A stretch of 64,000 bases of DNA from Gemmatimonadota bacterium (GTDB lineage: Bacteria > Gemmatimonadota > Gemmatimonadetes > Gemmatimonadales > GWC2-71-9). Under the pieces are notes generated by a model that ran no database searches, was not told the DNA's origin, and was given only the letters and a program-made list of their open reading frames with translations. The position numbers and the translations under genes were made by a program. Positions 1-64,000 of this stretch are shown here, in pieces (the stretch's first letter is position 1; every line of letters begins with the position of its first letter). The stretch is from assembly GCA_003222155.1 (NCBI GenBank), contig QHUU01000055.1, positions 1-64,000 on the forward strand, in the 5' to 3' direction.

Positions 1-1
1 C

Positions 2-1039
2 GTGCGCGACGCAAAAGCCGACAACAGCGAGAACGTCCAGCCCCTCTCGGAAGCCACCGTCAACCGCGCCGGGCGCACCGGCGGCACGTTCCTGCACACG
101 TCGCGCGTGCGGCCGAGCCACCTGCCGCGCGGGCGGGTGCCGCCGCATCTGACCGGCTACGAGGAGCCGATCAACGACATCACCAAGGACGTGCTCAAGA
201 ACCTCGAGCACATCGGTGTGGACGTGCTGATCCCCATCGGGGGCGACGACACGCTCAGCTACGGCAAGCGTCTGCACGACGAAGGGATGAACGTCGTCGC
301 CATACCCAAGACGATGGACAACGACGTCTACGGCACCGACTACTGCATCGGCTTCAGCACCTGCGTGACGCGCACGATCGAGCTGACGCACCGGCTGCGC
401 ACGTCCGCGGGCTCGCACGAGCGCTTCCTGGTCATCGAGGTGTTCGGACGGTACGCCGGGTTCACGGCGCTGCTGCCGACGATGGCGGGGGCGGCGGACC
501 GGTGCGTGATTCCCGAGCACCCGGTCGACATCGAGCAGCTGGCGGAGCTGCTCACCCAAGACCGCAACCGCAACCCGAGCCGCTATGCGGTCGTGCTGGT
601 GTCGGAAGGGGCGCGCCTCACCTCGCATGAAGGCATGAGCTTCGAGAGCGAAGAGACCGACATGTTCGGCCACAAGAAGCTGGGCGGGATCGGGGACCAG
701 GTGGGGGCGGCGCTCAAGGAATCGTCGCCCAAGTATAACAACGGACGCCGCATCGACGTCGTGAATCAGCGGCTCGGGTATCTCGTCCGCTCGGGCGATC
801 CCGACGCGCTCGATTCCATCGTCCCGATGGCCTTCGGCAACCTCGCCCTCGATCTGGTCGCGCGGAAGGAGTACGGACGCCTGGTCAGCATCCACCGCGG
901 GTTCTACGACAGCGTGTCGATCGCCAGCGTGACGTCGGAGAAGAAGGTCGTGAACGTCGCGAAGTACTACAATACCGCACGGCTGCGGCCGATCTATCAG
1001 TTCGATGGTGCTCCGTTGTTCATCATGACGAGCGATTGA
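2..1039 (+). CDS. 6-phosphofructokinase, probably PPi-dependent (5' partial)
   Basis: Phosphofructokinase of the PfkA fold, which phosphorylates fructose 6-phosphate in glycolysis. The frame is open to the window edge and the N-terminal GGDxPGLN nucleotide/PPi loop is not present, so the true start lies upstream. Visible motifs are GGDDT (residues 80-84 of the visible part), PKTMDND (102-108), the VFGRYAG substrate motif and a C-terminal LGYLVRSGDP. In the family, Asp in the second motif position (GGDD rather than GGDG) and Lys in PKT (rather than PGT) mark pyrophosphate-dependent enzymes, so PPi use is inferred. The next gene starts about 18 bp after the stop. Family assignment is firm; the phosphoryl donor is inference. 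Confidence 0.9.
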   Translation: MRDAKADNSENVQPLSEATVNRAGRTGGTFLHTSRVRPSHLPRGRVPPHLTGYEEPINDITKDVLKNLEHIGVDVLIPIGGDDTLSYGKRLHDEGMNVVAIPKTMDNDVYGTDYCIGFSTCVTRTIELTHRLRTSAGSHERFLVIEVFGRYAGFTALLPTMAGAADRCVIPEHPVDIEQLAELLTQDRNRNPSRYAVVLVSEGARLTSHEGMSFESEETDMFGHKKLGGIGDQVGAALKESSPKYNNGRRIDVVNQRLGYLVRSGDPDALDSIVPMAFGNLALDLVARKEYGRLVSIHRGFYDSVSIASVTSEKKVVNVAKYYNTARLRPIYQFDGAPLFIMTSD

Positions 1040-1056
1040 TCGCCGCCGCACGCATC

Positions 1057-2088
1057 ATGCTCAACGTCGGACTGGTCGGCTTCGGGTTCGCCGGCAAAGT
1101 ATTCCATGCGCCCGTCATTCGCGCGGTCGGGGGTCTGCGCCTCACCGCCATCGTGCAGCGCCATGGCGCTCCCGACCCGCGCCTCGCGGATGTCGAGTTC
1201 GTCCGCAGCGTCGAGGATCTGCTCAGCAGGCCGCTCGACCTGGTTGTCGTCGCCACGCCGAACACGAGCCACCATCCGATTGCCAAGCAGTGCCTCTCGG
1301 CAGGGCGACACGTCGTCGTCGACAAGCCGTTTACAACGACCCTCGCAGAGGCCCGAGAGCTCGTGGAGCTCGCGCGCGAGACCCGACGCGTCCTGTCGGT
1401 CTATCAGGAGCGCCGCTACACCGGCGACTTCGTCACGACGCGGAAAGTGCTGTCGGACGGTGTCCTCGGCCGAGTCGTGAGCTACGAGGCGCATTTCGAC
1501 CGGTTCCGGCCCGAGCTGAGGCCGGGCGCTTGGCGGGAGCAGCCGCTGCCCGGCTCAGGCGTGTGGTTCGATTTGGGGCCCCACCTCTTTGACCAGGCCG
1601 TGCTGCTGTTCGGGCTTCCGCAGGCGATCGGCGCCGACATCCGCATCGAGCGCGGCGGCGCCCAGGCGGACGACGCCTTCGACGTCACGCTTCACTACCC
1701 GCGGATGCGAGCGGTCTTGCGAGCGTCGATGCTGACGGCACCCACGGCACCGTCCTTTGCCGTGCATGGCACGAAGGGCTCGTTCATCAAGCACGGTCTC
1801 GATCCGCAGGAAGCGGCACTCAAAGCCGGTCACACACCCGACGAGCCCGACTGGGACGTTGAGCCACCGGAGATGCACGGCAGGCTCACCACGCCCGAGG
1901 GCACGCGGACGATCCCCACCATCTCGTCGAGCTTCACGCACTATTACGAGAACGTGCGCGACGCCATACTGGGGAAGGCGCAGCTGGCGGTGACGCCAGC
2001 ACACGCCGTCGACGTCATGCGCGGACTGGAATTGGCGGCCGCGAGCAGCCAACAGCGCTGCGTGCTGCCGTGGCCCACGTCGACGTAG
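1057..2088 (+). CDS. Gfo/Idh/MocA family oxidoreductase (YdgJ/YvaA-like)
   Basis: NAD(P)-dependent sugar or cyclitol dehydrogenase of 343 aa. The N-terminal Rossmann loop is GFGFAGKVFHAP (residues 8-19), the form seen in the YdgJ/YvaA (scyllo-inositol dehydrogenase-like) branch. A DKP motif that usually positions the catalytic lysine follows, and DLGPHLFDQ is typical of the C-terminal substrate domain. ATG 1057 is chosen over the in-frame TTG at 1036 because the Rossmann strand begins directly after it. It is followed after 3 bp by a GntP permease and then a sugar-acid dehydratase, which suggests an oxidation step on a sugar or sugar-acid. The substrate cannot be read from sequence. Confidence 0.87.
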   Translation: MLNVGLVGFGFAGKVFHAPVIRAVGGLRLTAIVQRHGAPDPRLADVEFVRSVEDLLSRPLDLVVVATPNTSHHPIAKQCLSAGRHVVVDKPFTTTLAEARELVELARETRRVLSVYQERRYTGDFVTTRKVLSDGVLGRVVSYEAHFDRFRPELRPGAWREQPLPGSGVWFDLGPHLFDQAVLLFGLPQAIGADIRIERGGAQADDAFDVTLHYPRMRAVLRASMLTAPTAPSFAVHGTKGSFIKHGLDPQEAALKAGHTPDEPDWDVEPPEMHGRLTTPEGTRTIPTISSSFTHYYENVRDAILGKAQLAVTPAHAVDVMRGLELAAASSQQRCVLPWPTST

Positions 2089-2091
2089 CCC

Positions 2092-3471
2092 ATGCATCCC
2101 CTGCTGATCCTGCTCTTGGGCATGGCCACGATCCTCGGCGGGATCCTCGGGCTCCGCCTCAACGCGTTCCTGGCCCTCGTCGCGGCCGCGATCGTGGTCA
2201 GCCTGCTCGCTCCCGGCGAGCCCGCCGCGAAGATCGCGCGTGTGGCCGAGGGCTTCGGCCGGACGGCGGGCACCATCGGGATCGTTATCGCGCTGGCCGC
2301 GATCGCCGGCCAGGCGATGTTGGGCAGCGGAGCGGCCGACAGGATCGTGCGGGCGTTCATCGCCCTGCTGGGCGAGCAGCGCAGCGCGACCGCCCTGTGC
2401 GCCACCGGCTACGTCCTGTCAATTCCGGTCTTCTTCGACACCGTCTTCTACCTGCTGGTCCCCCTGGCCCGCTCGGGATACGCTCGCACCAACCGCTACT
2501 ACCTCAAGTACCTCCTCGCCATTGCGGCGGGCGCGGGGGCGACGCACACGCTGGTCCCGCCCACTCCCGGACCCCTGGCGGTCGCCGGCACGCTGGGCGT
2601 GGACTTGGGAACCATGGTCCTGGTCGGCCTGGTCGTCGCGCTGCCTGCGGCCGGCATGGGGTTGCTGTTCGCGGGATGGGTGGACCGCCGCATGCCCGTC
2701 GTGCCACAGACCGCCGCCGCGGAGCCGGGTGCGACCGAGCCACTTCCCGGTCTCCTCGTCTCACTCCTGCCCATCGTCCTGCCCGTCCTGCTGATTTCGT
2801 CGAACACGGTGGTCCTGTCCCTGACGGCACGTCCCGGAGTACACTTCGCGATCTGGTCGGCTCTTGCCCCCTATACCGCGATCATCGGGAACCCCAACCT
2901 CGCGATGCTCCTGTCCGCGGGCCTGGCCATGGGGGTGTACGCGCGGCAACGCAGCGCGAGCCGGGCCGACCTCGCGCAGCTGGTGGACACCTCCTTGATG
3001 GGCGCCGGGTTCATCATCCTGATCATTGCCGCGAGCGGGGCCTTCGGGGTCGCGCTGCAGGCCACAGAGATCGGACCCATGATCGAGCGGGCCTTCGTGG
3101 GGAACGCGGCGGCGGCGGGGGTGGGCTCCGGCCTGGTCTTCTTGTTCCTCGGGTTCGGCGTCGCGAGCCTGATCAAGATCGCCCAAGGCTCGAGCACCGT
3201 CGCGATGATCACGACCGCGGCGATGCTCGCGGCCATGCTGCCGGCGAACCGTGGCACCCTTCCATTTCACACCGTCTACGTCGCGACCGCGATCGCCAGC
3301 GGGTCGCTCGTGGGGACGTGGATGAACGACAGCGGGTTCTGGCTGTTTTCCAAGATGGGAGGAGTGACGGAGCTGGAGACCTTCAAGTCGTGGACTCCCG
3401 TGCTCGCGGTCGTCGGCATCACCAGCATGGTGACGACCGTCGTCCTCGCGCTGCTCGTGCCCCTGCGGTAG
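2092..3471 (+). CDS. GntP-family sugar-acid:H+ symporter
   Basis: Polytopic inner-membrane permease of 459 aa, the usual GntP length, with about 12-14 hydrophobic segments from the first residues on. Family-like stretches include the conserved [10 protein letters not shown] and the [11 protein letters not shown] loop, both highly characteristic of gluconate permeases. GntP members import gluconate, 2-keto-3-deoxygluconate or related acids. It starts 3 bp after the upstream oxidoreductase and ends about 10 bp before the dehydratase start, so the three are probably co-transcribed. The pairing of a GntP permease with a YjhG-type dehydratase matches the E. coli yjhF-yjhG arrangement, supporting aldonate uptake. 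Confidence 0.93.
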
Positions 3472-3481
3472 CGTTGTGAAC

Positions 3482-5530
3482 ATGTCCCGCAAGCTCGAGG
3501 TGCCGCCGCTCGCTGCGGTGCTTGGCACGGCCCGCGCCGTCGCCGCCGGCCGGCTGGCCGGTAACGGGCCCGCGGGCCGGCTCCCTCTCACCGCGGACAT
3601 GCTGCGCGAAGAGCCGAGCGGCAACGTCTTCGGCCTGACGCAGAACGTGGGCATGGGCTGGAGCCCCGGGTCCCTGGACGGCCCGCAGTACGTCATCGTC
3701 AGCACCCACGGCGGCCTGCGCGGCGAGGACGGCCGCCCGGTGGCACTGGGATACCACACCGGGCACTGGGAGATTGGACTCCTCGTCCGGGCGGCGGCCG
3801 AGACGCTGCGCGCGGCGGGGGCGATCCCCTTCGCGGCGTATTGTAGCGACCCCTGCGACGGCCGCACCCAGGGGACCACCGGAATGTTCGACAGCCTGCC
3901 CTATCGCAACGACGCGGCCGTCGTGATGCGCCGGCTGATCCGCTCCCTCCCCACCGCGTCGGGGGTGATGGGCGTCGCAACGTGCGACAAGGGCCTGCCC
4001 GCGACGATGCTCGCGCTCGCCGGCTGCGGGGAGCTGCCCGGCGTCATCGTTCCCGGCGGCGTCACCCTGCCGGCAATCGGGGGCGAGGACGCAGGCCAGG
4101 TGCAGAGCCTGGGCGCGCGCTTCGCCCAGGATCTCGTGACCCTCGACTACGCGGCCACGATGGGCTGCCGCGCCTGCGGCTCGAGCGGCGGCGGCTGCCA
4201 GTTCTTGGGGACCGCGGCCACGTCGCAGGTCGTGGCGGAGGCTCTCGGGTTGGCCCTGCCACACAGCGCGCTCGCCCCGTCCGGCGAGCCGGCGTGGCTC
4301 GAGCTGGGCCCCCGCTCGGCGCTCGCCCTGCTGCGGCTGCACGCGCTGGGGACTCCGATCGCACGGATCCTCACGCAGCACGCGCTCGAGAACGCCATGC
4401 TGGTGCACGCGGCGTTCGGCGGGTCGACCAACCTGCTGCTGCACATTCCGGCGATTGCGCATGCGGCGGGGGTGCGGCCGCCGACCTTAGATGATTGGAT
4501 CCGTGTGAATCGAGCCACTCCGCGCCTGGTCGATGCCCTGCCGAACGGCCCGCGCGGTCATCCCACCGTCCAGGTCTTCATGGCCGGTGGCGTGCCGGAG
4601 GTGATGCTGCATTTGCGGCACATGGGACTGCTGCATGGCGACGTGCTCACGTCGACGGGGGACACGCTCGACGCGACGCTCGACTGGTGGGAGACAAGCG
4701 ACCGTCGGCGGGAAGCGCGGGCGCGGGTCGGGGCGGCCGCGGCGGTGTCACCCGACGACGTCATCATGGGTCCCGACGCCGCGCGCGCGGCTGGTCTCGC
4801 GAGCACCGTCGTTTTCCCGGTCGGGAACCTGGCGCCCGAGGGAGCAGTGATCAAAGCCACCGCGCTCGACCCCTCCATCGTGGGAGACGATCAGGTGTAC
4901 CGCCACCGTGGCCCGGCACGTGTATTCATCGACGAGCGGGACGCGATCAGGGCCGTCAAAGGCGCGACCGAGCGCCCGATCCGACAGGGAGACGTGATCG
5001 TGCTGATCGGCACGGGGCCGTCGGGCACGGGGATGCAGGAGACGGCGCAGATCACCACCGCGCTCCGGTATCTCCCCTGGGGGAAGCACGTCGCGCTCCT
5101 CACCGACGGCCGGTTTTCCGGGTTCTCGAGCGGCGCCTGCGTGGGCCACATCGGCCCGGAGGCGCTGCACGGCGGCCCGATCGGCCGGGTGCGGGACGAC
5201 GACTTGATCGAGATAGTGATCGACCGTCGCACGCTCACGGGCACGGTCGACCTCGTGGGAGCAGCCGGGCATCCGCTCGATCCGGCCGCCTGCGCCGCGC
5301 TGCTCGCGCAACGGAGCGCGCACCCCGGGCTCGCCCCCCACCCCGCCCTGCCGGCGGACACGCGCCTGTGGGCGGCGCTGCAGCGGGTGAGCGGCGGCAC
5401 GTGGGCCGGCTGCGTCTACGACGTCGATCGCATCGTAGCGGCGCTGGAGGCGGGGACGAGGGAACTCACCGAGCCGGCGCAGCCTCATCGAGGAACGGAA
5501 TCACCGTCGTCGCCAGGACCGGAGCGCTGA
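3482..5530 (+). CDS. YjhG/YagF-type sugar-acid dehydratase (IlvD/Edd family)
   Basis: Dehydratase of 682 aa, the length of the YjhG/YagF D-xylonate dehydratase branch of the IlvD/Edd family. It converts an aldonate to a 2-keto-3-deoxy acid in the cytoplasm. Near-diagnostic segments are [20 protein letters not shown] (Cys125), CDKGLPAT (Cys168) and [11 protein letters not shown] (Cys229, Cys232); these cysteines probably hold the Fe-S cluster. ATG 3482 is preferred over GTG 3476, two codons upstream; both are possible. The 3' end overlaps the convergent hydrolase gene by 65 bp. No KDG aldolase is in view, so the pathway is incomplete here. D-xylonate is the best substrate guess from the family. 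Confidence 0.9.
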
Positions 5531-6377
5531 AGAGCGTGTAGTGCGTCTGGCCCGGCAGAATCGCGAGCCGCGACTTGGGGCGTCCTGAGCCGTCCCATCC
5601 GCCGTCGCGCTTGCCCCCGCCCAACAGCCCGAACAGCTCCACGGCGTGAGCGGGCGGGAAGATGTCGGCATCTCCCGCCACCACGAGCGTCGTGGCGGTG
5701 ATGCCGGCGATGTCCTTGGAGAAATCGAAGTCCTGCTTCATCGCCTCGCCGATCTTGCCCAGGAGCCGCGGCCAGTCTTCGGGCCGGGGCGCGAGGCTCG
5801 CGTACAGCTGATACATCGGCGTCTGCTTCATCGCCTCGGCCGCGGCCGGACCTACCTGCCCCTGCTGCGCCAGGATCTCGGGATAGAAGCCGTCGCGCCG
5901 GAACGGCGTCGAGACCACCACCAGCTTGCGCACCACGTCCGGATGCCGGATCGCCGTCTGCAGCGCGACCCCGCCGCCCAGCGAATAGCCCATGATGTCG
6001 GCGCTCGCGAGGCCCAGATACTTGACCAGGGCTGCGATATCGTCCGCCATGAGCGCGACGCTCAGCGGTCGATCGATGTCGGCCGTCCGCCCATGGCCCT
6101 GCAGGTCCACGGCGATGACCTGGCGGCCCCGGGCGAGCGCCGCGAGGTTGGGCCCGAACATCTCGAGCGCGCCCAAGCCGCCGTGCAGCAGGACGAGCGG
6201 TCGGCCGGTGCCGGCGATCTCGTAATACAACTTGATGCCGTTCACGTCGGCGTAATGGCCGACTCCTTTCGTGGCGCCGCCCCAGGCACCCTGCGCAGCG
6301 CGCTTGACCGGCGCCTGGGCGTGGAGGGGGAGCGCCGCCAGTGCCACGCCGGCGAGAACCGCCGTCATCATCCGCAT
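5466..6377 (-). CDS. Secreted alpha/beta-fold hydrolase
   Basis: Alpha/beta hydrolase of 303 aa with an N-terminal signal peptide (hydrophobic stretch ending LPLHAQA), so it probably acts in the periplasm. The fold is shown by the oxyanion loop VLLHGGLG, the strand [10 protein letters not shown] and the nucleophile elbow GYSLGGG. A late Asp (GDADIFPP) and a His (GQTHYT) complete the triad. ATG at 6377 is chosen because GAGGAG lies about 8 bp upstream and the signal peptide begins there. The 3' end overlaps the convergent dehydratase by 65 bp. The substrate is unknown; members of this group include esterases and haloperoxidase-like enzymes. Confidence 0.88.
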
Positions 6378-6441
6378 TACCGTGTCTCCTCTAAGGTTCT
6401 CATCACGACGAACGGGGTGGGGCGAAATCGACAGCGGACAA

Positions 6442-7350
6442 TCATGCCCTCTCGAGCCGGGCGCGGTCCCACCCGCCCCGGTCGGCGGCGGCCTCGTAGG
6501 TGCTCTGGAGGAATTCGAGCAGGGCTCCCTCAGGATCGCGCGCTGCCCGCACGGCCTCGTACGGCAGGATCCACTCGCGCATCGCCAGGAGGTAGCGCGC
6601 GGCGGCCGGGCGAACCGGGGCGTCCGGGCAGCCCGCCGGCTCCGGATAGGCGTACGCGTAAAAGGCAGGCTCAGCCACCGGACCGCCCACGTTCCCCGGC
6701 CACCATCCTGCGCTGATGCACTCGTGGGAGTATGCCTCGCGCGTGACGTAGTCGGCGAGATTCGGTATCCCCCCGGGGTGCCGCGGCGCGGGACGTCCCG
6801 AAAAGCGCGTGCACGACAGATCGAAGCCGCCCCACCAGAAGTGCGACGGGCTCGACTTGCCGAGGAAGGGCCCCCGAAAGCGCTGCAGCACGCGGTCCGT
6901 GAGCGCCAGGATGCGCCAGCAGCGTTGCGCCGCGTCGGCGTCGTAGGACGCGTGTTCCCGGTCGTCGGTGAAGCGCGTCGTGTCCGCCATCTCCTGGGGC
7001 ACGGGCCAGAGCTTCGCTTCGACGCCGAGCGCCGCCAGCATGCCCAGGTAGTCGCCGTAGAAGTCCGCGACGGATCGAGGAGCGAGGGGGATGCTCTTCG
7101 TCGCGCCGCCGCTCGTCCGCCCCACCAGCCGATGGTCCAGGAAGTCGAATTCCAGCTCGACGCTGCCCTTGGCATAAGGCATCGGAGAAGTGCCGAGTCC
7201 GCGGGCCGTGAGGTAGAGCGCGCAGTGCCACCAGTGATTCTGCATCGGCGCCAGGGCGAGGCGCGTCTTGCCGACGATCTGCGTCCAGCGATGCAGCGTC
7301 GTATAAGTGTCCGCCCAATCGCTCAACGGCAAGTGGGGCCAGGATGCCAC
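6442..7350 (-). CDS. DUF5996 family protein
   Basis: Protein of 302 aa matching the DUF5996 pattern. It opens with LPLSDWADTYTTLHRWTQIVGK, followed by NHWWH, and later carries SPSHFWWGGFDLSCTRFSG and HECISAGWWPG. These His/Trp-rich blocks are typical of the family, whose biochemical function is not established. No signal peptide or membrane segment is visible, so it is probably cytoplasmic. It lies 64 bp upstream of the secreted hydrolase on the same strand and is divergent from the cNMP/thioredoxin-reductase gene, with a 186-bp shared upstream region. The role is unknown. Confidence 0.82.
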   Translation of the reverse strand: MASWPHLPLSDWADTYTTLHRWTQIVGKTRLALAPMQNHWWHCALYLTARGLGTSPMPYAKGSVELEFDFLDHRLVGRTSGGATKSIPLAPRSVADFYGDYLGMLAALGVEAKLWPVPQEMADTTRFTDDREHASYDADAAQRCWRILALTDRVLQRFRGPFLGKSSPSHFWWGGFDLSCTRFSGRPAPRHPGGIPNLADYVTREAYSHECISAGWWPGNVGGPVAEPAFYAYAYPEPAGCPDAPVRPAAARYLLAMREWILPYEAVRAARDPEGALLEFLQSTYEAAADRGGWDRARLERA

Positions 7351-7536
7351 GCTAGATCGACCTTTCCGATCGCACGCCTCGATGCGCTGCTTCGAGAACT
7401 TGTCACGGAACCCTCACCTCGGCAACATGATACATGACGCCTCGCAGCCCCGTCAGCGGCACGCCGGCCCCGAGCGCGTGTGATCGGTGCTAGCTTAACC
7501 CGTTCCGCCTCACCCGCACACCGAGGAGCGCCCCTG

Positions 7537-9219
7537 ATGACGACGGTAGCCACGCCGACCTTCCAGGTGACGGCCGACACGCGCGTCGATCACGGTTTTC
7601 CCACGCTGACGCCGGCCCAGGTCGCGCGCGTCGCCGCGCACGGGCGGGTACGCCGCGTCGACCAGGGCGAAGTGCTGGTCGAAGCGGGCGAGCAGACGGC
7701 GCGCTTCTTCGTGGTGACCGAGGGTCTGATCGAGATCGTCCGGCCGGTCGATACGGCCGAGGATGCGGTGGCCCTGTTTCGACCGGGGCAGTTCACCGGG
7801 GAGGTGAGCATGCTGTCGGGCCGTCGCGGGTTCGGGCGCATCCGCGCCGCCGCGCCGGGCGAAGTGATCGAGGTGGATCGCGACAACCTGCTGTCCCTCG
7901 TGCAGACCGACGGTGAGCTGGGCGAGATTCTGATGCGCGCCTTCCTGCTGCGCCGGGTGCAGCTGATCGCGCGCGGCCTGGGAGACGTCGTGCTCGTGGG
8001 ATCGACGCACTGCGCGGGCACGCTTCGCATCAAGGAGTTCCTCACTCGGAACGGCCATCCGCATGCGTCCCTCGACTTGGACCGCGATGCGGGGGTCCAG
8101 GACCTGCTCGATCGCTTCCAGGTCGGCCTCGCCGATATCCCGGTGGTCATCTGTCGCTGCACGGTCGTGCTGCGCAATCCGACCAATCAGCAGATCGCCG
8201 ACTGCCTGGGCTTCAACGACGCGATCGATCGCACCCAGCTGCGCGACCTGGTGGTCGTAGGCGCGGGACCCGCGGGGCTCGCGGCGGCCGTCTACGGCGC
8301 GTCGGAGGGCCTCGATGTCTTGGTGCTCGAGTCCACCGCACCGGGGGGCCAGGCGGGCGCGAGCTCCCGCATCGAGAACTACCTCGGCTTTCCCACCGGG
8401 ATCTCCGGCCAGGAGCTGGCGGCGCGTGCCTACAACCAGGCGCAGAAGTTCGGCGCCCAGCTGATGGTCGGGAACGACGCCAGGCGCCTGACCTGCGACC
8501 GCAAGCCGTACACCATCGAGCTGGACGACGGACCGCTCGTACCGGCCCGTGCGGTGATCATCGCCAGTGGGGCCCAGTACCGCCGGCTGTCCATCGCCAA
8601 CCTGGCGCGGTTCGAGGGCACCGGCGTGTACTACGCCGCGACGTTCATGGAAGCGCAGCTGTGCGGGGGCGACGAGGTCGTGGTCGTCGGTGGGGGTAAC
8701 TCGGCCGGTCAGGCCGCGGTGTTTCTCGCCCAGAATGCCAGGCGCGTCCACATGCTGGTCCGCTCCGACGGACTGGCCGACACGATGTCGCGGTACCTGA
8801 TCCGTCGCATCGAGGACCATCCGGCGATCGTGCTGCACGTCCGCACCCAGATCCTGGGTCTCGAGGGGGACCATCACCTCGAGCGGGTGACGTGGCGGGA
8901 CAATCAGTCGGGCCGCGTGGAAACGCAGGATATCCGGCACGTCTTCTCGATGACGGGCGCCGCGCCGAGTACCGCGTGGCTCCAGGGCTGCGTCGCGCTC
9001 GATGCGCGCGGATTCATCAAGACGGGCCCGGATCTCTCTCCGGAGGATCTGGCTGCCGCGCACTGGCCGCTGGCCCGGTCCCCGCATCTGCTGGAAACCA
9101 GCCTGCCGGGCGTGTTCGCGGTGGGCGACGTGCGCAGCGGCAGCGTCAAGCGGGCGGCTTCCGCCGTCGGGGAGGGATCGATCGCGATCGCCGCCGTCCA
9201 CCAGGTGCTGCACGAGTAA
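7537..9219 (+). CDS. cNMP-binding domain / thioredoxin-reductase-like FAD oxidoreductase fusion
   Basis: Three-part protein of 560 aa. Residues ~25-145 resemble a cyclic-nucleotide-binding beta-roll (FFVVTEGLIEI, GQFTGEVSML). Residues ~148-225 look thioredoxin/glutaredoxin-like (VVLVGSTHCAGTLRIKEFL) but lack a CxxC. Residues ~238-560 form a thioredoxin-reductase-like flavoprotein with FAD motif GAGPAG (~241), IENYLGFP, NAD(P) motif GGGNSAG (~385) and a GDVRSG C-terminal FAD motif. The reductase lacks the usual CxxC pair between the two nucleotide motifs, so disulfide chemistry is doubtful. ATG 7537 has GAGGAG 8 bp upstream. A UBP zinc-finger gene follows after 12 bp, a pairing seen in other bacteria. 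Confidence 0.88.
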   Translation: MTTVATPTFQVTADTRVDHGFPTLTPAQVARVAAHGRVRRVDQGEVLVEAGEQTARFFVVTEGLIEIVRPVDTAEDAVALFRPGQFTGEVSMLSGRRGFGRIRAAAPGEVIEVDRDNLLSLVQTDGELGEILMRAFLLRRVQLIARGLGDVVLVGSTHCAGTLRIKEFLTRNGHPHASLDLDRDAGVQDLLDRFQVGLADIPVVICRCTVVLRNPTNQQIADCLGFNDAIDRTQLRDLVVVGAGPAGLAAAVYGASEGLDVLVLESTAPGGQAGASSRIENYLGFPTGISGQELAARAYNQAQKFGAQLMVGNDARRLTCDRKPYTIELDDGPLVPARAVIIASGAQYRRLSIANLARFEGTGVYYAATFMEAQLCGGDEVVVVGGGNSAGQAAVFLAQNARRVHMLVRSDGLADTMSRYLIRRIEDHPAIVLHVRTQILGLEGDHHLERVTWRDNQSGRVETQDIRHVFSMTGAAPSTAWLQGCVALDARGFIKTGPDLSPEDLAAAHWPLARSPHLLETSLPGVFAVGDVRSGSVKRAASAVGEGSIAIAAVHQVLHE

Positions 9220-9231
9220 GCGAGGCCCACG

Positions 9232-9501
9232 ATGCCCGACGCGACCTGCGTTCACCTCGAGGCGATCACCACCGTGCGACACGCCAAGCGCCGGGAGTGC
9301 GCCGAGTGCGTGAAGATCCACGCGCAGTGGGTGCATCTGCGCACCTGCCAGCAGTGCGGCGCGACGTTGTGCTGCGACAGCTCCCCCAACCAGCATGCCT
9401 CCAAGCATGCGCGGGCGAGCGGACACCCCGTGGTTGCGTCGGAGGAGCCGGGAGAGCGGTGGCTGTATTGTTATCCCGACGACGGTTTCGGGGAATATTG
9501 A
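9232..9501 (+). CDS. UBP-type zinc finger protein
   Basis: Small protein of 89 aa made almost entirely of one zf-UBP module. The ligand pattern is visible: C..H near the N-terminus, CAEC, CQQCG, C-C and a run of histidines (NQHASKHARASGHP), ending WLYCYPDDGFGEY. In eukaryotes this fold binds the ubiquitin C-terminus; what the stand-alone bacterial version binds is not known. It sits 12 bp after the cNMP/reductase fusion and 19 bp before the next small gene, so the three are probably one transcript. Confidence 0.85.
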   Translation: MPDATCVHLEAITTVRHAKRRECAECVKIHAQWVHLRTCQQCGATLCCDSSPNQHASKHARASGHPVVASEEPGERWLYCYPDDGFGEY

Positions 9502-9520
9502 GGCGAGGAGGAGCATCGGC

Positions 9521-9841
9521 ATGGCGAAGGACGAAGACCAAAGGGAGCGGGCCGCCGCGGCGGCTGAGGTGGCGGCCCGGCTGCGGAGCCGCGGCATTAC
9601 CGTCACGGGCGGCGAGAATCCCGAAGATCTCGTGGACCTGCTGTCGGCGGTGGAGCGCTTCGAGGCGGCGGTCGAGGCGCACGGGGGAGACCTGATGGTC
9701 GACGACTTGAAGAGCTCTCGCCCCGATGACCGCCATTTCGTGGTGCCCCGGCGCGCCCCGCGCGAGGCCGCGCGGGCGTACATCGCCCGCATCGACGCGG
9801 CGACCGCGGGGCTGCGTCGTCATCCCCGCCAGAAGGACTGA
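9521..9841 (+). CDS. Small protein of unknown function
   Basis: Protein of 106 aa that I do not recognise. It is highly charged, with an Ala/Arg-rich helical N-terminus, a central GENPEDLVDLLSAVERFEAAVEAHGGD segment likely to be helical, and a basic C-terminus ending RRHPRQKD. There is no signal peptide, membrane segment or Cys pair. ATG 9521 is supported by a GAGGAGGAG ribosome-binding site 5-10 bp upstream. It closes the probable three-gene unit with the UBP zinc finger and the cNMP/reductase fusion, so a role linked to them is a guess from position only. Confidence 0.65.
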   Translation: MAKDEDQRERAAAAAEVAARLRSRGITVTGGENPEDLVDLLSAVERFEAAVEAHGGDLMVDDLKSSRPDDRHFVVPRRAPREAARAYIARIDAATAGLRRHPRQKD

Positions 9842-9944
9842 GACTCGGCAACACGTGCAGCGGCGTCTCCACGTGGGGCGTGGTGCGCGTCCCACACCGC
9901 GTGGCGTGGGAACTTCCCCGCCAAGAGGCTTCGTATATGAAATC

Positions 9945-9966
9945 GTACAGGTTCGTCCAACTGTAC
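9945..9966. promoter_or_regulatory. Inverted repeat GTACAG-N10-CTGTAC upstream of the outer-membrane protein
   Basis: Perfect 6-bp arms separated by 10 bp, about 65 bp upstream of the ATG at 10032 and next to an AT-rich stretch (CGTATATGAAAT). The geometry suits a dimeric repressor or activator site. No regulator is assigned. Confidence 0.3.
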
Positions 9967-10031
9967 GCCGATATTGCACGAGTGTCATCGACAACGCATT
10001 CGCTCGGCGAGGATTCGCCGTGGAGGATTTC

Positions 10032-10619
10032 ATGTTACGCTTCATCGCATGCAGCATCGCGACGCTCACGCTGGCCGTGGCGCCGGTCGCGCTCCACGCC
10101 CAGGAGGACGAGCGTCCCGCCTCCGACCGCTACACCGTCGCGGGCGCCTTCGGCGGCCTGTCGGGTCCCGCCCGGTTGAACGGAGCCGGCGCTCCCGACT
10201 GGCGGCAGGGCTGGGCCGGCTCCGTGGACGGAACGTACTGGCTCGGCAAGAACGTGGGTCTGCGGGCCGGCAGTACGCTGGCACAGGACCGCGCCCGCAG
10301 CGCCACCCTCGGCGGGCAGATGTTCAATAAGATCACCTACGACGCCGATGTCGTCCTGCGCGCGCCCCGCCACGCTGGAGAGGGCACGGTAATTCCCTAT
10401 GTGGTCGCGGGCGCCGGCGGGATCACGATCCATCCCATCGGGTCCGGCAGCAGCTGGACCAAGGCCGCCGGCAACGCGGGCGCCGGCCTCGAGTACCGCT
10501 TCGCGCGGTGGGGCCTCCGCGCCGAAGCGCGCGACTACTTGTACCAGTTCGACCGGTACGGCTACCGCCAGACGCAGAATCAGGTCGCCTGGCAGGGCGG
10601 CCTCACCCTGTCGTTCTGA
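10032..10619 (+). CDS. Outer-membrane beta-barrel protein
   Basis: Protein of 195 aa with a clear signal peptide (MLRFIACSIATLTLAV to ALHAQ). A mature chain of alternating polar and hydrophobic strands follows, ending in Phe (GGLTLSF), the outer-membrane C-terminal signature. Length and pattern suit a small eight-stranded OmpW/OprF-like barrel. ATG 10032 has TGGAGG 5 bp upstream; longer in-frame extensions are rejected because they precede the signal peptide. A GC-rich hairpin follows the stop. Function beyond envelope location cannot be inferred. Confidence 0.75.
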   Translation: MLRFIACSIATLTLAVAPVALHAQEDERPASDRYTVAGAFGGLSGPARLNGAGAPDWRQGWAGSVDGTYWLGKNVGLRAGSTLAQDRARSATLGGQMFNKITYDADVVLRAPRHAGEGTVIPYVVAGAGGITIHPIGSGSSWTKAAGNAGAGLEYRFARWGLRAEARDYLYQFDRYGYRQTQNQVAWQGGLTLSF

Positions 10620-10634
10620 CCCACTCCCTGGGCC

Positions 10635-10657
10635 GGCCGGCGCTCCCAGCGCCGGCC
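10635..10657 (+). terminator. GC-rich hairpin after the outer-membrane protein
   Basis: GGCCGGCGCT and AGCGCCGGCC form a perfect 10-bp stem around a CCC loop, 16 bp after the stop codon. There is no T-tract, so it may be a Rho-assisted terminator or an mRNA-stabilising structure rather than an intrinsic terminator. Confidence 0.4.
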
Positions 10658-10667
10658 GCGCCTGGGA

Positions 10668-10678
10668 TCTTGTAGGAC
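10668..10678 (+). promoter_or_regulatory. TCTTGTAGGAC box upstream of the histidine kinase
   Basis: An 11-base word found 54 bp before the kinase start and repeated exactly downstream of the response regulator at 12946. Both are followed by AAATCGGAC (10716 and 13017). Candidate promoter element or binding site for the neighbouring NarL-type regulator; no binding evidence. Confidence 0.35.
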
Positions 10679-10732
10679 AAACGCGGGCACGCCGGCTTCC
10701 CTTCGCCCGACGCGGAAATCGGACGGACTCTC

Positions 10733-12280
10733 ATGGTCCAGCGAAGCCGTTTCGGCCAACATGACGGTGGTCTCGAGTCGGAGCACCCCGAAATGAAGGA
10801 AGGGAAGACCTTCGAGGACGTCCTGCGCCGGTCGGACGAGACGTACCGCGTGCTGTTCGAGAAGAATCCCTACCCCTTGTGGATGTACGACGCGGAGACG
10901 CTCCACATCCTGGCCATGAACGCAGCCGCGATGCGGAAGTACGGCTATGCTCCGGACGAGATCCCGCGCCTGACGTTCGCGGACCTGTATGTGCCGGAAG
11001 ACGTGCCGAATCTGCTGCAGCACGCGTCGTCGCCTCACCCCGAGCTCGTCCATGCCGGCGTGTGGCGCCACCGGCAAAAAAACGGAACCATCATCGATGC
11101 GGAGATCTTCTCCCAGGAGATCCTGGTCGACGGCACGCGCGCGCGGCTCGTGCTGGCGATCGATGTGACGGAGCGACGGCGCGCCGAGGAAGCCCTCCGC
11201 CGCAGCGAGTACCTCTACCGCACGGTAGCCAGCAACATCCCGAGCGGCGCCGTCGCGCTGTTCGATCGCGAGCTGCGCTACATCGTGGCGGACGGGGCCG
11301 GGGTGCTGGACGCCGCCGGAGTCCCCAAAGAGGCCGCGGCGGGGAAGACGATCCGGGAGGGTCTCCCGGCCGAGACGTGGGCGCTGCTCGAGCCGCTGTG
11401 CCGCGCGGCGCTGGACGGGCGGCCGGCGAGCGCCGAGGTACCGTCCCGCGGCCGGACCTATTTCGTCTACACCCTCCCGGTCCCGGGCGAGGTCGGTGGC
11501 ATCTCGATGGGGATGGTGATGGCCATCGATATCACCGCACGCAAGGGCGTGGAAGACGAAGTCCGGCGCATGAACGAAGATCTCGAGCGGCGCGTGGCCG
11601 AACGCACCGCCCAGCTCGAGGTCGCGTACCGCCACCTCCAGGCGCTCTCCGCGCACTTGCAGTCGGTGCGGGAGCAGGAGCAGGCCCGCATCGCCCAGGA
11701 GATCCACGACGAGCTCGGCCAGGCCTTGACCGGCCTGAAGTTCGAGCTCTCGAGGCTCGCCCAACAGCTGCGGGGCCTCCCCGGGGGCGTGTCGGAGAAG
11801 GCCACGGCGCTGGGCACCGTCGTGGACGAGACGCTCCACGACGTGCGCCGCATCTCAAGCGAGCTCCGGCCCGCGATCCTGGACGACCTGGGTCTCGTCG
11901 CCGCCCTGGAGTGGCATGCCGAGGAGTTCGAGAAACGCACGGGCATCGCCTGCACGATCAAGGCGCCCCGTCAGCCGTTCGAGGTGGGCCCGGACCTCCG
12001 GATCGCGCTGTTCCGCACGTGCCAGGAGGCCTTGACCAATGTCGCTCGTCACGCGCGCGCGACGGCCGCGCGCATCGTCCTGGCCAGGACCCGGGACAAC
12101 GTGGTGCTCGAGGTCCGCGACGACGGGGCCGGCATCCCGCAGGCGGCCCTCACCAACGTCAAGTCGCTCGGGCTCCTGGGTATGCGCGAACGCGCCCGAG
12201 CTTTCGGCGGCGAGGTCGCGATCCAGAGCGCACCCGGGGAAGGCACCCTCGTGAGAGTCAAAATCCCGCGCCGCCAATAA
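10733..12280 (+). CDS. PAS-domain sensor histidine kinase (NarX/DegS-type HisKA_3)
   Basis: Soluble two-component kinase of 515 aa with no membrane segment. Two PAS-like domains lie at ~30-150 and ~165-270, followed by a coiled coil (~275-310). The HisKA_3 helix has phospho-acceptor His325 in EIHDELGQALTGLKFEL. A HATPase_c domain follows with an N-box (LTNVARHARA), VRDDGAGIP and a GLLGMRERA segment. This is the NarL-partner kinase class. The cognate regulator starts 14 bp after the stop. The PAS ligand or cofactor cannot be told from sequence. ATG 10793, which gives a slightly shorter protein, is an alternative start. Confidence 0.92.
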   Translation: MVQRSRFGQHDGGLESEHPEMKEGKTFEDVLRRSDETYRVLFEKNPYPLWMYDAETLHILAMNAAAMRKYGYAPDEIPRLTFADLYVPEDVPNLLQHASSPHPELVHAGVWRHRQKNGTIIDAEIFSQEILVDGTRARLVLAIDVTERRRAEEALRRSEYLYRTVASNIPSGAVALFDRELRYIVADGAGVLDAAGVPKEAAAGKTIREGLPAETWALLEPLCRAALDGRPASAEVPSRGRTYFVYTLPVPGEVGGISMGMVMAIDITARKGVEDEVRRMNEDLERRVAERTAQLEVAYRHLQALSAHLQSVREQEQARIAQEIHDELGQALTGLKFELSRLAQQLRGLPGGVSEKATALGTVVDETLHDVRRISSELRPAILDDLGLVAALEWHAEEFEKRTGIACTIKAPRQPFEVGPDLRIALFRTCQEALTNVARHARATAARIVLARTRDNVVLEVRDDGAGIPQAALTNVKSLGLLGMRERARAFGGEVAIQSAPGEGTLVRVKIPRRQ

Positions 12281-12294
12281 CGGGAGACCGGACG

Positions 12295-12924
12295 ATGCGA
12301 GTCCTCATTTGTGACGATCACCCGATTGTGCGGAAGGGGTTGCGGGATATCCTGGAACAGGAGGGAACCCCGGTTACGATCGGAGAGGTCGCCAGCGCCG
12401 AAGAAGCGCTCGAGCTCGCGCGGAAAAAGGCGTGGGACACCGTCGTGCTCGACATCACGATGCCCGGCCGCAGCGGCCTCGAGCTCTTGAAAGACCTCAA
12501 ACGGGAGCTCCCCAACGTTCCGGTCCTGGTGCTCAGCGTGCATCCGGCGGAGCAGTACGCCGTTCGAGTGCTCCGGGCCGGAGCGTCCGGATACCTCACC
12601 AAAGAGAGCGCGCCGGAAGAGCTCCTCACCGCGATTCGGCGCATCGTGCGAGGTGGGCGCTACGTCAGCCCCTCGGTCGGCGAGACCCTGGCCGCCGACC
12701 TGAGCCGGCCGGCCGACGAGCTGCCGCACCAGGGTCTGTCGGACCGCGAGTTCGAGATCGCGCGCCTGCTCGCGTCGGGTAAGCGCGCCTCCGAAATCGC
12801 CGAACAGGTCCACCTGAGCGTGAAAACGGTCAGCACCTACCGAGCCCGCATCCTCCGGAAGCTGAACCTGCGGAGTACCGCTGAGATCATGCGGTACGCG
12901 TTCACACACGGCATGGTGGACTGA
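12295..12924 (+). CDS. NarL/FixJ-family response regulator
   Basis: Response regulator of 209 aa. The receiver domain (1-120) has the acidic pair DD at 7-8, phospho-acceptor Asp53 in VVLDITMPG and the Lys of LTKESAPEE. A LuxR-type HTH follows at ~145-205 (LSDREFEIARLLASGKRASEIAEQVHLSVKTVSTYRARI). It starts 14 bp after the histidine kinase gene, so the two form a pair. Its targets may include the operon beginning at 13096, because the TCTTGTAGGAC word upstream of the kinase recurs directly before that operon; this is inference. Confidence 0.94.
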   Translation: MRVLICDDHPIVRKGLRDILEQEGTPVTIGEVASAEEALELARKKAWDTVVLDITMPGRSGLELLKDLKRELPNVPVLVLSVHPAEQYAVRVLRAGASGYLTKESAPEELLTAIRRIVRGGRYVSPSVGETLAADLSRPADELPHQGLSDREFEIARLLASGKRASEIAEQVHLSVKTVSTYRARILRKLNLRSTAEIMRYAFTHGMVD

Positions 12925-12945
12925 GTACCCCGACCTGATCGTGGT

Positions 12946-12956
12946 TCTTGTAGGAC
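12946..12956 (+). promoter_or_regulatory. TCTTGTAGGAC box upstream of the monooxygenase operon
   Basis: Second exact copy of the 11-base word at 10668, in the 171-bp gap between the response regulator and the flavin monooxygenase. It is followed by AAATCGGAC at 13017. Candidate site for co-regulation of the kinase gene and the downstream operon. Confidence 0.35.
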
Positions 12957-13095
12957 CCCCGGCGACGCCTGAGTCGGACCGCTCCCGTCAGCCCGCGTAG
13001 GCCGTACTCCCCGACAAAATCGGACACGCGCCGATACCCGCCGTCTCTTCCCGTCAGCAATTTGCAGCTCAAGCAAACACAACTGGGCTGCTCTC

Positions 13096-14742
13096 ATGGA
13101 TACGGAAACGCGAAACCAAGCATACGACGTGATCGTCATCGGCGCCGGCTGGTCCGGGCTTATGGCGTGCAAGTACTGCGTCGCGGAAGGTCTCAGGACC
13201 GTCGTACTCGAGAGCCGAGACACCATCGGGGGCGTGTGGGCCTACACCGATGACCAGCGGTATGGCGGGGTCACCAAGACCACGCATACGACCTCTTCAC
13301 GCTGCGTCACGGAGATATCGGACTTTCCGATGCCCGACGACTACCCGTCCTTCCCCTCTCATGAGCAGATCCGGGCCTACCTCGAGGCGTATTGCGGGCG
13401 GTTTTCACTCGCCGACCACATTCGCTTCAACCAGCGTGTCACTCGCGTGGCGAAGCGCGGCGACCTCTGGCAGGTCACGACGGCGGACGGCGGTCACTGG
13501 CTCGCGCCGCGCGTGATCGTGTCGTCGGGCGTGCATCAGCAGCCCAACGACGTGAGCGATGACGACCGCTTTCGCGGCTATTCAGGAACCCTTCGGCATA
13601 GCGCCGTCGTGAAACAGATCCCAGGCGAGTGGTCCGGCAAGACGGTCGTCGTGTGGGGAGGGGGCGAAAGCGCGAGTGACGCCGCGTTTGAGGCGAGCCG
13701 GGTCGCGGCACGCGTCTACCTCTGCATCCCGAATGGCGTGTGGTTCGTGCCGAAGCGGGTCGATCGCTTGCCCGGGTTTCCCGGATCCGGGCCTAAGATC
13801 TTGGATCACATCTCGTCGCGAGTGCGACTGCGGCTGTCGCCGACGCACCGGTACTCGCCCTTCATCGCCGAATATCTGGAGTGGGCGTTCGGATTCAACG
13901 GCCACGGCCAGGAAGCGTGGAGGACCGACGCGCCCTACAATCGCTCGTTCTTCAACAAGAGTGCAGAGGTCCTGGCCCGGGTAGAGTCCGGCCACGTCGT
14001 ACCCAAGCGCGATATCGCGTCCTGCCAGGGGACCACCGTGCGTTTCAGCGACGGGACGGCGGCAGATGCCGCCGCGATCATCACGTGCAACGGCTACAGT
14101 ACCGCGTTCCCATTTCTCGATGAGGCCGTTGCGGCGGGCACCGATCCACGCAGGTGGTTCAAGTACATCTTCTACAACGACGATCCGTCACTCGCCTTCG
14201 TGGGATTCGCGCGTCCGATCTTCGGCTCGATTCCGGGCCTGGCGGAGCTCCAGAGCCGCTATGTCGCGAAGGTATTCTCGGGCGCGTGTCGGCTCCCAGG
14301 ACCGGCCGAGCGAAGCGCGACCATCGAACGGGACGTCAAGTTCTGGAATCGTCATTTCCGCAACACGTCCCTGCGGATCGCCGGCCTGGTGGACCATTTC
14401 ATCTATTCCGACCAGCTCGCCCGCCTGATCGGCTGCCGCCCGAACTTTTGGGCCTTGTTCTTCTCGAGCCCGCGTCGCTGGTGGCAAGTGATGACCGCCC
14501 CGTGGCACGGGTGCCAGTTCTGGCTGAACGACGCCACGCAGCACGACCGGATATTCGAGACGTTGCGGCGGTATAGCGACGACCGGGTGGCCCAAGCCTA
14601 CATCTGGCTGCTGCTCGCGCCGGTTCTCCCCCTGCTCGCGCTCCGGAGGTACCTGAAAGTGTTCCTCAAGGAGCACCTTGGCCGCAGATCGAGGACCCAG
14701 CCGGGCGTAGCGACGGGCCGTTTGCGGCCCCGGCGGGCATGA
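13096..14742 (+). CDS. Flavin-containing monooxygenase
   Basis: Class B flavoprotein monooxygenase of 548 aa, using FAD and NADPH to oxygenate N, S or carbonyl groups. Visible are the FAD Rossmann motif GAGWSG (16-21), a second NADPH motif (VVWGGGESASD) and the FMO/BVMO fingerprint YSGTLRHSAVV, whose last aromatic residue is replaced by Val. ITCNGYSTAFPFL is the conserved ATG-like motif before the C-terminal part. The last ~60 residues include a hydrophobic helix (YIWLLLAPVLPLLAL) and a basic tail, hinting at membrane association. It is the first gene of a run that continues into a desaturase and an ABC importer. The substrate is unknown. Confidence 0.9.
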   Translation: MDTETRNQAYDVIVIGAGWSGLMACKYCVAEGLRTVVLESRDTIGGVWAYTDDQRYGGVTKTTHTTSSRCVTEISDFPMPDDYPSFPSHEQIRAYLEAYCGRFSLADHIRFNQRVTRVAKRGDLWQVTTADGGHWLAPRVIVSSGVHQQPNDVSDDDRFRGYSGTLRHSAVVKQIPGEWSGKTVVVWGGGESASDAAFEASRVAARVYLCIPNGVWFVPKRVDRLPGFPGSGPKILDHISSRVRLRLSPTHRYSPFIAEYLEWAFGFNGHGQEAWRTDAPYNRSFFNKSAEVLARVESGHVVPKRDIASCQGTTVRFSDGTAADAAAIITCNGYSTAFPFLDEAVAAGTDPRRWFKYIFYNDDPSLAFVGFARPIFGSIPGLAELQSRYVAKVFSGACRLPGPAERSATIERDVKFWNRHFRNTSLRIAGLVDHFIYSDQLARLIGCRPNFWALFFSSPRRWWQVMTAPWHGCQFWLNDATQHDRIFETLRRYSDDRVAQAYIWLLLAPVLPLLALRRYLKVFLKEHLGRRSRTQPGVATGRLRPRRA

Positions 14743-14782
14743 CGCGGAGAATCGGATCACACATGTGGACTGAGAGGAGCTT

Positions 14783-15655
14783 ATGACCGTGCGTGAGGCG
14801 GAACCAGACCTCGCCCAGTACAAGGGGCGCAGTGCGGCCAGCACGAAAGTGTCGTTTCTCATCGCGCATCTGTTGTTCGCGGCGTACTGGTTCGTGGGCA
14901 CGCCGAACGTGCCCGGCGCTCTGTTGGTGTGGTTCATTCTGCAGGTGGGCGTGTTCGCCGGATTCCATCGCTACTTCGCCCATCGATCGTACAAGACGCA
15001 TCCGTGGTTCGAGTCCGTGCTGGCGGCGCTGGGGTGTCTCGCGAACCAGGGAGGGCTGCTCTGGTGGGTGTCGGAGCACCGTCATCACCACCGCACCGCC
15101 GACACCGACGCCGACTTCCATTCCCCGCGTGACGGCTTCTGGCACTCGCACATGGGGTGGCTGCTCCGGGACGACATCGACGATCGCATCAAGTGGGACT
15201 TGATTCCCGACTTGCGCCGTCCGCATCTCCTTTGGGTCGAGCGCCATGACACGGCCATCAAGCTCGCCTATGCGGCCACGCTGGCGCTGCTGTTCGGATG
15301 GTACGGCATCCTCACCTATTGGATCGTGCCGGTGGTGTTGTGTTGGCACACCTCGCTGGCCACCAACTCCTTCTGCCACGCGTTCGGCTCGCACCGGGCC
15401 GCATGCCCGCCGAAGGGCTCGTGCGCCGCGCGCAACAACGCGCTCGTTGCCCTGGTCAACCTGGGCGAAGGCTGGCACAACAACCATCACGCCCACCCGA
15501 CGTACGCGCACCATGGATTCCATAGGTGGTACGAGCTGGACGTCGTCTATCTCTTTCTGCTCGTGCTGGAAAGACTCGGAATCATCTGGGACGTCAAGCG
15601 ACGCCCGCGACGCCGGGACGCTCACGACCTTCCACTCGGCATGGACGCGGCGTGA
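14783..15655 (+). CDS. Acyl-CoA/acyl-lipid delta-9-type fatty acid desaturase
   Basis: Integral membrane di-iron desaturase of 290 aa. All three histidine boxes are present: HRYFAH (62-67), EHRHHH (98-103) and NNHHAH (~232-237), with hydrophobic segments between them as in stearoyl-CoA desaturases. It introduces a cis double bond in acyl chains using O2 and an electron donor not encoded here. ATG 14783 has GAGAGGAG just upstream. The stop codon overlaps the GTG of the following ABC substrate-binding gene (GTGA), implying translational coupling between two functions not usually linked. Confidence 0.93.
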   Translation: MTVREAEPDLAQYKGRSAASTKVSFLIAHLLFAAYWFVGTPNVPGALLVWFILQVGVFAGFHRYFAHRSYKTHPWFESVLAALGCLANQGGLLWWVSEHRHHHRTADTDADFHSPRDGFWHSHMGWLLRDDIDDRIKWDLIPDLRRPHLLWVERHDTAIKLAYAATLALLFGWYGILTYWIVPVVLCWHTSLATNSFCHAFGSHRAACPPKGSCAARNNALVALVNLGEGWHNNHHAHPTYAHHGFHRWYELDVVYLFLLVLERLGIIWDVKRRPRRRDAHDLPLGMDAA

Positions 15656-16827
15656 GCGACTCTCTCGCGGCAACGCTGTCGCGATTCGGGCAGCGACATC
15701 GTGGCGCGCTGTTCGTCGTGGCGTGCTGCGGCTGGGCACTGCTGATCCGCGACGTCCATCTGCGGGTCGAGCGCGGTCCCCAAGGCGCCAAGGGGGCGGC
15801 GGAGCTGCTGGACATCGGCGCTCTGCCCGTCACCTGAAACCTCACGATCCCGGTCGCCTGTAGGGCGATGACCACAGAGGGAAAACGGATCGACATGGCC
15901 CAGGGGATGGACATGTCGGGCCTGCCCATGGCGGGCATGCCGGGGATGACCGCGCCGACGGTCGATGCCGACTCGATCGCGGCGCGGGTGCCCCAGATCG
16001 CCCGCTACGTGCGGTACAGCGGATGGCCCGAGTTGAAGGAAGCGATGGTGGCCGGCAAGGTGAAAGCCGCCATGATGCTCGCGCCGATGGTCATGGACCT
16101 TGCCGCCAAGGGTGTGCCCGTCAAGGTGGTGGCCCTGGGGCACCGGTCCGGCGCGGTGATCATGGTGAGAAAGGAAGCGCCCTACAAGAGCTTCGCGGAT
16201 CTCAAGGGGAAGCGGATCGCGATCCCCAGCCGCTTCGCGGTGGACCACATCTTCGTGCGCAAACTCATGGCCGCCCATGGGCTCAAGGACGGTGATCTCA
16301 CGATGGTCGAACTGGCCCCACCGGACATGCCGGCGGCGTTGCTGGCGGACGCCGTAGACGCCTATGCCACCGGCGAGCCGTTCGGGGCCAAGGCGGAAAT
16401 GGACGGGTACGCGCGGGTCTTGTACATGACCCGTGATGTGTGGCCGACCTACATCTGTTGCGTCCTCGCGGTCCGGCAGGAACTGATCGACCAGCAGCCT
16501 GAGACCGTGCAGCGCCTGGTGGACCACGTGTTGGCCGCGGGGCGATGGCTGGAAACGAGCCCGGAGCACCGGACGACGGCCGCCCGAATCGCATCGGACC
16601 GATCGATGTTCAACCAGACGTTCGAGCTCATCAAGTGGGTCATGGAGCGCCCGCCCGACCGCGTCACGTACGGTGATCTTCGGCTGATTCGTGCCGAGTT
16701 CGATGAATTGATGCGACTGTCCCTCGACGCGAAGATCATCGATCGACCGATCCCGTATCACACGTATGTCGATGAATCGTTCATGAAACACGCCCACCCG
16801 GTCGTGATCAGCCCGCCGGCGCAATGA
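15652..16827 (+). CDS. ABC substrate-binding protein (nitrate/sulfonate type) with in-frame UGA: possible selenoprotein
   Basis: Periplasmic binding protein of the NrtA/SsuA/NMT1 type, 391 aa if the TGA at 15835-15837 (codon 62) is read through. The N-terminal part from GTG 15652 has a basic start and a hydrophobic anchor (GALFVVACCGWALLI), then LLDIGALPVT before the UGA. The same frame continues without another stop: NLTIPVAC, SGWPELKEA, GHRSGAVIMV, GKRIAIPSRF and PPDMPAALLADAVDAY are all family-like. As I recall, homologues have Cys at the UGA (LPVTC(N/H)LT). A Met-rich stretch (residues 82-99) follows. Without readthrough, translation could restart at ATG 15868 but would lack the first lobe strand and the signal anchor. 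Selenocysteine, recent nonsense mutation and sequencing error are the alternatives. The permease gene overlaps the stop (ATGA). Confidence 0.7.
15838..15880 (+). promoter_or_regulatory. Candidate bacterial SECIS hairpin after the UGA codon
   Basis: Directly after the in-frame UGA the mRNA can fold: CCUC (15840-15843) with GAGG (15877-15880), GGUC (15852-15855) with GACC (15870-15873), and GCC (15856-15858) with GGC (15864-15866). The loop is UGUAG (15859-15863). An alternative six-pair upper stem is GUCGCC/GGCGAU around the same loop. The loop begins 21 nt after the UGA and has G as its second base. Both fit the usual bacterial SECIS rules as I know them (16-37 nt, G in the first two loop positions). 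Folding by eye only. Confidence 0.4.
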
Positions 16828-17570
16828 CCAAAATCCTCCCCATTGGCGTGCTCCTTGGTGTGACGGCCGTGTGGTGGTTGGCCGCCAGCGGCAGCACCAT
16901 CTTCCCCACCCCGCCGGAGGTGCTCCGGGGCATCGCGGGCCTGGCGACAGACGGCACCCTGCTGCGGCATGTGGCGGCGTCGCTGTACCGCGTCACCTTC
17001 GGATACGGTGTGGCCATGCTGCTGGCACTCCCGTTGGGAATCCTGATGGGCTGGTACCGCACGGCCTTCACGGCGTTCAACCCCCTGGTCCAGATGCTGC
17101 GACCCATCTCCCCGATCGCCTGGATCCCGCTGGCCATTCTGTGGTTCGGGGTGAGCGACCTCTCGCCGATGTTCCTCGTCTTTCTGGCATCGTTCTTTCC
17201 GATGGTGCTTGCCACAACCTCGGGCGTGCAGCTCGTCGAGCGCGAGTACCTTTGGGCCGCGCAGAACTTCGGCATCACCGGGTTCAAGCTGTTCACCCAT
17301 GTCATCATTCCCGGCGCACTTCCTACGATCATCACCGGCATGCGAGTCGGGTTGGGCGTCGCGTGGCTCGTCGTGGTCGCCGCGGAGATGGTCGCGATCA
17401 ACTCGGGACTCGGCTTCCTGATCATCGACTCCCGCAATGCCGGTATGCGGTATGACCTCGTCGTCGCGGGAATGGTCATGATCGGCGCCATCGGACTGCT
17501 GCTGGACCTCGTCATGCGACGCCTGGAGGATCTGAAGGAGGTCCGCTGGAGGTACGCCCGTGGGCGCTGA
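16824..17570 (+). CDS. ABC transporter permease (SsuC/NrtB type)
   Basis: Inner-membrane permease of 248 aa with about six transmembrane segments. The cytoplasmic EAA-like loop is visible as EREYLWAAQNFGITGFKLF followed by IIPGALPTIITG, where it contacts the ATPase. Length and motifs match the SsuC/TauC/NrtB group that imports nitrate, sulfonates, taurine or bicarbonate. Its ATG overlaps the stop of the substrate-binding gene (ATGA) and its 3' end overlaps the ATPase start by 11 bp, so the three components are translated as a coupled set. Confidence 0.93.
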   Translation: MTKILPIGVLLGVTAVWWLAASGSTIFPTPPEVLRGIAGLATDGTLLRHVAASLYRVTFGYGVAMLLALPLGILMGWYRTAFTAFNPLVQMLRPISPIAWIPLAILWFGVSDLSPMFLVFLASFFPMVLATTSGVQLVEREYLWAAQNFGITGFKLFTHVIIPGALPTIITGMRVGLGVAWLVVVAAEMVAINSGLGFLIIDSRNAGMRYDLVVAGMVMIGAIGLLLDLVMRRLEDLKEVRWRYARGR

Positions 17571-18318
17571 TGTCTCGGTCAAGGGAGTCTGGAAGAGATT
17601 CGGAGCCGGCGACGGTGAGGTGTCGGCCCTGGAGGATATGTCCTTCACCGTCGGCGTCGGGGAGTTTGTCGCGATTGTCGGGCCGTCAGGTTGCGGAAAG
17701 TCGACCCTGCTCAAGCTGCTCGCCGGCTTTGAACAGCCTGACCGTGGAGAAGTGTTGATCGACGGACGCCCGGTCCTCGCGCCGAGCCGCCGGGGGATCA
17801 TGATCGCCCAGCGCGGCTCCGTGTTTCCCTGGATGACGGTCCGACAGAATCTGGATCTCGCGTTGGACGGGACCCCGGACCCGGACCGCCACCAGATCAT
17901 CGCACAGCACGTCAACCTGGTCGGTCTGGCTGGCTTCGAGGAACGCTACCCGCACGAATTGTCGGGAGGAATGCTCCAACGGGTCGAGGTCGCCCGCGCC
18001 CTCGTGGCAAAGCCCGACCTGCTCTACATGGACGAGCCCTTCGGGGCCCTCGACGCGTTGACGCGCCTCAGCGTGCGGAACGAGCTGCTGCGCATCCTCA
18101 CGCGTGATCGCCCCACCTGCCTCTTGGTCACCCACGACGTGGAGGAAGCCCTGCACGTCGCGGACCGCGTGTTCGTCATGACCCCGCGGCCGGCCAGAGT
18201 GGCGCTGGTGGTCGATGTGACGGCACCGCGGCCGCGACGCATGTCCAGCCCCGAGCTGGTCGGTCTCAAGGAAAGGATCTTGACCGAGCTCGGCCTGTCT
18301 GCCGCGGATGTCACGTAG
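17560..18318 (+). CDS. ABC transporter ATP-binding protein (SsuB/NrtD type)
   Basis: ATPase subunit of 252 aa. Walker A is GPSGCGKST, the Q-loop is in IAQRGSVFPW, the signature is LSGGMLQRVE, Walker B is LLYMDEPFGALD, and the H-loop is LLVTHDVEEAL. This is the nitrate/sulfonate/taurine importer class. The GTG start at 17560 overlaps the permease end and leaves the usual N-terminus. The 3' end overlaps the next small gene by 11 bp. It powers uptake by the neighbouring permease and binding protein. Confidence 0.94.
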   Translation: MGADVSVKGVWKRFGAGDGEVSALEDMSFTVGVGEFVAIVGPSGCGKSTLLKLLAGFEQPDRGEVLIDGRPVLAPSRRGIMIAQRGSVFPWMTVRQNLDLALDGTPDPDRHQIIAQHVNLVGLAGFEERYPHELSGGMLQRVEVARALVAKPDLLYMDEPFGALDALTRLSVRNELLRILTRDRPTCLLVTHDVEEALHVADRVFVMTPRPARVALVVDVTAPRPRRMSSPELVGLKERILTELGLSAADVT

Positions 18319-18574
18319 CGCGCCGCGTATGCGGGACTGGCTGCGCCTCGCGTTCACAGGCTCGGTAATGCGCCGGGGGCTCCTCTACGCCGTCGTCGTG
18401 GGCTCCGTCCTGGTCGGCATCAATCACGGGGACGCGATCCTTCATGGCGACGTAGACGGCGGCCGCCTCCGGCGAATCGCCCTCACGGTCCTCGTGCCTT
18501 TTCTCGTCTCCACGTCTTCCGGCGTGGCGGCGATTCGGGCGATGCGGGGGTCGCGGGACGAGCATGAGCGCTGA
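18308..18574 (+). CDS. NrtS-like nitrate/nitrite transporter
   Basis: Small membrane protein of 88 aa with two hydrophobic helices. VVGSVLVGINHGDAIL and LTVLVPFLVSTSSGVAAI match the NrtS pattern (INxGDxI in helix 1, VP(Y/F)xVS(T) in helix 2). NrtS was described in cyanobacteria as a small nitrate transporter. ATG 18308 overlaps the end of the ABC ATPase gene, so it belongs to the same unit. This supports nitrate or nitrite as the substrate of the adjacent ABC importer. The NrtS assignment rests on motif recall, not on a search. Confidence 0.78.
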   Translation: MSRSAPRMRDWLRLAFTGSVMRRGLLYAVVVGSVLVGINHGDAILHGDVDGGRLRRIALTVLVPFLVSTSSGVAAIRAMRGSRDEHER

Positions 18575-18697
18575 CCCGACCCGCCGCCCGCCTTGACGGC
18601 CGCGCCGTCTGGCCCGACCCTTCGCCATGAGTCAGCCGGCCTGGGCGCCCAGATGACGATGGGATTCCGGCCCACTCCATCAACATGAGGAGACTCC

Positions 18698-19171
18698 ATG
18701 CAAAAGATCGTCCCGTTCCTGTGGTTCGATGGCCAGGCCGAAGAGGCGATGAATTTCTACGTCTCGATCTTCAAGAACTCCAAGGTCGGGCGCGTGTCGC
18801 GCTATGGCGACGCGGGGCCCGGGCCGAAGGGATCGGTGATGTCCGCGACCTTCGTGCTCGATGGCCAGGAGTTTTTCGCCCTGAACGGCGGCCCGCAGTT
18901 CAAGTTCACACCGGCGATCTCGTTCTTCGTGAACTGCGAGACGCAGCAGGAAGTCGACGAGCTGTGGGAAAAGCTGTCCGCCGGCGGATCCAAAGATCAA
19001 TGCGGCTGGCTCAAGGACAAGTTCGGTGTGTCGTGGCAGATCGTGCCCACCGTCCTCAGCAAGCTGTTGGGCGACAAGGATCCGCAGAAGGCGAACAGAG
19101 TCATGCGGGCGATGATGCAGATGAAAAAGCTCGAGATCAAAGCCTTGCAGCAGGCCTACGACCGGGGGTAG
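18698..19171 (+). CDS. VOC family protein (PhnB / 3-demethylubiquinone methyltransferase-like)
   Basis: Protein of 157 aa of the vicinal-oxygen-chelate fold, PhnB branch. It opens with [22 protein letters not shown] and contains [59 protein letters not shown] and a C-terminal [10 protein letters not shown] helix, all typical. The family contains no proven methyltransferase despite its database name, and members may act in antibiotic resistance or small-molecule binding. ATG 18698 has GAGGAG 8 bp upstream. It appears to be a single-gene unit. Confidence 0.9.
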
Positions 19172-19267
19172 GTCGGACATCGGTGGTCCGGGGGCAATCC
19201 AGTTTCTCTGAAACACACGTCTACATCAGAGAACGACGTTCGCCCGGTCCCTTGCAAGGATGCCGCC

Positions 19268-20518
19268 ATGCACCCGACGCCACTGCACCCTCACCGCCGC
19301 CGTCCCGTCAACACGGGCATCCGGCTGGCAACGCTCTGCCTGATGTGGTCGGCCGCGATCGTAGCGGGCTGCAGCGACGACGCCACCCCCGCAGCGCCGG
19401 CGAGTCGCGCCGGCGCACCCCTCGCCAGCCGGCACGCGGAAGAACCATTCGACGAGCCGGGGCCTGGCCGCTTCATCTTCCGCCACTGGACGTTCGGCGA
19501 CGAGCCCTTCTGGACCGATACGCTCCATTTGAACCAGGTCGTCGAAACGGGCGTGTCGCCGGCCACGGCCCTGGCCGTGGGGCTCAAGGTGGACGCGGAG
19601 CGGCTGTCGCCGGGATTCCTGGCAGGTGCCGATCTCACCAGTCCGGCCACCACGGTGGAGCTGCTGCGCCGGGACGCAGTCGTCGGGATCGAGGCACACG
19701 TGACGACGGACCATCACATCGAGCGCCTCGGGATCACCTGCGCCCTGTGCCACTCGACGGTCGACAACTCGGTGACCACCGGCATCGGCCGGCGGCTGGA
19801 CGGGTGGCCCAATCGCGATCTCAACGTCGGGGCGATCGTCGCCCTGTCGCCCGCCCTGCCGGCCGCGGTCAAAGCCGTCTTCAACTCATGGGGGCCGGGA
19901 AAATACGACGCCGAGTTCAACCGCGACGGCGTCAACAGTCCCGTCGTGATCCCGCCGGCCTTCGGCCTGCGCGGCGTCGCGCTCGAGACCTACACCGGCG
20001 AGGGCCCGGTCTCGTACTGGAACAACTATGTAGCGGTCACCCAGATGCATGGTCACGGCTCGTTCTCCGATCCGGTGCTCGGCATTCACATCCGGCAGCG
20101 GCCCGACCGCGTCAGGCCCGTTCTCCCGATCCTGCGCGCGTACCAGTTGAGCCTGACGACTCCGCCCGCGCCACCCGGGAGCGTCGATCCGAGCGCGGCC
20201 GAGCGCGGCGAGACGGTGTTCAACACGACCGGCCGGTGCGCGAGCTGCCACATTCCCGCGCTTGCCTTCAGTGACGTCAATCTCGGCGTGCTGCACGACC
20301 CGGCGGAGACGGGCACGGACCCGGTCCGAGCGACCAGGCTCAAGAACCACCAGTACCGCACCACGCCGCTGCGCGCGCTGTGGCAACATCCGCCCTATTT
20401 CCACGACGGCAGTGCGGCGACGTTGTCGGACGTCGTCGCGCACTACGACCGGGTGCTGGGACTGGGCCTGTCGCCCCAGCAGCAGGCCGACCTGGTGGAG
20501 TACTTGAAGTCGTTGTAG
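19268..20518 (+). CDS. Di-heme cytochrome c lipoprotein (CcpA/MauG-like)
   Basis: Secreted di-heme protein of 416 aa. The N-terminus is basic then hydrophobic and ends in a lipobox (AIVAGC, Cys35), so it is probably a lipoprotein. Two c-type heme motifs are visible: CALCH in the first half and CASCH at ~322. Late family features are TTPLRALWQHPPYFHDGSAATLSDVVAHYD and a C-terminal DLVEYLKSL, as in di-heme peroxidases. The first half (TSPATTVELLRRDAVVGIEA) differs from classical CcpA, so peroxidase activity is not assured. The stop abuts the stop of the convergent MFS gene with no gap. Confidence 0.86.
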   Translation: MHPTPLHPHRRRPVNTGIRLATLCLMWSAAIVAGCSDDATPAAPASRAGAPLASRHAEEPFDEPGPGRFIFRHWTFGDEPFWTDTLHLNQVVETGVSPATALAVGLKVDAERLSPGFLAGADLTSPATTVELLRRDAVVGIEAHVTTDHHIERLGITCALCHSTVDNSVTTGIGRRLDGWPNRDLNVGAIVALSPALPAAVKAVFNSWGPGKYDAEFNRDGVNSPVVIPPAFGLRGVALETYTGEGPVSYWNNYVAVTQMHGHGSFSDPVLGIHIRQRPDRVRPVLPILRAYQLSLTTPPAPPGSVDPSAAERGETVFNTTGRCASCHIPALAFSDVNLGVLHDPAETGTDPVRATRLKNHQYRTTPLRALWQHPPYFHDGSAATLSDVVAHYDRVLGLGLSPQQQADLVEYLKSL

Positions 20519-21736
20519 CTACTCTCTGCGCTCCGGTGCGGACACGAATCCGCGGTAGAGCAACAGGTCGTAGACGACCTTCAACGCGCCGGCGATGAAG
20601 AACGGCAGGCTGATCAACGAGGGTCGGGCAAACATCCACCCGGCGAACACGGGAGCGATGGCGGCGCCGGTGGTGCGGGCGACACCCGTTATCCCGGCCG
20701 CCGCCGATCGCTCCTCGGGACGGACCACGGCCATCACGTACGACTGCCTGGTCGGGACGTCCATCTGACTGATGCTGAAGCGCGCCAGCAGCACGAGGAT
20801 GGCGAGCGGAAGAGTCGGCATCAGCGGCACAAGAATCAGCAGGACGTTCGACGGCAGATGCGTGAAGACCATGGTCCGGACGAGTCCGAAGCGTGTGGCG
20901 AGCCGGGACGCCAGTAAGGCCGAGGCCCCGGCGAAGACGTTCGCCCAGAAGAAGATCATGCCGAGCGTGGCGGGGTTCACGCCAAACCGCAGATAGAACC
21001 AGTACGCGGCGAAGCTCTGGATCACGAACCCCCCGGCAAACGAGTCGAGCGCGAACAGGCCCGACAGGCGGAGCACGACAGCGCGTGAGCTGCCGATGCC
21101 GAGGGGGGTAGCTGGCGCTGCTGGCGCCGCCACTTCGGCCGTGGAAGAGAGACGCGTGAACAGGAAGGCCAACACGGCGCCCAACGCGGCGTACAGCAGC
21201 ACGACGACACGATAGCTCGCGAGCGGTGTCGACGTCTGTTGTAGAGCGTGAGACAGCATCCCGCCACACAGCGAACCGCTGGCGGTCGCGAGCGATCCGG
21301 CGAGCGTGTACCAGGCGAACACAGTCGTTCTCGAGTCGGGGGGGACGACGTGGGCCAGCGCGGCCTGCTCGATCGGCAGGAACGGCCCGACTTCGTTCCC
21401 ACTGGGACTGATGACCCCGATGGTCCCCGCCACGACCAGCAGCAGGAAGTTATCGGTCCACGCGAAGGCCAAGCCGGCAGCCACCATGAGCAGCGCGCCG
21501 ATGATCAACATGCGCCGCCGCCCCAGCCGGTCGGCCCGAGTCGTGAGGTACAGCGACACCGCGGTGTCGCCGACGAGGGTGAGCGTCAGGAGCAGACCGG
21601 TCTGCGATGCGCTCAGGCCGAGCCCGGTCAGATAGAACGCCAGGACGACCGAGAGCAGCCCGTAGGCGAACAGACGCGTGAGACGCGTGAGGAACAACAG
21701 CCGGCCGTCGCGCGTCAGAACGTCGTGGACGGCCAC
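20519..21736 (-). CDS. MFS transporter
   Basis: Major facilitator of 405 aa with 12 hydrophobic segments. The family motif A region reads TTRADRLGRRRMLIIG between helices 2 and 3, and a related NEVGPFLPIEQAAL segment follows. The start is taken as GTG 21736, which lies 11 bp after the stop of the upstream PQQ-propeller gene; no ATG gives a full first helix. The substrate is unknown. Being downstream of a periplasmic propeller protein suggests joint transcription but not an obvious joint function. Confidence 0.85.
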   Translation of the reverse strand: MAVHDVLTRDGRLLFLTRLTRLFAYGLLSVVLAFYLTGLGLSASQTGLLLTLTLVGDTAVSLYLTTRADRLGRRRMLIIGALLMVAAGLAFAWTDNFLLLVVAGTIGVISPSGNEVGPFLPIEQAALAHVVPPDSRTTVFAWYTLAGSLATASGSLCGGMLSHALQQTSTPLASYRVVVLLYAALGAVLAFLFTRLSSTAEVAAPAAPATPLGIGSSRAVVLRLSGLFALDSFAGGFVIQSFAAYWFYLRFGVNPATLGMIFFWANVFAGASALLASRLATRFGLVRTMVFTHLPSNVLLILVPLMPTLPLAILVLLARFSISQMDVPTRQSYVMAVVRPEERSAAAGITGVARTTGAAIAPVFAGWMFARPSLISLPFFIAGALKVVYDLLLYRGFVSAPERRE

Positions 21737-21747
21737 CGTCCCCGCGA

Positions 21748-23778
21748 TCAGAGCCGGTAGCCGACCAGCGTACCCGCCGCGGTCTTGAGGAACAGCATGC
21801 CCGCCACGTCGTCCACCGCGTACACCGGCTCGCGCTCCTTGCCCAGATCCACGCGCGACCTTGGAAGCCCCGTGTCCTTGTCGATCTGCAGCAGGACGTT
21901 GCCGTTCCCCTCGGGCGCGCGGGTCAACATGAACACCGACCCGGGCACGGCGAGCGACGCCTTGAAGCGCTTCGACGCGAGGCTCGCCGCCTGGTGCGAA
22001 TAGCCCGCCAGCTGGGCGCCCCCCTGCGTGTAGGCCGTCGCCAGCTGCCCGGTGATGCGGCGCGCGGTCGTGTCCGTGGCGTTGCGCGACGCCTGGGCGA
22101 AGGCGTCGCCGTACGCCGACGCGGCCGCTCCGTACAGGCCGGCGCGCACCGCGTTGATGCGATAGAGGGCGCGCAACAGGCCCGGCAGCTGGGGCGCGGG
22201 ATAATAGACCTGCTTGCTCACCTGCCCATCCCGCGCCACCACCACCAGGTTCTGCGGCGCGATCAGCACGATTCCCGCGGGCCGGATCTCCATGTCGACC
22301 GGATCCTCGTCGCCCTGGAGCTTGATCTCGCCACCCAGCGCGCGGAACGTGCCGGCAGTGCGATCCACCGCGTACAGCCGGTGGTCGTGGCTCGCAAACA
22401 CGTACAGCGTCGTCCCCTCGACCGCGTGGTGCAGCGAGTAGCGTGCGACATTGTAGTCGCCCGAGCCGAGCGGCTTGCCGCTCTCGATCGCGTCCTTGAA
22501 CTTGGGCTCTCCCGACCCGAGATCGATCACATTCACTTCGGCGTTGGTGGAGGCGTCGGGCCGCGAGATGTAGAGCAGACCGGAGGGACTGAGCTCGGCA
22601 TAATCGAGCTGGCCCTTGATCTTCACGTCCTTTTTCAAGCGCACGCTGGCCGTGGCCACGTCCAGCACGTTCACGAAAGTGCGCGACTCGGCGTCCACCG
22701 CGAGCACGGCGGAGCCACCGGTGATCAGGGCGTCCGTCACCGTGCCGCGCATGCGGAGCGGCTTGTCGGCGATGGTCGTGCCATCGTCGTAGCGGGCCAC
22801 GTTCAGGCCCGTTTGCACCACGCCGTTCACGATGCGCACGTTGCCCGTCGCTTCCTTGGCGGGCGGTGATTCGGGCAGGATGATGATGCCGTTGGGATGC
22901 TGCACGATGCCGTGCACCCAGCCATCGATCGTCGGCGGCTTGGACCAGAGCGCCTGACCGTCGGCGAGGCGATAGGCCATGAGGCGATCGTCGAAGCTGA
23001 CGTAGATGCGGTCGGTCTTGTCGAGCGACGGGTAGAGGCGCACGTGGCGCGCGGGGTTGCCGGCGCGCGCGGTGGGCAGCGTGGCGGACCAGCGCACCGC
23101 ACCCGACCGTGCATCCAGCGCCCGCAGACCCATCAGCGTGTGGACCACGATCATGTCGGGCCCCGCCTGCAGCACCTCCAGCGTGGTCGCTTCGGAGGCG
23201 GCGGTCACCAGGCGCTGCATCAGGCCGCCGAGGCCCTTCTTCTGGGGCTCGGTCTGCTGGAATAGCGCCTCGTTCGCCCACCGCTGGTCACCCGTTACGA
23301 GGTCGTACAGCGCCACCACGGGGGGGCCAGCCGCCCGCCGCCCGTGTACGAGCAGCGTGCCGCTCTGCGGCAGCACCCGGCGGGTGACGACCTGCGCGAG
23401 GCTCAGGCGCCGGGAATCGAACACCACAGCGCCGGTGACAGGATCGAACACGATGAGCAGGCCGGGGCGCGCGGCTTCCATGAGCAGGGAGCCCTCGACC
23501 ATGCGGACGCTGTCGGCCGGCAACCCGCCCAGCTCGGGTTTCTCCCACGTGACCTGACCGCGCTCGATGTCGACCCCGGCGAGCTCCGCGTCGGTCGAGA
23601 TGAGAAGCGCTCCCGCCGGCGTGACCTGCTGCCAGCGGACGTCCCCCTTCGTCTTGATGGTCCACGCCGCGGTCGCGCCCGCTGCTGCGGGCGCGGCGGT
23701 TTGTGCGTGGCCCGCCGCGACGGGCGCGGCGAACAGGGAGAGGAGCAGCAGCCTATGACGGGGCGATAGAGTGAGCAT
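21748..23778 (-). CDS. Secreted PQQ-like beta-propeller protein
   Basis: Protein of 676 aa with a signal peptide (LLLLSLFAAPVAAGHAQ). The N-terminal two thirds repeats a PQQ/WD-like blade pattern, for example GDVRWQQVTPAGALLISTDAEL, GDQRWANEALFQ, ALDARSGAVRWSATL and YRLADGQALWSKP. Such proteins fold into a beta-propeller and may bind PQQ or act as scaffolds (BamB-like). The C-terminal part is different: helical with many Ala. ATG at 23778 is chosen because the signal peptide starts there. It precedes the MFS gene by 11 bp. The function is unknown. Confidence 0.78.
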   Translation of the reverse strand: MLTLSPRHRLLLLSLFAAPVAAGHAQTAAPAAAGATAAWTIKTKGDVRWQQVTPAGALLISTDAELAGVDIERGQVTWEKPELGGLPADSVRMVEGSLLMEAARPGLLIVFDPVTGAVVFDSRRLSLAQVVTRRVLPQSGTLLVHGRRAAGPPVVALYDLVTGDQRWANEALFQQTEPQKKGLGGLMQRLVTAASEATTLEVLQAGPDMIVVHTLMGLRALDARSGAVRWSATLPTARAGNPARHVRLYPSLDKTDRIYVSFDDRLMAYRLADGQALWSKPPTIDGWVHGIVQHPNGIIILPESPPAKEATGNVRIVNGVVQTGLNVARYDDGTTIADKPLRMRGTVTDALITGGSAVLAVDAESRTFVNVLDVATASVRLKKDVKIKGQLDYAELSPSGLLYISRPDASTNAEVNVIDLGSGEPKFKDAIESGKPLGSGDYNVARYSLHHAVEGTTLYVFASHDHRLYAVDRTAGTFRALGGEIKLQGDEDPVDMEIRPAGIVLIAPQNLVVVARDGQVSKQVYYPAPQLPGLLRALYRINAVRAGLYGAAASAYGDAFAQASRNATDTTARRITGQLATAYTQGGAQLAGYSHQAASLASKRFKASLAVPGSVFMLTRAPEGNGNVLLQIDKDTGLPRSRVDLGKEREPVYAVDDVAGMLFLKTAAGTLVGYRL

Positions 23779-23855
23779 GGCCAGCCTCCGGTGGCCCCCT
23801 ATATCCCCCCAGCGGGGGCCGGAGCGCAAGAGCGGAGAGCGTGATAGCGTTCAGC

Positions 23856-25205
23856 ATGACCGATCCCCTCGCCGCCTTCATCGAGGTCGCCTGCGTCCCG
23901 CTCGACTCCGGGCACTCCAGTGGAATCCTTGACCGCGCCGAGGCCATCCTCGCGGCGCACCCCGACATCGCGGCCAGCAGCATCCACGCCGCGGCGATCC
24001 TGGGCGACGATGCGGCGGTGCGCCGGTTCCTCGTGCTCGACCGCGGCAACGCCACGGCCAAGGGAGGGCCCCGCGGCTGGGACGCGCTCACCCACCTCTG
24101 CTTCTCGCGCTACCTGCGGCTCGATCGCGCCCGCTCGGCCGGCTTCGTGCGGGCCGCGACCGCGCTGCTCGACGCGGGCGCCGACGCGAACACCGGGTGG
24201 CACGAGATGCGTCACCAGCCGAGCCCTGAATGGGAGAGCGCGCTGTACGGCGCCGCCGGCGTCGCGCACCACGCCGAGCTGACCCGCCTCTTGCTCCAGC
24301 GCGGCGCCGATCCCAACGACGAGGAGACGCCCTACCACGCGCCCGAGACCCACGACAACGGCGCCGTGCAGGCCCTCCTGGACAGCGGAAGGCTCAGCGA
24401 CGACAGCCTCGCCACGATGCTGCTGCGCAAGGCCGACTGGCACGATTACGACGGCATCAAGCTTCTGCTCGAGCACCGCGCCGACCCCAACCGCATGACC
24501 CGTTGGCACCACACGGCCCTGCACCAGGCTGTGCGTCGCGACAACGCGCTCGAAAACATCGAGCTCCTGCTCGACCACGCAGCCGACACGACCATCGCCA
24601 ATCGCGCAGACGGCAGGTCCGCCGTCGCCATCGCCGCGCGACGGGGGCGGGCGGATCTGCTCGCGCTGCTCGAGCGACGCGGCGTAGCCGTGGACCTGGC
24701 CGGCGTCGATCGCCTGATCGCCGCCTGCGCCCGGAACGACACGGCCGGCGTGCGGTCCATCGTCCGGCGCGAGCCCTCGCTCGCGCGCCAGCTGCTGGCG
24801 GAGGGAGGCCGGCTGCTCGCGCAGTTCGCGGGAAACGGCAATACCGACGGCGTCCGCCGCTTGCTCGACCTGGGTGTGGACGTCGGGGCGCTATATGAAG
24901 AAGGGGACGGCTATTGGGACATCGCGCCGGACAGCACGGCGCTGCACGTCGCCGCCTGGCGCGCGCAGCACGCGACCGTGAAACTGCTGCTCGAGCGTGG
25001 AGCCGCGGTCAACGGGCCGGACGGCCGGGGGCGTACGCCGCTCGCCCTTGCCGTGCGCGCCTGCGTGGACTCGTACTGGACCGGGCGCCGCTCGCCCGAG
25101 TCGGTCGAGGCGCTGCTGGGCGCCGGAGCGACCGTGGGCGGCTTCGCCGTTCCGTCAGGATACGCCGCAGTCGACGCCGTACTGCTGCGTCACCCCGCCT
25201 TGTGA
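23856..25205 (+). CDS. Ankyrin-repeat protein
   Basis: Cytoplasmic protein of 449 aa built of ankyrin repeats. Clear repeat cores include LLDAGADANTGW, LTRLLLQRGADPND, IKLLLEHRADPNR with TALHQAVRRDN, LLLDHAADTTIANRADGRSAVAIAA and TALHVAAWRAQHATVKLLLERGAAVNGPDGRGRTPLALAV. Repeats mediate protein-protein contacts; no enzymatic domain is visible. ATG 23856 is preferred over GTG 23841, five codons upstream. It is divergent from the PQQ-propeller gene (77 bp apart), and its 3' end overlaps the convergent zinc-ribbon gene by 16 bp. The partner is unknown. Confidence 0.88.
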   Translation: MTDPLAAFIEVACVPLDSGHSSGILDRAEAILAAHPDIAASSIHAAAILGDDAAVRRFLVLDRGNATAKGGPRGWDALTHLCFSRYLRLDRARSAGFVRAATALLDAGADANTGWHEMRHQPSPEWESALYGAAGVAHHAELTRLLLQRGADPNDEETPYHAPETHDNGAVQALLDSGRLSDDSLATMLLRKADWHDYDGIKLLLEHRADPNRMTRWHHTALHQAVRRDNALENIELLLDHAADTTIANRADGRSAVAIAARRGRADLLALLERRGVAVDLAGVDRLIAACARNDTAGVRSIVRREPSLARQLLAEGGRLLAQFAGNGNTDGVRRLLDLGVDVGALYEEGDGYWDIAPDSTALHVAAWRAQHATVKLLLERGAAVNGPDGRGRTPLALAVRACVDSYWTGRRSPESVEALLGAGATVGGFAVPSGYAAVDAVLLRHPAL

Positions 25206-25408
25206 GGTCCTGTCGAGCCCGCCGGCGGCAACGCCGCTCCTCCACCGCGCGTCTCCAGGAATCCCCGATACCCGCAGGCGCAGGACTCGATGGTGCGGCC
25301 CTGACGGTCGGTGCCGAACTGCAGCAGCTCGTGGCATCCCGGGCAGTGGGGCGCACCGCCGTCCGTCACCATCCCGGCGCGCCCCAGCTCCCGCCGCGAG
25401 CGGTTCAC
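25190..25408 (-). CDS. Small zinc-ribbon protein
   Basis: Protein of 72 aa with a likely zinc ribbon: CPGC and CACG knuckles (residues ~22-25 and ~43-46) separated by [15 protein letters not shown]. Its GTG start overlaps the infA stop (GTGA), which argues for real translation by coupling. I do not recognise a named family. Position after infA hints at a role in translation or RNA binding, but that is inference. The basic N-terminus (MNRSRREL) would suit nucleic-acid contact. Confidence 0.6.
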
Positions 25409-25623
25409 TTGTGGCGGAACGTGATGCGTCCGCGGGTGAGGTCGTAGGGCGACACGGCGAGCGTGACGCGGTCGCCCGCGAGCACACGGATGCGAAACCG
25501 CCGCATCTTACCGGCGATGGTGGCGAGCACGTAGTGTCCGTTCGTCAACAGCACTCGAAACGTCGTGTTGGGCAGCACGTTCTCGACGATGCCGTCGATC
25601 TCGATCGCTTCTTCTTTGGGCAT
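25405..25623 (-). CDS. infA: Translation initiation factor IF-1
   Basis: IF-1 of 72 aa, the exact family length. It is a single S1-like OB domain ([59 protein letters not shown]) that binds the ribosomal A site during initiation. The ATG has GAGGTAGAG just upstream. Here infA is not next to ribosomal protein genes, as it often is. It sits 14 bp after an unknown gene and overlaps a zinc-ribbon gene. It could be one of several infA copies, as some genomes carry more than one. Confidence 0.96.
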
Positions 25624-25637
25624 CTCTCTACCTCAAG

Positions 25638-25955
25638 TCACACCGGAGCGCGAGGCTGGTGATCGGGAGACCGCTCCTCCGCCTCCAGCTCGTTGAGCGC
25701 CGTGCCGACCGCGTCGGCCTGGAGACGCTCGGCGCTGCGGTATACGTCCTGGACGCTCGTGCCCCGCACCACGCGGTATTCCCGCGCGCCCGCTCCCCCG
25801 CGGGCCACGTACTGCCGCACGTCCCAGGGCCCCTTTCCCCCGCACCGCGGGTAGGAGTCGGCCATCTGGGACAGCTCGTCGTCCGTAAGCACGGCGCCCC
25901 GCAGCCCCAGGAGGGTGCGCAGTCGACTCTGAAAGTCCTCGGGCGCGACCGCCAT
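25638..25955 (-). CDS. Hypothetical protein upstream of infA
   Basis: Protein of 105 aa, not recognised. It has a helical N-terminus (DFQSRLRTLLGLRGAVLTDDELSQMADSYPRC), a central glycine-rich turn (RGGAGAREYRVV) and a C-terminal helix rich in Ala and Glu (RSAERLQADAVGTALNELEAEE). There is no signal peptide or metal motif. The ATG at 25955 follows TGAGGA by about 5 bp. It ends 14 bp before infA, so the two genes and the zinc-ribbon gene likely share a transcript. Confidence 0.55.
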   Translation of the reverse strand: MAVAPEDFQSRLRTLLGLRGAVLTDDELSQMADSYPRCGGKGPWDVRQYVARGGAGAREYRVVRGTSVQDVYRSAERLQADAVGTALNELEAEERSPDHQPRAPV

Positions 25956-26065
25956 GTCGTTCCTCACCAGGGATATGTACAGGATTCGAGCCGTCGATGA
26001 TAGCCCTGCGGGCGTGCCGGGATGGCAGGTTGCCCGAGTCCGAGCCTGCGTGCAGCTTAGGTCCC

Positions 26066-26671
26066 ATGCGCCACACCACACTCGTTCTCTGTTCCGGAAT
26101 CGTGCTCGGCGCGATCATCGCCCCAGCGCTCTCCGCGCAGGTCGCGGGCGGGCGAACCGCCGAGCAGATCCGGGCGTCCTACGACGCCCATCACGCCGAC
26201 TTCGACTACCTGCTCGGCGATTGGGAGTTCACTGCGGTGAATCGCCAATACGGGACGATCCGAGGGTTCTGGAGCGCGGTGCGCCTCGATGACGGACAAA
26301 TCCTGGACGAGTATCGCGTCGTCGGCGACAGCGGCCAGACCTATTACGCGACAAAGACGCTGCGCGCCTACAACGCGGTGCTCGATCGTTGGGACCTGGT
26401 CTCGACCGAAAGCGGCACGGGCTTGCAGAACGTCGGGACCGGACAGCGGGTCGGCGCGGAGATGCACATCGAGCAGAGGTTCGGCGTGATGACCCCGAAT
26501 CCGTCGCTCTGGCGGATCCGCTATTACGACATCCGGCCGGACCGGTTTTCGTGGAGCGCGGACCGCTCCCCGGATGACGGGAAGACCTGGGTCACGAATT
26601 TCCAGACGATCGAGGCCCGCCGCATCGGACCGCCGCGCTCCCTGGGACCGCTCGCGCCCGCCAAGCGATGA
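26066..26671 (+). CDS. Secreted protein of unknown function (DUF1579-like)
   Basis: Protein of 201 aa with a signal peptide (LVLCSGIVLGAIIAPALSAQ). The mature part, FDYLLGDWEFTAVNR, GFWSAVRLDDGQILDEYRV and LRAYNAVLDRWDLVSTESGTG, has the look of small lipocalin-like beta proteins of the DUF1579 type. That assignment is tentative. ATG 26066 is chosen at the signal peptide. The stop overlaps the start of the following DsbA-like gene (ATGA), so they are coupled. Confidence 0.68.
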   Translation: MRHTTLVLCSGIVLGAIIAPALSAQVAGGRTAEQIRASYDAHHADFDYLLGDWEFTAVNRQYGTIRGFWSAVRLDDGQILDEYRVVGDSGQTYYATKTLRAYNAVLDRWDLVSTESGTGLQNVGTGQRVGAEMHIEQRFGVMTPNPSLWRIRYYDIRPDRFSWSADRSPDDGKTWVTNFQTIEARRIGPPRSLGPLAPAKR

Positions 26672-27201
26672 AGGGGCCGCGCGCGCTGCTCACGCCCCCC
26701 GTCGGCCCGCACGACCACGTCTGGGGACCCGCCGACGCACGCGTGACCCTGGTGGAGTACGGCGACTTCGAGTGTGCGTTTTGCGGCGCCGCCTACCCCG
26801 AGCTGAAGCGCGTGCTGCGGGAGCTCGGGCCCGAGGTCCGCTTCGTGTTCCGGCACTTTCCCCTGGCCGAGCAGCATCCCCATGCGCCCCATGCCGCAGA
26901 GGTGGCGGAAGCTGCCGCGGCGCAGGGCCAGTTCTGGCAGATGCACGATCTCCTGTACGAGCGTCAGACGGCGCTCGGCGACGAAGACCTGGTGGGGCAC
27001 GCGCGCGAGCTCGGGCTCGACGCGGACCGCGTGCGGCGCGAGCTGGCCGCCCACACGCACGCCGCGCGCGTGCGTGAAGACTTCCTGAGCGGCGTGCGGA
27101 GCGGTGTGAGCGGCACGCCCAGGTTCTTCATCAATGGCCGGCCGCACGAGGAGCCGGGGGATGCGAAGACGCTCGCCGCCGCGCTGCAGCGCGCCCTGTA
27201 G
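26668..27201 (+). CDS. DsbA-family thioredoxin-fold oxidoreductase
   Basis: Thioredoxin-fold protein of 177 aa. It has the CxxC motif CAFC in VEYGDFECAFCGAAYPELK, an inserted helical domain (FWQMHDLLYERQTALGDEDLVGHARELGLD) and the cis-Pro loop SGTPRFFINGRP, matching the DsbA/Na+:H+ antiporter-linked thioredoxin group. No signal peptide is visible, so it may act in the cytoplasm, or the exported form may need a different start. Its ATG overlaps the upstream stop, and its own stop lies 1 bp from the end of the convergent kinase gene. Likely role: thiol-disulfide exchange. Confidence 0.88.
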   Translation: MKGPRALLTPPVGPHDHVWGPADARVTLVEYGDFECAFCGAAYPELKRVLRELGPEVRFVFRHFPLAEQHPHAPHAAEVAEAAAAQGQFWQMHDLLYERQTALGDEDLVGHARELGLDADRVRRELAAHTHAARVREDFLSGVRSGVSGTPRFFINGRPHEEPGDAKTLAAALQRAL

Positions 27202-27202
27202 A

Positions 27203-29422
27203 CTATGGTGCTCTCAGGTTCATCTTCTCCAGCAGCGCCGGGAATCTCGGGTGCCTTCGCAGGGGTGCAAACAGGAACCCGCCCTTGATACCGTAGACCG
27301 CGCCGGCACGCTGCTCGAAGGAGCGCTCCAGCAGGTCCATCGCCCGATCGTGCTCGCCGAGCCCCGTGTAGACATAGGCCACGTGGTACGGTGAGACGTA
27401 GGTCTCCCGGGCGCGCTCCTCCAGCTGTCGCAGCACGTCGCGAGCCTGGTCGACTTTGCCGGCCAGTGCGTACGCCTGGCCCAACTGCGCCAACCATTGC
27501 GTATTCCCCGGCGTGAGCGCGACGGCCCGTTCCAGGTTGGCCAACCCCGCGTCGATCATCCCCTGCTTGAACAGCGCCCACCCCAGCGTGGCCAGGGCCC
27601 GCTCATGCTCGGGATCGAACTCCAGTGTCCGCGCGGCCCCGCGGGCCGCCTCGACGTACCGGCCGGCGCGCAGCTGTGTCGTCGCCACATCGAGCCGGTG
27701 CGCCAACGGGTCGAGCTCCTGCGCCCGCTGTTGCAGCGTGATGGCCTCGTCGTAGCGCGCGAGCCCGGAGCACATCCGGCCATACAGGTCGTACGTATCG
27801 GCGCTGTTGGGGCTCAACTCGAGCGCCCGCTTGAACTCCGCCTCGGCGCCCGACCAGTCGAAATCCCAGATGGTCTTGAGGTACGCCACGGTGCAATGGA
27901 CCTCGCCCAGCTGCGGGTCGATCCGGACCGCGTGCGCCGCGGCTTCCTTGGCTTGCCGGGCCGCCGTGTCCGGCGCCATCGCCCCGCTCTCCGCCAGCTC
28001 CGCGTAGGCCATGGCCACGGATGCGTACGCCAGCGCGTACGCCGGGTCTCTGGCGATGGCGCCCCGGAAATGCTCGATGGCCCGCTGCAACCCCACCGGG
28101 GTGTAGCTGACCAGCCAATGCCGGCCCAAGAGGTAGAGCTGATAGGCCCGCAGGTCGCTCGTCGGCTCCTTGCGGATGCGCGTCTGCTCGTCCACCGACA
28201 GCTCGGCTTTGAGCGCTGCCGCGATGTGCAGCGCCACGTCGGTCTGGATCCCGAAGAGATCGGTCACCTGCCGGTCGTACGTCTCGGCCCAGAGGTGCCG
28301 ATCGTTCTCGGCGTCGATGAGCTGGGCGACGATGCGCACGCGATCGCCCGCGCGCCGGACGCTGCCGTCCAGCAGTGTCGCGGCCTCGAGCCGCGCCGCG
28401 ATCTCCTTGAGACTCTGCTCCCGCTGTTTGAACGCCATCACCGACGTGCGGGAGATCACCTTGAGGGCGCGGATCTTCGACAGGTGCGCGATGACGTCTT
28501 CGGTGATCCCATCCGCGAAATACTCGTTCTCCGGGTCGGCGCTCAGGTTCCGGAACGGCAAGACGGCGACGGACGGGGGGCGGGGCTGCGGCGGCGCGGA
28601 GAGGGCGTCCACGAACGCCGCCATCGAGGCGAAGCGGTCGGCCGGGGCCTTGGCCAGGGCCCTGCGCAGCGCCTGGTCGACGCCCGGCGGCACGGTCGGG
28701 CGCAGCCGCCGCACCGCCGGCACGGGATCGACCATCACTTTCGCGATCAGGGCCTGGACGGTCGGCCCGGTGTAGGGCGGCTCCCCGGCGAGCATCTCGT
28801 ACAGCACGCAGCCGAGGCTGTACACGTCGCTCCGGGCGTCGAGCGTCTGCTCGCCCGCTCCCTGCTCCGGGCTCATGTACGCCGGCGTCCCCACGGCGAA
28901 TCCCGTCTGGGTGACGCGGCGCTCCGCCGCCGCGTTGACCGCGAGGGCGATCCCGAAGTCGGCCACCATCGCCTCGCCCTCGTGCAGCAGGATGTTCTCC
29001 GGCTTGATGTCGCGGTGGACCACCTGGTGGGCGTGCGCGTGGCTCAGGGCGGAAGCGACCTGGCGGGTGATGGCGAGGGCCTCATCCACCGGCAGCTGCT
29101 TCTCGCGCTCGAGCTTGAGGCGCAGCGACTCTCCCTTGATGTACGGCATGACGTAAAACAGGAAGCCGTCCGCCTCGCCGGAGTCGTACAGCGCCAGGAT
29201 ATGCGGATGATTGAGCCGCGCGGCGATCTCGACCTCGCGCAGGAAGCGCTCGGGACCGAGCACCGCCGCCAGCTCGGGGCGCAGCACTTTGACGGCCACG
29301 GTGCGGTGGTGCTTCGCGTCGTCCGCGAGGTAGACGGTCGCCATTCCGCCGCGGCCCAGCTCGCGTTCGATTCCGTAGCGAGCCGCGAGCGCCGCCTTGA
29401 CGCGCGCATCGGCACCGGCCAC
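27203..29422 (-). CDS. Ser/Thr protein kinase with FlgO-like middle domain and TPR repeats
   Basis: Hanks-type kinase of about 739 aa. The kinase domain (~15-280) has GRGGMATVYLA, VAVKVL, HRDIKPEN, VADFGIAL and MSPEQ. No single transmembrane helix is seen after it. The middle part (SVAVLPFRNLSADPENEYFADGITEDVIAHL and following) resembles the FlgO/adenylate-cyclase-associated module, and the C-terminal ~270 residues form TPR repeats. This architecture is common in Gemmatimonadota. GTG 29422 (or 29425) is chosen because AGGAG is 3-6 bp upstream; an earlier in-frame GTG (29491) would overlap the upstream gene by 46 bp. Substrates are unknown. Confidence 0.9.
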   Translation of the reverse strand: MAGADARVKAALAARYGIERELGRGGMATVYLADDAKHHRTVAVKVLRPELAAVLGPERFLREVEIAARLNHPHILALYDSGEADGFLFYVMPYIKGESLRLKLEREKQLPVDEALAITRQVASALSHAHAHQVVHRDIKPENILLHEGEAMVADFGIALAVNAAAERRVTQTGFAVGTPAYMSPEQGAGEQTLDARSDVYSLGCVLYEMLAGEPPYTGPTVQALIAKVMVDPVPAVRRLRPTVPPGVDQALRRALAKAPADRFASMAAFVDALSAPPQPRPPSVAVLPFRNLSADPENEYFADGITEDVIAHLSKIRALKVISRTSVMAFKQREQSLKEIAARLEAATLLDGSVRRAGDRVRIVAQLIDAENDRHLWAETYDRQVTDLFGIQTDVALHIAAALKAELSVDEQTRIRKEPTSDLRAYQLYLLGRHWLVSYTPVGLQRAIEHFRGAIARDPAYALAYASVAMAYAELAESGAMAPDTAARQAKEAAAHAVRIDPQLGEVHCTVAYLKTIWDFDWSGAEAEFKRALELSPNSADTYDLYGRMCSGLARYDEAITLQQRAQELDPLAHRLDVATTQLRAGRYVEAARGAARTLEFDPEHERALATLGWALFKQGMIDAGLANLERAVALTPGNTQWLAQLGQAYALAGKVDQARDVLRQLEERARETYVSPYHVAYVYTGLGEHDRAMDLLERSFEQRAGAVYGIKGGFLFAPLRRHPRFPALLEKMNLRAP

Positions 29423-29445
29423 CACGCGCTCCTGGGGCCGCCCGT

Positions 29446-30231
29446 TCAGCTGGGCCAGACTTCCTGGAACAGCTTCAGCATCGCCGCCCACGACTCCCGA
29501 TCCGCCGTGGCATCGAAGGCGAGCTGCGGCATGCCGTACTTTGCCGCCTCCGGGTTGGTGAACCCATGCTTGGCGCCCGGGTAGGTGACGACCTCGAACC
29601 GCGCGCCTGCGGCCTGCATCTCCCGCTTGAACGCCTCCACCTGCTCGGGCGGCACGAACGGATCGGCACCGCCCGTGAGGACGAGGATGCGGGCTTTGAC
29701 TTTGCCGGGCTGCGCGGGCGAGGTGGTCGCGAGCGCGCCGTGGAACGTCACGACCGCCGCCAGGTCCGCGCCCGCGCGCGCCATGCCGAGCACCACCGCG
29801 CCGCCGAAGCAGTACCCGACCGCCGCGATGCGCGTGGTATCCACGTGCGGGTCCCGTTTCAGCTGCTCCAGCGCGGCGTTGAACCGCGCCGCGAGCACGG
29901 CGGGGTCTTTGGTCGCTTCGCTCACGAACGCCTGCGCCTCCTGGGGATGGCTGGTGACTTTGCCCTTGCCGTACATGTCGAGGGCGAAGCCGACATAGCC
30001 CGCCTCGGCCAGGCGCCGCGCCTGGTTACGCGCGTGCTCGTTGTGACCCCACCACTCGTGCACGACGAGCACCCCGGGCCGCCGACCGCGCGCCGCGTCG
30101 TCCCAGGCCACGAATCCCTGCAGCACGATGTCGCCCTGCCGGTACTCGAGCTCCCGAGTCTTGACTGTGGCGCTGCGGGGTGAGAGTGAGAGCAGCACGA
30201 CGGCCGTCGCCAGTCCGTACCAGGTGCGCAT
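29446..30231 (-). CDS. Secreted dienelactone hydrolase family protein
   Basis: Alpha/beta hydrolase of 261 aa with a short signal peptide (YGLATAVVLLSLSPRSA). The DLH pattern is clear: VLVVHEWWGHNEHARNQARRLAEAGY, the nucleophile Cys in GYCFGGAVV, LTGGADPFVPPEQ with the catalytic Asp, and GAKHGFTNP with the His. Such enzymes cleave lactones or esters. The kinase gene follows about 20 bp later on the same strand. The natural substrate is unknown. Confidence 0.9.
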   Translation of the reverse strand: MRTWYGLATAVVLLSLSPRSATVKTRELEYRQGDIVLQGFVAWDDAARGRRPGVLVVHEWWGHNEHARNQARRLAEAGYVGFALDMYGKGKVTSHPQEAQAFVSEATKDPAVLAARFNAALEQLKRDPHVDTTRIAAVGYCFGGAVVLGMARAGADLAAVVTFHGALATTSPAQPGKVKARILVLTGGADPFVPPEQVEAFKREMQAAGARFEVVTYPGAKHGFTNPEAAKYGMPQLAFDATADRESWAAMLKLFQEVWPS

Positions 30232-30370
30232 GCGTCGATCTCCCTGATGTCGTGTGCTAGAACGCTAGATCGGCGGGAAACACGCCGCCAGGCCCGCGAT
30301 CGGACGCGCGGGGAACTTCCTGCGCCACGTCGCCGTTTGGGCTATGTTCTTTCCACGTTCAGGAGGGCGT

Positions 30371-31273
30371 ATGTCCATCCGGCCGATCAAACGAGTCGTG
30401 CAGTCCCAACCCACCCTGGAAGGCGCGGGCGTCAAGCTGCGCCGGGCGTTCGGGTTCGGGAATACGGGCGACTTCGACCCCTTCCTCTTATTAGACGACT
30501 TCCGCAACGAGCACCCGCAGGATTACCTCGCGGGGTTCCCCTGGCATCCGCACCGCGGAATCGAGACCATCACCTACGTCCTCGCGGGGAGCGTGAACCA
30601 CGGAGACAGCCTGGGCAACCGTGGGACGCTGGGCTCGGGCGACGTGCAGTGGATGACGGCCGGCAGCGGCATCCTCCACCAGGAGATGCCCCAGGGAGAC
30701 CCACAGGGACGGATGCACGGATTCCAGCTGTGGGCCAACCTGCCGTCCTCCCTGAAGATGACAGCCCCGCGCTATCAGGACATCGCGGCGGCCGACATCC
30801 CGGAAGTAGTGGACGACGACGGCACGCGGGTGCGTGTGGTGTGCGGCAGCTTCTGGGGTAAAGCGGGTCCCGTGGACGGCGTCGCCGCCAATCCCCGCTA
30901 CCTCGATGTGTGGGTACCGCCGCGGGTGCGCAAAACGCTGCCCGTCGAAGCGTCGAACCACGCCTTTGCCTACATCTTCGAGGGCAGCGGCAGCTTCCGC
31001 GACGCCTCCGCCCCCCGCACGGTCCGGACCGAATGGGTCGGGGACGCCGCCGGCACGCCGGAGCTCACCGGCAACCGCTCGCTCGTGCTGTTCGATTCGG
31101 GCGACGAGATCACCGTACAGGCGGGCGAAGAGGGCATCCGCTTCCTGCTCGTCTCCGGCCGGCCGATCGCGGAGCCGGTGGCGTGGCAGGGACCCATCGT
31201 CATGAATACCGAGACGGAGCTGCGGCGCGCCTACGCCGAGCTGCGCGACGGCACGTTCATCAAGCAGCGCTGA
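30371..31273 (+). CDS. Pirin family protein
   Basis: Bicupin protein of 300 aa. The N-terminal cupin has the metal-binding HPHRGIETITYVLAGSVNHGDSLGN motif and VQWMTAGSGILHQEMP, as in pirins; the C-terminal cupin is degenerate. Pirins bind iron and some act as quercetinases or redox sensors. ATG 30371 has AGGAGGG 4 bp upstream. It is followed after 28 bp by a Dps gene and then DoxX, giving a small stress-related group. Confidence 0.92.
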   Translation: MSIRPIKRVVQSQPTLEGAGVKLRRAFGFGNTGDFDPFLLLDDFRNEHPQDYLAGFPWHPHRGIETITYVLAGSVNHGDSLGNRGTLGSGDVQWMTAGSGILHQEMPQGDPQGRMHGFQLWANLPSSLKMTAPRYQDIAAADIPEVVDDDGTRVRVVCGSFWGKAGPVDGVAANPRYLDVWVPPRVRKTLPVEASNHAFAYIFEGSGSFRDASAPRTVRTEWVGDAAGTPELTGNRSLVLFDSGDEITVQAGEEGIRFLLVSGRPIAEPVAWQGPIVMNTETELRRAYAELRDGTFIKQR

Positions 31274-31301
31274 TCACATACTCTCGAGACCGGAGCCGAC
31301 C

Positions 31302-31841
31302 ATGGCAGGCGCCACGCACGCAACGCTCAACGACCTCCCCGAATCCACCCGCAGCCAGGTGATCGACCTCTTGAACCAGCGGCTCGCCGACGCGATCGAC
31401 CTCGAGCTGCAGGCGAAGCAAGCCCACTGGAACGTGAAGGGGCCGCAGTTCATCGCGCTCCACAAGCTGTTCGACGAGATTCACGCCGCCGCCGACGAGT
31501 ACGTCGACCTGCTCGCAGAGCGGATCGTTCAGCTGGGCGGTGTCGCCGAGGGGGTCACCGCGATCGTCGCCGAGCGCTCCGAGCTGCCCCAGTACCCGAT
31601 CAACATCTCGAGCGGCGAGGAGCACGTGTGGGCGCTGTCCAACGCGCTGGCGAGCTTCGGCGAGCGTGTCCGCCGCGCGATCGACGAGACGGACGAGCTG
31701 GGGGACACGGACGCAACCGACATCTGCACCGAGATCTCGCGCGGCGTCGACAAGTGGCTGTGGTTCGTCGAGGCGCACGCCGACGGAGCGACCGCCGCGA
31801 CGGCGACTCCCGGAACCCGCCAGATCTCCCGGGCCAGATAG
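31302..31841 (+). CDS. Dps-family DNA-protection/ferritin-like protein
   Basis: Four-helix protein of 179 aa. The Dps intersubunit ferroxidase signature appears in KQAHWNVKGPQFIALHKLFDEIHAAADEYVDLLAERI, with His, Asp and Glu ligands in place. A third and fourth helix (SNALASFGERVRRAIDETDELGD, DICTEISRGVDKWLWFVEAH) follow. Dps assembles as a dodecamer that stores iron using H2O2 and can coat DNA. The gene lies between pirin and DoxX genes. Confidence 0.94.
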   Translation: MAGATHATLNDLPESTRSQVIDLLNQRLADAIDLELQAKQAHWNVKGPQFIALHKLFDEIHAAADEYVDLLAERIVQLGGVAEGVTAIVAERSELPQYPINISSGEEHVWALSNALASFGERVRRAIDETDELGDTDATDICTEISRGVDKWLWFVEAHADGATAATATPGTRQISRAR

Positions 31842-31844
31842 CAC

Positions 31845-32231
31845 TTGCTATTCCCCACGCTGCTGCGGCTGGGCGACGTCGGGCTGCTGCTGTTGCGGCT
31901 CATGGTCGCCTCGGTGTTCTTCGACAGCGGGTGGAATCACCTCCGCAATCCCGCCGAGCGGTCGAAGAGCATCGGGGCGAGCACCGGCTTCACGGTGTTT
32001 CTCGGCACGGCGGAGGTGCTCGGGAGCGTGGGCGTGGCGCTCGGGATCCTCACCCAGCTCGCCGCCATCGGCTTGGGCCTGCTCATGCTCGGCGCCATCC
32101 AGAAGAAGATCTTCGTGTGGAAGATCGGGTTTTGGGGCGGGCGGGCGTACGGCTGGCACTACGACCTGATGTTACTCGTGATGAACCTCGTCATCGCGAC
32201 GACCGGGGGCGGCAGGCTGGTGCTCTTCTAG
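31845..32231 (+). CDS. DoxX family membrane protein
   Basis: Membrane protein of 128 aa with four hydrophobic segments. DoxX-like stretches are LLLLRLMVASVFFDSGWNHLRNP, GTAEVLGSVGVALGILTQLAAIGLGLLM and a final helix LMLLVMNLVIATTGG. The start is TTG 31845, 3 bp after the Dps stop, and gives a full first helix; ATG codons further in would cut it. DoxX relatives are linked to thiosulfate oxidation or to redox stress responses, so the exact role here is open. Confidence 0.82.
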   Translation: MLFPTLLRLGDVGLLLLRLMVASVFFDSGWNHLRNPAERSKSIGASTGFTVFLGTAEVLGSVGVALGILTQLAAIGLGLLMLGAIQKKIFVWKIGFWGGRAYGWHYDLMLLVMNLVIATTGGGRLVLF

Positions 32232-32239
32232 GAGGATCG

Positions 32240-34102
32240 ATGCGACCAGCGGCGTGCATCGTCGGCACCCTGCTCTTCGTCCCCGCCGCTCGGGCGCAGC
32301 AGCCGCCGCAGCCCGCGTTCACGTTCCAGGAACTCATGATCCCGATGCGGGACGGAGTGCGTCTGCAGACCGTGATCCTGACGCCCACCGACAAGTCCGG
32401 GCCCCTGCCGATCTTGTTCCGCCGCACCCCCTACGGTGTCCCCGACGGGCCCGTCGCCCAGGTCCCGGCGAGCCTCAAGGAGCTCGCCCAGGACGGCTAC
32501 ATCCTGGTGATCCAGAACCTGCGCGGTCGGTTCAAGTCGGAAGGCGTGTTCAAACTCACTTCGCAGGTCGACCTGACGGACTCGACGGCGACGAACGAGA
32601 CGACGGACGCGTACGACAGCATCGACTGGCTCGTGCAGCACGTACCGAATAACGGCAAGGTCGGCATGTTCGGCGTGTCGTACGACGGGCTGACGACCGC
32701 CCTGGCGCTGCTGCACCCGCACCCCGCCCTCAAGGCGATCAGCGAGCAGGCGGCTCCGGTGGACCAGTGGATGAACGACGACGACCACCGCTACGGTGCG
32801 CTGCGCGAGAGCTATGCCTTCGAGTACGCCGTGCTCGAGCAGGCCGACAAGTACAAGAACACGCACTTCGCCTTCGAGACGTACGACACCTACTCCTGGT
32901 ACCTGGCGCTGGGACCGCTCGCGAACATCAACGCCCAATACCTGCACGGCTCTATTCCCTACTGGAACGACGTGGTGGCGCACCCCGACTACGACGCCTT
33001 CTGGAAGCGAGAAGCCTGGGTCAGCCAGCTCCACGCCTCCACGGTGCCCAACCTGAACGTCGCCGGGTTCTGGGACCAGGAGGATCCGTGGGGGCCGTGG
33101 CAGATCTTCCGCCACGCCGCAGAGCACGACCCCGACCACACGAACTTCATGGTGGCGGGCCCGTGGTACCACGGCCAGTGGCGCGCACCCAAGGCGGACA
33201 GCATCGGGCTCATCGCCCTGGGCGGGCACGAAACGGCGCGCGAGTTCCGCGAGACCATCGAGGCGCCCTTCTTCCGCTATTACCTGCACGGGCAGGGGGA
33301 GAAACCTGCCTGGCGGGCGACCACGTTCCAGTCGGGCGCGAACCGCTGGCGGACCTACGCCGTGTGGCCACCCCCGGAGGCCCACCCCACCAACCTCTAT
33401 CTGCACGCCGACGGCACGCTGTCATTCGAGCGCCCGCGTAGCGGAGGGAGCGTGTACCGCGAGTACGTCTCCGATCCAGCCAACCCGGTGCCGTACCGGG
33501 AGCGGCCCATTTCGCCGACCTACCCGGGCGGCGATTGGCGGACGTGGGAGGTCCAGGACCAGCGGTTCGTCGACCAGCGGCCGGACGTGCTCACGTTCGT
33601 GAGCGCTCCGCTCGACCACGATCTCACGATCACCGGCGAAGTGTCGGCCGATGTGTTCGCCTCGACGTCGGGCAGCGACGCCGACTTCGTGGTCAAGCTG
33701 ATCGACGTGTATCCGGAAGATGCCCAGCCGAACGCGTGGGACCCCGACGCGGGCCCGCGGCCCGGCGCGTACGCGCAATCGATGAACGGCTACGAGCTGC
33801 CGATCGCGATGGAAGTGCGCCGCGGCCGCTACCTCGCGAGCTACGAGCACCCGCGGGCGCTCGCACCCAACGCGCCCGTCGAGTGGCGCATCCCGCTACG
33901 CGACCGGGATCATGTTTTTCTGAAGGGGCACCGAGTGATGGTCCAGGTACAATCGACCTGGTTCCCGCTGATCGACCGCAATCCCCAGAGATTCGTGCCC
34001 AGCATCTATCGGGCGACGGCGGCCGACTTCGTCAAGGCGACGCAGCGCGTCTACTGCTCCGCGGCGCTGGCGTCGCACCTCGCGCTGCCCGTGGTGCGCT
34101 GA
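32240..34102 (+). CDS. CocE/NonD family hydrolase (X-Pro peptidase S15 type)
   Basis: Secreted hydrolase of 620 aa with a signal peptide (IVGTLLFVPAARAQ). The N-terminal alpha/beta domain has the CocE pattern: MRDGVRLQTVILTP, RRTPYG, and the nucleophile motif GVSYDGL. MVAGPWYHGQW supplies the His region. The C-terminal jelly-roll domain (DVLTFVSAPLDHDLTITGEVSADVFAS) is typical of cocaine esterase, cephalosporin acylase and alpha-amino-acid ester hydrolases. ATG 32240 has AGGAGG 5 bp upstream. The natural substrate is probably an ester or amide; it is not determinable here. Confidence 0.93.
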   Translation: MRPAACIVGTLLFVPAARAQQPPQPAFTFQELMIPMRDGVRLQTVILTPTDKSGPLPILFRRTPYGVPDGPVAQVPASLKELAQDGYILVIQNLRGRFKSEGVFKLTSQVDLTDSTATNETTDAYDSIDWLVQHVPNNGKVGMFGVSYDGLTTALALLHPHPALKAISEQAAPVDQWMNDDDHRYGALRESYAFEYAVLEQADKYKNTHFAFETYDTYSWYLALGPLANINAQYLHGSIPYWNDVVAHPDYDAFWKREAWVSQLHASTVPNLNVAGFWDQEDPWGPWQIFRHAAEHDPDHTNFMVAGPWYHGQWRAPKADSIGLIALGGHETAREFRETIEAPFFRYYLHGQGEKPAWRATTFQSGANRWRTYAVWPPPEAHPTNLYLHADGTLSFERPRSGGSVYREYVSDPANPVPYRERPISPTYPGGDWRTWEVQDQRFVDQRPDVLTFVSAPLDHDLTITGEVSADVFASTSGSDADFVVKLIDVYPEDAQPNAWDPDAGPRPGAYAQSMNGYELPIAMEVRRGRYLASYEHPRALAPNAPVEWRIPLRDRDHVFLKGHRVMVQVQSTWFPLIDRNPQRFVPSIYRATAADFVKATQRVYCSAALASHLALPVVR

Positions 34103-34112
34103 GGCGAACGCC

Positions 34113-35774
34113 TCAGCGGTCGGCCTTGCGCCGCCCCTTCTTTTCCGGGTCCGGCCCCGGGCCACCCACCGCGATCAAGACGCGGTCCCGGCCCTCGTTC
34201 TTGGCCCGGTACATCGCGGCGTCGGCGCTCGCGATCAGCTCCTCTGGCGTGTCGCCGTGCGCCGGATACTCCGCGGCGCCGATGCTCACCGACATCTTGC
34301 CTCCCTCGAACGCTTCGGCGGCCACGCGCGCGCGAATGCGCTCCGCCACCGTGGCCGCGATCGCGATCGGCGCTTCGATCAGCATCACGACGAACTCTTC
34401 CCCGCCGTAGCGCGCCACCGAGTCCACGGCGCGCGTCATTTTCCGAAAGATTTCCGCGATCTTCACGAGCACGGCGTCCCCGGCGAGGTGGCCGTGCGTA
34501 TCATTGTACTGCTTGAAGCGATCAACGTCCGCCAGCAGCACGGAAAACGTGCGCCGCAGCCGCCGTGACCGCTGCACCTCGTTGGCGAGCGTGCCCATCA
34601 GGTGCCGCCGGTTGTACAGCCCGGTGAGCCCATCGGTGATGGAGAGGCGCTCCAGCTCCCCCTGCGCCTCCCGCTCCCGCAGCCGGACCACCATGTTATT
34701 GAACACACGCATCAAGTCGCCGACCTCACCGCCCGTGCCGCTCGGCAGCTCGACCGAGAGATCGCCGGCGGCGACCTTGGTCGCGGCGCGCGTGAGGCGC
34801 CCGAGCGGGCGCACCACCAGGAAACCCGCACCGCCGGCCATGACCCCCACGCCCGCGAACAGGGCCGCGAGGATCAACCCGGCGCCGTGCCGTGGCTGGC
34901 CGCCCGGGCGGATGGCGGCGGCCCGCGGCAGCTCTGCCACCGCCGCCACCCGGAGCTGCGGCGCGCGCCGCAGGGTCCCGACCGCGTCCTGCCCATCCGC
35001 GCGCTTGTACTCGACGATTTGCCCTTCCTTGTCGAGCAGGGTCTGCACCATCAGCTTGGGAAGCCGCGTCCGCATCAACTCGGCCGAGCTGCCGCGTGTG
35101 CCGATCACGAGCTTCCCTTCGTCGGTCATCAGATAGACGTTCTTCGGATCGTCGGCGGCGAGCCGCTGCAGCATGTCGCCCACCGAGCGCAGGTTGACCT
35201 TGGCGACCAGGGCGCCGAGGAACCGCCCGTCCGCCTCGCGCACGGGCACCGCCAGCACGACCGCCGCCTTGCTGACACCCGTGTCCCAGTAGGGGTCGCC
35301 CACGAACGCGTCGCCCGTACGAAGCCCGTTCAGCCGCTCCGGCGGGAGCTGCATGCCGGCGGTGCGGCCGACACTGGTCGCCCCCGTGCGTCCGCGCGCG
35401 TCGGCGACCACGAGAGCTTCGCACCCGGCGCAGCGCTCGCGGACGGAGTTGAGATAGTCGCGCAACCGCCCCTCCGAGCCCTGCCGGATCCTGGCCAGAT
35501 TCTCCGAGAGCACAAAGGAGCCCGCGGCCACGCGCAGTTCGGACAGGCGCTCGTCCAGCCACACGTCCGCCTGCCGGGCCGCCTCCGAGCTCACGCTGCG
35601 AAGCTCCTGGGCCACCGTGTCGCTGAGCGACGGCTGCTCGTGGCGGAACGAGGAGAGGATCGCGATGGTGGGAATGAGCGTCGCGAGCAGCGCGAGCGCC
35701 AGGAGTCTGCTGCGGAGGCTGTTCAGGTGCAGGGTGCGTAGCGAACGGGCGATCGTCTCTTGCCAGGGGCTCAC
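34113..35774 (-). CDS. Membrane-bound diguanylate cyclase (sensor-HAMP-GGDEF)
   Basis: GGDEF protein of 553 aa. An N-terminal helix (~22-40) is followed by a large periplasmic sensor of Cache type, a second TM (~300-320) with a HAMP linker, then GGDEF with the active motif GGEEF. The allosteric I-site RxxD (RAVD) sits the expected distance before GGEEF, so product inhibition is likely. It makes cyclic di-GMP from two GTP. GTG 35774 overlaps the stop of a small upstream ORF (GTGA). The sensed signal is unknown. Confidence 0.92.
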   Translation of the reverse strand: MSPWQETIARSLRTLHLNSLRSRLLALALLATLIPTIAILSSFRHEQPSLSDTVAQELRSVSSEAARQADVWLDERLSELRVAAGSFVLSENLARIRQGSEGRLRDYLNSVRERCAGCEALVVADARGRTGATSVGRTAGMQLPPERLNGLRTGDAFVGDPYWDTGVSKAAVVLAVPVREADGRFLGALVAKVNLRSVGDMLQRLAADDPKNVYLMTDEGKLVIGTRGSSAELMRTRLPKLMVQTLLDKEGQIVEYKRADGQDAVGTLRRAPQLRVAAVAELPRAAAIRPGGQPRHGAGLILAALFAGVGVMAGGAGFLVVRPLGRLTRAATKVAAGDLSVELPSGTGGEVGDLMRVFNNMVVRLREREAQGELERLSITDGLTGLYNRRHLMGTLANEVQRSRRLRRTFSVLLADVDRFKQYNDTHGHLAGDAVLVKIAEIFRKMTRAVDSVARYGGEEFVVMLIEAPIAIAATVAERIRARVAAEAFEGGKMSVSIGAAEYPAHGDTPEELIASADAAMYRAKNEGRDRVLIAVGGPGPDPEKKGRRKADR

Positions 35775-36040
35775 GGGTCGAGGCCGGTTTTAAGTACTGC
35801 AAGATTCACCTGTGGCGGCCACACCTCGCAAGTGAGGCGGCCCCTCGGAGGCACGAAAACAGCCGTGACAGCGAGCCGGCGCTTGCACGCGGCAATGCAG
35901 TCGTCGAGCTGTTGGCGCAGTTTGGGCACTTCCGCGTCGACGAGTTGAATGCGCCAGTCTGCGCCCGCTGTTGCGAGCACGCGACAATCATCCAGGTCCG
36001 CAACGGCCCCGACGTCCGGCCGCGTGACCACCTCGGCCAA
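35771..36040 (-). CDS. Small hypothetical protein upstream of the diguanylate cyclase
   Basis: Possible protein of 89 aa, not recognised. It reads ADLDDCRVLATAGADWRIQLVDAEVPKLRQQLDDCIAACKRRLAVTAVFVPPRGRLTCEVW, with a helical heptad-like centre and four cysteines. The start is a TTG at 36040; a GTG five codons further in (at about 36031) is an alternative. The TGA overlaps the cyclase GTG, which supports translation. If not real, the region is a 371-bp promoter gap. Confidence 0.42.
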   Translation of the reverse strand: MAEVVTRPDVGAVADLDDCRVLATAGADWRIQLVDAEVPKLRQQLDDCIAACKRRLAVTAVFVPPRGRLTCEVWPPQVNLAVLKTGLDP

Positions 36041-36076
36041 GCGTGTGACGGGCCGCTTCCTCCCCAGGGTATTCCT

Positions 36077-36122
36077 CTGTAAGACTTCTGTAACACCTGT
36101 AACACCTGTAAGAGCTCTGTAA
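36077..36122. repeat. Five CTGTAA direct repeats with 11-9-9-11 spacing
   Basis: CTGTAA occurs at 36077, 36088, 36097, 36106 and 36117, extended as CTGTAAGAC, CTGTAACAC, CTGTAACAC, CTGTAAGAG and CTGTAACAA. The array lies 24 bp before the ATG at 36146 and between divergent genes. It looks like a regulator array spaced close to one helical turn. Confidence 0.6.
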
Positions 36123-36145
36123 CAACGTTTCGAGCGAGGTGCCCG

Positions 36146-37696
36146 ATGACCGTCCCCGGCCTCGTTGCGCTGCGCGGTAACGTGCGCGCGCTTGCCCTAT
36201 CGGCGCTGTTCCTCACCTCGGCCCAACCGTTGCCGGCCCAACTGATCTCGATCAAAACCGTCCCCATCGCGCAGGGCGATCAGTTCGACATCTTCCCGTC
36301 TCAGCATCAAGGCATGGGCGCCGTGTCCATCGCCCTGGCGGACACGCTGCTCGACCCGTTCCGCAATCCGGCGCGTGGCGCCCTGCTCGACGCGCCGCGC
36401 TTTTTCGGCTCACCCACGTTCTACGGCGTCTCCAACCAGACCGGCGGCGGCCGCACGCTGCCGCTCGCCGCGTTCAGCCAGCACGGCGCCTGGTATGGCG
36501 GCCTGTCGCTCGCGCTCCAGGAAGTCGAGCCGAGCCGGGTCGCCACGTCGTCCGTCGCGCCGCCGCCCGTCCCCTTCGCCGAACCCCGCCCGGGCGTGCT
36601 CCCCCTGAATCCGGGGCCGGCCTCCCAGCCGCCGCAGACCCACGGCAACGCGTACGTATTCGCGCTGCTCGGCAAGACGCTCGCGGGGCCCCGGCTGTCG
36701 CTCGCCGCCAGCTTCTCCTGGGCCCGCCTCAACGCGGTGGACGGCGTCGATCTGCTGTACCCGGGGAGCCTGGGCATCGACCAATTCGGGCACGCCGTGG
36801 ACGTGCGCCTCGGATTGCTCAAGCAGTGGCCGGGGGACCGCTCGCTCGACGCGGTCGTGCTCCACAACCGGTTCGGAATGTCCCAGGACGTGACCTACGC
36901 CGATCTGTTCTGGGATCCCGGCACGCAGCGCGTGCTGCAGCGCGCGCGCCTGGATCGCGAGCTCGATCGCACCGACACCTGGGGCCTGCATCTCCAATAC
37001 GAGCGCCCGCTGGTGTCCGGCTGGCGCATCGGCTGGATCGCAACCGGCAATCTCATGTCGCACCCCAAGATTCCCAATTACGAGATCATGAGCATCCCGC
37101 GCGACCCGGGCCATTCGCACGCCTACCAGGTGGGCATCGGCGTGGCGCGCACCAATGGCCCGGCGACGTTCGGCCTCGACGCCGTGTACGAGCCGATCTG
37201 GAGCAAGACGTACGCGGCGGCCGCGGCGCCGACCGAGACGGCGGCGGGCGACACGATCCCGCTGGGTGGGAAGACGATCGAGAACCGATTCCGATTCTCC
37301 AACGCGCTGTTCCGGATGGGCGTCGGTCGCGAGCTCACCTTCGGCGGCCGCCCGCACGCGGCCGCCTGGCAGCTCGGCCTCGCGGCGCACGCCATTCATT
37401 ATCGACTGCTCCAGCAGGACCACATCCAGAACGGCAGCCGAGGGCAGGAGAACTGGTGGGTGGAGTGGACGCCCACCTGGGGCCTCACGCTGCGCTTCCC
37501 GGAGTTGGAGCTCCGGTATAGCGGGCGCGTCACCACCGGCACCGGCCGCCCGGGGGTGCAGAACGGCATCATCGCCCTGGCCGACCCCGCAGCGGTGCGC
37601 GCCGGCGGGCTGCTCGTGGCGCCCAACGGCCCGCTGACGCTTCAAGGCGTCAGCGTCGTCACGCATCAAGTCTCGTTGTCGCTGCCGCTACGCTGA
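36146..37696 (+). CDS. Outer-membrane barrel protein of unknown function
   Basis: Protein of 516 aa with a signal peptide (LALSALFLTSAQPLPAQ). The mature part alternates beta strands and loops with many aromatic residues, for example FSQHGAWYGGLSLALQEV, FALLGKTLAGPRLSLAASFSWARLNAVDG and WWVEWTPTWGLTLRFPELELRYSGRVTTG, as in large outer-membrane barrels. It ends VSLSLPLR, not in the classical Phe. No family is recognised. A di-heme peroxidase gene follows after 24 bp, suggesting co-transcription. The CTGTAA array lies just upstream. Confidence 0.68.
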   Translation: MTVPGLVALRGNVRALALSALFLTSAQPLPAQLISIKTVPIAQGDQFDIFPSQHQGMGAVSIALADTLLDPFRNPARGALLDAPRFFGSPTFYGVSNQTGGGRTLPLAAFSQHGAWYGGLSLALQEVEPSRVATSSVAPPPVPFAEPRPGVLPLNPGPASQPPQTHGNAYVFALLGKTLAGPRLSLAASFSWARLNAVDGVDLLYPGSLGIDQFGHAVDVRLGLLKQWPGDRSLDAVVLHNRFGMSQDVTYADLFWDPGTQRVLQRARLDRELDRTDTWGLHLQYERPLVSGWRIGWIATGNLMSHPKIPNYEIMSIPRDPGHSHAYQVGIGVARTNGPATFGLDAVYEPIWSKTYAAAAAPTETAAGDTIPLGGKTIENRFRFSNALFRMGVGRELTFGGRPHAAAWQLGLAAHAIHYRLLQQDHIQNGSRGQENWWVEWTPTWGLTLRFPELELRYSGRVTTGTGRPGVQNGIIALADPAAVRAGGLLVAPNGPLTLQGVSVVTHQVSLSLPLR

Positions 37697-37720
37697 GCCG
37701 CACGCCACAGGAGGCGCCCC

Positions 37721-39073
37721 GTGCCCCGCATCGTCAAGACGATCTGTTTCGGCCTGCTGGCGATTGGTGCCGCCTGCGACCGCAGCGATACGTTCGCCGA
37801 GCCGTCGCTCGACACCGAGCTGCGCCAAGACGTGGCCCGTTGGGGCGTGGTCCCCATCGGGCCGGTGCCGGCCCAGGACCCCGCGCTGGTCGAGCTCGGC
37901 CGGGCTCTCATGTTCGACCCGGTCTTGAGCGGCAACCGCGACGTCGCGTGCGCCACGTGTCATCATCCCGCGACCCACGCCGGCGACGGCTTGTCGCTCG
38001 CGATCGGTACGGGCGGGTCGGGGCTCGGGCCGGGGCGCACACTGGGCCCGGGGCGCCAGTTCGTACCGCGCAACGCGCCATCGCTCCTGAACGACGGGCT
38101 TGGCCTGTTCTATTTGTTCTGGGACGGCCGGCTCTCGAACTTCCTCGTGGGCCCGCCCCCTCCACCCGCGGGCGCGGGGGTCCCGCCCGGGGGGTCCGGT
38201 TTGCTCGCCGCGCAGGCGATGCTCCCCGTCGTGAATCGCCGGGAGATGCGCGGAGAGCCCGGCGACCGTGACGTCTTCGGCGCCCCCAACGAGCTGGCGC
38301 AATTCGCCGACAGCGACTCGACCGCGATCCGACAGGCGGTCCTGCAGCGGCTGCTGGCGATCCCCGAGTACGTGGCGAAGTTCGCCGCGGCCTTCCCGGG
38401 CACGTCCGCCAGCCAGCTCCGGTTCGAACACGCCGCGACGGCGCTGGCCGCTTTCCAGGCGCAGGCCTTCACCAAGACCAACTCGCCGTTCGACCGCTAC
38501 CTCAGCCACGACGAAGCGGCGCTGACCACGCAGCAGAAGCGCGGCGGGCGGCTCTTCTTCGGGAAAGCGCAATGCTCGACCTGCCACAATGGGCCCCTGC
38601 TCGGCGCCAACGGGTTCGCGAACGCGGGTGTTCCGCAGCTCGGGCCGGGGAGCCCGGACACCCCGCCGCTCGACCGCGGCCGCGCCGATCTGCCCGAGCA
38701 GCAGTTCTACGAGTTCGCCTTCCGCGTGGCGCCGCTGCGTAACGTCGAGCTCACGGCGCCGTACATGCACGACGGCGCCTTCCCGACGCTCGAGGCCGTG
38801 GTGCGTCACTACAACGACGTGCCGCTCGCGCTCCAGACCTACGACCCGTCGCAGCTCGGGCCGGCGCTGCGCGCCACGTACCACGGCGACCCGGCCACCA
38901 TCGATTCCGTAACCAGGACCCTGGATTTCCGGTTGCGGACGCCGCTGCACCTCACGGACGCCGAGATGGGCGACCTCGTGGCATTCTTGAAATCGCTGAC
39001 GGATCCGTCGGCCCGGGACTTGAGCGCCCTGGTTCCGGCCGCGGTGCCAAGCGGGCTGCCGGTGCCGCGCTGA
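37721..39073 (+). CDS. Di-heme cytochrome c peroxidase-like lipoprotein
   Basis: CcpA/MauG-family protein of 450 aa. A lipobox (LLAIGAAC, Cys19) marks it as a lipoprotein. The first heme motif is CATCH in GNRDVACATCHHPATHAGDGL and the second is CSTCH in GGRLFFGKAQCSTCHNGPLLG. PTLEAVVRHYNDVPLA and LRNVELTAPYMHDG are typical of the second domain. It would reduce H2O2 or oxidise a partner in the periplasm. A Pro/Gly-rich loop (PPPPPAGAGVPPGG) is inserted between the hemes. GTG 37721 has AGGAGG about 8 bp upstream. Confidence 0.92.
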   Translation: MPRIVKTICFGLLAIGAACDRSDTFAEPSLDTELRQDVARWGVVPIGPVPAQDPALVELGRALMFDPVLSGNRDVACATCHHPATHAGDGLSLAIGTGGSGLGPGRTLGPGRQFVPRNAPSLLNDGLGLFYLFWDGRLSNFLVGPPPPPAGAGVPPGGSGLLAAQAMLPVVNRREMRGEPGDRDVFGAPNELAQFADSDSTAIRQAVLQRLLAIPEYVAKFAAAFPGTSASQLRFEHAATALAAFQAQAFTKTNSPFDRYLSHDEAALTTQQKRGGRLFFGKAQCSTCHNGPLLGANGFANAGVPQLGPGSPDTPPLDRGRADLPEQQFYEFAFRVAPLRNVELTAPYMHDGAFPTLEAVVRHYNDVPLALQTYDPSQLGPALRATYHGDPATIDSVTRTLDFRLRTPLHLTDAEMGDLVAFLKSLTDPSARDLSALVPAAVPSGLPVPR

Positions 39074-39079
39074 GCCGGC

Positions 39080-40342
39080 TCAGTGCCAGAGGTGCCAGAC
39101 CGCGTAGATCAGCAGCCCGACCAACCCTCCGACGAGCGTGCCGTTGATGCGGACGAACTGGAGGTCCCGTCCGACGGCCAGCTCGAACCGGCGCGCCGTC
39201 GCCTCCGGATCCCAGCCGGCGACGGTCTGGGCGATCAAATCGCCGATTTCGTGTCGATACCGCTCCACCACGGAGGCCGTGAGATCGATCACCAGGTCGT
39301 CGAGCTCGGCGAGAAGGGGGTCGTTCCCCAGGAGGGCCGTTCCGAACTCGCTGAGGCCGCGCTCCAGGGGTCCGGGCGCGGCGCCGTCCGCCCGCGTGGC
39401 GTAGGCGACGATCGCGCGCCGCACCGCTTCCCACAGGCGGGCGGACAAGTCAGCGATCGCGGGATCCGCGAGCCATTCCTGCTTGAGCGCTTCCGCCCGG
39501 GCGATGACGTCGGGGGCGTGCTGCAGGCGGTCGACGAAGTCGCGCAGCGCCGTATCGAACGCCGCGCGCAGCGGGTGATCCGGCCGGGCGCCGATGTCCC
39601 GCAGCAGTCCCTCGACGGTCACGATGATGCGCTGATAGATCTGGTCGTCCACCACGCCCGGCACCCACCACGGACTCTCGGCCCGCACCCTCTCGCGGAT
39701 CACGTCGCGGTTGTCGTGCACCGCCTGGGCGGCGAACCGGACGGCCTCGTTGAGCAGCCCCTGGTGGCGATCGTCCACCAGCACGAGCGCCAGCGTCTTC
39801 CCGAGCGTCGGTGCCACGCGCGTGGCCTGGAGGCGGGCGCTCACGACCTGCTGCACCAGGGCGCGGACGTCGGCGTCGGGCAGGGTGTCCAGCGTCTTCG
39901 CCACGCCGCTCGCGACCTGGCGCGCGATCCGCCGGCCGTGCTCCGGGTCGGCGAGCCAGCGGGCGGCGCGCTCCGCGGGGCGCACGGCGCGCAGGTTGGT
40001 GGCGACCACGTCGCGCGACAGGAAATGATTCTGCACGAAGGTTCCCAGGATTCGGCCGATCCGCTCCTTGCGGGTGGCCACGATCGCGGTGTGCGGGATC
40101 GGGAGCCCCAGGGGATGGCGGAACAGGGCGGTGACGGCGAACCAGTCCGCGAGGCCGCCCACGAGCGACGCTTCCGCCGTGGCGCGCACGTAGCCGAGCC
40201 ACGGATAGCGTCCCTCGTACAGGCTCGCCCCGACGAACACCACCGCCGCGAGCGCGAGCAGGCCGGTGGCCTGTCGCTTCATCGCGTCGAGCTGCGCCTG
40301 CCGAACCGCATCGTCCGGGCGCGACCACGGGGACGCCGCCAT
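39080..40342 (-). CDS. DUF445 family membrane protein
   Basis: Protein of 420 aa matching DUF445. An N-terminal helix (GLLALAAVVFVGASLY), then TAEASLVGGLADWFAVTALFRHPLGLPIPHTAIVATRKERIGRILGTFVQNHFL, are the family hallmark. A long helical central part and a C-terminal helix (GTLVGGLVGLLIYAVWHLW) preceded by FVRINGTLVGG follow. Its function is not established. ATG at 40342 (MAASPW) is chosen over a TTG four codons earlier. The 3' end is 6 bp from the convergent peroxidase. Confidence 0.93.
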   Translation of the reverse strand: MAASPWSRPDDAVRQAQLDAMKRQATGLLALAAVVFVGASLYEGRYPWLGYVRATAEASLVGGLADWFAVTALFRHPLGLPIPHTAIVATRKERIGRILGTFVQNHFLSRDVVATNLRAVRPAERAARWLADPEHGRRIARQVASGVAKTLDTLPDADVRALVQQVVSARLQATRVAPTLGKTLALVLVDDRHQGLLNEAVRFAAQAVHDNRDVIRERVRAESPWWVPGVVDDQIYQRIIVTVEGLLRDIGARPDHPLRAAFDTALRDFVDRLQHAPDVIARAEALKQEWLADPAIADLSARLWEAVRRAIVAYATRADGAAPGPLERGLSEFGTALLGNDPLLAELDDLVIDLTASVVERYRHEIGDLIAQTVAGWDPEATARRFELAVGRDLQFVRINGTLVGGLVGLLIYAVWHLWH

Positions 40343-40372
40343 GTCACCGAGCAAGATAACCGTCGCCGCCGG

Positions 40373-41761
40373 CTACGACTGGCACTGGCCCGCCAGCCGC
40401 TCCCGCTGCGTCGCACTCGCGGCGCTGAGCGCCTCGCGCAGCAGGGCGCACGCCTCTCCCTCGATCGGGCCGATGGTCGCCGCCGTCTCGAGCATCCGCA
40501 TCGCACGCTCGGGTGAGCCGGTCGCCAGATACGCGCGCGGCTCGTAGAATGCCAGATTGACCCAGACGCGCGCGAGCAGGCGCCGCGCGCTGGCCGCTGC
40601 GAGACTGTCTCCCCGCTCGACGGTCCGCTGCAACTCCGCGATCCGCAGCTTCGCGGCCAGCGTCTCCAAGGTGGGCGGATCGCGCTGCGACCGTGCCCAC
40701 GAAAAAATCCGCGGCAGCCCGAGGCCCTGCTGCAGGTCGCGCTCGGCGAGTCGCCGCGCTTCCGCGTCGTACCGGGCCACCTCCCGGCTGCCGCGCAGGA
40801 CGGCGGCCCGCCGGGCGGCTGCCGCCGCGGCCGGCCAGTGGGCGTAGTCCCGGGCGACGGCGTCGTCCAGGCGCAGAGCCTCCACCCAGTGGCCCGCCCG
40901 CTCGAGCTCGGACGCCCGTGCCTGCTCCGCCTCGAGCCGCGCGCGGGCCCAGCTCGAATCGAGCGGCCGCAGGCCGCCGAGCATCGCGCGCAGCTCGAGC
41001 CAGGCGAGCGCATCGCCGCAGACGTCCGCCGGGGGCCAGCTGTGCGGCCCCTGGAACGTCACGACCCGGTATGGCACGCGGGTGATCCGAAACCGGTCGC
41101 CCAACGCGAGCACCTCCTCATAGTTGAAGTCGCGCGTGCCCGCGGCCCCGAAATAGGCGAACGTGGAATCTCCCGCGAACACGGTCTCCGGACCTCCCAA
41201 CGCGAACCCCAGCGCGCCCCCGGCCGCGATCACTCCCGCCACCTGGCCGCGCAGCGCGACGGCGAACGCCAGCGCCGCGCGCGCGGTGCCGGAGAAGCCC
41301 GCCAGGTAGAGGCGCGACGAATCGATGGACAGGCGGACCTGCGCCGATGCGAGCATCGCATTCACGGCTGCGACGTTGGGCTCGGGCGGGCCGTCGCTCA
41401 GCGTGTTGTACGAGCTCATCACGATCCAGCCCAGTTGCGCCGCCGCTTCCTGGAACAGGTGGAGCGCGAGCACGGCGCGCCCCCGCGGATCGAGCACGAA
41501 CAGAATCGGCCAGCGGCGCGCGGCCGTGTAGCCGGGTGGCAGGTAGAGGGCGAACTGCTGCGTCGTGTCGGTCGCGCTGGCGACACGCTCTTCCACGCGT
41601 CCCGTCGCGGCCTGCGCGGCACACGGCCGCCACGACGCGGCGATGGCGAGCGCCGCGATCGACACGACCGGGGCGGCGCGCGTCTGACGCCCGTGCGACA
41701 GTCGCCCGTTTGACAACACGCTGTGGAGTCCGCTCCTCAGATTGACACGCCGCGAATGCAC
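40373..41761 (-). CDS. Secreted alpha/beta hydrolase-like (esterase) protein with helical C-terminus
   Basis: Protein of 462 aa with an N-terminal basic region and signal-like helix (VVSIAALAIAASWRPCAAQA). The first half resembles a poly(3-hydroxybutyrate) depolymerase/dienelactone fold: FALYLPPGYTAARRWPILFVLDPRGR, the nucleophile elbow GFSGTARAAL and a late His in FQGPHSWPP. The second half (~250-460) is Ala/Arg-rich and helical, without a recognised motif, perhaps TPR-like. The substrate is unknown. It is divergent from the zinc-ribbon gene, 35 bp apart. Confidence 0.7.
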   Translation of the reverse strand: MHSRRVNLRSGLHSVLSNGRLSHGRQTRAAPVVSIAALAIAASWRPCAAQAATGRVEERVASATDTTQQFALYLPPGYTAARRWPILFVLDPRGRAVLALHLFQEAAAQLGWIVMSSYNTLSDGPPEPNVAAVNAMLASAQVRLSIDSSRLYLAGFSGTARAALAFAVALRGQVAGVIAAGGALGFALGGPETVFAGDSTFAYFGAAGTRDFNYEEVLALGDRFRITRVPYRVVTFQGPHSWPPADVCGDALAWLELRAMLGGLRPLDSSWARARLEAEQARASELERAGHWVEALRLDDAVARDYAHWPAAAAAARRAAVLRGSREVARYDAEARRLAERDLQQGLGLPRIFSWARSQRDPPTLETLAAKLRIAELQRTVERGDSLAAASARRLLARVWVNLAFYEPRAYLATGSPERAMRMLETAATIGPIEGEACALLREALSAASATQRERLAGQCQS

Positions 41762-41796
41762 CTCGACCTTGCGGGCGACCCCACCGGCGACGGCGC

Positions 41797-42177
41797 ATGG
41801 GACAGTCGCTTCACGCTCCTCACTCCAGATGGGCTCGCTTGCGCGTGGATGTCAACTGCGGGCTGCGTCGGGGCGCGTGGTACCCGGTTGTGCGGTTCGT
41901 GAAAGATCGCGCCGTGCTCGACGTGACCGACGACCGTGTCCCGGTGCCGCGTCGCCTGCTGCAGACCACGTTCTCGCGCCCGTTCCAGTGGTCGATCGTG
42001 CCGCTCCCCGATGACGCCATCAACGTGCCCACCGCGTGGGGCACGCGCTACCTCGTGTGCCCCAACTGCCAGGCGCGGGCGCCGATCAGCGGTCATCCCG
42101 TGGACCTGCCCTGCCCGAAGTGCGGGGGCGTGTTCCAGATCGCGTGGGACGAGCACTACCTGAGGAAAAGGCGCTAG
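41797..42177 (+). CDS. Zinc-ribbon protein of unknown function
   Basis: Protein of up to 126 aa. The C-terminal zinc ribbon has CPNC and CPKC knuckles (about residues 88-91 and 106-109) and ends VFQIAWDEHYLRKRR. The N-terminal ~80 residues (DVNCGLRRGAWYPVVRFVKDRAVLDVTDDRVPVPRRLL) look like a small beta domain. The true start could be the TTG near 41836 rather than ATG 41797. It is not a named family to me. Confidence 0.6.
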   Translation: MGQSLHAPHSRWARLRVDVNCGLRRGAWYPVVRFVKDRAVLDVTDDRVPVPRRLLQTTFSRPFQWSIVPLPDDAINVPTAWGTRYLVCPNCQARAPISGHPVDLPCPKCGGVFQIAWDEHYLRKRR

Positions 42178-42410
42178 GGCGCACACGCCCGACCCGGCCG
42201 ACGGGCCACCCGCTCCGTGGTGGCCTCGGTCACCGATCCCCACTGCCCCTTTCCGCAGGTTAGTCGTGCCGCCGATCCAAGTTCGCGTCCCTTGCAGTTC
42301 CGGCGATGTGGGCCCACACCAAGCGTGAGCCACGCGCGCCGCCCTAGGGTCCGTTTCCGCCCGAATCGAGACCGCGCTCTCGTGGCGCACGGCCAGTGCA
42401 CGGAGGCACC

Positions 42411-43643
42411 ATGCACGAGCACAGCCGCGCCCGGAGTCCGTTGCCCCCGCCGCGCGTTCGACCCCTCGTCGCGGTGCTGCTCACGTGTCTCGCCGCCTGC
42501 GACGCCCCGCCGTCCACGGGACCGGCACCGCGCGGCGACGCCGCTCTTTCGAGCCCTGCGCCCGAGCCCGGCGCCCCGCTTCCGGGCTTGACGCTCGAGC
42601 AGCGCGCCTTGTTCGAGCGGGGCCGGGGCATATTCCAGACCGAGTTCACTCCGGAGACGGGCCTGGGCCCGCTGTTCAACAACAACGCCTGCAGCCAGTG
42701 CCATGAAGACCCGGTCGTCGGTGCCATCGGCGAGGAGGTGGAGACGCACCAGACCGCGTTCCACGGTGGAGTGTGCAACGACCTCAGCGGGATCGGGGGG
42801 CCGGTCATACAGGACAGCGTGACCCCGGCCCTACACGCCGCGCTCGGGATCGACCGGGAGCCGCTGCTCCCGGAGGCAACCGGGACCGCGCATCGGACGA
42901 CGCCGAGCCTCTTGGGGTTCGGGTTGCTGGAGGCGGTGCCGGAAGGGGAGATCCTCGCCCTGGCCAGGCTGAATAACAACGCGGGGGACGGCATCTCCGG
43001 GCGCCCCAACCGCACCGCCGACGGTCGCCTGGGCCGGTTCGGCCGCAAGGCGCAATTCGCGACGCTGGGGGAGTTCACCGCCGGGGCGTTCCTCAACGAG
43101 ATGGGGATCACCAGTCCTACCGAGCCCAAGGAGCAGACGATTCACGGCGCGCCGCTGCCTGCGGGAGTCGATCCGACCCCCGACCCCGAGCTGACGCAAG
43201 ACGCGGTGGACGCGACCACGGCCTTCATGCGGCTGCTCGCCCCGCCCGCGCCGCTGCCGCGGACGGTCGTGGAGGAGCGGGGGCGGGTGACCTTCGTGCT
43301 GATCGGATGCGCCGGATGCCATGTGCCGGCGCTGGTCACGGGGTTCAACCGCGTGCCCGCCCTGAATCTCAAGATCGTGCGTGCGTACACCGATCTGCTG
43401 CTCCACGACATGGGGCCTGGCCTGGCGGACATCTGCCTCGGGCAAGCGAGGCCGGCCGAGTACCGTACGGAGCCGCTGATGGGCCTGCGGTTCAAGACGG
43501 TGTTCCTGCACGACGGTCGGGCGCCCACCATCGCGGTGGCGATCCGGCTGCACGCGGGCGAGGCCACGCGGGCCCGCAACCGCTTCCTGGCGCTCTCGTG
43601 GCTCGAGCGCTCGGCGCTGGTGCGGTTCCTCCAGGGCCTGTAG
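42411..43643 (+). CDS. Di-heme oxidoreductase family lipoprotein (DUF1111/DHOR)
   Basis: Protein of 410 aa of the di-heme oxidoreductase (formerly DUF1111 'thiol oxidoreductase') family. It has a lipobox LAAC (Cys30) and the first heme CSQCH in LFNNNACSQCHEDP. The conserved DGISGRPNR and LGRFGRKAQ are highly characteristic of the family. The second heme is CAGCH in GCAGCHVPALVTGF, and DMGPGLAD follows it. ATG 42411 has GGAGG 5 bp upstream. Physiological partners are unknown. The 234 bp before it hold no clear feature. Confidence 0.92.
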   Translation: MHEHSRARSPLPPPRVRPLVAVLLTCLAACDAPPSTGPAPRGDAALSSPAPEPGAPLPGLTLEQRALFERGRGIFQTEFTPETGLGPLFNNNACSQCHEDPVVGAIGEEVETHQTAFHGGVCNDLSGIGGPVIQDSVTPALHAALGIDREPLLPEATGTAHRTTPSLLGFGLLEAVPEGEILALARLNNNAGDGISGRPNRTADGRLGRFGRKAQFATLGEFTAGAFLNEMGITSPTEPKEQTIHGAPLPAGVDPTPDPELTQDAVDATTAFMRLLAPPAPLPRTVVEERGRVTFVLIGCAGCHVPALVTGFNRVPALNLKIVRAYTDLLLHDMGPGLADICLGQARPAEYRTEPLMGLRFKTVFLHDGRAPTIAVAIRLHAGEATRARNRFLALSWLERSALVRFLQGL

Positions 43644-43648
43644 CGCAG

Positions 43649-44581
43649 TCACAGGTCCAGCTCCCACGTCTCCGACACGAGCGCCTTGCCGAAGCTGTGG
43701 TTGCGCTCTTTGCGGACGACCCGAAATCCTGCCGCCTCGTACAGGCGCCGGGCCGCGCGCAGCTCGCTCTGGGTCCAGAGCATGAGCTTGCGGTAGCCCG
43801 CCTGGCGGGCGAACCGGACGCACTCGTCCACTAAACGGGTCCCGAGGCCCGACCCCCGCGCCTGGGGCTCGACCAGGAGCAGGCGCAGCTGCGCCACGGT
43901 GCTCGATCGTGCGACGAGGAACACCGACCCGACAACGGCGCCGTCCTGTTCCGCGATCCAGCAGCGCTCCCGTGTCGCGTCGAACCGCTGAACGAATCGC
44001 GCTACGATCTCCGCGACCAGGGCCTCGAAGTGCGCGTCGTAGCCGTACTCGCGGGCGTACACCACGCCGTGACGGTGCACTACCCAGCCCATGTCCCCCG
44101 GCTGCGGGGAGCGGAGCAGATACGCGGGCGCAGGCTGGGAGCGCTCGCGGCGGAGCAGCCGCTCGATGGTCTGCATCGCGGCGACGACGTCGGCCTGTGC
44201 GGCCGGGGCGAGGCCGCTCAACAGCGCCGCCACCTCGTCGTGCGAGCGGGCGTCGAGCGGGGCGAACACCTTCCGCCCCAGCGCCGTGAGGGCGAGGTGG
44301 CTGCGGCGCCCGTCCGCCGCGGAGCGGGTGCGCGTGACGAGGGCGCGCTTCTCGAACCCGCGCAGGATGCGGCTCAGGTACCCCGCGTCGAGCCCCAGGT
44401 CGCGGCCCAGCTCCGTGGCCGTCGGTTTCTCGCGGTGCGCCAGCTCGTACAGGACGCGCACCTCGGTGAGCGAGAACGGACTATCATACGCCCCGCGGCG
44501 CAGCACACCGATCTGCCGCGTGTAGAACCGGTTGAAGCGGCGCGCCGCCTCCACCCGCCGCTCCAGCTCCCGCGACCCCAT
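43649..44581 (-). CDS. MarR-family regulator fused to GNAT acetyltransferase
   Basis: Protein of 310 aa. Residues ~1-150 form a MarR winged helix (FSLTEVRVLYELAHREKPTATELGRDLGLDAGYLSRILRGFEKRALV). Residues ~155-310 are a GNAT acetyltransferase (GDMGWVVHRHGVVYAREYGYDAHFEALV, LRLLLVEPQARGSGLGTRLVDECVRFA). This fusion is known in bacteria. It is divergent from the ABC exporter gene, with a perfect palindrome in the 80-bp gap, so it probably regulates that exporter and itself. Confidence 0.92.
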   Translation of the reverse strand: MGSRELERRVEAARRFNRFYTRQIGVLRRGAYDSPFSLTEVRVLYELAHREKPTATELGRDLGLDAGYLSRILRGFEKRALVTRTRSAADGRRSHLALTALGRKVFAPLDARSHDEVAALLSGLAPAAQADVVAAMQTIERLLRRERSQPAPAYLLRSPQPGDMGWVVHRHGVVYAREYGYDAHFEALVAEIVARFVQRFDATRERCWIAEQDGAVVGSVFLVARSSTVAQLRLLLVEPQARGSGLGTRLVDECVRFARQAGYRKLMLWTQSELRAARRLYEAAGFRVVRKERNHSFGKALVSETWELDL

Positions 44582-44600
44582 GCCGCCAATGTCCGATCAA

Positions 44601-44619
44601 TACTTGACTCTGTCAAGTA
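44601..44619. promoter_or_regulatory. Perfect operator palindrome between MarR-GNAT and ABC exporter
   Basis: TACTTGAC-TCT-GTCAAGTA, 8-bp arms with a 3-bp spacer, midway between the two divergent start codons. TTGAC on each strand could serve as -35 for both promoters, so occupancy would block both genes. The size suits a MarR dimer. Confidence 0.7.
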
Positions 44620-44661
44620 CTTTCTTTCATCCCCGGCCTGCGTAGATTCCGGTCACGTCCC

Positions 44662-46518
44662 ATGGCCGATTCCGACACCCGACCGCCCAAGAAAACGATC
44701 ACCCCGGGCGCCTGGCAGGAGGCGCGGGGTCTCATCTACGCCCATCGCGGCCGCCTCGCCCTGGGGCTCGCGCTGTTGCTGGTGAACCGCCTCGCCGGAC
44801 TCGTCCTGCCGGCCTCGTCCAAGTGGGTGATCGACCGGGTCATCGGGCAACACCACCCCGAGCTGCTGCTTCCGCTCGCCCTCGCGGCGGGCGGCGCCAC
44901 CCTGGTTCAGGCGCTGACCGGGTTCGCCCTGTCGCAGGTGCTGGGCGTCGCGGCCCAGCGGGCGATCACCGACATGCGGCGCACGGTGCAAGCGTACGTG
45001 CTGCGGTTGCCCGTCAGCTACTTCGACTCGACCAAGAGCGGCATCCTCATCTCGCGCATCATGAGCGACGCCGAGGGCATCCGGAACCTCGTCGGCACCG
45101 GGCTGGTGCAGCTGGTGGGCGGCCTGGTGACGGGCGCGATCGCGCTGGGCGTCCTGTTCTATCTGAACTGGCGGCTCACCCTGATCGCGATCCTCATCCT
45201 CGCGTGCTTCGGCGGCGGTATGGCGTACGCGTTCACCAGGCTGCGCCCCCTGTTCCGCGAGCGCGGCAAGCTCAACGCCGACGTCACGGGGCGGCTGGGC
45301 GAAACGCTGGGCGGTATTCGCATCGTCAAGGCGTACCGTGCCGAGCGCGGCGAGCGCCTCGTGTTCACGCGCGGGGCGCACACCCTGTTCCGCAACATCG
45401 CCACAACGATGACCGGGATCTCCGGGGTTGGTGCATTCGCGACGCTCATCGTCGGGGCGATCGGCATCCTCATGATCCTCGAGGGCGGGCACGCCATTCT
45501 CTCCGGGACGATGACGCTGGGCGACTTCTTCATGTACGGCGTCTTCATCGGTCTCGTGGCGCTGCCGCTCATCAACATCGCGTCGATCGGTACGCAGATC
45601 ACGGAAGCGTTCGCGGGCCTGGACCGGATCCGCGAGATCCGGCGGCTCACCACCGAGGACGCCGCGGACGGCGCCCGCCCGCCCCTCGGCGAGGTGGTGG
45701 GCGACGTGCGGTTCGAGGACGTGAGCTTCGAGTACGTCGCCGGCCGGGACGTGCTGAAGCACGTGTCCTTCCACGCGCCCGCCGGCTCCACCACGGCCCT
45801 CGTCGGCTCCTCCGGCGCGGGCAAGAGCACCCTCATCAGTCTCGTGCTCACCTTCAGCCGACCCAGGGCGGGACGGATTCTCGTGGACGGGCGCGATCTC
45901 GACCGCGTCCGGCTCGCCGACTACCGGCGCCAGCTGGGCGTCGTGCTGCAGGACAACTTCCTGTTCGACGGCACGATCGCCGAGAACATCGCGTTCGCCC
46001 GCCCGCACGCCACCCGCGACGAAATCGAGGAGGCGGCGCGGATCGCCCACTGCGACGAGTTCGTCCGCCGCTTCGAGCGCGGCTACGACACGGTCGTGGG
46101 GGAACGAGGGGTGAAGCTCTCGGGCGGCGAGCGCCAGCGCGTGTCGATCGCCCGCGCCATCCTCGCCGACCCCCGGATCCTCATCCTCGACGAAGCCACC
46201 TCGAGCCTCGATTCGGAGAGCGAGGCCGCCATCCAGGACGGGCTCCGCACGCTGCGGCGCGGCCGGACCACGTTCGTGATCGCGCACCGCCTCTCCACGA
46301 TCCGCAGCGCGGACCAGATCCTCGTGATGGAGGGGGGCGAGATCGTGGAGCGTGGCACCCATGCCGAGCTGCTCGCCAGGCACGGGCGCTATCGCCAGCT
46401 GTACGACAAACAGTACCGGTTCGAGCAGGACCGGTTCGTCAACCCCGGCGAGGACTTCACGCCCGAGCCCGAGGCGCCGGTGGCGGCGCCCCCTCTCGGG
46501 CCACCCACCCGCCTCTGA
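44662..46518 (+). CDS. ABC exporter, fused permease-ATPase (MsbA/MDR type)
   Basis: Half-size exporter of 618 aa: six TM helices in ~1-320, then the ATPase. Walker A is GSSGAGKST, the signature LSGGERQRVS, Walker B ILILDEATSSLD and the H-loop AHRLSTI. The Q-loop is VVLQDNFLFDG. It works as a dimer exporting lipids, drugs or peptides. A Pro-rich tail of ~30 residues follows the ATPase. It is divergent from a MarR-GNAT regulator, and the operator palindrome at 44601 lies 43 bp before the ATG, suggesting drug-inducible expression. Confidence 0.95.
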   Translation: MADSDTRPPKKTITPGAWQEARGLIYAHRGRLALGLALLLVNRLAGLVLPASSKWVIDRVIGQHHPELLLPLALAAGGATLVQALTGFALSQVLGVAAQRAITDMRRTVQAYVLRLPVSYFDSTKSGILISRIMSDAEGIRNLVGTGLVQLVGGLVTGAIALGVLFYLNWRLTLIAILILACFGGGMAYAFTRLRPLFRERGKLNADVTGRLGETLGGIRIVKAYRAERGERLVFTRGAHTLFRNIATTMTGISGVGAFATLIVGAIGILMILEGGHAILSGTMTLGDFFMYGVFIGLVALPLINIASIGTQITEAFAGLDRIREIRRLTTEDAADGARPPLGEVVGDVRFEDVSFEYVAGRDVLKHVSFHAPAGSTTALVGSSGAGKSTLISLVLTFSRPRAGRILVDGRDLDRVRLADYRRQLGVVLQDNFLFDGTIAENIAFARPHATRDEIEEAARIAHCDEFVRRFERGYDTVVGERGVKLSGGERQRVSIARAILADPRILILDEATSSLDSESEAAIQDGLRTLRRGRTTFVIAHRLSTIRSADQILVMEGGEIVERGTHAELLARHGRYRQLYDKQYRFEQDRFVNPGEDFTPEPEAPVAAPPLGPPTRL

Positions 46519-46569
46519 GCCCGACGCCATCTGGCGCCCGCGCCCGGATGGTCCTACACTAGCTAGCGC

Positions 46570-47559
46570 ATGCCCCTGATCGACACGAATCACCAGCGCG
46601 CCGCGCTGCTCGTGCTGCTGCTCGGCATCGCCCTGGTCATCGCGCTCATGCCGTACGCCACGGGCCTGCTCGGCATCCCGGTGTTGTACGCCGTTTTCGC
46701 CCCGCTGCACGTGTGGCTGGGCATGCGGGTGCGGTCCCAGCTCGCGGCCAGCCTCGTGGTCGCGGTCGCCCTCTTTCTGATCGTCGTGCCCGGCGTCTCC
46801 TTCGCCGGCCTCATCGTCGCCCAGGCCCAGGAAATCGCCGGCGGCGTCATGCGCAATCCCCTGCTCGGTCGCCTCCGTGAGCTGCGGCTGGGCGGCATCG
46901 ACCTCGGGCCGCGCCTTGCCGACTTGGGGGCGAACGTGGTCGCGTGGGTCGGGTCGTCCGCGTTCGGGCTGGTCGGCACCGCCACGCGGCTCGCCCTCAA
47001 TCTCACGATCTCGCTGTTCGGCCTGTTCTACCTGCTGCTGCAACCGGACGCGACCTGGGAAGCCGTCCAGCCCTACATCCCCTTCTCCGCCAAGAACACG
47101 GAGAAGCTGCGGCAGCGGTTCCGGGACGTCACCACGGCGACGATCATCGGCACGGGTCTCACGGCGGCGATCCAGGGGAGCCTCGTGGGGCTCGGCTTCT
47201 GGTTGACCGGATTGCCGAACGCGGTGTTCTGGGGAGTGGTCACGATGGTGTTCGCCATCCTGCCGGTCGTCGGCAGCGGTTTGGTGTGGGCGCCGGGTGC
47301 GCTCGCGCTGATGCTCGGGCACCATGCCCTGGCCGGGGTGTTGCTGGCGCTCGGTGGGATCGTGATCGTAGGGAACGTGGACTACGTGATCCGGCCGCGC
47401 GTGTTCCGCCGCTGGGCCAACATCCATCCGCTCGTCACCCTGATCGGCGCGCTCGCGGGCGTGCCCTACTTCGGCATCCTCGGGCTGTTGATCGGACCGC
47501 TCGCCCTGTCGTACTTCTTCGAGCTGATCAAGATGTACGGCGAGGAGTACCTCGGGTAA
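46570..47559 (+). CDS. AI-2E family transporter
   Basis: Membrane protein of 329 aa with about eight hydrophobic segments. The C-terminal half carries family-like PNAVFWGVVTMVFAILPVVGSGLVWAPGALALM and NVDYVIRPRVFRRWANIHPLVTLIGALAGVPYFGILGLLIGPLALSYFFEL. The family includes autoinducer-2 exporters and sodium/proton antiporters, so no substrate is given. It starts 51 bp after the ABC exporter stop, on the same strand. Confidence 0.92.
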   Translation: MPLIDTNHQRAALLVLLLGIALVIALMPYATGLLGIPVLYAVFAPLHVWLGMRVRSQLAASLVVAVALFLIVVPGVSFAGLIVAQAQEIAGGVMRNPLLGRLRELRLGGIDLGPRLADLGANVVAWVGSSAFGLVGTATRLALNLTISLFGLFYLLLQPDATWEAVQPYIPFSAKNTEKLRQRFRDVTTATIIGTGLTAAIQGSLVGLGFWLTGLPNAVFWGVVTMVFAILPVVGSGLVWAPGALALMLGHHALAGVLLALGGIVIVGNVDYVIRPRVFRRWANIHPLVTLIGALAGVPYFGILGLLIGPLALSYFFELIKMYGEEYLG

Positions 47560-47699
47560 CCGGAAGCGCACCGGAACGCTCCACCCCACACTGTCGCCCG
47601 CCCGCCACGCACGGACGCAAGCGTTTCCCGACGCCGCGCGCGCAACCCGCGCGAGTCGAGCGGAACCATGACTCGCGCCCCCGGGGTATACGGGTTGAG

Positions 47700-47715
47700 T
47701 ACGAACAGCTTCGTA
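47700..47715. promoter_or_regulatory. Inverted repeat upstream of BlaI-like repressor
   Basis: TACGAA-CAGC-TTCGTA, perfect 6-bp arms, overlapped by TATATAG and about 28 bp before the GTG start at 47744. The position over the core promoter suits autorepression by the BlaI-like protein. Confidence 0.55.
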
Positions 47716-47743
47716 TATAGTCACGACGAGCCGAGTACAGACC

Positions 47744-48151
47744 GTGCCCAAGCGACCCCTCCCGCGGCCCGCGCCGCCCCGCCCGACCAACGCGGAGCTC
47801 GAGATCCTCCGTGTGCTGTGGCGGCGGGGTCCTTGCACGGTTCGCGCGGTCCACGCATCGTTCGAGCGCGCCGAGCCCATCGGCTACACCACGGTGCTCA
47901 AGCTGCTGCAGATCATGACGGAAAAGGGCCTGGTGCGGCGCGACGCATCGTTACGCTCGCACGTGTACTCGGCCGCGGTGTCGGAGGCGTCGACCCAGCG
48001 GCGCATGGTGGCCGATCTGGTGAAGCGGGCGTTCGGGGGCTCGACCCTGCGCCTGCTGCTGCACGCGCTCGCGACCAGGCCCGCCAGCTCGCGGGAAGTC
48101 CACCAGATTCGCAGGCTCTTGAATCACCAGAAGAATGGAGCACGCGCATGA
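47744..48151 (+). CDS. BlaI/MecI/CopY-family transcriptional repressor
   Basis: Winged-helix repressor of 135 aa. The HTH reads PTNAELEILRVLWRRGPCTVRAVHASF with GYTTVLKLLQIMTEKGLVRR, then HVYSAAVSEASTQRRMVADLVKRAFGGS, the BlaI dimer region. In the family a BlaR1-type protease relieves repression. The GTG start at 47744 follows the palindrome. Its stop overlaps the start of the M56 peptidase gene (ATGA), the normal blaI-blaR1 pairing. Confidence 0.94.
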   Translation: MPKRPLPRPAPPRPTNAELEILRVLWRRGPCTVRAVHASFERAEPIGYTTVLKLLQIMTEKGLVRRDASLRSHVYSAAVSEASTQRRMVADLVKRAFGGSTLRLLLHALATRPASSREVHQIRRLLNHQKNGARA

Positions 48152-50088
48152 ACGTGACCCAAGCATTGGGCTGGGCCCTGCTGCATTCGCTGTGGCAGTG
48201 CGCGCTCGCCGCGGCGGCGCTCGCGTCCCTCCTCGCGATCGTTCCGCTGCGCGCGGCGCGCACTCGCTACGCGCTCGCCGTCGCCACGTTGATCCTCATG
48301 CTCGCCGCCCCCGTCGGCACGGCCGTGCGACTGCGCGCGGCGGGGCCGTGGGTCGCCGTCGGGGTCGCGCCCCCGCGCGTCGTCGCGCCCCCTCGGGCCA
48401 CGGAGCCTGAGACCCCGTCCGCCGCCCGGCCCGGCCCGTCGCTCCAGGCCCGCATCCGCGCGGAGCTGGAGCCGGCGCTGCCGTGGATCGTGGTCGCGTG
48501 GCTCGCGGGCGTGGTGATCCTGTCGATGCGGCTCGCCTCCGGCTGGCTGGTCACGCGGAGGCTGAGCACCGTGGGCACGCGGCCGGTGCCGCAGGCCTGT
48601 CGCGACGCGCTCGCCCGCCTGGTGGTGCGCCTCGGGGTCTCGCGGCCCGTGCGGGTGCTCGAGTCGGCGATGGTCCAGGTCCCCGCGGTCATCGGGTGGC
48701 TCCGGCCGGTGGTGCTGCTTCCGGCCAGCGCCCTGACGGGCCTGACCCCGCTGCAGCTCGACGCCCTGCTGGCGCATGAGCTGGCCCACGTGCGTCGTTA
48801 CGACTACCTCGTGAACCTGCTCCAGTCCGCGATCGAGACCCTGCTGTTCTACCATCCCGCCGTGTGGTGGGTGTCGCGGCGCGTGCGGGACGAGCGCGAG
48901 CACTGCTGCGACGATCTCGCGGTCGCCGCGTGCGGCGACGCGCATTTCTACGCGACCGCGCTGCTCGGCATGGAGCGGCTGCGGAGCCCCCTCCCCACCC
49001 TCTCCATGGCGGCGGCCGGCGGCTCCCTGGTGGAACGCGTCCGGCGCCTCATGGCGCCCGTGCCGGCGGAGATCTTCCCGCGCGGCCTGGCCGGCGCCTT
49101 CACGGTGATGCTCGCGCTCGGGCTGACGGTCGGCGGCTCTCTGGTGGCGGGGTCCGTGGAATCCTGGCCGTTCGGAGCGCCCGGGGACCGGGCCCCGGCA
49201 CTCGCCGGCGCTCGAGGAGGGCCGCGCACGCGGCGCGATCTCATGCGCGCGCTGCGGCGCCGCGGCGACGAGGGGGCGGTGGCGGGTCTGCTCGCCATGG
49301 CCCGCAACGACCCGGACGTGGACATCGAACAGGATGCCCTCGACGCCCTGGGGAGAATACCGAGCGGTGCCGCGCAGGCGGCGGTCATCGATATCGCCCG
49401 CACCCACCCGAACAGCGACGTGCGCCGCGAGGCGGTGGAGGCCGTGAGTCGGATGACGCCCAGGGCCGTGGCGCTGGCAGTGCTCTCGGGGATCGTTCGC
49501 TCCGACCCCGACCATCACGTGCAGCACGAGGCGGTGGAGGAGCTCGGGGAGCTGCACGACCCCCGCGCGTTCCCGGTGCTGCTGGACTTCGCGCGTCACC
49601 ACCCCGCGCCCGACGTGCGCCGCAAGGCGGTGACGGCACTGGGTGACGTGGGCGAGCCCGATAGCGCGGCGGACGTGCTCGAGCAGATCGTGCTGCACGA
49701 CTCCAGCGCCGATCTGCAACACGAGGCGGTCGAGGCGCTCGGGCATCTGCACGATCCCCGTGTGCTCGCGCGCGTGGCGCGGCTGGCGCGCACGCACCCC
49801 AGCCCGGACGTGCGGGACGAGGCCACCGAGCAGTACGCCCGGCACGCGCCGCCGGGCGCCGCGCTGGCGCTCCTGACCGACCGCGTGGCGCATGATACCG
49901 AGCCCGAGGTGCAGGCCGAGGCGGTGGAGCTCCTGGCCGCGCTGCCGCGCGGCGCGGGCATTCCCGCGGTGATCGAGGCGGCCCGGGGCCACTCGAGCGT
50001 CGAGGTCCGCGACGAAGCGTGGCGACGGTTACGCCAGAGCAACGATCCCCGCGCCCACGCCTTCCTTCGCGGGAAAGCGCGACCCTAG
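48148..50088 (+). CDS. BlaR1-like M56 metalloprotease with C-terminal HEAT-like repeats
   Basis: Protein of 646 aa. The N-terminal ~315 residues are the BlaR1/MecR1 membrane protease: four TM helices and the zinc motif HELAH (His210, Glu211, His214), plus the downstream EHCCDD. After a further TM (~310-330), instead of a penicillin-binding sensor there are about eight HEAT/PBS-like repeats (~355-640). They are recognisable by DPDVDIEQDALDALGRI, SDVRREAVEAV, DHHVQHEAVEELGEL, PDVRRKAVTALGDVG and ADLQHEAVEALGHL. The paired BlaI gene overlaps. The stimulus is therefore probably not a beta-lactam. The 3' end overlaps the DUF5916 gene by 4 bp. Confidence 0.88.
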   Translation: MNVTQALGWALLHSLWQCALAAAALASLLAIVPLRAARTRYALAVATLILMLAAPVGTAVRLRAAGPWVAVGVAPPRVVAPPRATEPETPSAARPGPSLQARIRAELEPALPWIVVAWLAGVVILSMRLASGWLVTRRLSTVGTRPVPQACRDALARLVVRLGVSRPVRVLESAMVQVPAVIGWLRPVVLLPASALTGLTPLQLDALLAHELAHVRRYDYLVNLLQSAIETLLFYHPAVWWVSRRVRDEREHCCDDLAVAACGDAHFYATALLGMERLRSPLPTLSMAAAGGSLVERVRRLMAPVPAEIFPRGLAGAFTVMLALGLTVGGSLVAGSVESWPFGAPGDRAPALAGARGGPRTRRDLMRALRRRGDEGAVAGLLAMARNDPDVDIEQDALDALGRIPSGAAQAAVIDIARTHPNSDVRREAVEAVSRMTPRAVALAVLSGIVRSDPDHHVQHEAVEELGELHDPRAFPVLLDFARHHPAPDVRRKAVTALGDVGEPDSAADVLEQIVLHDSSADLQHEAVEALGHLHDPRVLARVARLARTHPSPDVRDEATEQYARHAPPGAALALLTDRVAHDTEPEVQAEAVELLAALPRGAGIPAVIEAARGHSSVEVRDEAWRRLRQSNDPRAHAFLRGKARP

Positions 50089-52325
50089 AACTGCAGCAGG
50101 TAGCTCATCTTCAGGAACACCTGCCGTCCGGTCGAGGTGGTAGGATCGGCGGTGCGCGAGAGCGTCGGCGGTGTGCCCGGGAGGATGGCGAGATTCTCGT
50201 ATCCGTCCCGGTACCCGACGTAGAGCGCGGTCCCCGGGTTGACGAGGTACGTCAGCAGCACGTCCACGGCCCAGCGGCGCTGTGGGTCCACGCGCGACAG
50301 CGTCGAATCCCGCTCTACCGTCGAGTAGTCGACGATCGCGCGCAGCGAGAGTGCGCGGCTGAACTGATAGTTGACCTTCTCCCGCAGGATGCGATCGGTG
50401 TAGACGCGCGCCGCCGGGCCCAAGCCCCCCAGCCTGGCCATCAACCGCTGGTACAGAAACGTGTGATCGAGTCGCAGCCGCGCCGCCGGCCGGAAGGTGA
50501 CCTCGAGCTGTCCCTCCAGGGCGTCACCGAGGAACGGCGCAAGGCCTGCGGCCGGCTTGTGATTCACCGCCGATCCGATCTTGAGCTTGCTCCCCACGGC
50601 CAGCCACTTGAGCCACTCGCTCTCGAGCGTCACGCCGGTCTCGTGCGTGTCGAATGGCACGTCGTTGTACAGCTCGAACGCTTCGGTGCGCTTGAGCTGG
50701 AGTTTCGTCTCGCCCACGAGCTTCACTTCGAACGCGACCTGGAGCTCGCGGTCGAGGAGCACGCCGTCGCGGTCCCAGTCGAACCTCGTCGAGAGCGTCG
50801 GGCCGACCTTCACGACCGCACCGCTGGGCCGCCGCACCAGCTCGAGCGACTGGTCGAACTGCCGGATGCCGACGCGCGGCACGAAGCCGAGCTGCGTCTC
50901 GAACGCCGGGCTCAAGTCCAGGTACGTGGCGGCGTAGTCCAGGTTGCGGCCGTCCCGCGTGAGCTGGGCGTGGAAGCCCGTGCCGGACCGGCGGCCCGTC
51001 CCCGCCGAATCCGCGGCGTCGGTCGCGATCGCCTGCCCGGCGAGCGTCCACGTCTTGGTCAAGCGCAGCCGGGCGTCGGCGGAGGCCACGCGATTCCAGC
51101 CGCCGGCCAGCGTCCACTGGCTCGCCAGGACGCCAAGCGACGACTCGCGTCCGATCGCGCGTTGCAGGCGGATCGCGCCGACGCCGGCGCGCCGGTCCCC
51201 CGCCGGCTCCCCGGTCGGCAGCTCGCCGGGGGCCCGGTCGTCGATGCCGATCGCGCCCAGGGCCCAGCGGCCCGCCTTGCCGGTCATCCGCAGCCCCATG
51301 CCCGGATCGGCGATGCGGCGTGAGAAAAACAGGTTCACCGGCGTCTGGAAGTACCCCGCGTTCTCGATGAAAAAAGGCCGTTTCTCGGGGAAGAACGTTT
51401 CGAACCGCTCGTTGATGGTGACCTGCGGCTCGTCGGACTCCACCTGGCTGAAATCCGGGTTCGCGGTCGCGTCGAGGGTGAGCGCGTCGCGCAGCACCGC
51501 CTTGAAGTCGAGGCCGAGCCGCCGGTCGTTGGCGGTGCGGAAGGCGGGCGCCTGGGCGTCCAGGAAGCGCGCACCGGCGAACGTGCCGTACGGGATCGCC
51601 TGCAGGTTCCGGCCCGGCGAGATGTCGGTCAGGCCCTGGAGCGTCGCGAACTGGGGGACGAACCCCGCGACTCGCTTGGTCAGGTAGGGCCAGTAGGAGT
51701 CTTCGTTGTTGCGGCGAATATGGCGGGCCAGCGCGATCCCCCAGGTCTGCGCCGGCGCCCGCGGGAAGCGCAGGCTCTTGAAGGGGATCGCCACGCGTAC
51801 GACGTAGCCGTTCGGCGTGAGGCGCCCGTCCGACTGCCACACGGCGTCGAAGCTGAGGTCGTCGTCCTGCCCTTCGGTGACGAGGCCGTCGAGCTGTACG
51901 CCGAGCGGATTCGTCTGGAACAGGTACGCATGGGCACGGTCGTGAAACGTGTCCAGGTACACGGCCACGCCGTCGTCGACCAGGATGTCTTCCCGCTTGG
52001 CCAGACCGGCGCGAACCTGCCGGGGGTCGCTCCGACATACGAAGACGACGTACAGGTTCGCGTCGTCGTAGCTCAGGTAGGCCGTGGTCGAGTCGCTCAC
52101 CGGCTCGCCGTCGCCGGGCTCGTACTGGCGGAAGTCCGCAATGGTGAGGGTCGAGTCGGGGGGATCGCCGGCGACGAAGTCTTCGATCGTCGGCGGTCGG
52201 TGCGTGCGGGTGATGCGCACGACGCCCTCGTGGGGCGGCCCCTGCGCGCACAGCGACGCGACCGCGGGGCCGAGGACGCCCAGCATCGCGGCGACGAGTG
52301 CGACTGCCCCGGCTGTTGTCCGCAT
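50085..52325 (-). CDS. DUF5916 protein: CBM9-like domain plus outer-membrane barrel
   Basis: Protein of 746 aa with a signal peptide (VALVAAMLGVLGPAVASLCAQ). The N-terminal CBM9-like domain (ADFRQYEPGDGEPVSDSTTAYLSYDDANLYVVF, DDGVAVYLDTFHD) is followed by the DUF5916 hallmark LDATANPDFSQVESDEPQVTINERFETFFPEKRPFFIENAGYF. A long beta-barrel region ends in Phe (KMSYLLQF), the outer-membrane end signature. The function is not established; these proteins are often placed near TonB or peptidase genes. Here it is convergent with the BlaR1-like gene, overlapping by 4 bp. Confidence 0.88.
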   Translation of the reverse strand: MRTTAGAVALVAAMLGVLGPAVASLCAQGPPHEGVVRITRTHRPPTIEDFVAGDPPDSTLTIADFRQYEPGDGEPVSDSTTAYLSYDDANLYVVFVCRSDPRQVRAGLAKREDILVDDGVAVYLDTFHDRAHAYLFQTNPLGVQLDGLVTEGQDDDLSFDAVWQSDGRLTPNGYVVRVAIPFKSLRFPRAPAQTWGIALARHIRRNNEDSYWPYLTKRVAGFVPQFATLQGLTDISPGRNLQAIPYGTFAGARFLDAQAPAFRTANDRRLGLDFKAVLRDALTLDATANPDFSQVESDEPQVTINERFETFFPEKRPFFIENAGYFQTPVNLFFSRRIADPGMGLRMTGKAGRWALGAIGIDDRAPGELPTGEPAGDRRAGVGAIRLQRAIGRESSLGVLASQWTLAGGWNRVASADARLRLTKTWTLAGQAIATDAADSAGTGRRSGTGFHAQLTRDGRNLDYAATYLDLSPAFETQLGFVPRVGIRQFDQSLELVRRPSGAVVKVGPTLSTRFDWDRDGVLLDRELQVAFEVKLVGETKLQLKRTEAFELYNDVPFDTHETGVTLESEWLKWLAVGSKLKIGSAVNHKPAAGLAPFLGDALEGQLEVTFRPAARLRLDHTFLYQRLMARLGGLGPAARVYTDRILREKVNYQFSRALSLRAIVDYSTVERDSTLSRVDPQRRWAVDVLLTYLVNPGTALYVGYRDGYENLAILPGTPPTLSRTADPTTSTGRQVFLKMSYLLQF

Positions 52326-52486
52326 GGGTATTGCACTGGGCGCGGCAATCGCCGTACCAGCGGCAGGCGCGCCCCGGCGATGGTGGAGCGATGCGTCTAC
52401 GCCACGTCGCGCGCGAGCGGTGCCGGCACGCTACAGGTTGGCGTGCCCCCGGCCGCAGTCCGCGCCTTTATCTTGCGGACGACCGC

Positions 52487-54757
52487 ATGCGCCTCTCCCT
52501 TCGATTTGTGCTTCCCCTGTTTCTCGCGCTCGGCGCCTTCGCGTACGCGGCGGTGCCGCTCGTGGACAACCTGACGCTCCAATGGTTCATGAGAGACCTG
52601 GACATCCGGGCCAGCCTGATCGCCAACACCGTTCAGGAGCCCCTCCAAGATTTGATCGAGACGGGCAACCGGACCCGGATGCTGCAGTTCTTCAATCGGA
52701 TCACGCAGGATGAGCGCCTCTTCGCCATGGGCTTCTGCCCCTCGGCCCCCGGGCAACCCGTGATCACGCCGACGCTGCCGGCCCAGATCCGGTGTACGGA
52801 GCTGGCCTCATTTTCGGCTGGCCCGGGGCACCTGCTGCACAGCGCGAACGGCCCGCTGCTCGTGTCCGTGCGGCCGCTGGAAGCCGCGGGCGTTGCGGTC
52901 GGGAACCTGGTCGTCGTCCACGACATGAGCTTCATCGCGCGTCGCAGCGCGGAGACCCGCAAGTACCTGTTTCTCTTTTTCGTCGGTCTGGGGGCCACGG
53001 TGGCGCTCATCACGGTCGTCATCGCCCAGCTGAGCTGGCGCGGCTGGGTCCAAGGCCTCCGGGCGCTGCTGCGGGGCGAGGGGTTGGTGCGTCCGACCGG
53101 GGGACGCGACCTGGGCGAGGTGCCGGAGCTCCGGCCCATCGCCAGCGACCTGCGCGCCCTGATCCGGGACCTCGAGGCGGATCACCGGTCGCGCGACGAG
53201 GACCAACTCGCCTGGACCCCCGACACGCTGCGGGCAATCCTCCGGACCGATCTGTCCGGGCACGAGGTGATGGTCGTCTCCAACCGCGAGCCGTACATCC
53301 ACGTCCGGCGCGGCGACATCATCGCGCTGTGGCGGCCCGCGAGCGGGCTGGTGACCGCCATGGAGCCGATCATGCGCGCCTGTTCGGGCACCTGGATCGC
53401 TCACGGGGGCGGCTCGGCCGACCGGGAAGTGGTGGACGAGCACGCCCACGTGGCGGTGCCGCCGGAGCAGCCGGCCTATCAGCTGCGCCGGGTCTGGCTG
53501 ACGCCGGAGCAGGAAGCGGGCTACTACTATGGCTTCGCGAACGAGGGCCTGTGGCCGCTGTGTCACATCGCGCACGTGCGTCCGATCTTCCGCACGTCCG
53601 ATTGGGAGCAATACGTGACGGTCAACCGCACGTTCGCCCAGGCCGTGGTCGAGGAGGCGAAGTCGCCCGACCCCATCGTGCTCGTGCAGGACTACCACTT
53701 CGCGCTCTTGCCCCGGATGATCCAGGAGGCGCTGCCCGCGGCGACCATCGTTTCCTTCTGGCACATTCCCTGGCCGAACCCGGAGGCGTTTGCCATCTGT
53801 CCCTGGCGGGACGAGCTGCTCGACGGCCTGCTCGGCTCGAGCATCCTCGGGTTCCACACCCAATTTCACTGCAACAACTTCGTCGACACCGTCGACCGCC
53901 TGCTGGAAGCAAGGGTGGACCGGGAGATGTTCACCGTCTCGTACCGGGGCAAGCTGACGGCGGTCAAGCGCTACCCGATTTCGATCGAGTGGCCACCGTC
54001 GCCCGCCCTGCTGGGCAAGCCGGTCGAGCGCTGTCGCCTGGACGTGCGGCAGCGTCACGGCGTGCCGGCGGAGCAGGCGATCGGTGTCGGAGTCGACCGT
54101 CTCGATTATACCAAGGGGATCGAGGAGCGGCTGCGTGCCGTGGAGCGGCTGTTGGAGGTGGAGCCGCAGTGGGTGGGCAAGTTCACCTTCATCCAGATCG
54201 CCGCGCCGACGCGCAACCGCATCGAGCAGTACCAGGAATATGAGACGCGCGTGCGGGCCATGGCGACGCGGATCAACGAGCGCTTCAGCGGCGCCCCCCA
54301 TCCGCCGATCGTGCTGCTCGTGGAGCACCACCAGCCGCTGGACATCTATGAGTATTATCGAGCCGCGGAGGTGTGCATGGTCACGAGCCTGCACGACGGG
54401 ATGAACCTGGTGGCGAAGGAGTTCGTGTCGGCGCGCGACGACGAGCGCGGCGTGCTGATCCTGAGCCAGTTCACCGGCGCCGCACGGGAGCTGCCGGAGG
54501 CGATCATCGTCAACCCGTACGACACGGATCAATGCGCGGCGGCGCTGCACATGGCGCTGTCGATGCCGGTGACGGAGCAGCGCGCCCGCAGCCGCCTGAT
54601 GCGCGGCCTGATTCAGGAGTTCAACGTCTATCGCTGGGCCGGGCGCATGCTGATCGACGCGGCGGGCGTGCGGCGCCGCGGTCGCCTGCTGGACCGGGCG
54701 GCGACTCCGGAACGGCAGTCGCGCCGTGCCGGCCGCGAACCGAGCCGCGCAAAATGA
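52487..54757 (+). CDS. otsA: Membrane-anchored trehalose-6-phosphate synthase (GT20)
   Basis: Protein of 756 aa, about 280 longer than a usual OtsA. The extra N-terminus has a TM helix (~7-24), a ~135-residue probably periplasmic region, a second TM (~165-190) and a HAMP-like amphipathic linker ([11 protein letters not shown]). The GT20 domain follows: [51 protein letters not shown] and [13 protein letters not shown]. It makes trehalose 6-phosphate from UDP-glucose and glucose 6-phosphate. ATG 52487 is chosen at the first TM helix. It overlaps otsB (ATGA). Activity may be gated by a periplasmic signal; this is inference. Confidence 0.92.
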
Positions 54758-55491
54758 AGCTGCCAGCGCCCCGGCCGGACTGGGCATACTTCTTCGACAT
54801 CGACGGCACGCTGGTGGACCTCGCGGACGCGCCCGGTGCGGCCGGCCCCGACGGCGACGTGCAGCGGCTCCTCGTGGATTTATATCGCGCGACGGGAGGC
54901 GCGGTGGCACTCATCAGCGGCCGCTCGATCGCGGACATCGACCGGCTCGTGCCCGATCTCCGCCTGCCCGCGGCGGGACAGCACGGCATCGAGCGCCGCG
55001 ACGCCGCCGGCCGAGTGTCCCACCACGCGTTGCCGTCGCCCGCGCTCGATGCCGTGCGCCGCGGGCTCGCCGCCGCCGTGGCCCGTCATCCCGGCTTGTT
55101 GCTCGAAGACAAGGGGCTCTCCCTGGCGCTGCATTACCGCAGAGCGCCGCGCCTGGCGGGCTACGCCCACCGGCTGGTCCGCTCGCTGTTGGTCGCCTCC
55201 GACGGGACGTACGGCGTCCAGGGCGGGAAGCGCGTCGTCGAGATCAAGCCTGCCGGCAAGGACAAGGGGGTAGCGGTGCTCGAGTTCCTGCAGGAGGACC
55301 CGTTCCGCGGGCGGACGCCGGTGTTCGTGGGCGACGATTCCACGGACGAGCACGCCTTCGTCACGGTCAACCGTCTGCACGGCCATTCGGTGAAGGTGGG
55401 ACCGGGGCGGACGGCGGCGCGCCGGCGGCTCCGGGATGTCCGCGCCGTACGCGCCTGGTTGGAGCAGGGCGCGGCGGAGCCCGCCGGATGA
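54754..55491 (+). CDS. otsB: Trehalose-6-phosphate phosphatase
   Basis: HAD phosphatase of 245 aa. The catalytic motif FFDIDGTLVDLAD gives the nucleophile Asp and acid/base Asp, ALISGRSIADIDRLV is the second motif, and FVGDDSTDEHAF is the Mg-binding motif. It removes phosphate from trehalose 6-phosphate, finishing synthesis. ATG 54754 overlaps the otsA stop, and its own stop overlaps the GH15 start, so the three are translationally coupled. Length is normal for OtsB. Confidence 0.95.
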   Translation: MKLPAPRPDWAYFFDIDGTLVDLADAPGAAGPDGDVQRLLVDLYRATGGAVALISGRSIADIDRLVPDLRLPAAGQHGIERRDAAGRVSHHALPSPALDAVRRGLAAAVARHPGLLLEDKGLSLALHYRRAPRLAGYAHRLVRSLLVASDGTYGVQGGKRVVEIKPAGKDKGVAVLEFLQEDPFRGRTPVFVGDDSTDEHAFVTVNRLHGHSVKVGPGRTAARRRLRDVRAVRAWLEQGAAEPAG

Positions 55492-57275
55492 GCTCACTCG
55501 ATCTCGCCCTGGTGGGCAACGGTACGATCGGCGTCCTGGTGAATCCGCTGAGCGAGGTCGTGTGGGGATGCTTTCCGCGTTTCGACGGCGACCCGTCGTT
55601 CTGCTCCCTGCTGCGCGAACGAACGCGCGACTCCGATTTCGGGTTCTTCGTGGTCGAGTTGGGCGATGTCGCGCGCGCCGAACAGGAGTATCTCGTCAAC
55701 ACACCCGTCCTCGTGACCCGCCTGTACGACCGCGCCGGGGCCGGTGTCGAGATCACCGATTTCGCGCCCCGCTTCCACCAGTACGGCCGGCTGTTCTCTC
55801 CCATGATGCTGGTCCGGCAGATCAGGCGGATCGCCGGGAACCCCCGCATCCGCGTGCGCCTGCGTCCCGCCCAGCGCTACGGCCGCGTCCCCGCGGAGAC
55901 CACGTGCGGGTCCAATCACATCCGCTACGCGGGGGCCGATCTCGTGCTCCGCCTGACCACGGATGCATCGATCACGGCCCTGATGGAGGAGAATCCCTTC
56001 TACCTGGAGGATGCCGTCACCCTGCTGCTCGGGCCGGACGAAACCGTGCAGGGCGTCGTCGCGGACGTGGGGCGGCGTTTCCTCGAAGAGACCACCGCCT
56101 ACTGGCGGGACTGGGTGCGCTCGCTCGGCATCCCGTTCGAGTGGCAGGACGCCGTGATCCGGTCGGCGATCACGCTGCAGCTCAACGTGTTCGAAGACAC
56201 GGGGGCGATCGTCGCGGCGATGACGACCTCGATTCCCGAAGCGCCGGGCAGCGGCCGGAACTGGGACTACCGCCATTGCTGGCTGCGCGACGCGTACTTC
56301 GTGGTCAATGCCCTCAATCGGCTCGGGGCCACCCGCACCATGGAGCGCTATCTCGGCTACATCGTCAACGTGGTGGCCGGCTCGGCCGACGGCCGCCTGC
56401 AACCCGTCTACGGCCTCACCGGCCGCGCGGTCCCCGACGAGCAGGCCGTCGATTCCCTGCCCGGATATCGCGGCATGGGCCCGGTGCGGGTCGGCAATCA
56501 GGCCTACCGGCAGGTGCAGCACGACGTGTACGGTGCGGCCATCCTCGCCGCGACCCACGTGTTCTTCGACCGCCGCCTGGTCCGGCGGGGCGACGAGGTC
56601 CTGTTCCGCCGGCTCGAAACGCTCGGGGCCCACGCCGCCCGGCTGTTCGACCAGCCGGACGCGGGGCTGTGGGAGCTGCGCGGCAAACCGCGCGTGCACA
56701 CCTTCTCGAGCGTGATGTGCTGGGCGGGGTGCGATCGGCTGGCCAGGATCGCCGGGCATCTGGGCCTGAGCGACCGGGCGGCGCACTGGACCGACCAGGC
56801 GACGCGCATCCATCGCGCCATCAGTGAGCGCTGTTGGAGCGCCAAGCGAAACAGCTTCGTCGCCACGATGGACGGCGACACGCTGGACGCGAGCCTGCTG
56901 CGCCTGAACGAGCTCGGCTTCCTGTCCGACGACGACCCGCGCTTCGCCGGCACGGTGACGGCGATCGAGCGCGAACTGCGGCGCGGCGATTTCATTTTTC
57001 GGTATGTGGAGCAGGACGACTTCGGAACGCCGGAGCATGCCTTCCTGGTCTGCACCTTCTGGTACATCAACGCGCTGGCCGCCATCGGGCGCCGCGACGA
57101 GGCGCGGGCGCTGTTCGAAAACGTGCTCGCCTGCTGCAACCGCCACGGCCTGCTCGCCGAGCACGTCGATCCGCGCACGCGGGAGCAGTGGGGCAACTTC
57201 GTGCAGACCTACAGCATGGTCGGCCTTATCGGTTCGGCGATCCGGCTGTCGCGGCGGTGGGATCAGGCGTTTTGA
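55488..57275 (+). CDS. Glycoside hydrolase family 15 (glucoamylase/trehalase type)
   Basis: GH15 protein of 595 aa, without a signal peptide. The N-terminal beta-sandwich (ALVGNGTIGVLVNPLSEVVWGCFPRFDGDP) is followed by the alpha/alpha toroid with RNWDYRHCWLRDAYF, VQHDVYGAAI and a late REQWGNFVQTYSMVGLIGSA, the family pattern. GH15 includes glucoamylases and bacterial trehalases. Coupling to otsAB favours trehalose or a glucan in the cytoplasm. Start ATG 55488 overlaps the otsB stop. The 3' end overlaps the convergent trehalase by 50 bp. Confidence 0.93.
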   Translation: MSSLDLALVGNGTIGVLVNPLSEVVWGCFPRFDGDPSFCSLLRERTRDSDFGFFVVELGDVARAEQEYLVNTPVLVTRLYDRAGAGVEITDFAPRFHQYGRLFSPMMLVRQIRRIAGNPRIRVRLRPAQRYGRVPAETTCGSNHIRYAGADLVLRLTTDASITALMEENPFYLEDAVTLLLGPDETVQGVVADVGRRFLEETTAYWRDWVRSLGIPFEWQDAVIRSAITLQLNVFEDTGAIVAAMTTSIPEAPGSGRNWDYRHCWLRDAYFVVNALNRLGATRTMERYLGYIVNVVAGSADGRLQPVYGLTGRAVPDEQAVDSLPGYRGMGPVRVGNQAYRQVQHDVYGAAILAATHVFFDRRLVRRGDEVLFRRLETLGAHAARLFDQPDAGLWELRGKPRVHTFSSVMCWAGCDRLARIAGHLGLSDRAAHWTDQATRIHRAISERCWSAKRNSFVATMDGDTLDASLLRLNELGFLSDDDPRFAGTVTAIERELRRGDFIFRYVEQDDFGTPEHAFLVCTFWYINALAAIGRRDEARALFENVLACCNRHGLLAEHVDPRTREQWGNFVQTYSMVGLIGSAIRLSRRWDQAF

Positions 57276-58929
57276 ACGCCCGCGCGGCGAGCACCAGCGC
57301 CACCCCGTTCGTCCACCCGAAGCCGTCCTGCGTGGGGTACTCGCCCCCGCCGGCGCGCCGATGCAGGTCCACCACGTCGTACTTCTCCGTCATCTTGCCG
57401 GTCGCGGCATAGGTACGCCGGCTGAGGGCGAGCCAACGGTCGCGGGCTCGATCGGCGAGGTCGGCGCGCCCGTAGCGGCGCACCCCCTCGATCGCCAGCC
57501 ACTCCAGCGGCGCCCACCCGTTGGGAGCGTCCCACTGCTGACCGGACGCGATGAGGGTCGGCACGAACCCGCCCGGCTTCAAGAAATCGCGCTGCAGCCG
57601 CGCCCCCACTGCGCGCCCCTGCTCGGGCGTGGCGAGCCCGAAGTACAGCGGGGCCGCCGCCGCGATGGTGGGGCGATCGGTCACGCGCGCGCCGCTCCGC
57701 CAGCGCACATCGTAGAAGAATCCGGCACCGGGGTCGTAGGCGGCCATGACCAGCGCCGCGCGACGCACGTCGGCCGCCCGGGCGAACCGCTCCGCGACCT
57801 CCGTGTCGCCCGGCCGCCCGCGGGCCCGGCGCAGCGCGGCGATGGTCCGCTCGGCGTGATAAAGGAGACTGTTGAGATCGACCGGGATCAAGTCCGTCGT
57901 TTCCAGGGTCCGCAGATCCTTCGGGTCGCGCATCCAGCGGCTCGAGAAATCCCAGCCGCTTTCGGCCGTCGCCCGGACGTTCCGGTAAAACGCCTCGCGT
58001 TGCGCTTGCGGGAGCGCCTGCGCCAGCTCGTAGTCCGGGCGATACGACTCGGGCCTCGGCTCGGCGCGATCGTCCCAGTAGCGATTCAGCAGGGATCCGT
58101 CGGGCAGCCGCACGACGCGGGCGTACGCCTGCGCCGGCGCGAGACGCTCCGCACCCTTCATCCAGAACGCGTGCTCCGCCTCGAGCGCGTCGAGGTAGCG
58201 CAGCGCCTGGGTGGTGTCGGTCGCCGTCGCGTACAGCCCGACCATGGCGGCGAAGAACGGCGGCTGGCTGCGGCTGAGATAATACGTCCGGTTGCCGTTG
58301 GGAATGTGCCCGACCGTCTCGACCAGGTAGGCAAAGTTGTCGAGCATGCTGCGCACCAGGTCGGTGCGGCCGCTCGCGACGAGGCCGAGCATGGTGAAGT
58401 ACGAGTCCCAGTAATACACCTCGCGAAAACGGCCGCCGGGCACGACGTACGGGTGGGGCAGCGGGATCAGCGACGAAAGCGCGTCCGCCGTGTCGGGCTG
58501 GCGCGTGAGGATGGGCCAGAGCGCCCGGATATGGACTTCCATGCTCCGGGAGGCGTCCACCGCCACACCTTCCCCCACCGGCCGGGGCAGCTGGAACTGC
58601 CGCTCCACGAACGCCCGCAGATCGAACCCCGCCGCCTGGCGCGCCGAGTCGTAGCGCGCGGCGACGATGCTTGGGGGGAAAAGCGGCCGGGCGTCGACGA
58701 ACGTCTTCGAGTCCGGGAAGATGCCGGATACCTGGACCGCGTGGAACAGAGGTCCGAGATCGTGAGCCGGGTCGTAAAAGGCAGGATGGGGGAGGTTAGA
58801 GGAGGTTCGGGAGGTTGTGGAGGGTGCCTTCGAGCACCCGACCGCCACGACGAGTCCCGTGGCGAGCCAGACAAGCCTCCTCCAACCTCCCCAACCTCCC
58901 CCAGCCTCCCCTAACCTCGCCGTTCTCAT
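57226..58929 (-). CDS. Periplasmic trehalase lipoprotein (GH37)
   Basis: Trehalase of 567 aa with both family signatures: PGGRFREVYYWDSYF and QWDAPNGWAP, plus GGGEYPTQDGFGWTNGV. The N-terminus is basic and hydrophobic and ends in a lipobox (VVAVGC, Cys32), so it is probably a periplasmic lipoprotein splitting trehalose into two glucoses. The first ~50 codons are built of GGAGGTT-type repeats, giving a Gly/Trp- and Ser/Thr-rich start. ATG 58929 overlaps the stop of the sodium symporter gene (ATGA), so glucose release and uptake are coupled. Confidence 0.93.
   Translation of the reverse strand: MRTARLGEAGGGWGGWRRLVWLATGLVVAVGCSKAPSTTSRTSSNLPHPAFYDPAHDLGPLFHAVQVSGIFPDSKTFVDARPLFPPSIVAARYDSARQAAGFDLRAFVERQFQLPRPVGEGVAVDASRSMEVHIRALWPILTRQPDTADALSSLIPLPHPYVVPGGRFREVYYWDSYFTMLGLVASGRTDLVRSMLDNFAYLVETVGHIPNGNRTYYLSRSQPPFFAAMVGLYATATDTTQALRYLDALEAEHAFWMKGAERLAPAQAYARVVRLPDGSLLNRYWDDRAEPRPESYRPDYELAQALPQAQREAFYRNVRATAESGWDFSSRWMRDPKDLRTLETTDLIPVDLNSLLYHAERTIAALRRARGRPGDTEVAERFARAADVRRAALVMAAYDPGAGFFYDVRWRSGARVTDRPTIAAAAPLYFGLATPEQGRAVGARLQRDFLKPGGFVPTLIASGQQWDAPNGWAPLEWLAIEGVRRYGRADLADRARDRWLALSRRTYAATGKMTEKYDVVDLHRRAGGGEYPTQDGFGWTNGVALVLAARAFKTPDPTAATAGSPNR
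58791..58825. repeat. GGAGGTT repeats, right-hand arm of an inverted pair
   Basis: GGAGGTT at 58791, 58801 and 58810 and GGAGGGT at 58819 (top strand), period 9-10, inside the trehalase N-terminal coding region after the lipobox. The arm is nearly the reverse complement of the array at 58875-58919. Confidence 0.75.
58875..58919. repeat. AACCTCC repeats, left-hand arm of an inverted pair
   Basis: AACCTCC at 58884 and 58893, AGCCTCC at 58903 and AACCTCG at 58913 (top strand), period 9-10, within codons ~4-18 of the trehalase gene and just after the symporter stop. In the mRNA it reads GGAGGTT and can pair with the 58791 array. Confidence 0.75.
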
Positions 58930-60533
58930 CGGAACACGAACCACAACACTCCGATCGTCGCGGCGAGCACGACCGAGAGCACGATGCTGAGCTGGCGCGG
59001 CCCGGCCGGGACCGGAACCGCCGTGATCTCCGGTGCGCCGTACGTCAGGCCCGCGGTCTTGGCCAGCGGCGGCGGCGCGGTCGCGTAGCTGACCGCGATC
59101 AGGATCCCCGCGCACAGCACGAACAACAGCGCCGCGAAGTGCAGGAAATTAATCCCGGCGTACCAGGCCCAGACGGAGCCGCTCCCGAGATGCGTCTTGG
59201 CGAGCTCGAGGATCAAGCGCGCGGTGCCGAGCACGAGGCCGGTCCAGAGCGCCGTCACCGCCCCCGTGCCGTTCAGCCGCGGGTACAGCACGCCGAGCAG
59301 GAAGCAGGCGGCGATCGGCGGCGCGATGTAGGCCTGCACGCTCTGCAGATAGATGTAGATCTGCGGCGAGACGTACTTCATGAACGGAATCCACAAGAGA
59401 CCCAGGCCGACCAGCAGGACGGTGGTGAGGCGTCCGACCGCGACGAGCCGCTGCTCGCTCGCATCCGGACGGAGCTTGCGGTACACGTCCCACGTGAGCA
59501 GGGTCGAGCAGGAGTTGAACGCGGACGCGAGCGAGCTCATCAAGGCCGCCAGCATGCCGGCGAGCACCAGGCCCTTGAACCCGGCCGGCAAGAGCCGGGT
59601 CACCAGCGCCGGGTACGCCGCGTCGGCGGCACCGCCGCGGATGTCCGGGTACAGGGCCGACGCGATGATGCCCGGCAGCACGAAGATGAACACCGGCAGG
59701 ATCTTCAAGAAGCCCGCGAACACCGTGCCGGTGCGGGCCTCGCTCACGTTCCGGGCCGCGAGCACGCGCTGCACGATGTGCTGGTCGGTGCACCAGTACC
59801 ACACGCCCAGGATCGGCGCGCCGAACACGATGCCGGTCCAGGGGAAGTTGGGGTGATCCACGGGCTTCCACATGGAGAAGAAGTCCGCGGGCACGCGCGC
59901 CTCGAGCCCGCTCCATCCGCCCACCGCTTGCAACCCCACCAGCGCCATCGTCGCCGACCCGATGATCAGCACGACCGCCTGCATCACTTCGGTGTAGATC
60001 ACGGCCCGCAGGCCCCCCAGCACCGTGTACAGTCCGGTGATGATGATGAGAATCACCGCGCTGGTCCAGACCGAGTACCCCGTCACCTCGCGCATCACCA
60101 CGCCGCCCGCGAACAGCGTGACGCTGATCTTGGTGAGGACGTAGCCGATGATCGACACCCACGTGAAATAGCCGCGCGACGCCGAGTTGAAGCGGCGCTC
60201 GAGAAACTCGGGCATGGTGTACACACCGCTCCGCAGGTAGAACGGCACGAACAGCCAGCCCAGGAGCAGCAGGATCAGGCACGCCAGCCACTCGAAGTGC
60301 CCGACCGCGAGTCCGCTCGCGGCGCCCGTGCCCGCGAGACCCACGAGATGCTCGCTCCCGATGTTCGACGCGAACAGGCTCGCCCCCACCGCGAACCAGC
60401 CCACGTCCCGGCTCGCGAGGAAGTAGTCGGCGCTCACGTTCTTCTCGCGGCGCGCCGCCCAGTACCCGATCCCGAGCAGGATGAGGAAATACCCCGCGAT
60501 GACGACGAGGTCGAACAGATGGAGGTTGCTCAT
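58926..60533 (-). CDS. Sodium:solute symporter (SGLT-type SSS family)
   Basis: Sodium symporter of 535 aa with 13-14 TM helices, the SSS length. SGLT-like stretches include GVGWFAVGASLFASNIGSEHLVGLAG-type sequence (here DVGWFAVGASLFASNIGSEH), YTMPEFLERRF, YTVLGGLRAVIYTEVMQ and LAALMSSLASAFNS. It should import a sugar, most likely glucose released by the adjacent periplasmic trehalase. Its stop overlaps the trehalase start. ATG 60533 lies inside a GGAGGTT array and its end touches a second array, so the gene is bracketed by the repeats. Confidence 0.93.
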   Translation of the reverse strand: MSNLHLFDLVVIAGYFLILLGIGYWAARREKNVSADYFLASRDVGWFAVGASLFASNIGSEHLVGLAGTGAASGLAVGHFEWLACLILLLLGWLFVPFYLRSGVYTMPEFLERRFNSASRGYFTWVSIIGYVLTKISVTLFAGGVVMREVTGYSVWTSAVILIIITGLYTVLGGLRAVIYTEVMQAVVLIIGSATMALVGLQAVGGWSGLEARVPADFFSMWKPVDHPNFPWTGIVFGAPILGVWYWCTDQHIVQRVLAARNVSEARTGTVFAGFLKILPVFIFVLPGIIASALYPDIRGGAADAAYPALVTRLLPAGFKGLVLAGMLAALMSSLASAFNSCSTLLTWDVYRKLRPDASEQRLVAVGRLTTVLLVGLGLLWIPFMKYVSPQIYIYLQSVQAYIAPPIAACFLLGVLYPRLNGTGAVTALWTGLVLGTARLILELAKTHLGSGSVWAWYAGINFLHFAALLFVLCAGILIAVSYATAPPPLAKTAGLTYGAPEITAVPVPAGPRQLSIVLSVVLAATIGVLWFVFR

Positions 60534-60590
60534 GGGGAGGTTAGTGGAGGTTGGTGGAGGTTGTGGAGGTTAGTGGAGGTTGAGGAGGTA
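60521..60590. repeat. GGAGGTT array spanning the gap upstream of the symporter
   Basis: GGAGGTT at 60521, 60536, 60546, 60556, 60565 and 60575 with GGAGGTA at 60584 (top strand), period mostly 9-10. The array covers the whole gap between two genes plus the first codons of the symporter and the last codons of the upstream gene. The coding strand reads AACCTCC. Confidence 0.8.
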
Positions 60591-62849
60591 TTGGACGGCG
60601 AGGTCGGTGAGGCTCCACAGCTGCACGTCCGAGCTGGTGCCGTAGCGCGACGGGACCAGCCGTCCGTTCTCGATCGTGTAGCTCCACAGCTCCGCGTGGC
60701 GCAGGCCCGAGCGATCCACGGCGTCCGTGATTCGGCGTAGCGCCCCTACATCACCAGCGGAGAGCTGCCGCGCCAGGCCGGCGAGCAACACATTCACGTC
60801 CCGACCCCACACGACGGTCGGCGAATGATACGCGTCGTGGCGGAACGCTTCCCACACGCTGCGCCCGGCGTAGGCGTCGTTCGCGACCACGGGCCCAAGC
60901 CCGTCCACGAACAGTCCAACCGGATACGGGGCCACGATCGGGGCGATCAGCCCGCGCACCGCCTCCGGCGCGAGCGAGTCGACGAGCAGCGTCATGGCGG
61001 GATCGGTGTTGACGATGGGGATCGGTCGCCCGGCGCCATCGAGCGACAGGGCGAGAAACCGCAGCGTGTCCCGCACGGGCCCCGCGCGGTGCAGCACGCC
61101 CTCCCAGAACTCGCGCTCCCCGGCTGGCAGCCACGCGAGCCGCGCCGCGACGCGTTTCGTGACCTCGTCCGGTGCGAGCGACACCTGGAAATGGCGCTCC
61201 GCCCCCTTCCAGACTGCCACCGCGCGCTCGAGCGTCGCGCGGTCGCGCGCGAACGTGGCGAGCGGGCCTGTGGGAATCACGGGCGCGAGCCCGAGGCCTT
61301 TCAGCGCCTCGAGCACGGTCCCGACGCCCGTGAGGGCGTGCGGCGCCCAAATGGCGTTCACGTCCAGCGCGAACCGGCCTCCCGCGTACCCTACCCGGCT
61401 GTCCCGCCAGCTGGCGGAGATCCAATGGTCTCGACTTCCGCCGTCGGAAGCACGCGGGAAGCTCACCAGGTTCGTTGCCACGGGCGCGCGCGCATACGGC
61501 GCGGTGCGGCGGGCGACGAGCGCCAGGTTGGCGATCAGGCGCTCGAGCCGATGTCCCTCGCGCAGGAAGGCGCGTTTCCGATCCGCCGGCACACGTGGAT
61601 CGGCGAGATAGCGGGCGGCGACGACCGGGAGCTGGAAGTCGTCGTCCACCATGATATAGTTCTCGCGCGTGGCCTGGAGATCGCCGAGCAGGGCGCGGGC
61701 GCGCGCCAGCTGCCCCGCCGACACGAGCCGGTTGTACTCCGCCGCGTTCTCGCGGATCGCCTGGCCGCCGAGCGCCTCCTCGTGGCTCACGTCGCCGTCG
61801 GGTGAGAGTTTGCGCAACGCGCTCGCGATCACGTGCTCCGGCATCGCCGGCGCCCACACCGGCTGCATCAGCAGGGCCGTCATCAGCATGTCGCGTCCGA
61901 AATACGTCGCGAAGTTGGGGAGCCCCGCCATCAGCTTTTCGCGATAGCTCAGGAGCTCCGCGCCGCGGATCTCGCGCTCGAGGCGACGCCAGCGCAGCGG
62001 GTGGGCGGTATCGGCCCGGACCCGGCCAGCGAACCGGTCGAAATCGTCGTTGAAGATGTCTTTGCGGGTGAGGGGGGTCAGCGCCGGAGCATCGGTGGTC
62101 ACACGTACGCTCCAGCGCACCGCGCCCCCGGCCGGACGGCGGATGGTGACCACGTTGCCAGAGACGGCAGGCACGGTCTCTCGCGTGTCGCCCTGGAGCG
62201 AGAGCCAGAGGTGGGTCTTGCCGTCGAAGCTCGGCTGCTCGATCGCGACGATCCAGGCTGTGTCGCCGTGCTGCAGGGTCATCCGTGGAGAGAGTCGTGC
62301 GCCCAGCGCCTCAAGCGACTTCACGCCGAGCAACGCCAGGTGGCGGGCGCGCTCGGCCGGTTTCAGCTTCGCGATGTGGTCGATCAGCTGCGACAGCTCT
62401 GGCTGAATGAACGCCGGCGCGTCGAGCGGGAGCGAATCGCGCTCCGCGTAGCCAAAGTCCCGCTCCACGCGCATCGAGCCCAGGAGCAGCAGGCCGATTT
62501 TCACCGTGGACGGGGCTTCCAGACCGTAGGTCACGGAGCGCGTGCGGCCCGCTGCCGACGGCCCCAGGACGGCTCCCGACGAGCCCCAGGCGAGCTCGGC
62601 CGGCTTCCCGCCCGAGTCGCGCACGGTGAAGCCCACGCTTTCGTCGGCCGCGTCGGCCCAGAGGTTCACCACCCGCCCGGTGCTCTTGAGATAGACCTGG
62701 AAGGCGTTTCCGCTCGCGTCCTGGTACACCCGGGTCTGGTAGCCTTCATACGCGGCCGGGTCGTCGAGCCCCGGCTCCGGGAAGACGAGGTAGGGGGGCA
62801 CCGTGTCGCGAGCCACCGCGACCACGAGGAGCAAGGCGGGGAGAGACAT
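60570..62849 (-). CDS. Secreted debranching-enzyme-like protein, unassigned
   Basis: Protein of 759 aa with a short signal peptide (MSLPALLLVVAVA). Residues ~315-650 look like an alpha/alpha toroid glycosidase: LPNFATYFGRDMLMTALLMQPVWAPAMP resembles the FGRDT motif of amylo-alpha-1,6-glucosidases, and DALDVNAIWAP-like (here ALDVNAIWAPHAL) follows. The N-terminal third is beta-rich. I cannot name the family. Position upstream of the symporter and trehalase suggests a secreted glucan or disaccharide enzyme. ATG at 62849 begins the signal peptide; a longer frame to 62894 is less likely. Confidence 0.65.
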   Translation of the reverse strand: MSLPALLLVVAVARDTVPPYLVFPEPGLDDPAAYEGYQTRVYQDASGNAFQVYLKSTGRVVNLWADAADESVGFTVRDSGGKPAELAWGSSGAVLGPSAAGRTRSVTYGLEAPSTVKIGLLLLGSMRVERDFGYAERDSLPLDAPAFIQPELSQLIDHIAKLKPAERARHLALLGVKSLEALGARLSPRMTLQHGDTAWIVAIEQPSFDGKTHLWLSLQGDTRETVPAVSGNVVTIRRPAGGAVRWSVRVTTDAPALTPLTRKDIFNDDFDRFAGRVRADTAHPLRWRRLEREIRGAELLSYREKLMAGLPNFATYFGRDMLMTALLMQPVWAPAMPEHVIASALRKLSPDGDVSHEEALGGQAIRENAAEYNRLVSAGQLARARALLGDLQATRENYIMVDDDFQLPVVAARYLADPRVPADRKRAFLREGHRLERLIANLALVARRTAPYARAPVATNLVSFPRASDGGSRDHWISASWRDSRVGYAGGRFALDVNAIWAPHALTGVGTVLEALKGLGLAPVIPTGPLATFARDRATLERAVAVWKGAERHFQVSLAPDEVTKRVAARLAWLPAGEREFWEGVLHRAGPVRDTLRFLALSLDGAGRPIPIVNTDPAMTLLVDSLAPEAVRGLIAPIVAPYPVGLFVDGLGPVVANDAYAGRSVWEAFRHDAYHSPTVVWGRDVNVLLAGLARQLSAGDVGALRRITDAVDRSGLRHAELWSYTIENGRLVPSRYGTSSDVQLWSLTDLAVQYLLNLH

Positions 62850-62927
62850 GGGCGGCGGGAATCGTACGCCGCCCCGGGGCGTTCCGCTACCCACGCGGCC
62901 CCTTGACGGCGGCTTGGTCCCCCGCCA

Positions 62928-64000
62928 TCAGCGAGAAACCGTGCTCCCTCTGTTCTCGAACAGCAGGATCGGATCCACCGCGGTTGCCGACGCCGGGCCA
63001 CGGAATCTCCGCTGAATCCGGGCGATGTCTTTCAGGTCCATGGCGCCAATGAGCACATCCGGCCATCCGTCCCGGTTGAGATCGGCCGTGGCCATCACAT
63101 TCCACTGATTGCCGCGGGCGATGGAAAATGCGTAGGGCTTGAACTGATAGCGACCGACATTCTCGAAGTACATGATGCCGCGTTCGGGATGTCGGGCGGA
63201 GTCGGCGAAATTGCTCGTGGTCACGATGTCGAGGTCGCCATCCTTGTCGAAATCGGCGACGACGGCCTGGGCTGCTCCGTAGATGGGGAAAAAGTAGCGC
63301 TCCGTAAAATTGTTGCGACCGCCGTTTTCCAGGATCCGGATACCATGGTAGGGCTTGAGCACGCGCGAATAATCGAAGTTGTCGCCGTTCACGTACAGGA
63401 TGTCCGGTTTTCCGTCACCGTTGAAATCCCGCATGGTGAAGTACATCGAGCCATAGATCGGGGGGAAGCGGGCCAATACCTTACGCGCTCCCGAGAAATC
63501 GCCCGTCCCGTCATTGGCGAACAACACGATTCGCTCGTCACCCTGCGCGAACAACGCCACGATATCCGGAAAGCCGTCCCCCGTGAGGTCGAGGACTTCG
63601 AACCGTATCGCGCCAGGTGTGGCATCGAGCACGTGGCGCCGATACGTCCCGCCATCCTCGCGATAGAGCGCCAGACGCCCGCGGTTGTTGCCGAATTCGC
63701 AGATCACATAGTCCTTGCGGCCATGACCGGTAAAGTCGACGTCCCGTACGAACACCGGCCGGAACAGCGAGTCGATCAGGATCTTGGCGAAATGGAGCGA
63801 GCCGTCGCGCGCAACACCGTACTGCGCGAGCGCTCCCTTGGGCTCGTCGTTGGGCTCGAGCCTGCCCGATTCGAGCACCAGAAGACGGTCCTTTTCGGAA
63901 ATCACGTCCGTCGGCGGGCTCGAGAGCGTCAGCGACGCCTTCAGATGGCGGTCGAAGTCGAAAACCCGCAAGGTGTTGCTCGCGGCCTCGCCGACGAAAA
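62928..64000 (-). CDS. FG-GAP/VCBS repeat protein (5' partial)
   Basis: The gene runs off the window edge, so its start is missing; about 357 residues are visible. Repeats of the integrin-like beta-propeller type occur: DVDFTGHGRKDYVICEFGNN, DLTGDGFPDIVALFAQGD, DFNGDGKPDILYVNGDN, DFDKDGDLDIVTTSNFAD and DLNRDGWPDVLIGAMD. Each has a D-x-[DN]-x-D-G calcium loop. Such proteins are usually exported. The missing N-terminal part may hold a signal peptide and a cytochrome or other domain. The stop lies 79 bp before the debranching-like gene start on the same strand. Confidence 0.85.
   Translation of the reverse strand, partial: FVGEAASNTLRVFDFDRHLKASLTLSSPPTDVISEKDRLLVLESGRLEPNDEPKGALAQYGVARDGSLHFAKILIDSLFRPVFVRDVDFTGHGRKDYVICEFGNNRGRLALYREDGGTYRRHVLDATPGAIRFEVLDLTGDGFPDIVALFAQGDERIVLFANDGTGDFSGARKVLARFPPIYGSMYFTMRDFNGDGKPDILYVNGDNFDYSRVLKPYHGIRILENGGRNNFTERYFFPIYGAAQAVVADFDKDGDLDIVTTSNFADSARHPERGIMYFENVGRYQFKPYAFSIARGNQWNVMATADLNRDGWPDVLIGAMDLKDIARIQRRFRGPASATAVDPILLFENRGSTVSR

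Follow-up and report, generated by a model that had tools for sequence, protein, structure and literature searches.

We found that a gene for an ABC substrate-binding protein (SBP) of a Gemmatimonadota bacterium is almost certainly intact, with its in-frame UGA (15835-15837) very probably read as selenocysteine (Sec), and so a functional selenoprotein gene. The gene lies in a stretch of 64,000 nucleotides that was analysed as a whole (the window), and an earlier sequence-only reading of the window had put it forward as a candidate selenoprotein; this proposal is now strongly supported by the selenocysteine machinery of the genome, by the conservation of the UGA and by a hairpin that follows it. 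Ribosomes would decode the UGA as Sec via the genome's SelA, SelB, tRNA-Sec and SelD, with read-through aided by the candidate SECIS hairpin just downstream, and the product would be the membrane-anchored binding protein of an ABC importer, with Sec62 placed just after an LP[IV]T motif, where relatives have Asp, His and occasionally Cys. Beyond this, we tentatively propose an undescribed selenoprotein family in which Sec replaces the Asp or His of the cleft and, with a Met-rich loop, gives a membrane-anchored importer a site for soft metals or organometals. The family would be independent of the clostridial Sec-assisted organometallic (SAO) system and patchily distributed in one bacterial order.

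Most selenoproteins are redox enzymes. Sec in the ligand cleft of a transporter binding protein would suggest that selenium is used for affinity and not for catalysis, and the clade may represent a second system, a compact one with a single binding protein, permease and ATPase, where the role of Sec is testable. Annotation of the UGA as a stop yields a truncated gene that starts at Met73 and misses both the export segment and the putative ligand residue. This selenoprotein type is known so far from four genomes of the same bacterial order.

The frame and its product

The frame runs from GTG 15652 to TGA 16825-16827 (391 residues), and its sole internal stop is the TGA at codon 62, in the context ...LLDIGALPVT-U-NLTIPVACRAM... 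This agrees with the earlier description of a frame that reads through the TGA with no other lesion. The start and stop overlaps with the desaturase and permease genes that had been described were also confirmed, as GTGA (SBP start with desaturase stop) and ATGA (SBP stop with permease start). Hence, the translationally coupled position of the gene in its operon looks intact. The coordinates of the gene, its elements and its neighbors are given in Table 1.

The protein belongs to the NMT1/SsuA-like substrate-binding superfamily, and three Pfam models exceeded their cut-offs: NMT1_2 (117 bits), NMT1 (69 bits) and Phosphonate-bd (35 bits). The model for the SsuA aliphatic sulfonate family (NCBIfam TIGR01728, SsuA_fam) gave 127.6 bits, below its cut-off of 163.5. 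An AlphaFold2 model from the five-sequence alignment (mean pLDDT 48, pTM 0.38) was too poor to place Sec62.

Table 1. Features of the Sec binding-protein gene and its neighbors (window positions)
Feature	Position	Strand	Basis or remark
FMO-like flavin monooxygenase, upstream	13096..14742	+	PF00743, 205 bits
Fatty acid desaturase-like protein, upstream, overlaps SBP start	14783..15655	+	PF00487, 66 bits
ABC substrate-binding protein (SBP), NMT1/SsuA-like, 391 aa, predicted Sec at residue 62	15652..16827	+	Frame and Pfam/NCBIfam profiles
N-terminal hydrophobic segment (membrane anchor or signal), approximately residues 18-36	15703..15759	+	Sequence reading
UGA codon, very probably read as selenocysteine (Sec62)	15835..15837	+	Invariant TGA, 5 copies in 4 genomes; full Sec machinery
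Candidate bacterial SECIS hairpin: 6-bp stem, loop UGUAG (UGUAU in three copies)	15853..15869	+	Starts 15 nt after UGA; kept in all copies
Met-rich loop after Sec, residues 73-105	15868..15966	+	Met 13.6-17.0% in five copies vs 1.7-6.1% elsewhere
Cys-Cys pair, C269-C270	16456..16461	+	Invariant in Sec clade; in 14/15 non-Sec relatives read
ABC permease	16824..17570	+	NCBIfam; best named model SaoP, 178.8 bits, under cut-off 295
ABC ATPase	17560..18318	+	NCBIfam; ntrCD 219 bits, SaoA 197 bits, both below cut-off
Small NrtS-like protein, overlaps ATPase end	18308..18574	+	NF038050, 39.2 bits, cut-off 25

Conservation and distribution of the UGA

Single-protein and profile searches were run on 288 genomes of the order and on 395 genomes sampled evenly from the phylum, and the gene was present in only four of the genomes searched, all of the same bacterial order. 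Besides the window's genome, these are G276 (a Gemmatimonadaceae MAG, record JACCRF010000073.1; copy L022), G271 (copy L035) and G050, which holds two nearby copies (L018 and L021). The four further copies share 55-68% identity with the window protein and, as the sequence-only reading had suggested looking for, carry the same UGA: the TGA falls at exactly the same codon in all five. Hence, the in-frame TGA is not due to chance, since the frame is open and homologous on both sides of it in five copies from four genomes.

The Sec copies group as a clade of their own. No Cys orthologue was found inside this clade, and a search of plasmids with a 27-residue probe turned up no LPVTC form. Matches in G058 and G043 (L019 and L020) and in G236 (L043) were rejected as distant ordinary binding proteins that have neither the UGA nor the motif. 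In the first sample, the gene was absent from all nine genomes of the same genus and all 27 of the same family. Hence, its distribution is patchy, by transfer or by loss.

Selenocysteine machinery

The host draft genome (3.45 Mb, 95% complete) was found to encode all four components that had been named for checking: tRNA-Sec (selC; 80.9 bits, anticodon UCA), SelB (351 bits across the whole frame), SelA (554 bits) and SelD (396 bits). The SelD gene (L030, G000:C93:86883-87815) has an in-frame TGA of its own, making it a Sec-containing SelD.

Among relatives, tRNA-Sec was over the cut-off in all 10 genomes tested, including the three others that carry the gene, and SelB in five of six. Two of those three carriers have SelB over the cut-off; the exception is G050, 71% complete, with 175 bits (below the cut-off). 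Three of the same-genus genomes (G001, G002 and G008 of the set G001-G009) were tested and have tRNA-Sec and SelB although the gene is absent. Hence, Sec use is widespread in the group and is no accident of a single assembly.

Selection across the codon and a candidate SECIS

Before the UGA, seven residues (L53 and G56-T61) are identical in all five copies, and six of the seven show synonymous variation; T61, for example, is encoded by ACC, ACA and ACG among the copies. Hence, it is the protein sequence that is conserved before the UGA. After the UGA, five of the six invariant degenerate codons (N63, L64, A69, C70 and A72) are identical in all copies, versus 15% elsewhere in the gene.

This frozen codon stretch coincides with a hairpin of consensus (A/G)UCGCC-UGUA(G/U)-GGCGAU, whose loop occupies nt 25-29 counted from the U of the UGA, with G as its second position. 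In a bacterial SECIS, the hairpin lies directly downstream of the UGA and has a G within the first two loop positions, and the candidate has the place and shape expected of one. Thus the check for a SECIS at 15835-15890 that had been suggested turned up a SECIS-like hairpin that follows the codon in every copy. Its stem varies by one A-U to G-U change only, with no compensatory changes and so no covariation, and shuffled versions of the 56-nt stretch from the window fold as stably as the original (z of -0.68); the three other copies that were folded gave z of -1.6 to -2.7.

Three other readings of the UGA were weighed against decoding as Sec. The sequence-only reading had itself raised a recent nonsense mutation or an error of base calling (or assembly) in a gene with a Cys codon, and the genomes are indeed draft assemblies in many contigs; however, the four diverged copies in three other genomes share the TGA, purifying selection acts on the frame on both sides of it, and the Sec machinery is present. 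Since the UGA is conserved in independent assemblies, both forms of this explanation are ruled out. Suppression or an altered genetic code might also place Trp or another residue at the UGA, which would equally leave the frame open on both sides; we consider the chance of this negligible, since UGA terminates both the desaturase gene and the SBP gene, Trp is found at the site in no relative read, and a full Sec system is at hand.

Very unlikely, too, is that the UGA is a real stop, with residues 1-61 forming a leader peptide and a shortened protein restarting at ATG 15868 (Met73). Met73 is invariant and two copies have an AGGG stretch ahead of it, but the GALPVT before the UGA is conserved at the protein level through synonymous changes and matches the LPIT strand that opens the mature fold of relatives, and the restarted protein would lack its export segment and first strand. 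The earlier reading had named these two elements as the loss, and every Sec-clade copy has a similar hydrophobic N-terminus. Decoding of the UGA as Sec thus remains the reading that we prefer.

The residue at the Sec site in relatives

We read the column of Sec62 around LP[IV]T in 15 relatives that lack Sec and found Asp in 12, His in two and Cys in one. Proteins of cyanobacteria, proteobacteria and actinobacteria are among those with Asp, as is the nitrate transporter chain 8wm7; His occurs in a Ruminococcus albus protein and in the solved Staphylococcus aureus protein 3UN6. The one Cys is that of an Acetobacter CmpA/NrtA protein (VPISC), which makes the only Sec/Cys pair a distant one. The UGA had been thought to sit on a conserved Cys (LPVTC(N/H)LT), which these counts do not bear out. 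That this position can hold Asp, His, Cys or Sec suggests that the residue contacts the ligand and is not a redox catalyst.

The Cys269-Cys270 pair is found in every non-Sec relative read except 8wm7. We considered the pair as a sign of metal binding specific to the Sec clade and rejected this, as the pair is family-wide and carries little weight.

Comparison with known systems

Among the 119 families and subfamilies of prokaryotic selenoproteins inventoried in 2026, only two are substrate-binding subunits of ABC transporters that contain Sec: SaoX, with the motif UxP, and SaoB, with CUxxT (PMC13188914). Both come from the SAO work. The inventory lists a BtuF-type cobalamin-binding protein (CxxU) as well, which is of a different family (PMC13188914). 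SaoB and SaoX are proposed to have a putative role with organometals (PMC13188914). Sec in a binding protein of the nitrate/sulfonate type had been called unusual, and this needs qualifying: SaoB and SaoX are published Sec-containing binding proteins (PMC13188914). The present family fails the models of both.

SaoX (NF040735) and the window protein share the NMT1/SsuA-like superfamily (61.7 bits over residues 126-315, against a cut-off of 300) and Sec in an ABC binding protein, here alongside a SaoP-like permease and a SaoA-like ATPase; the other Sec-clade copies tested scored 51.7-64.9 bits with this model. SaoX has the motif UxP, whereas the window protein has LPVT-U-NLT and a Met-rich loop. 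SaoB (NF040727, cut-off 140 bits) is likewise a Sec-containing ABC binding protein and has the same UxxT spacing, but none of the four carrier genomes gave a match to its model at E <= 1. The comparison of the clade with SaoX and SaoB was made through their profile models.

It is improbable, though less so than the alternatives to Sec, that the protein is a SAO-type one (SaoX or SaoB). Such an assignment would draw on SaoP as the best match of the permease, on the SaoA match of the ATPase, on the SaoX match of the SBP itself and on the resemblance of TUNLT in the window protein to the CUxxT of SaoB (PMC13188914). Against it are the large shortfall from the SaoX cut-off, the failure of the SaoB model in all four genomes and the flanking genes, in which no other SAO selenoprotein or Sao family was matched in the NCBIfam scan.

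Of solved proteins, 3UN6 is the best relative (126 bits with the profile) and shares the LPIT motif and the Cys-Cys pair; it differs in its His at the Sec position (LPITH) and in an aligned region that lacks the Met-rich loop, and it is distant in sequence. The CmpA/NrtA-type protein of Acetobacter ascendens (L058), annotated to that family, is alike in having Cys at the Sec column but is only 22% identical overall.

Possible substrate and role of Sec62

The Met-rich loop, the SaoP-like permeases and the SaoA-like ATPases lead us to favor a role for Sec62 as a ligand in the capture of soft metals or organometals, although we infer this with less than even confidence. SaoP was the best match for the permeases of the four Sec systems tested, and the ATPases of the Sec systems tested had good SaoA scores, in both cases below the cut-off; in addition, 3UN6, the nearest of the solved relatives, has been described as a metal-binding protein. 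As a soft-metal ligand, Sec62 would capture a soft metal or organometal jointly with the Met-rich loop beside it, and perhaps also with Cys269-Cys270, for transfer to the SaoP-like permease and the ATPase encoded downstream.

The protein may instead be a selenoprotein whose Sec62 handles an organic or inorganic S, Se or N compound, by redox or nucleophilic capture and with no metal. That several more distant relatives adjoin genes of the acyl-CoA dehydrogenase family, and that the family includes binders of sulfonate, taurine and nitrate, makes this a serious possibility at roughly one chance in three; the Met-rich loop next to Sec and the description of the best solved relative as metal-binding speak against it. 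The flanking genes differ between genomes and hence do not settle the substrate.

Genomic surroundings

Next to the ATPase gene of the window, the protein encoded at 18308-18574 passes the NrtS (nitrate/nitrite transporter) model and is possibly a member of the operon. An Alginate_exp outer-membrane porin adjoins the Sec system in two lineages (L025 13308-14816 in G050 and L035 2833-4209 in G271); a motif search saw none in the window.

In G050, genes for AMP-binding, carrier-protein, acyl-CoA dehydrogenase and halogenase-like proteins flank the Sec genes, and these surroundings resemble a halogenated acyl or pyrrole biosynthetic cluster. The region L025 6758-20000 (G050:C147) contains two nearby sets of Sec SBP, permease and ATPase genes, around which lie an acyl-CoA dehydrogenase, two carrier proteins, two halogenase-like FAD enzymes and an AMP-binding enzyme. 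Genes of the acyl-CoA dehydrogenase family also adjoin the distant Asp-type relatives L053, L055, L059 and L039 (LPITD and CC motifs), which come from several phyla; the SBP/acyl-CoA dehydrogenase-family neighborhood is a recurrent operon.
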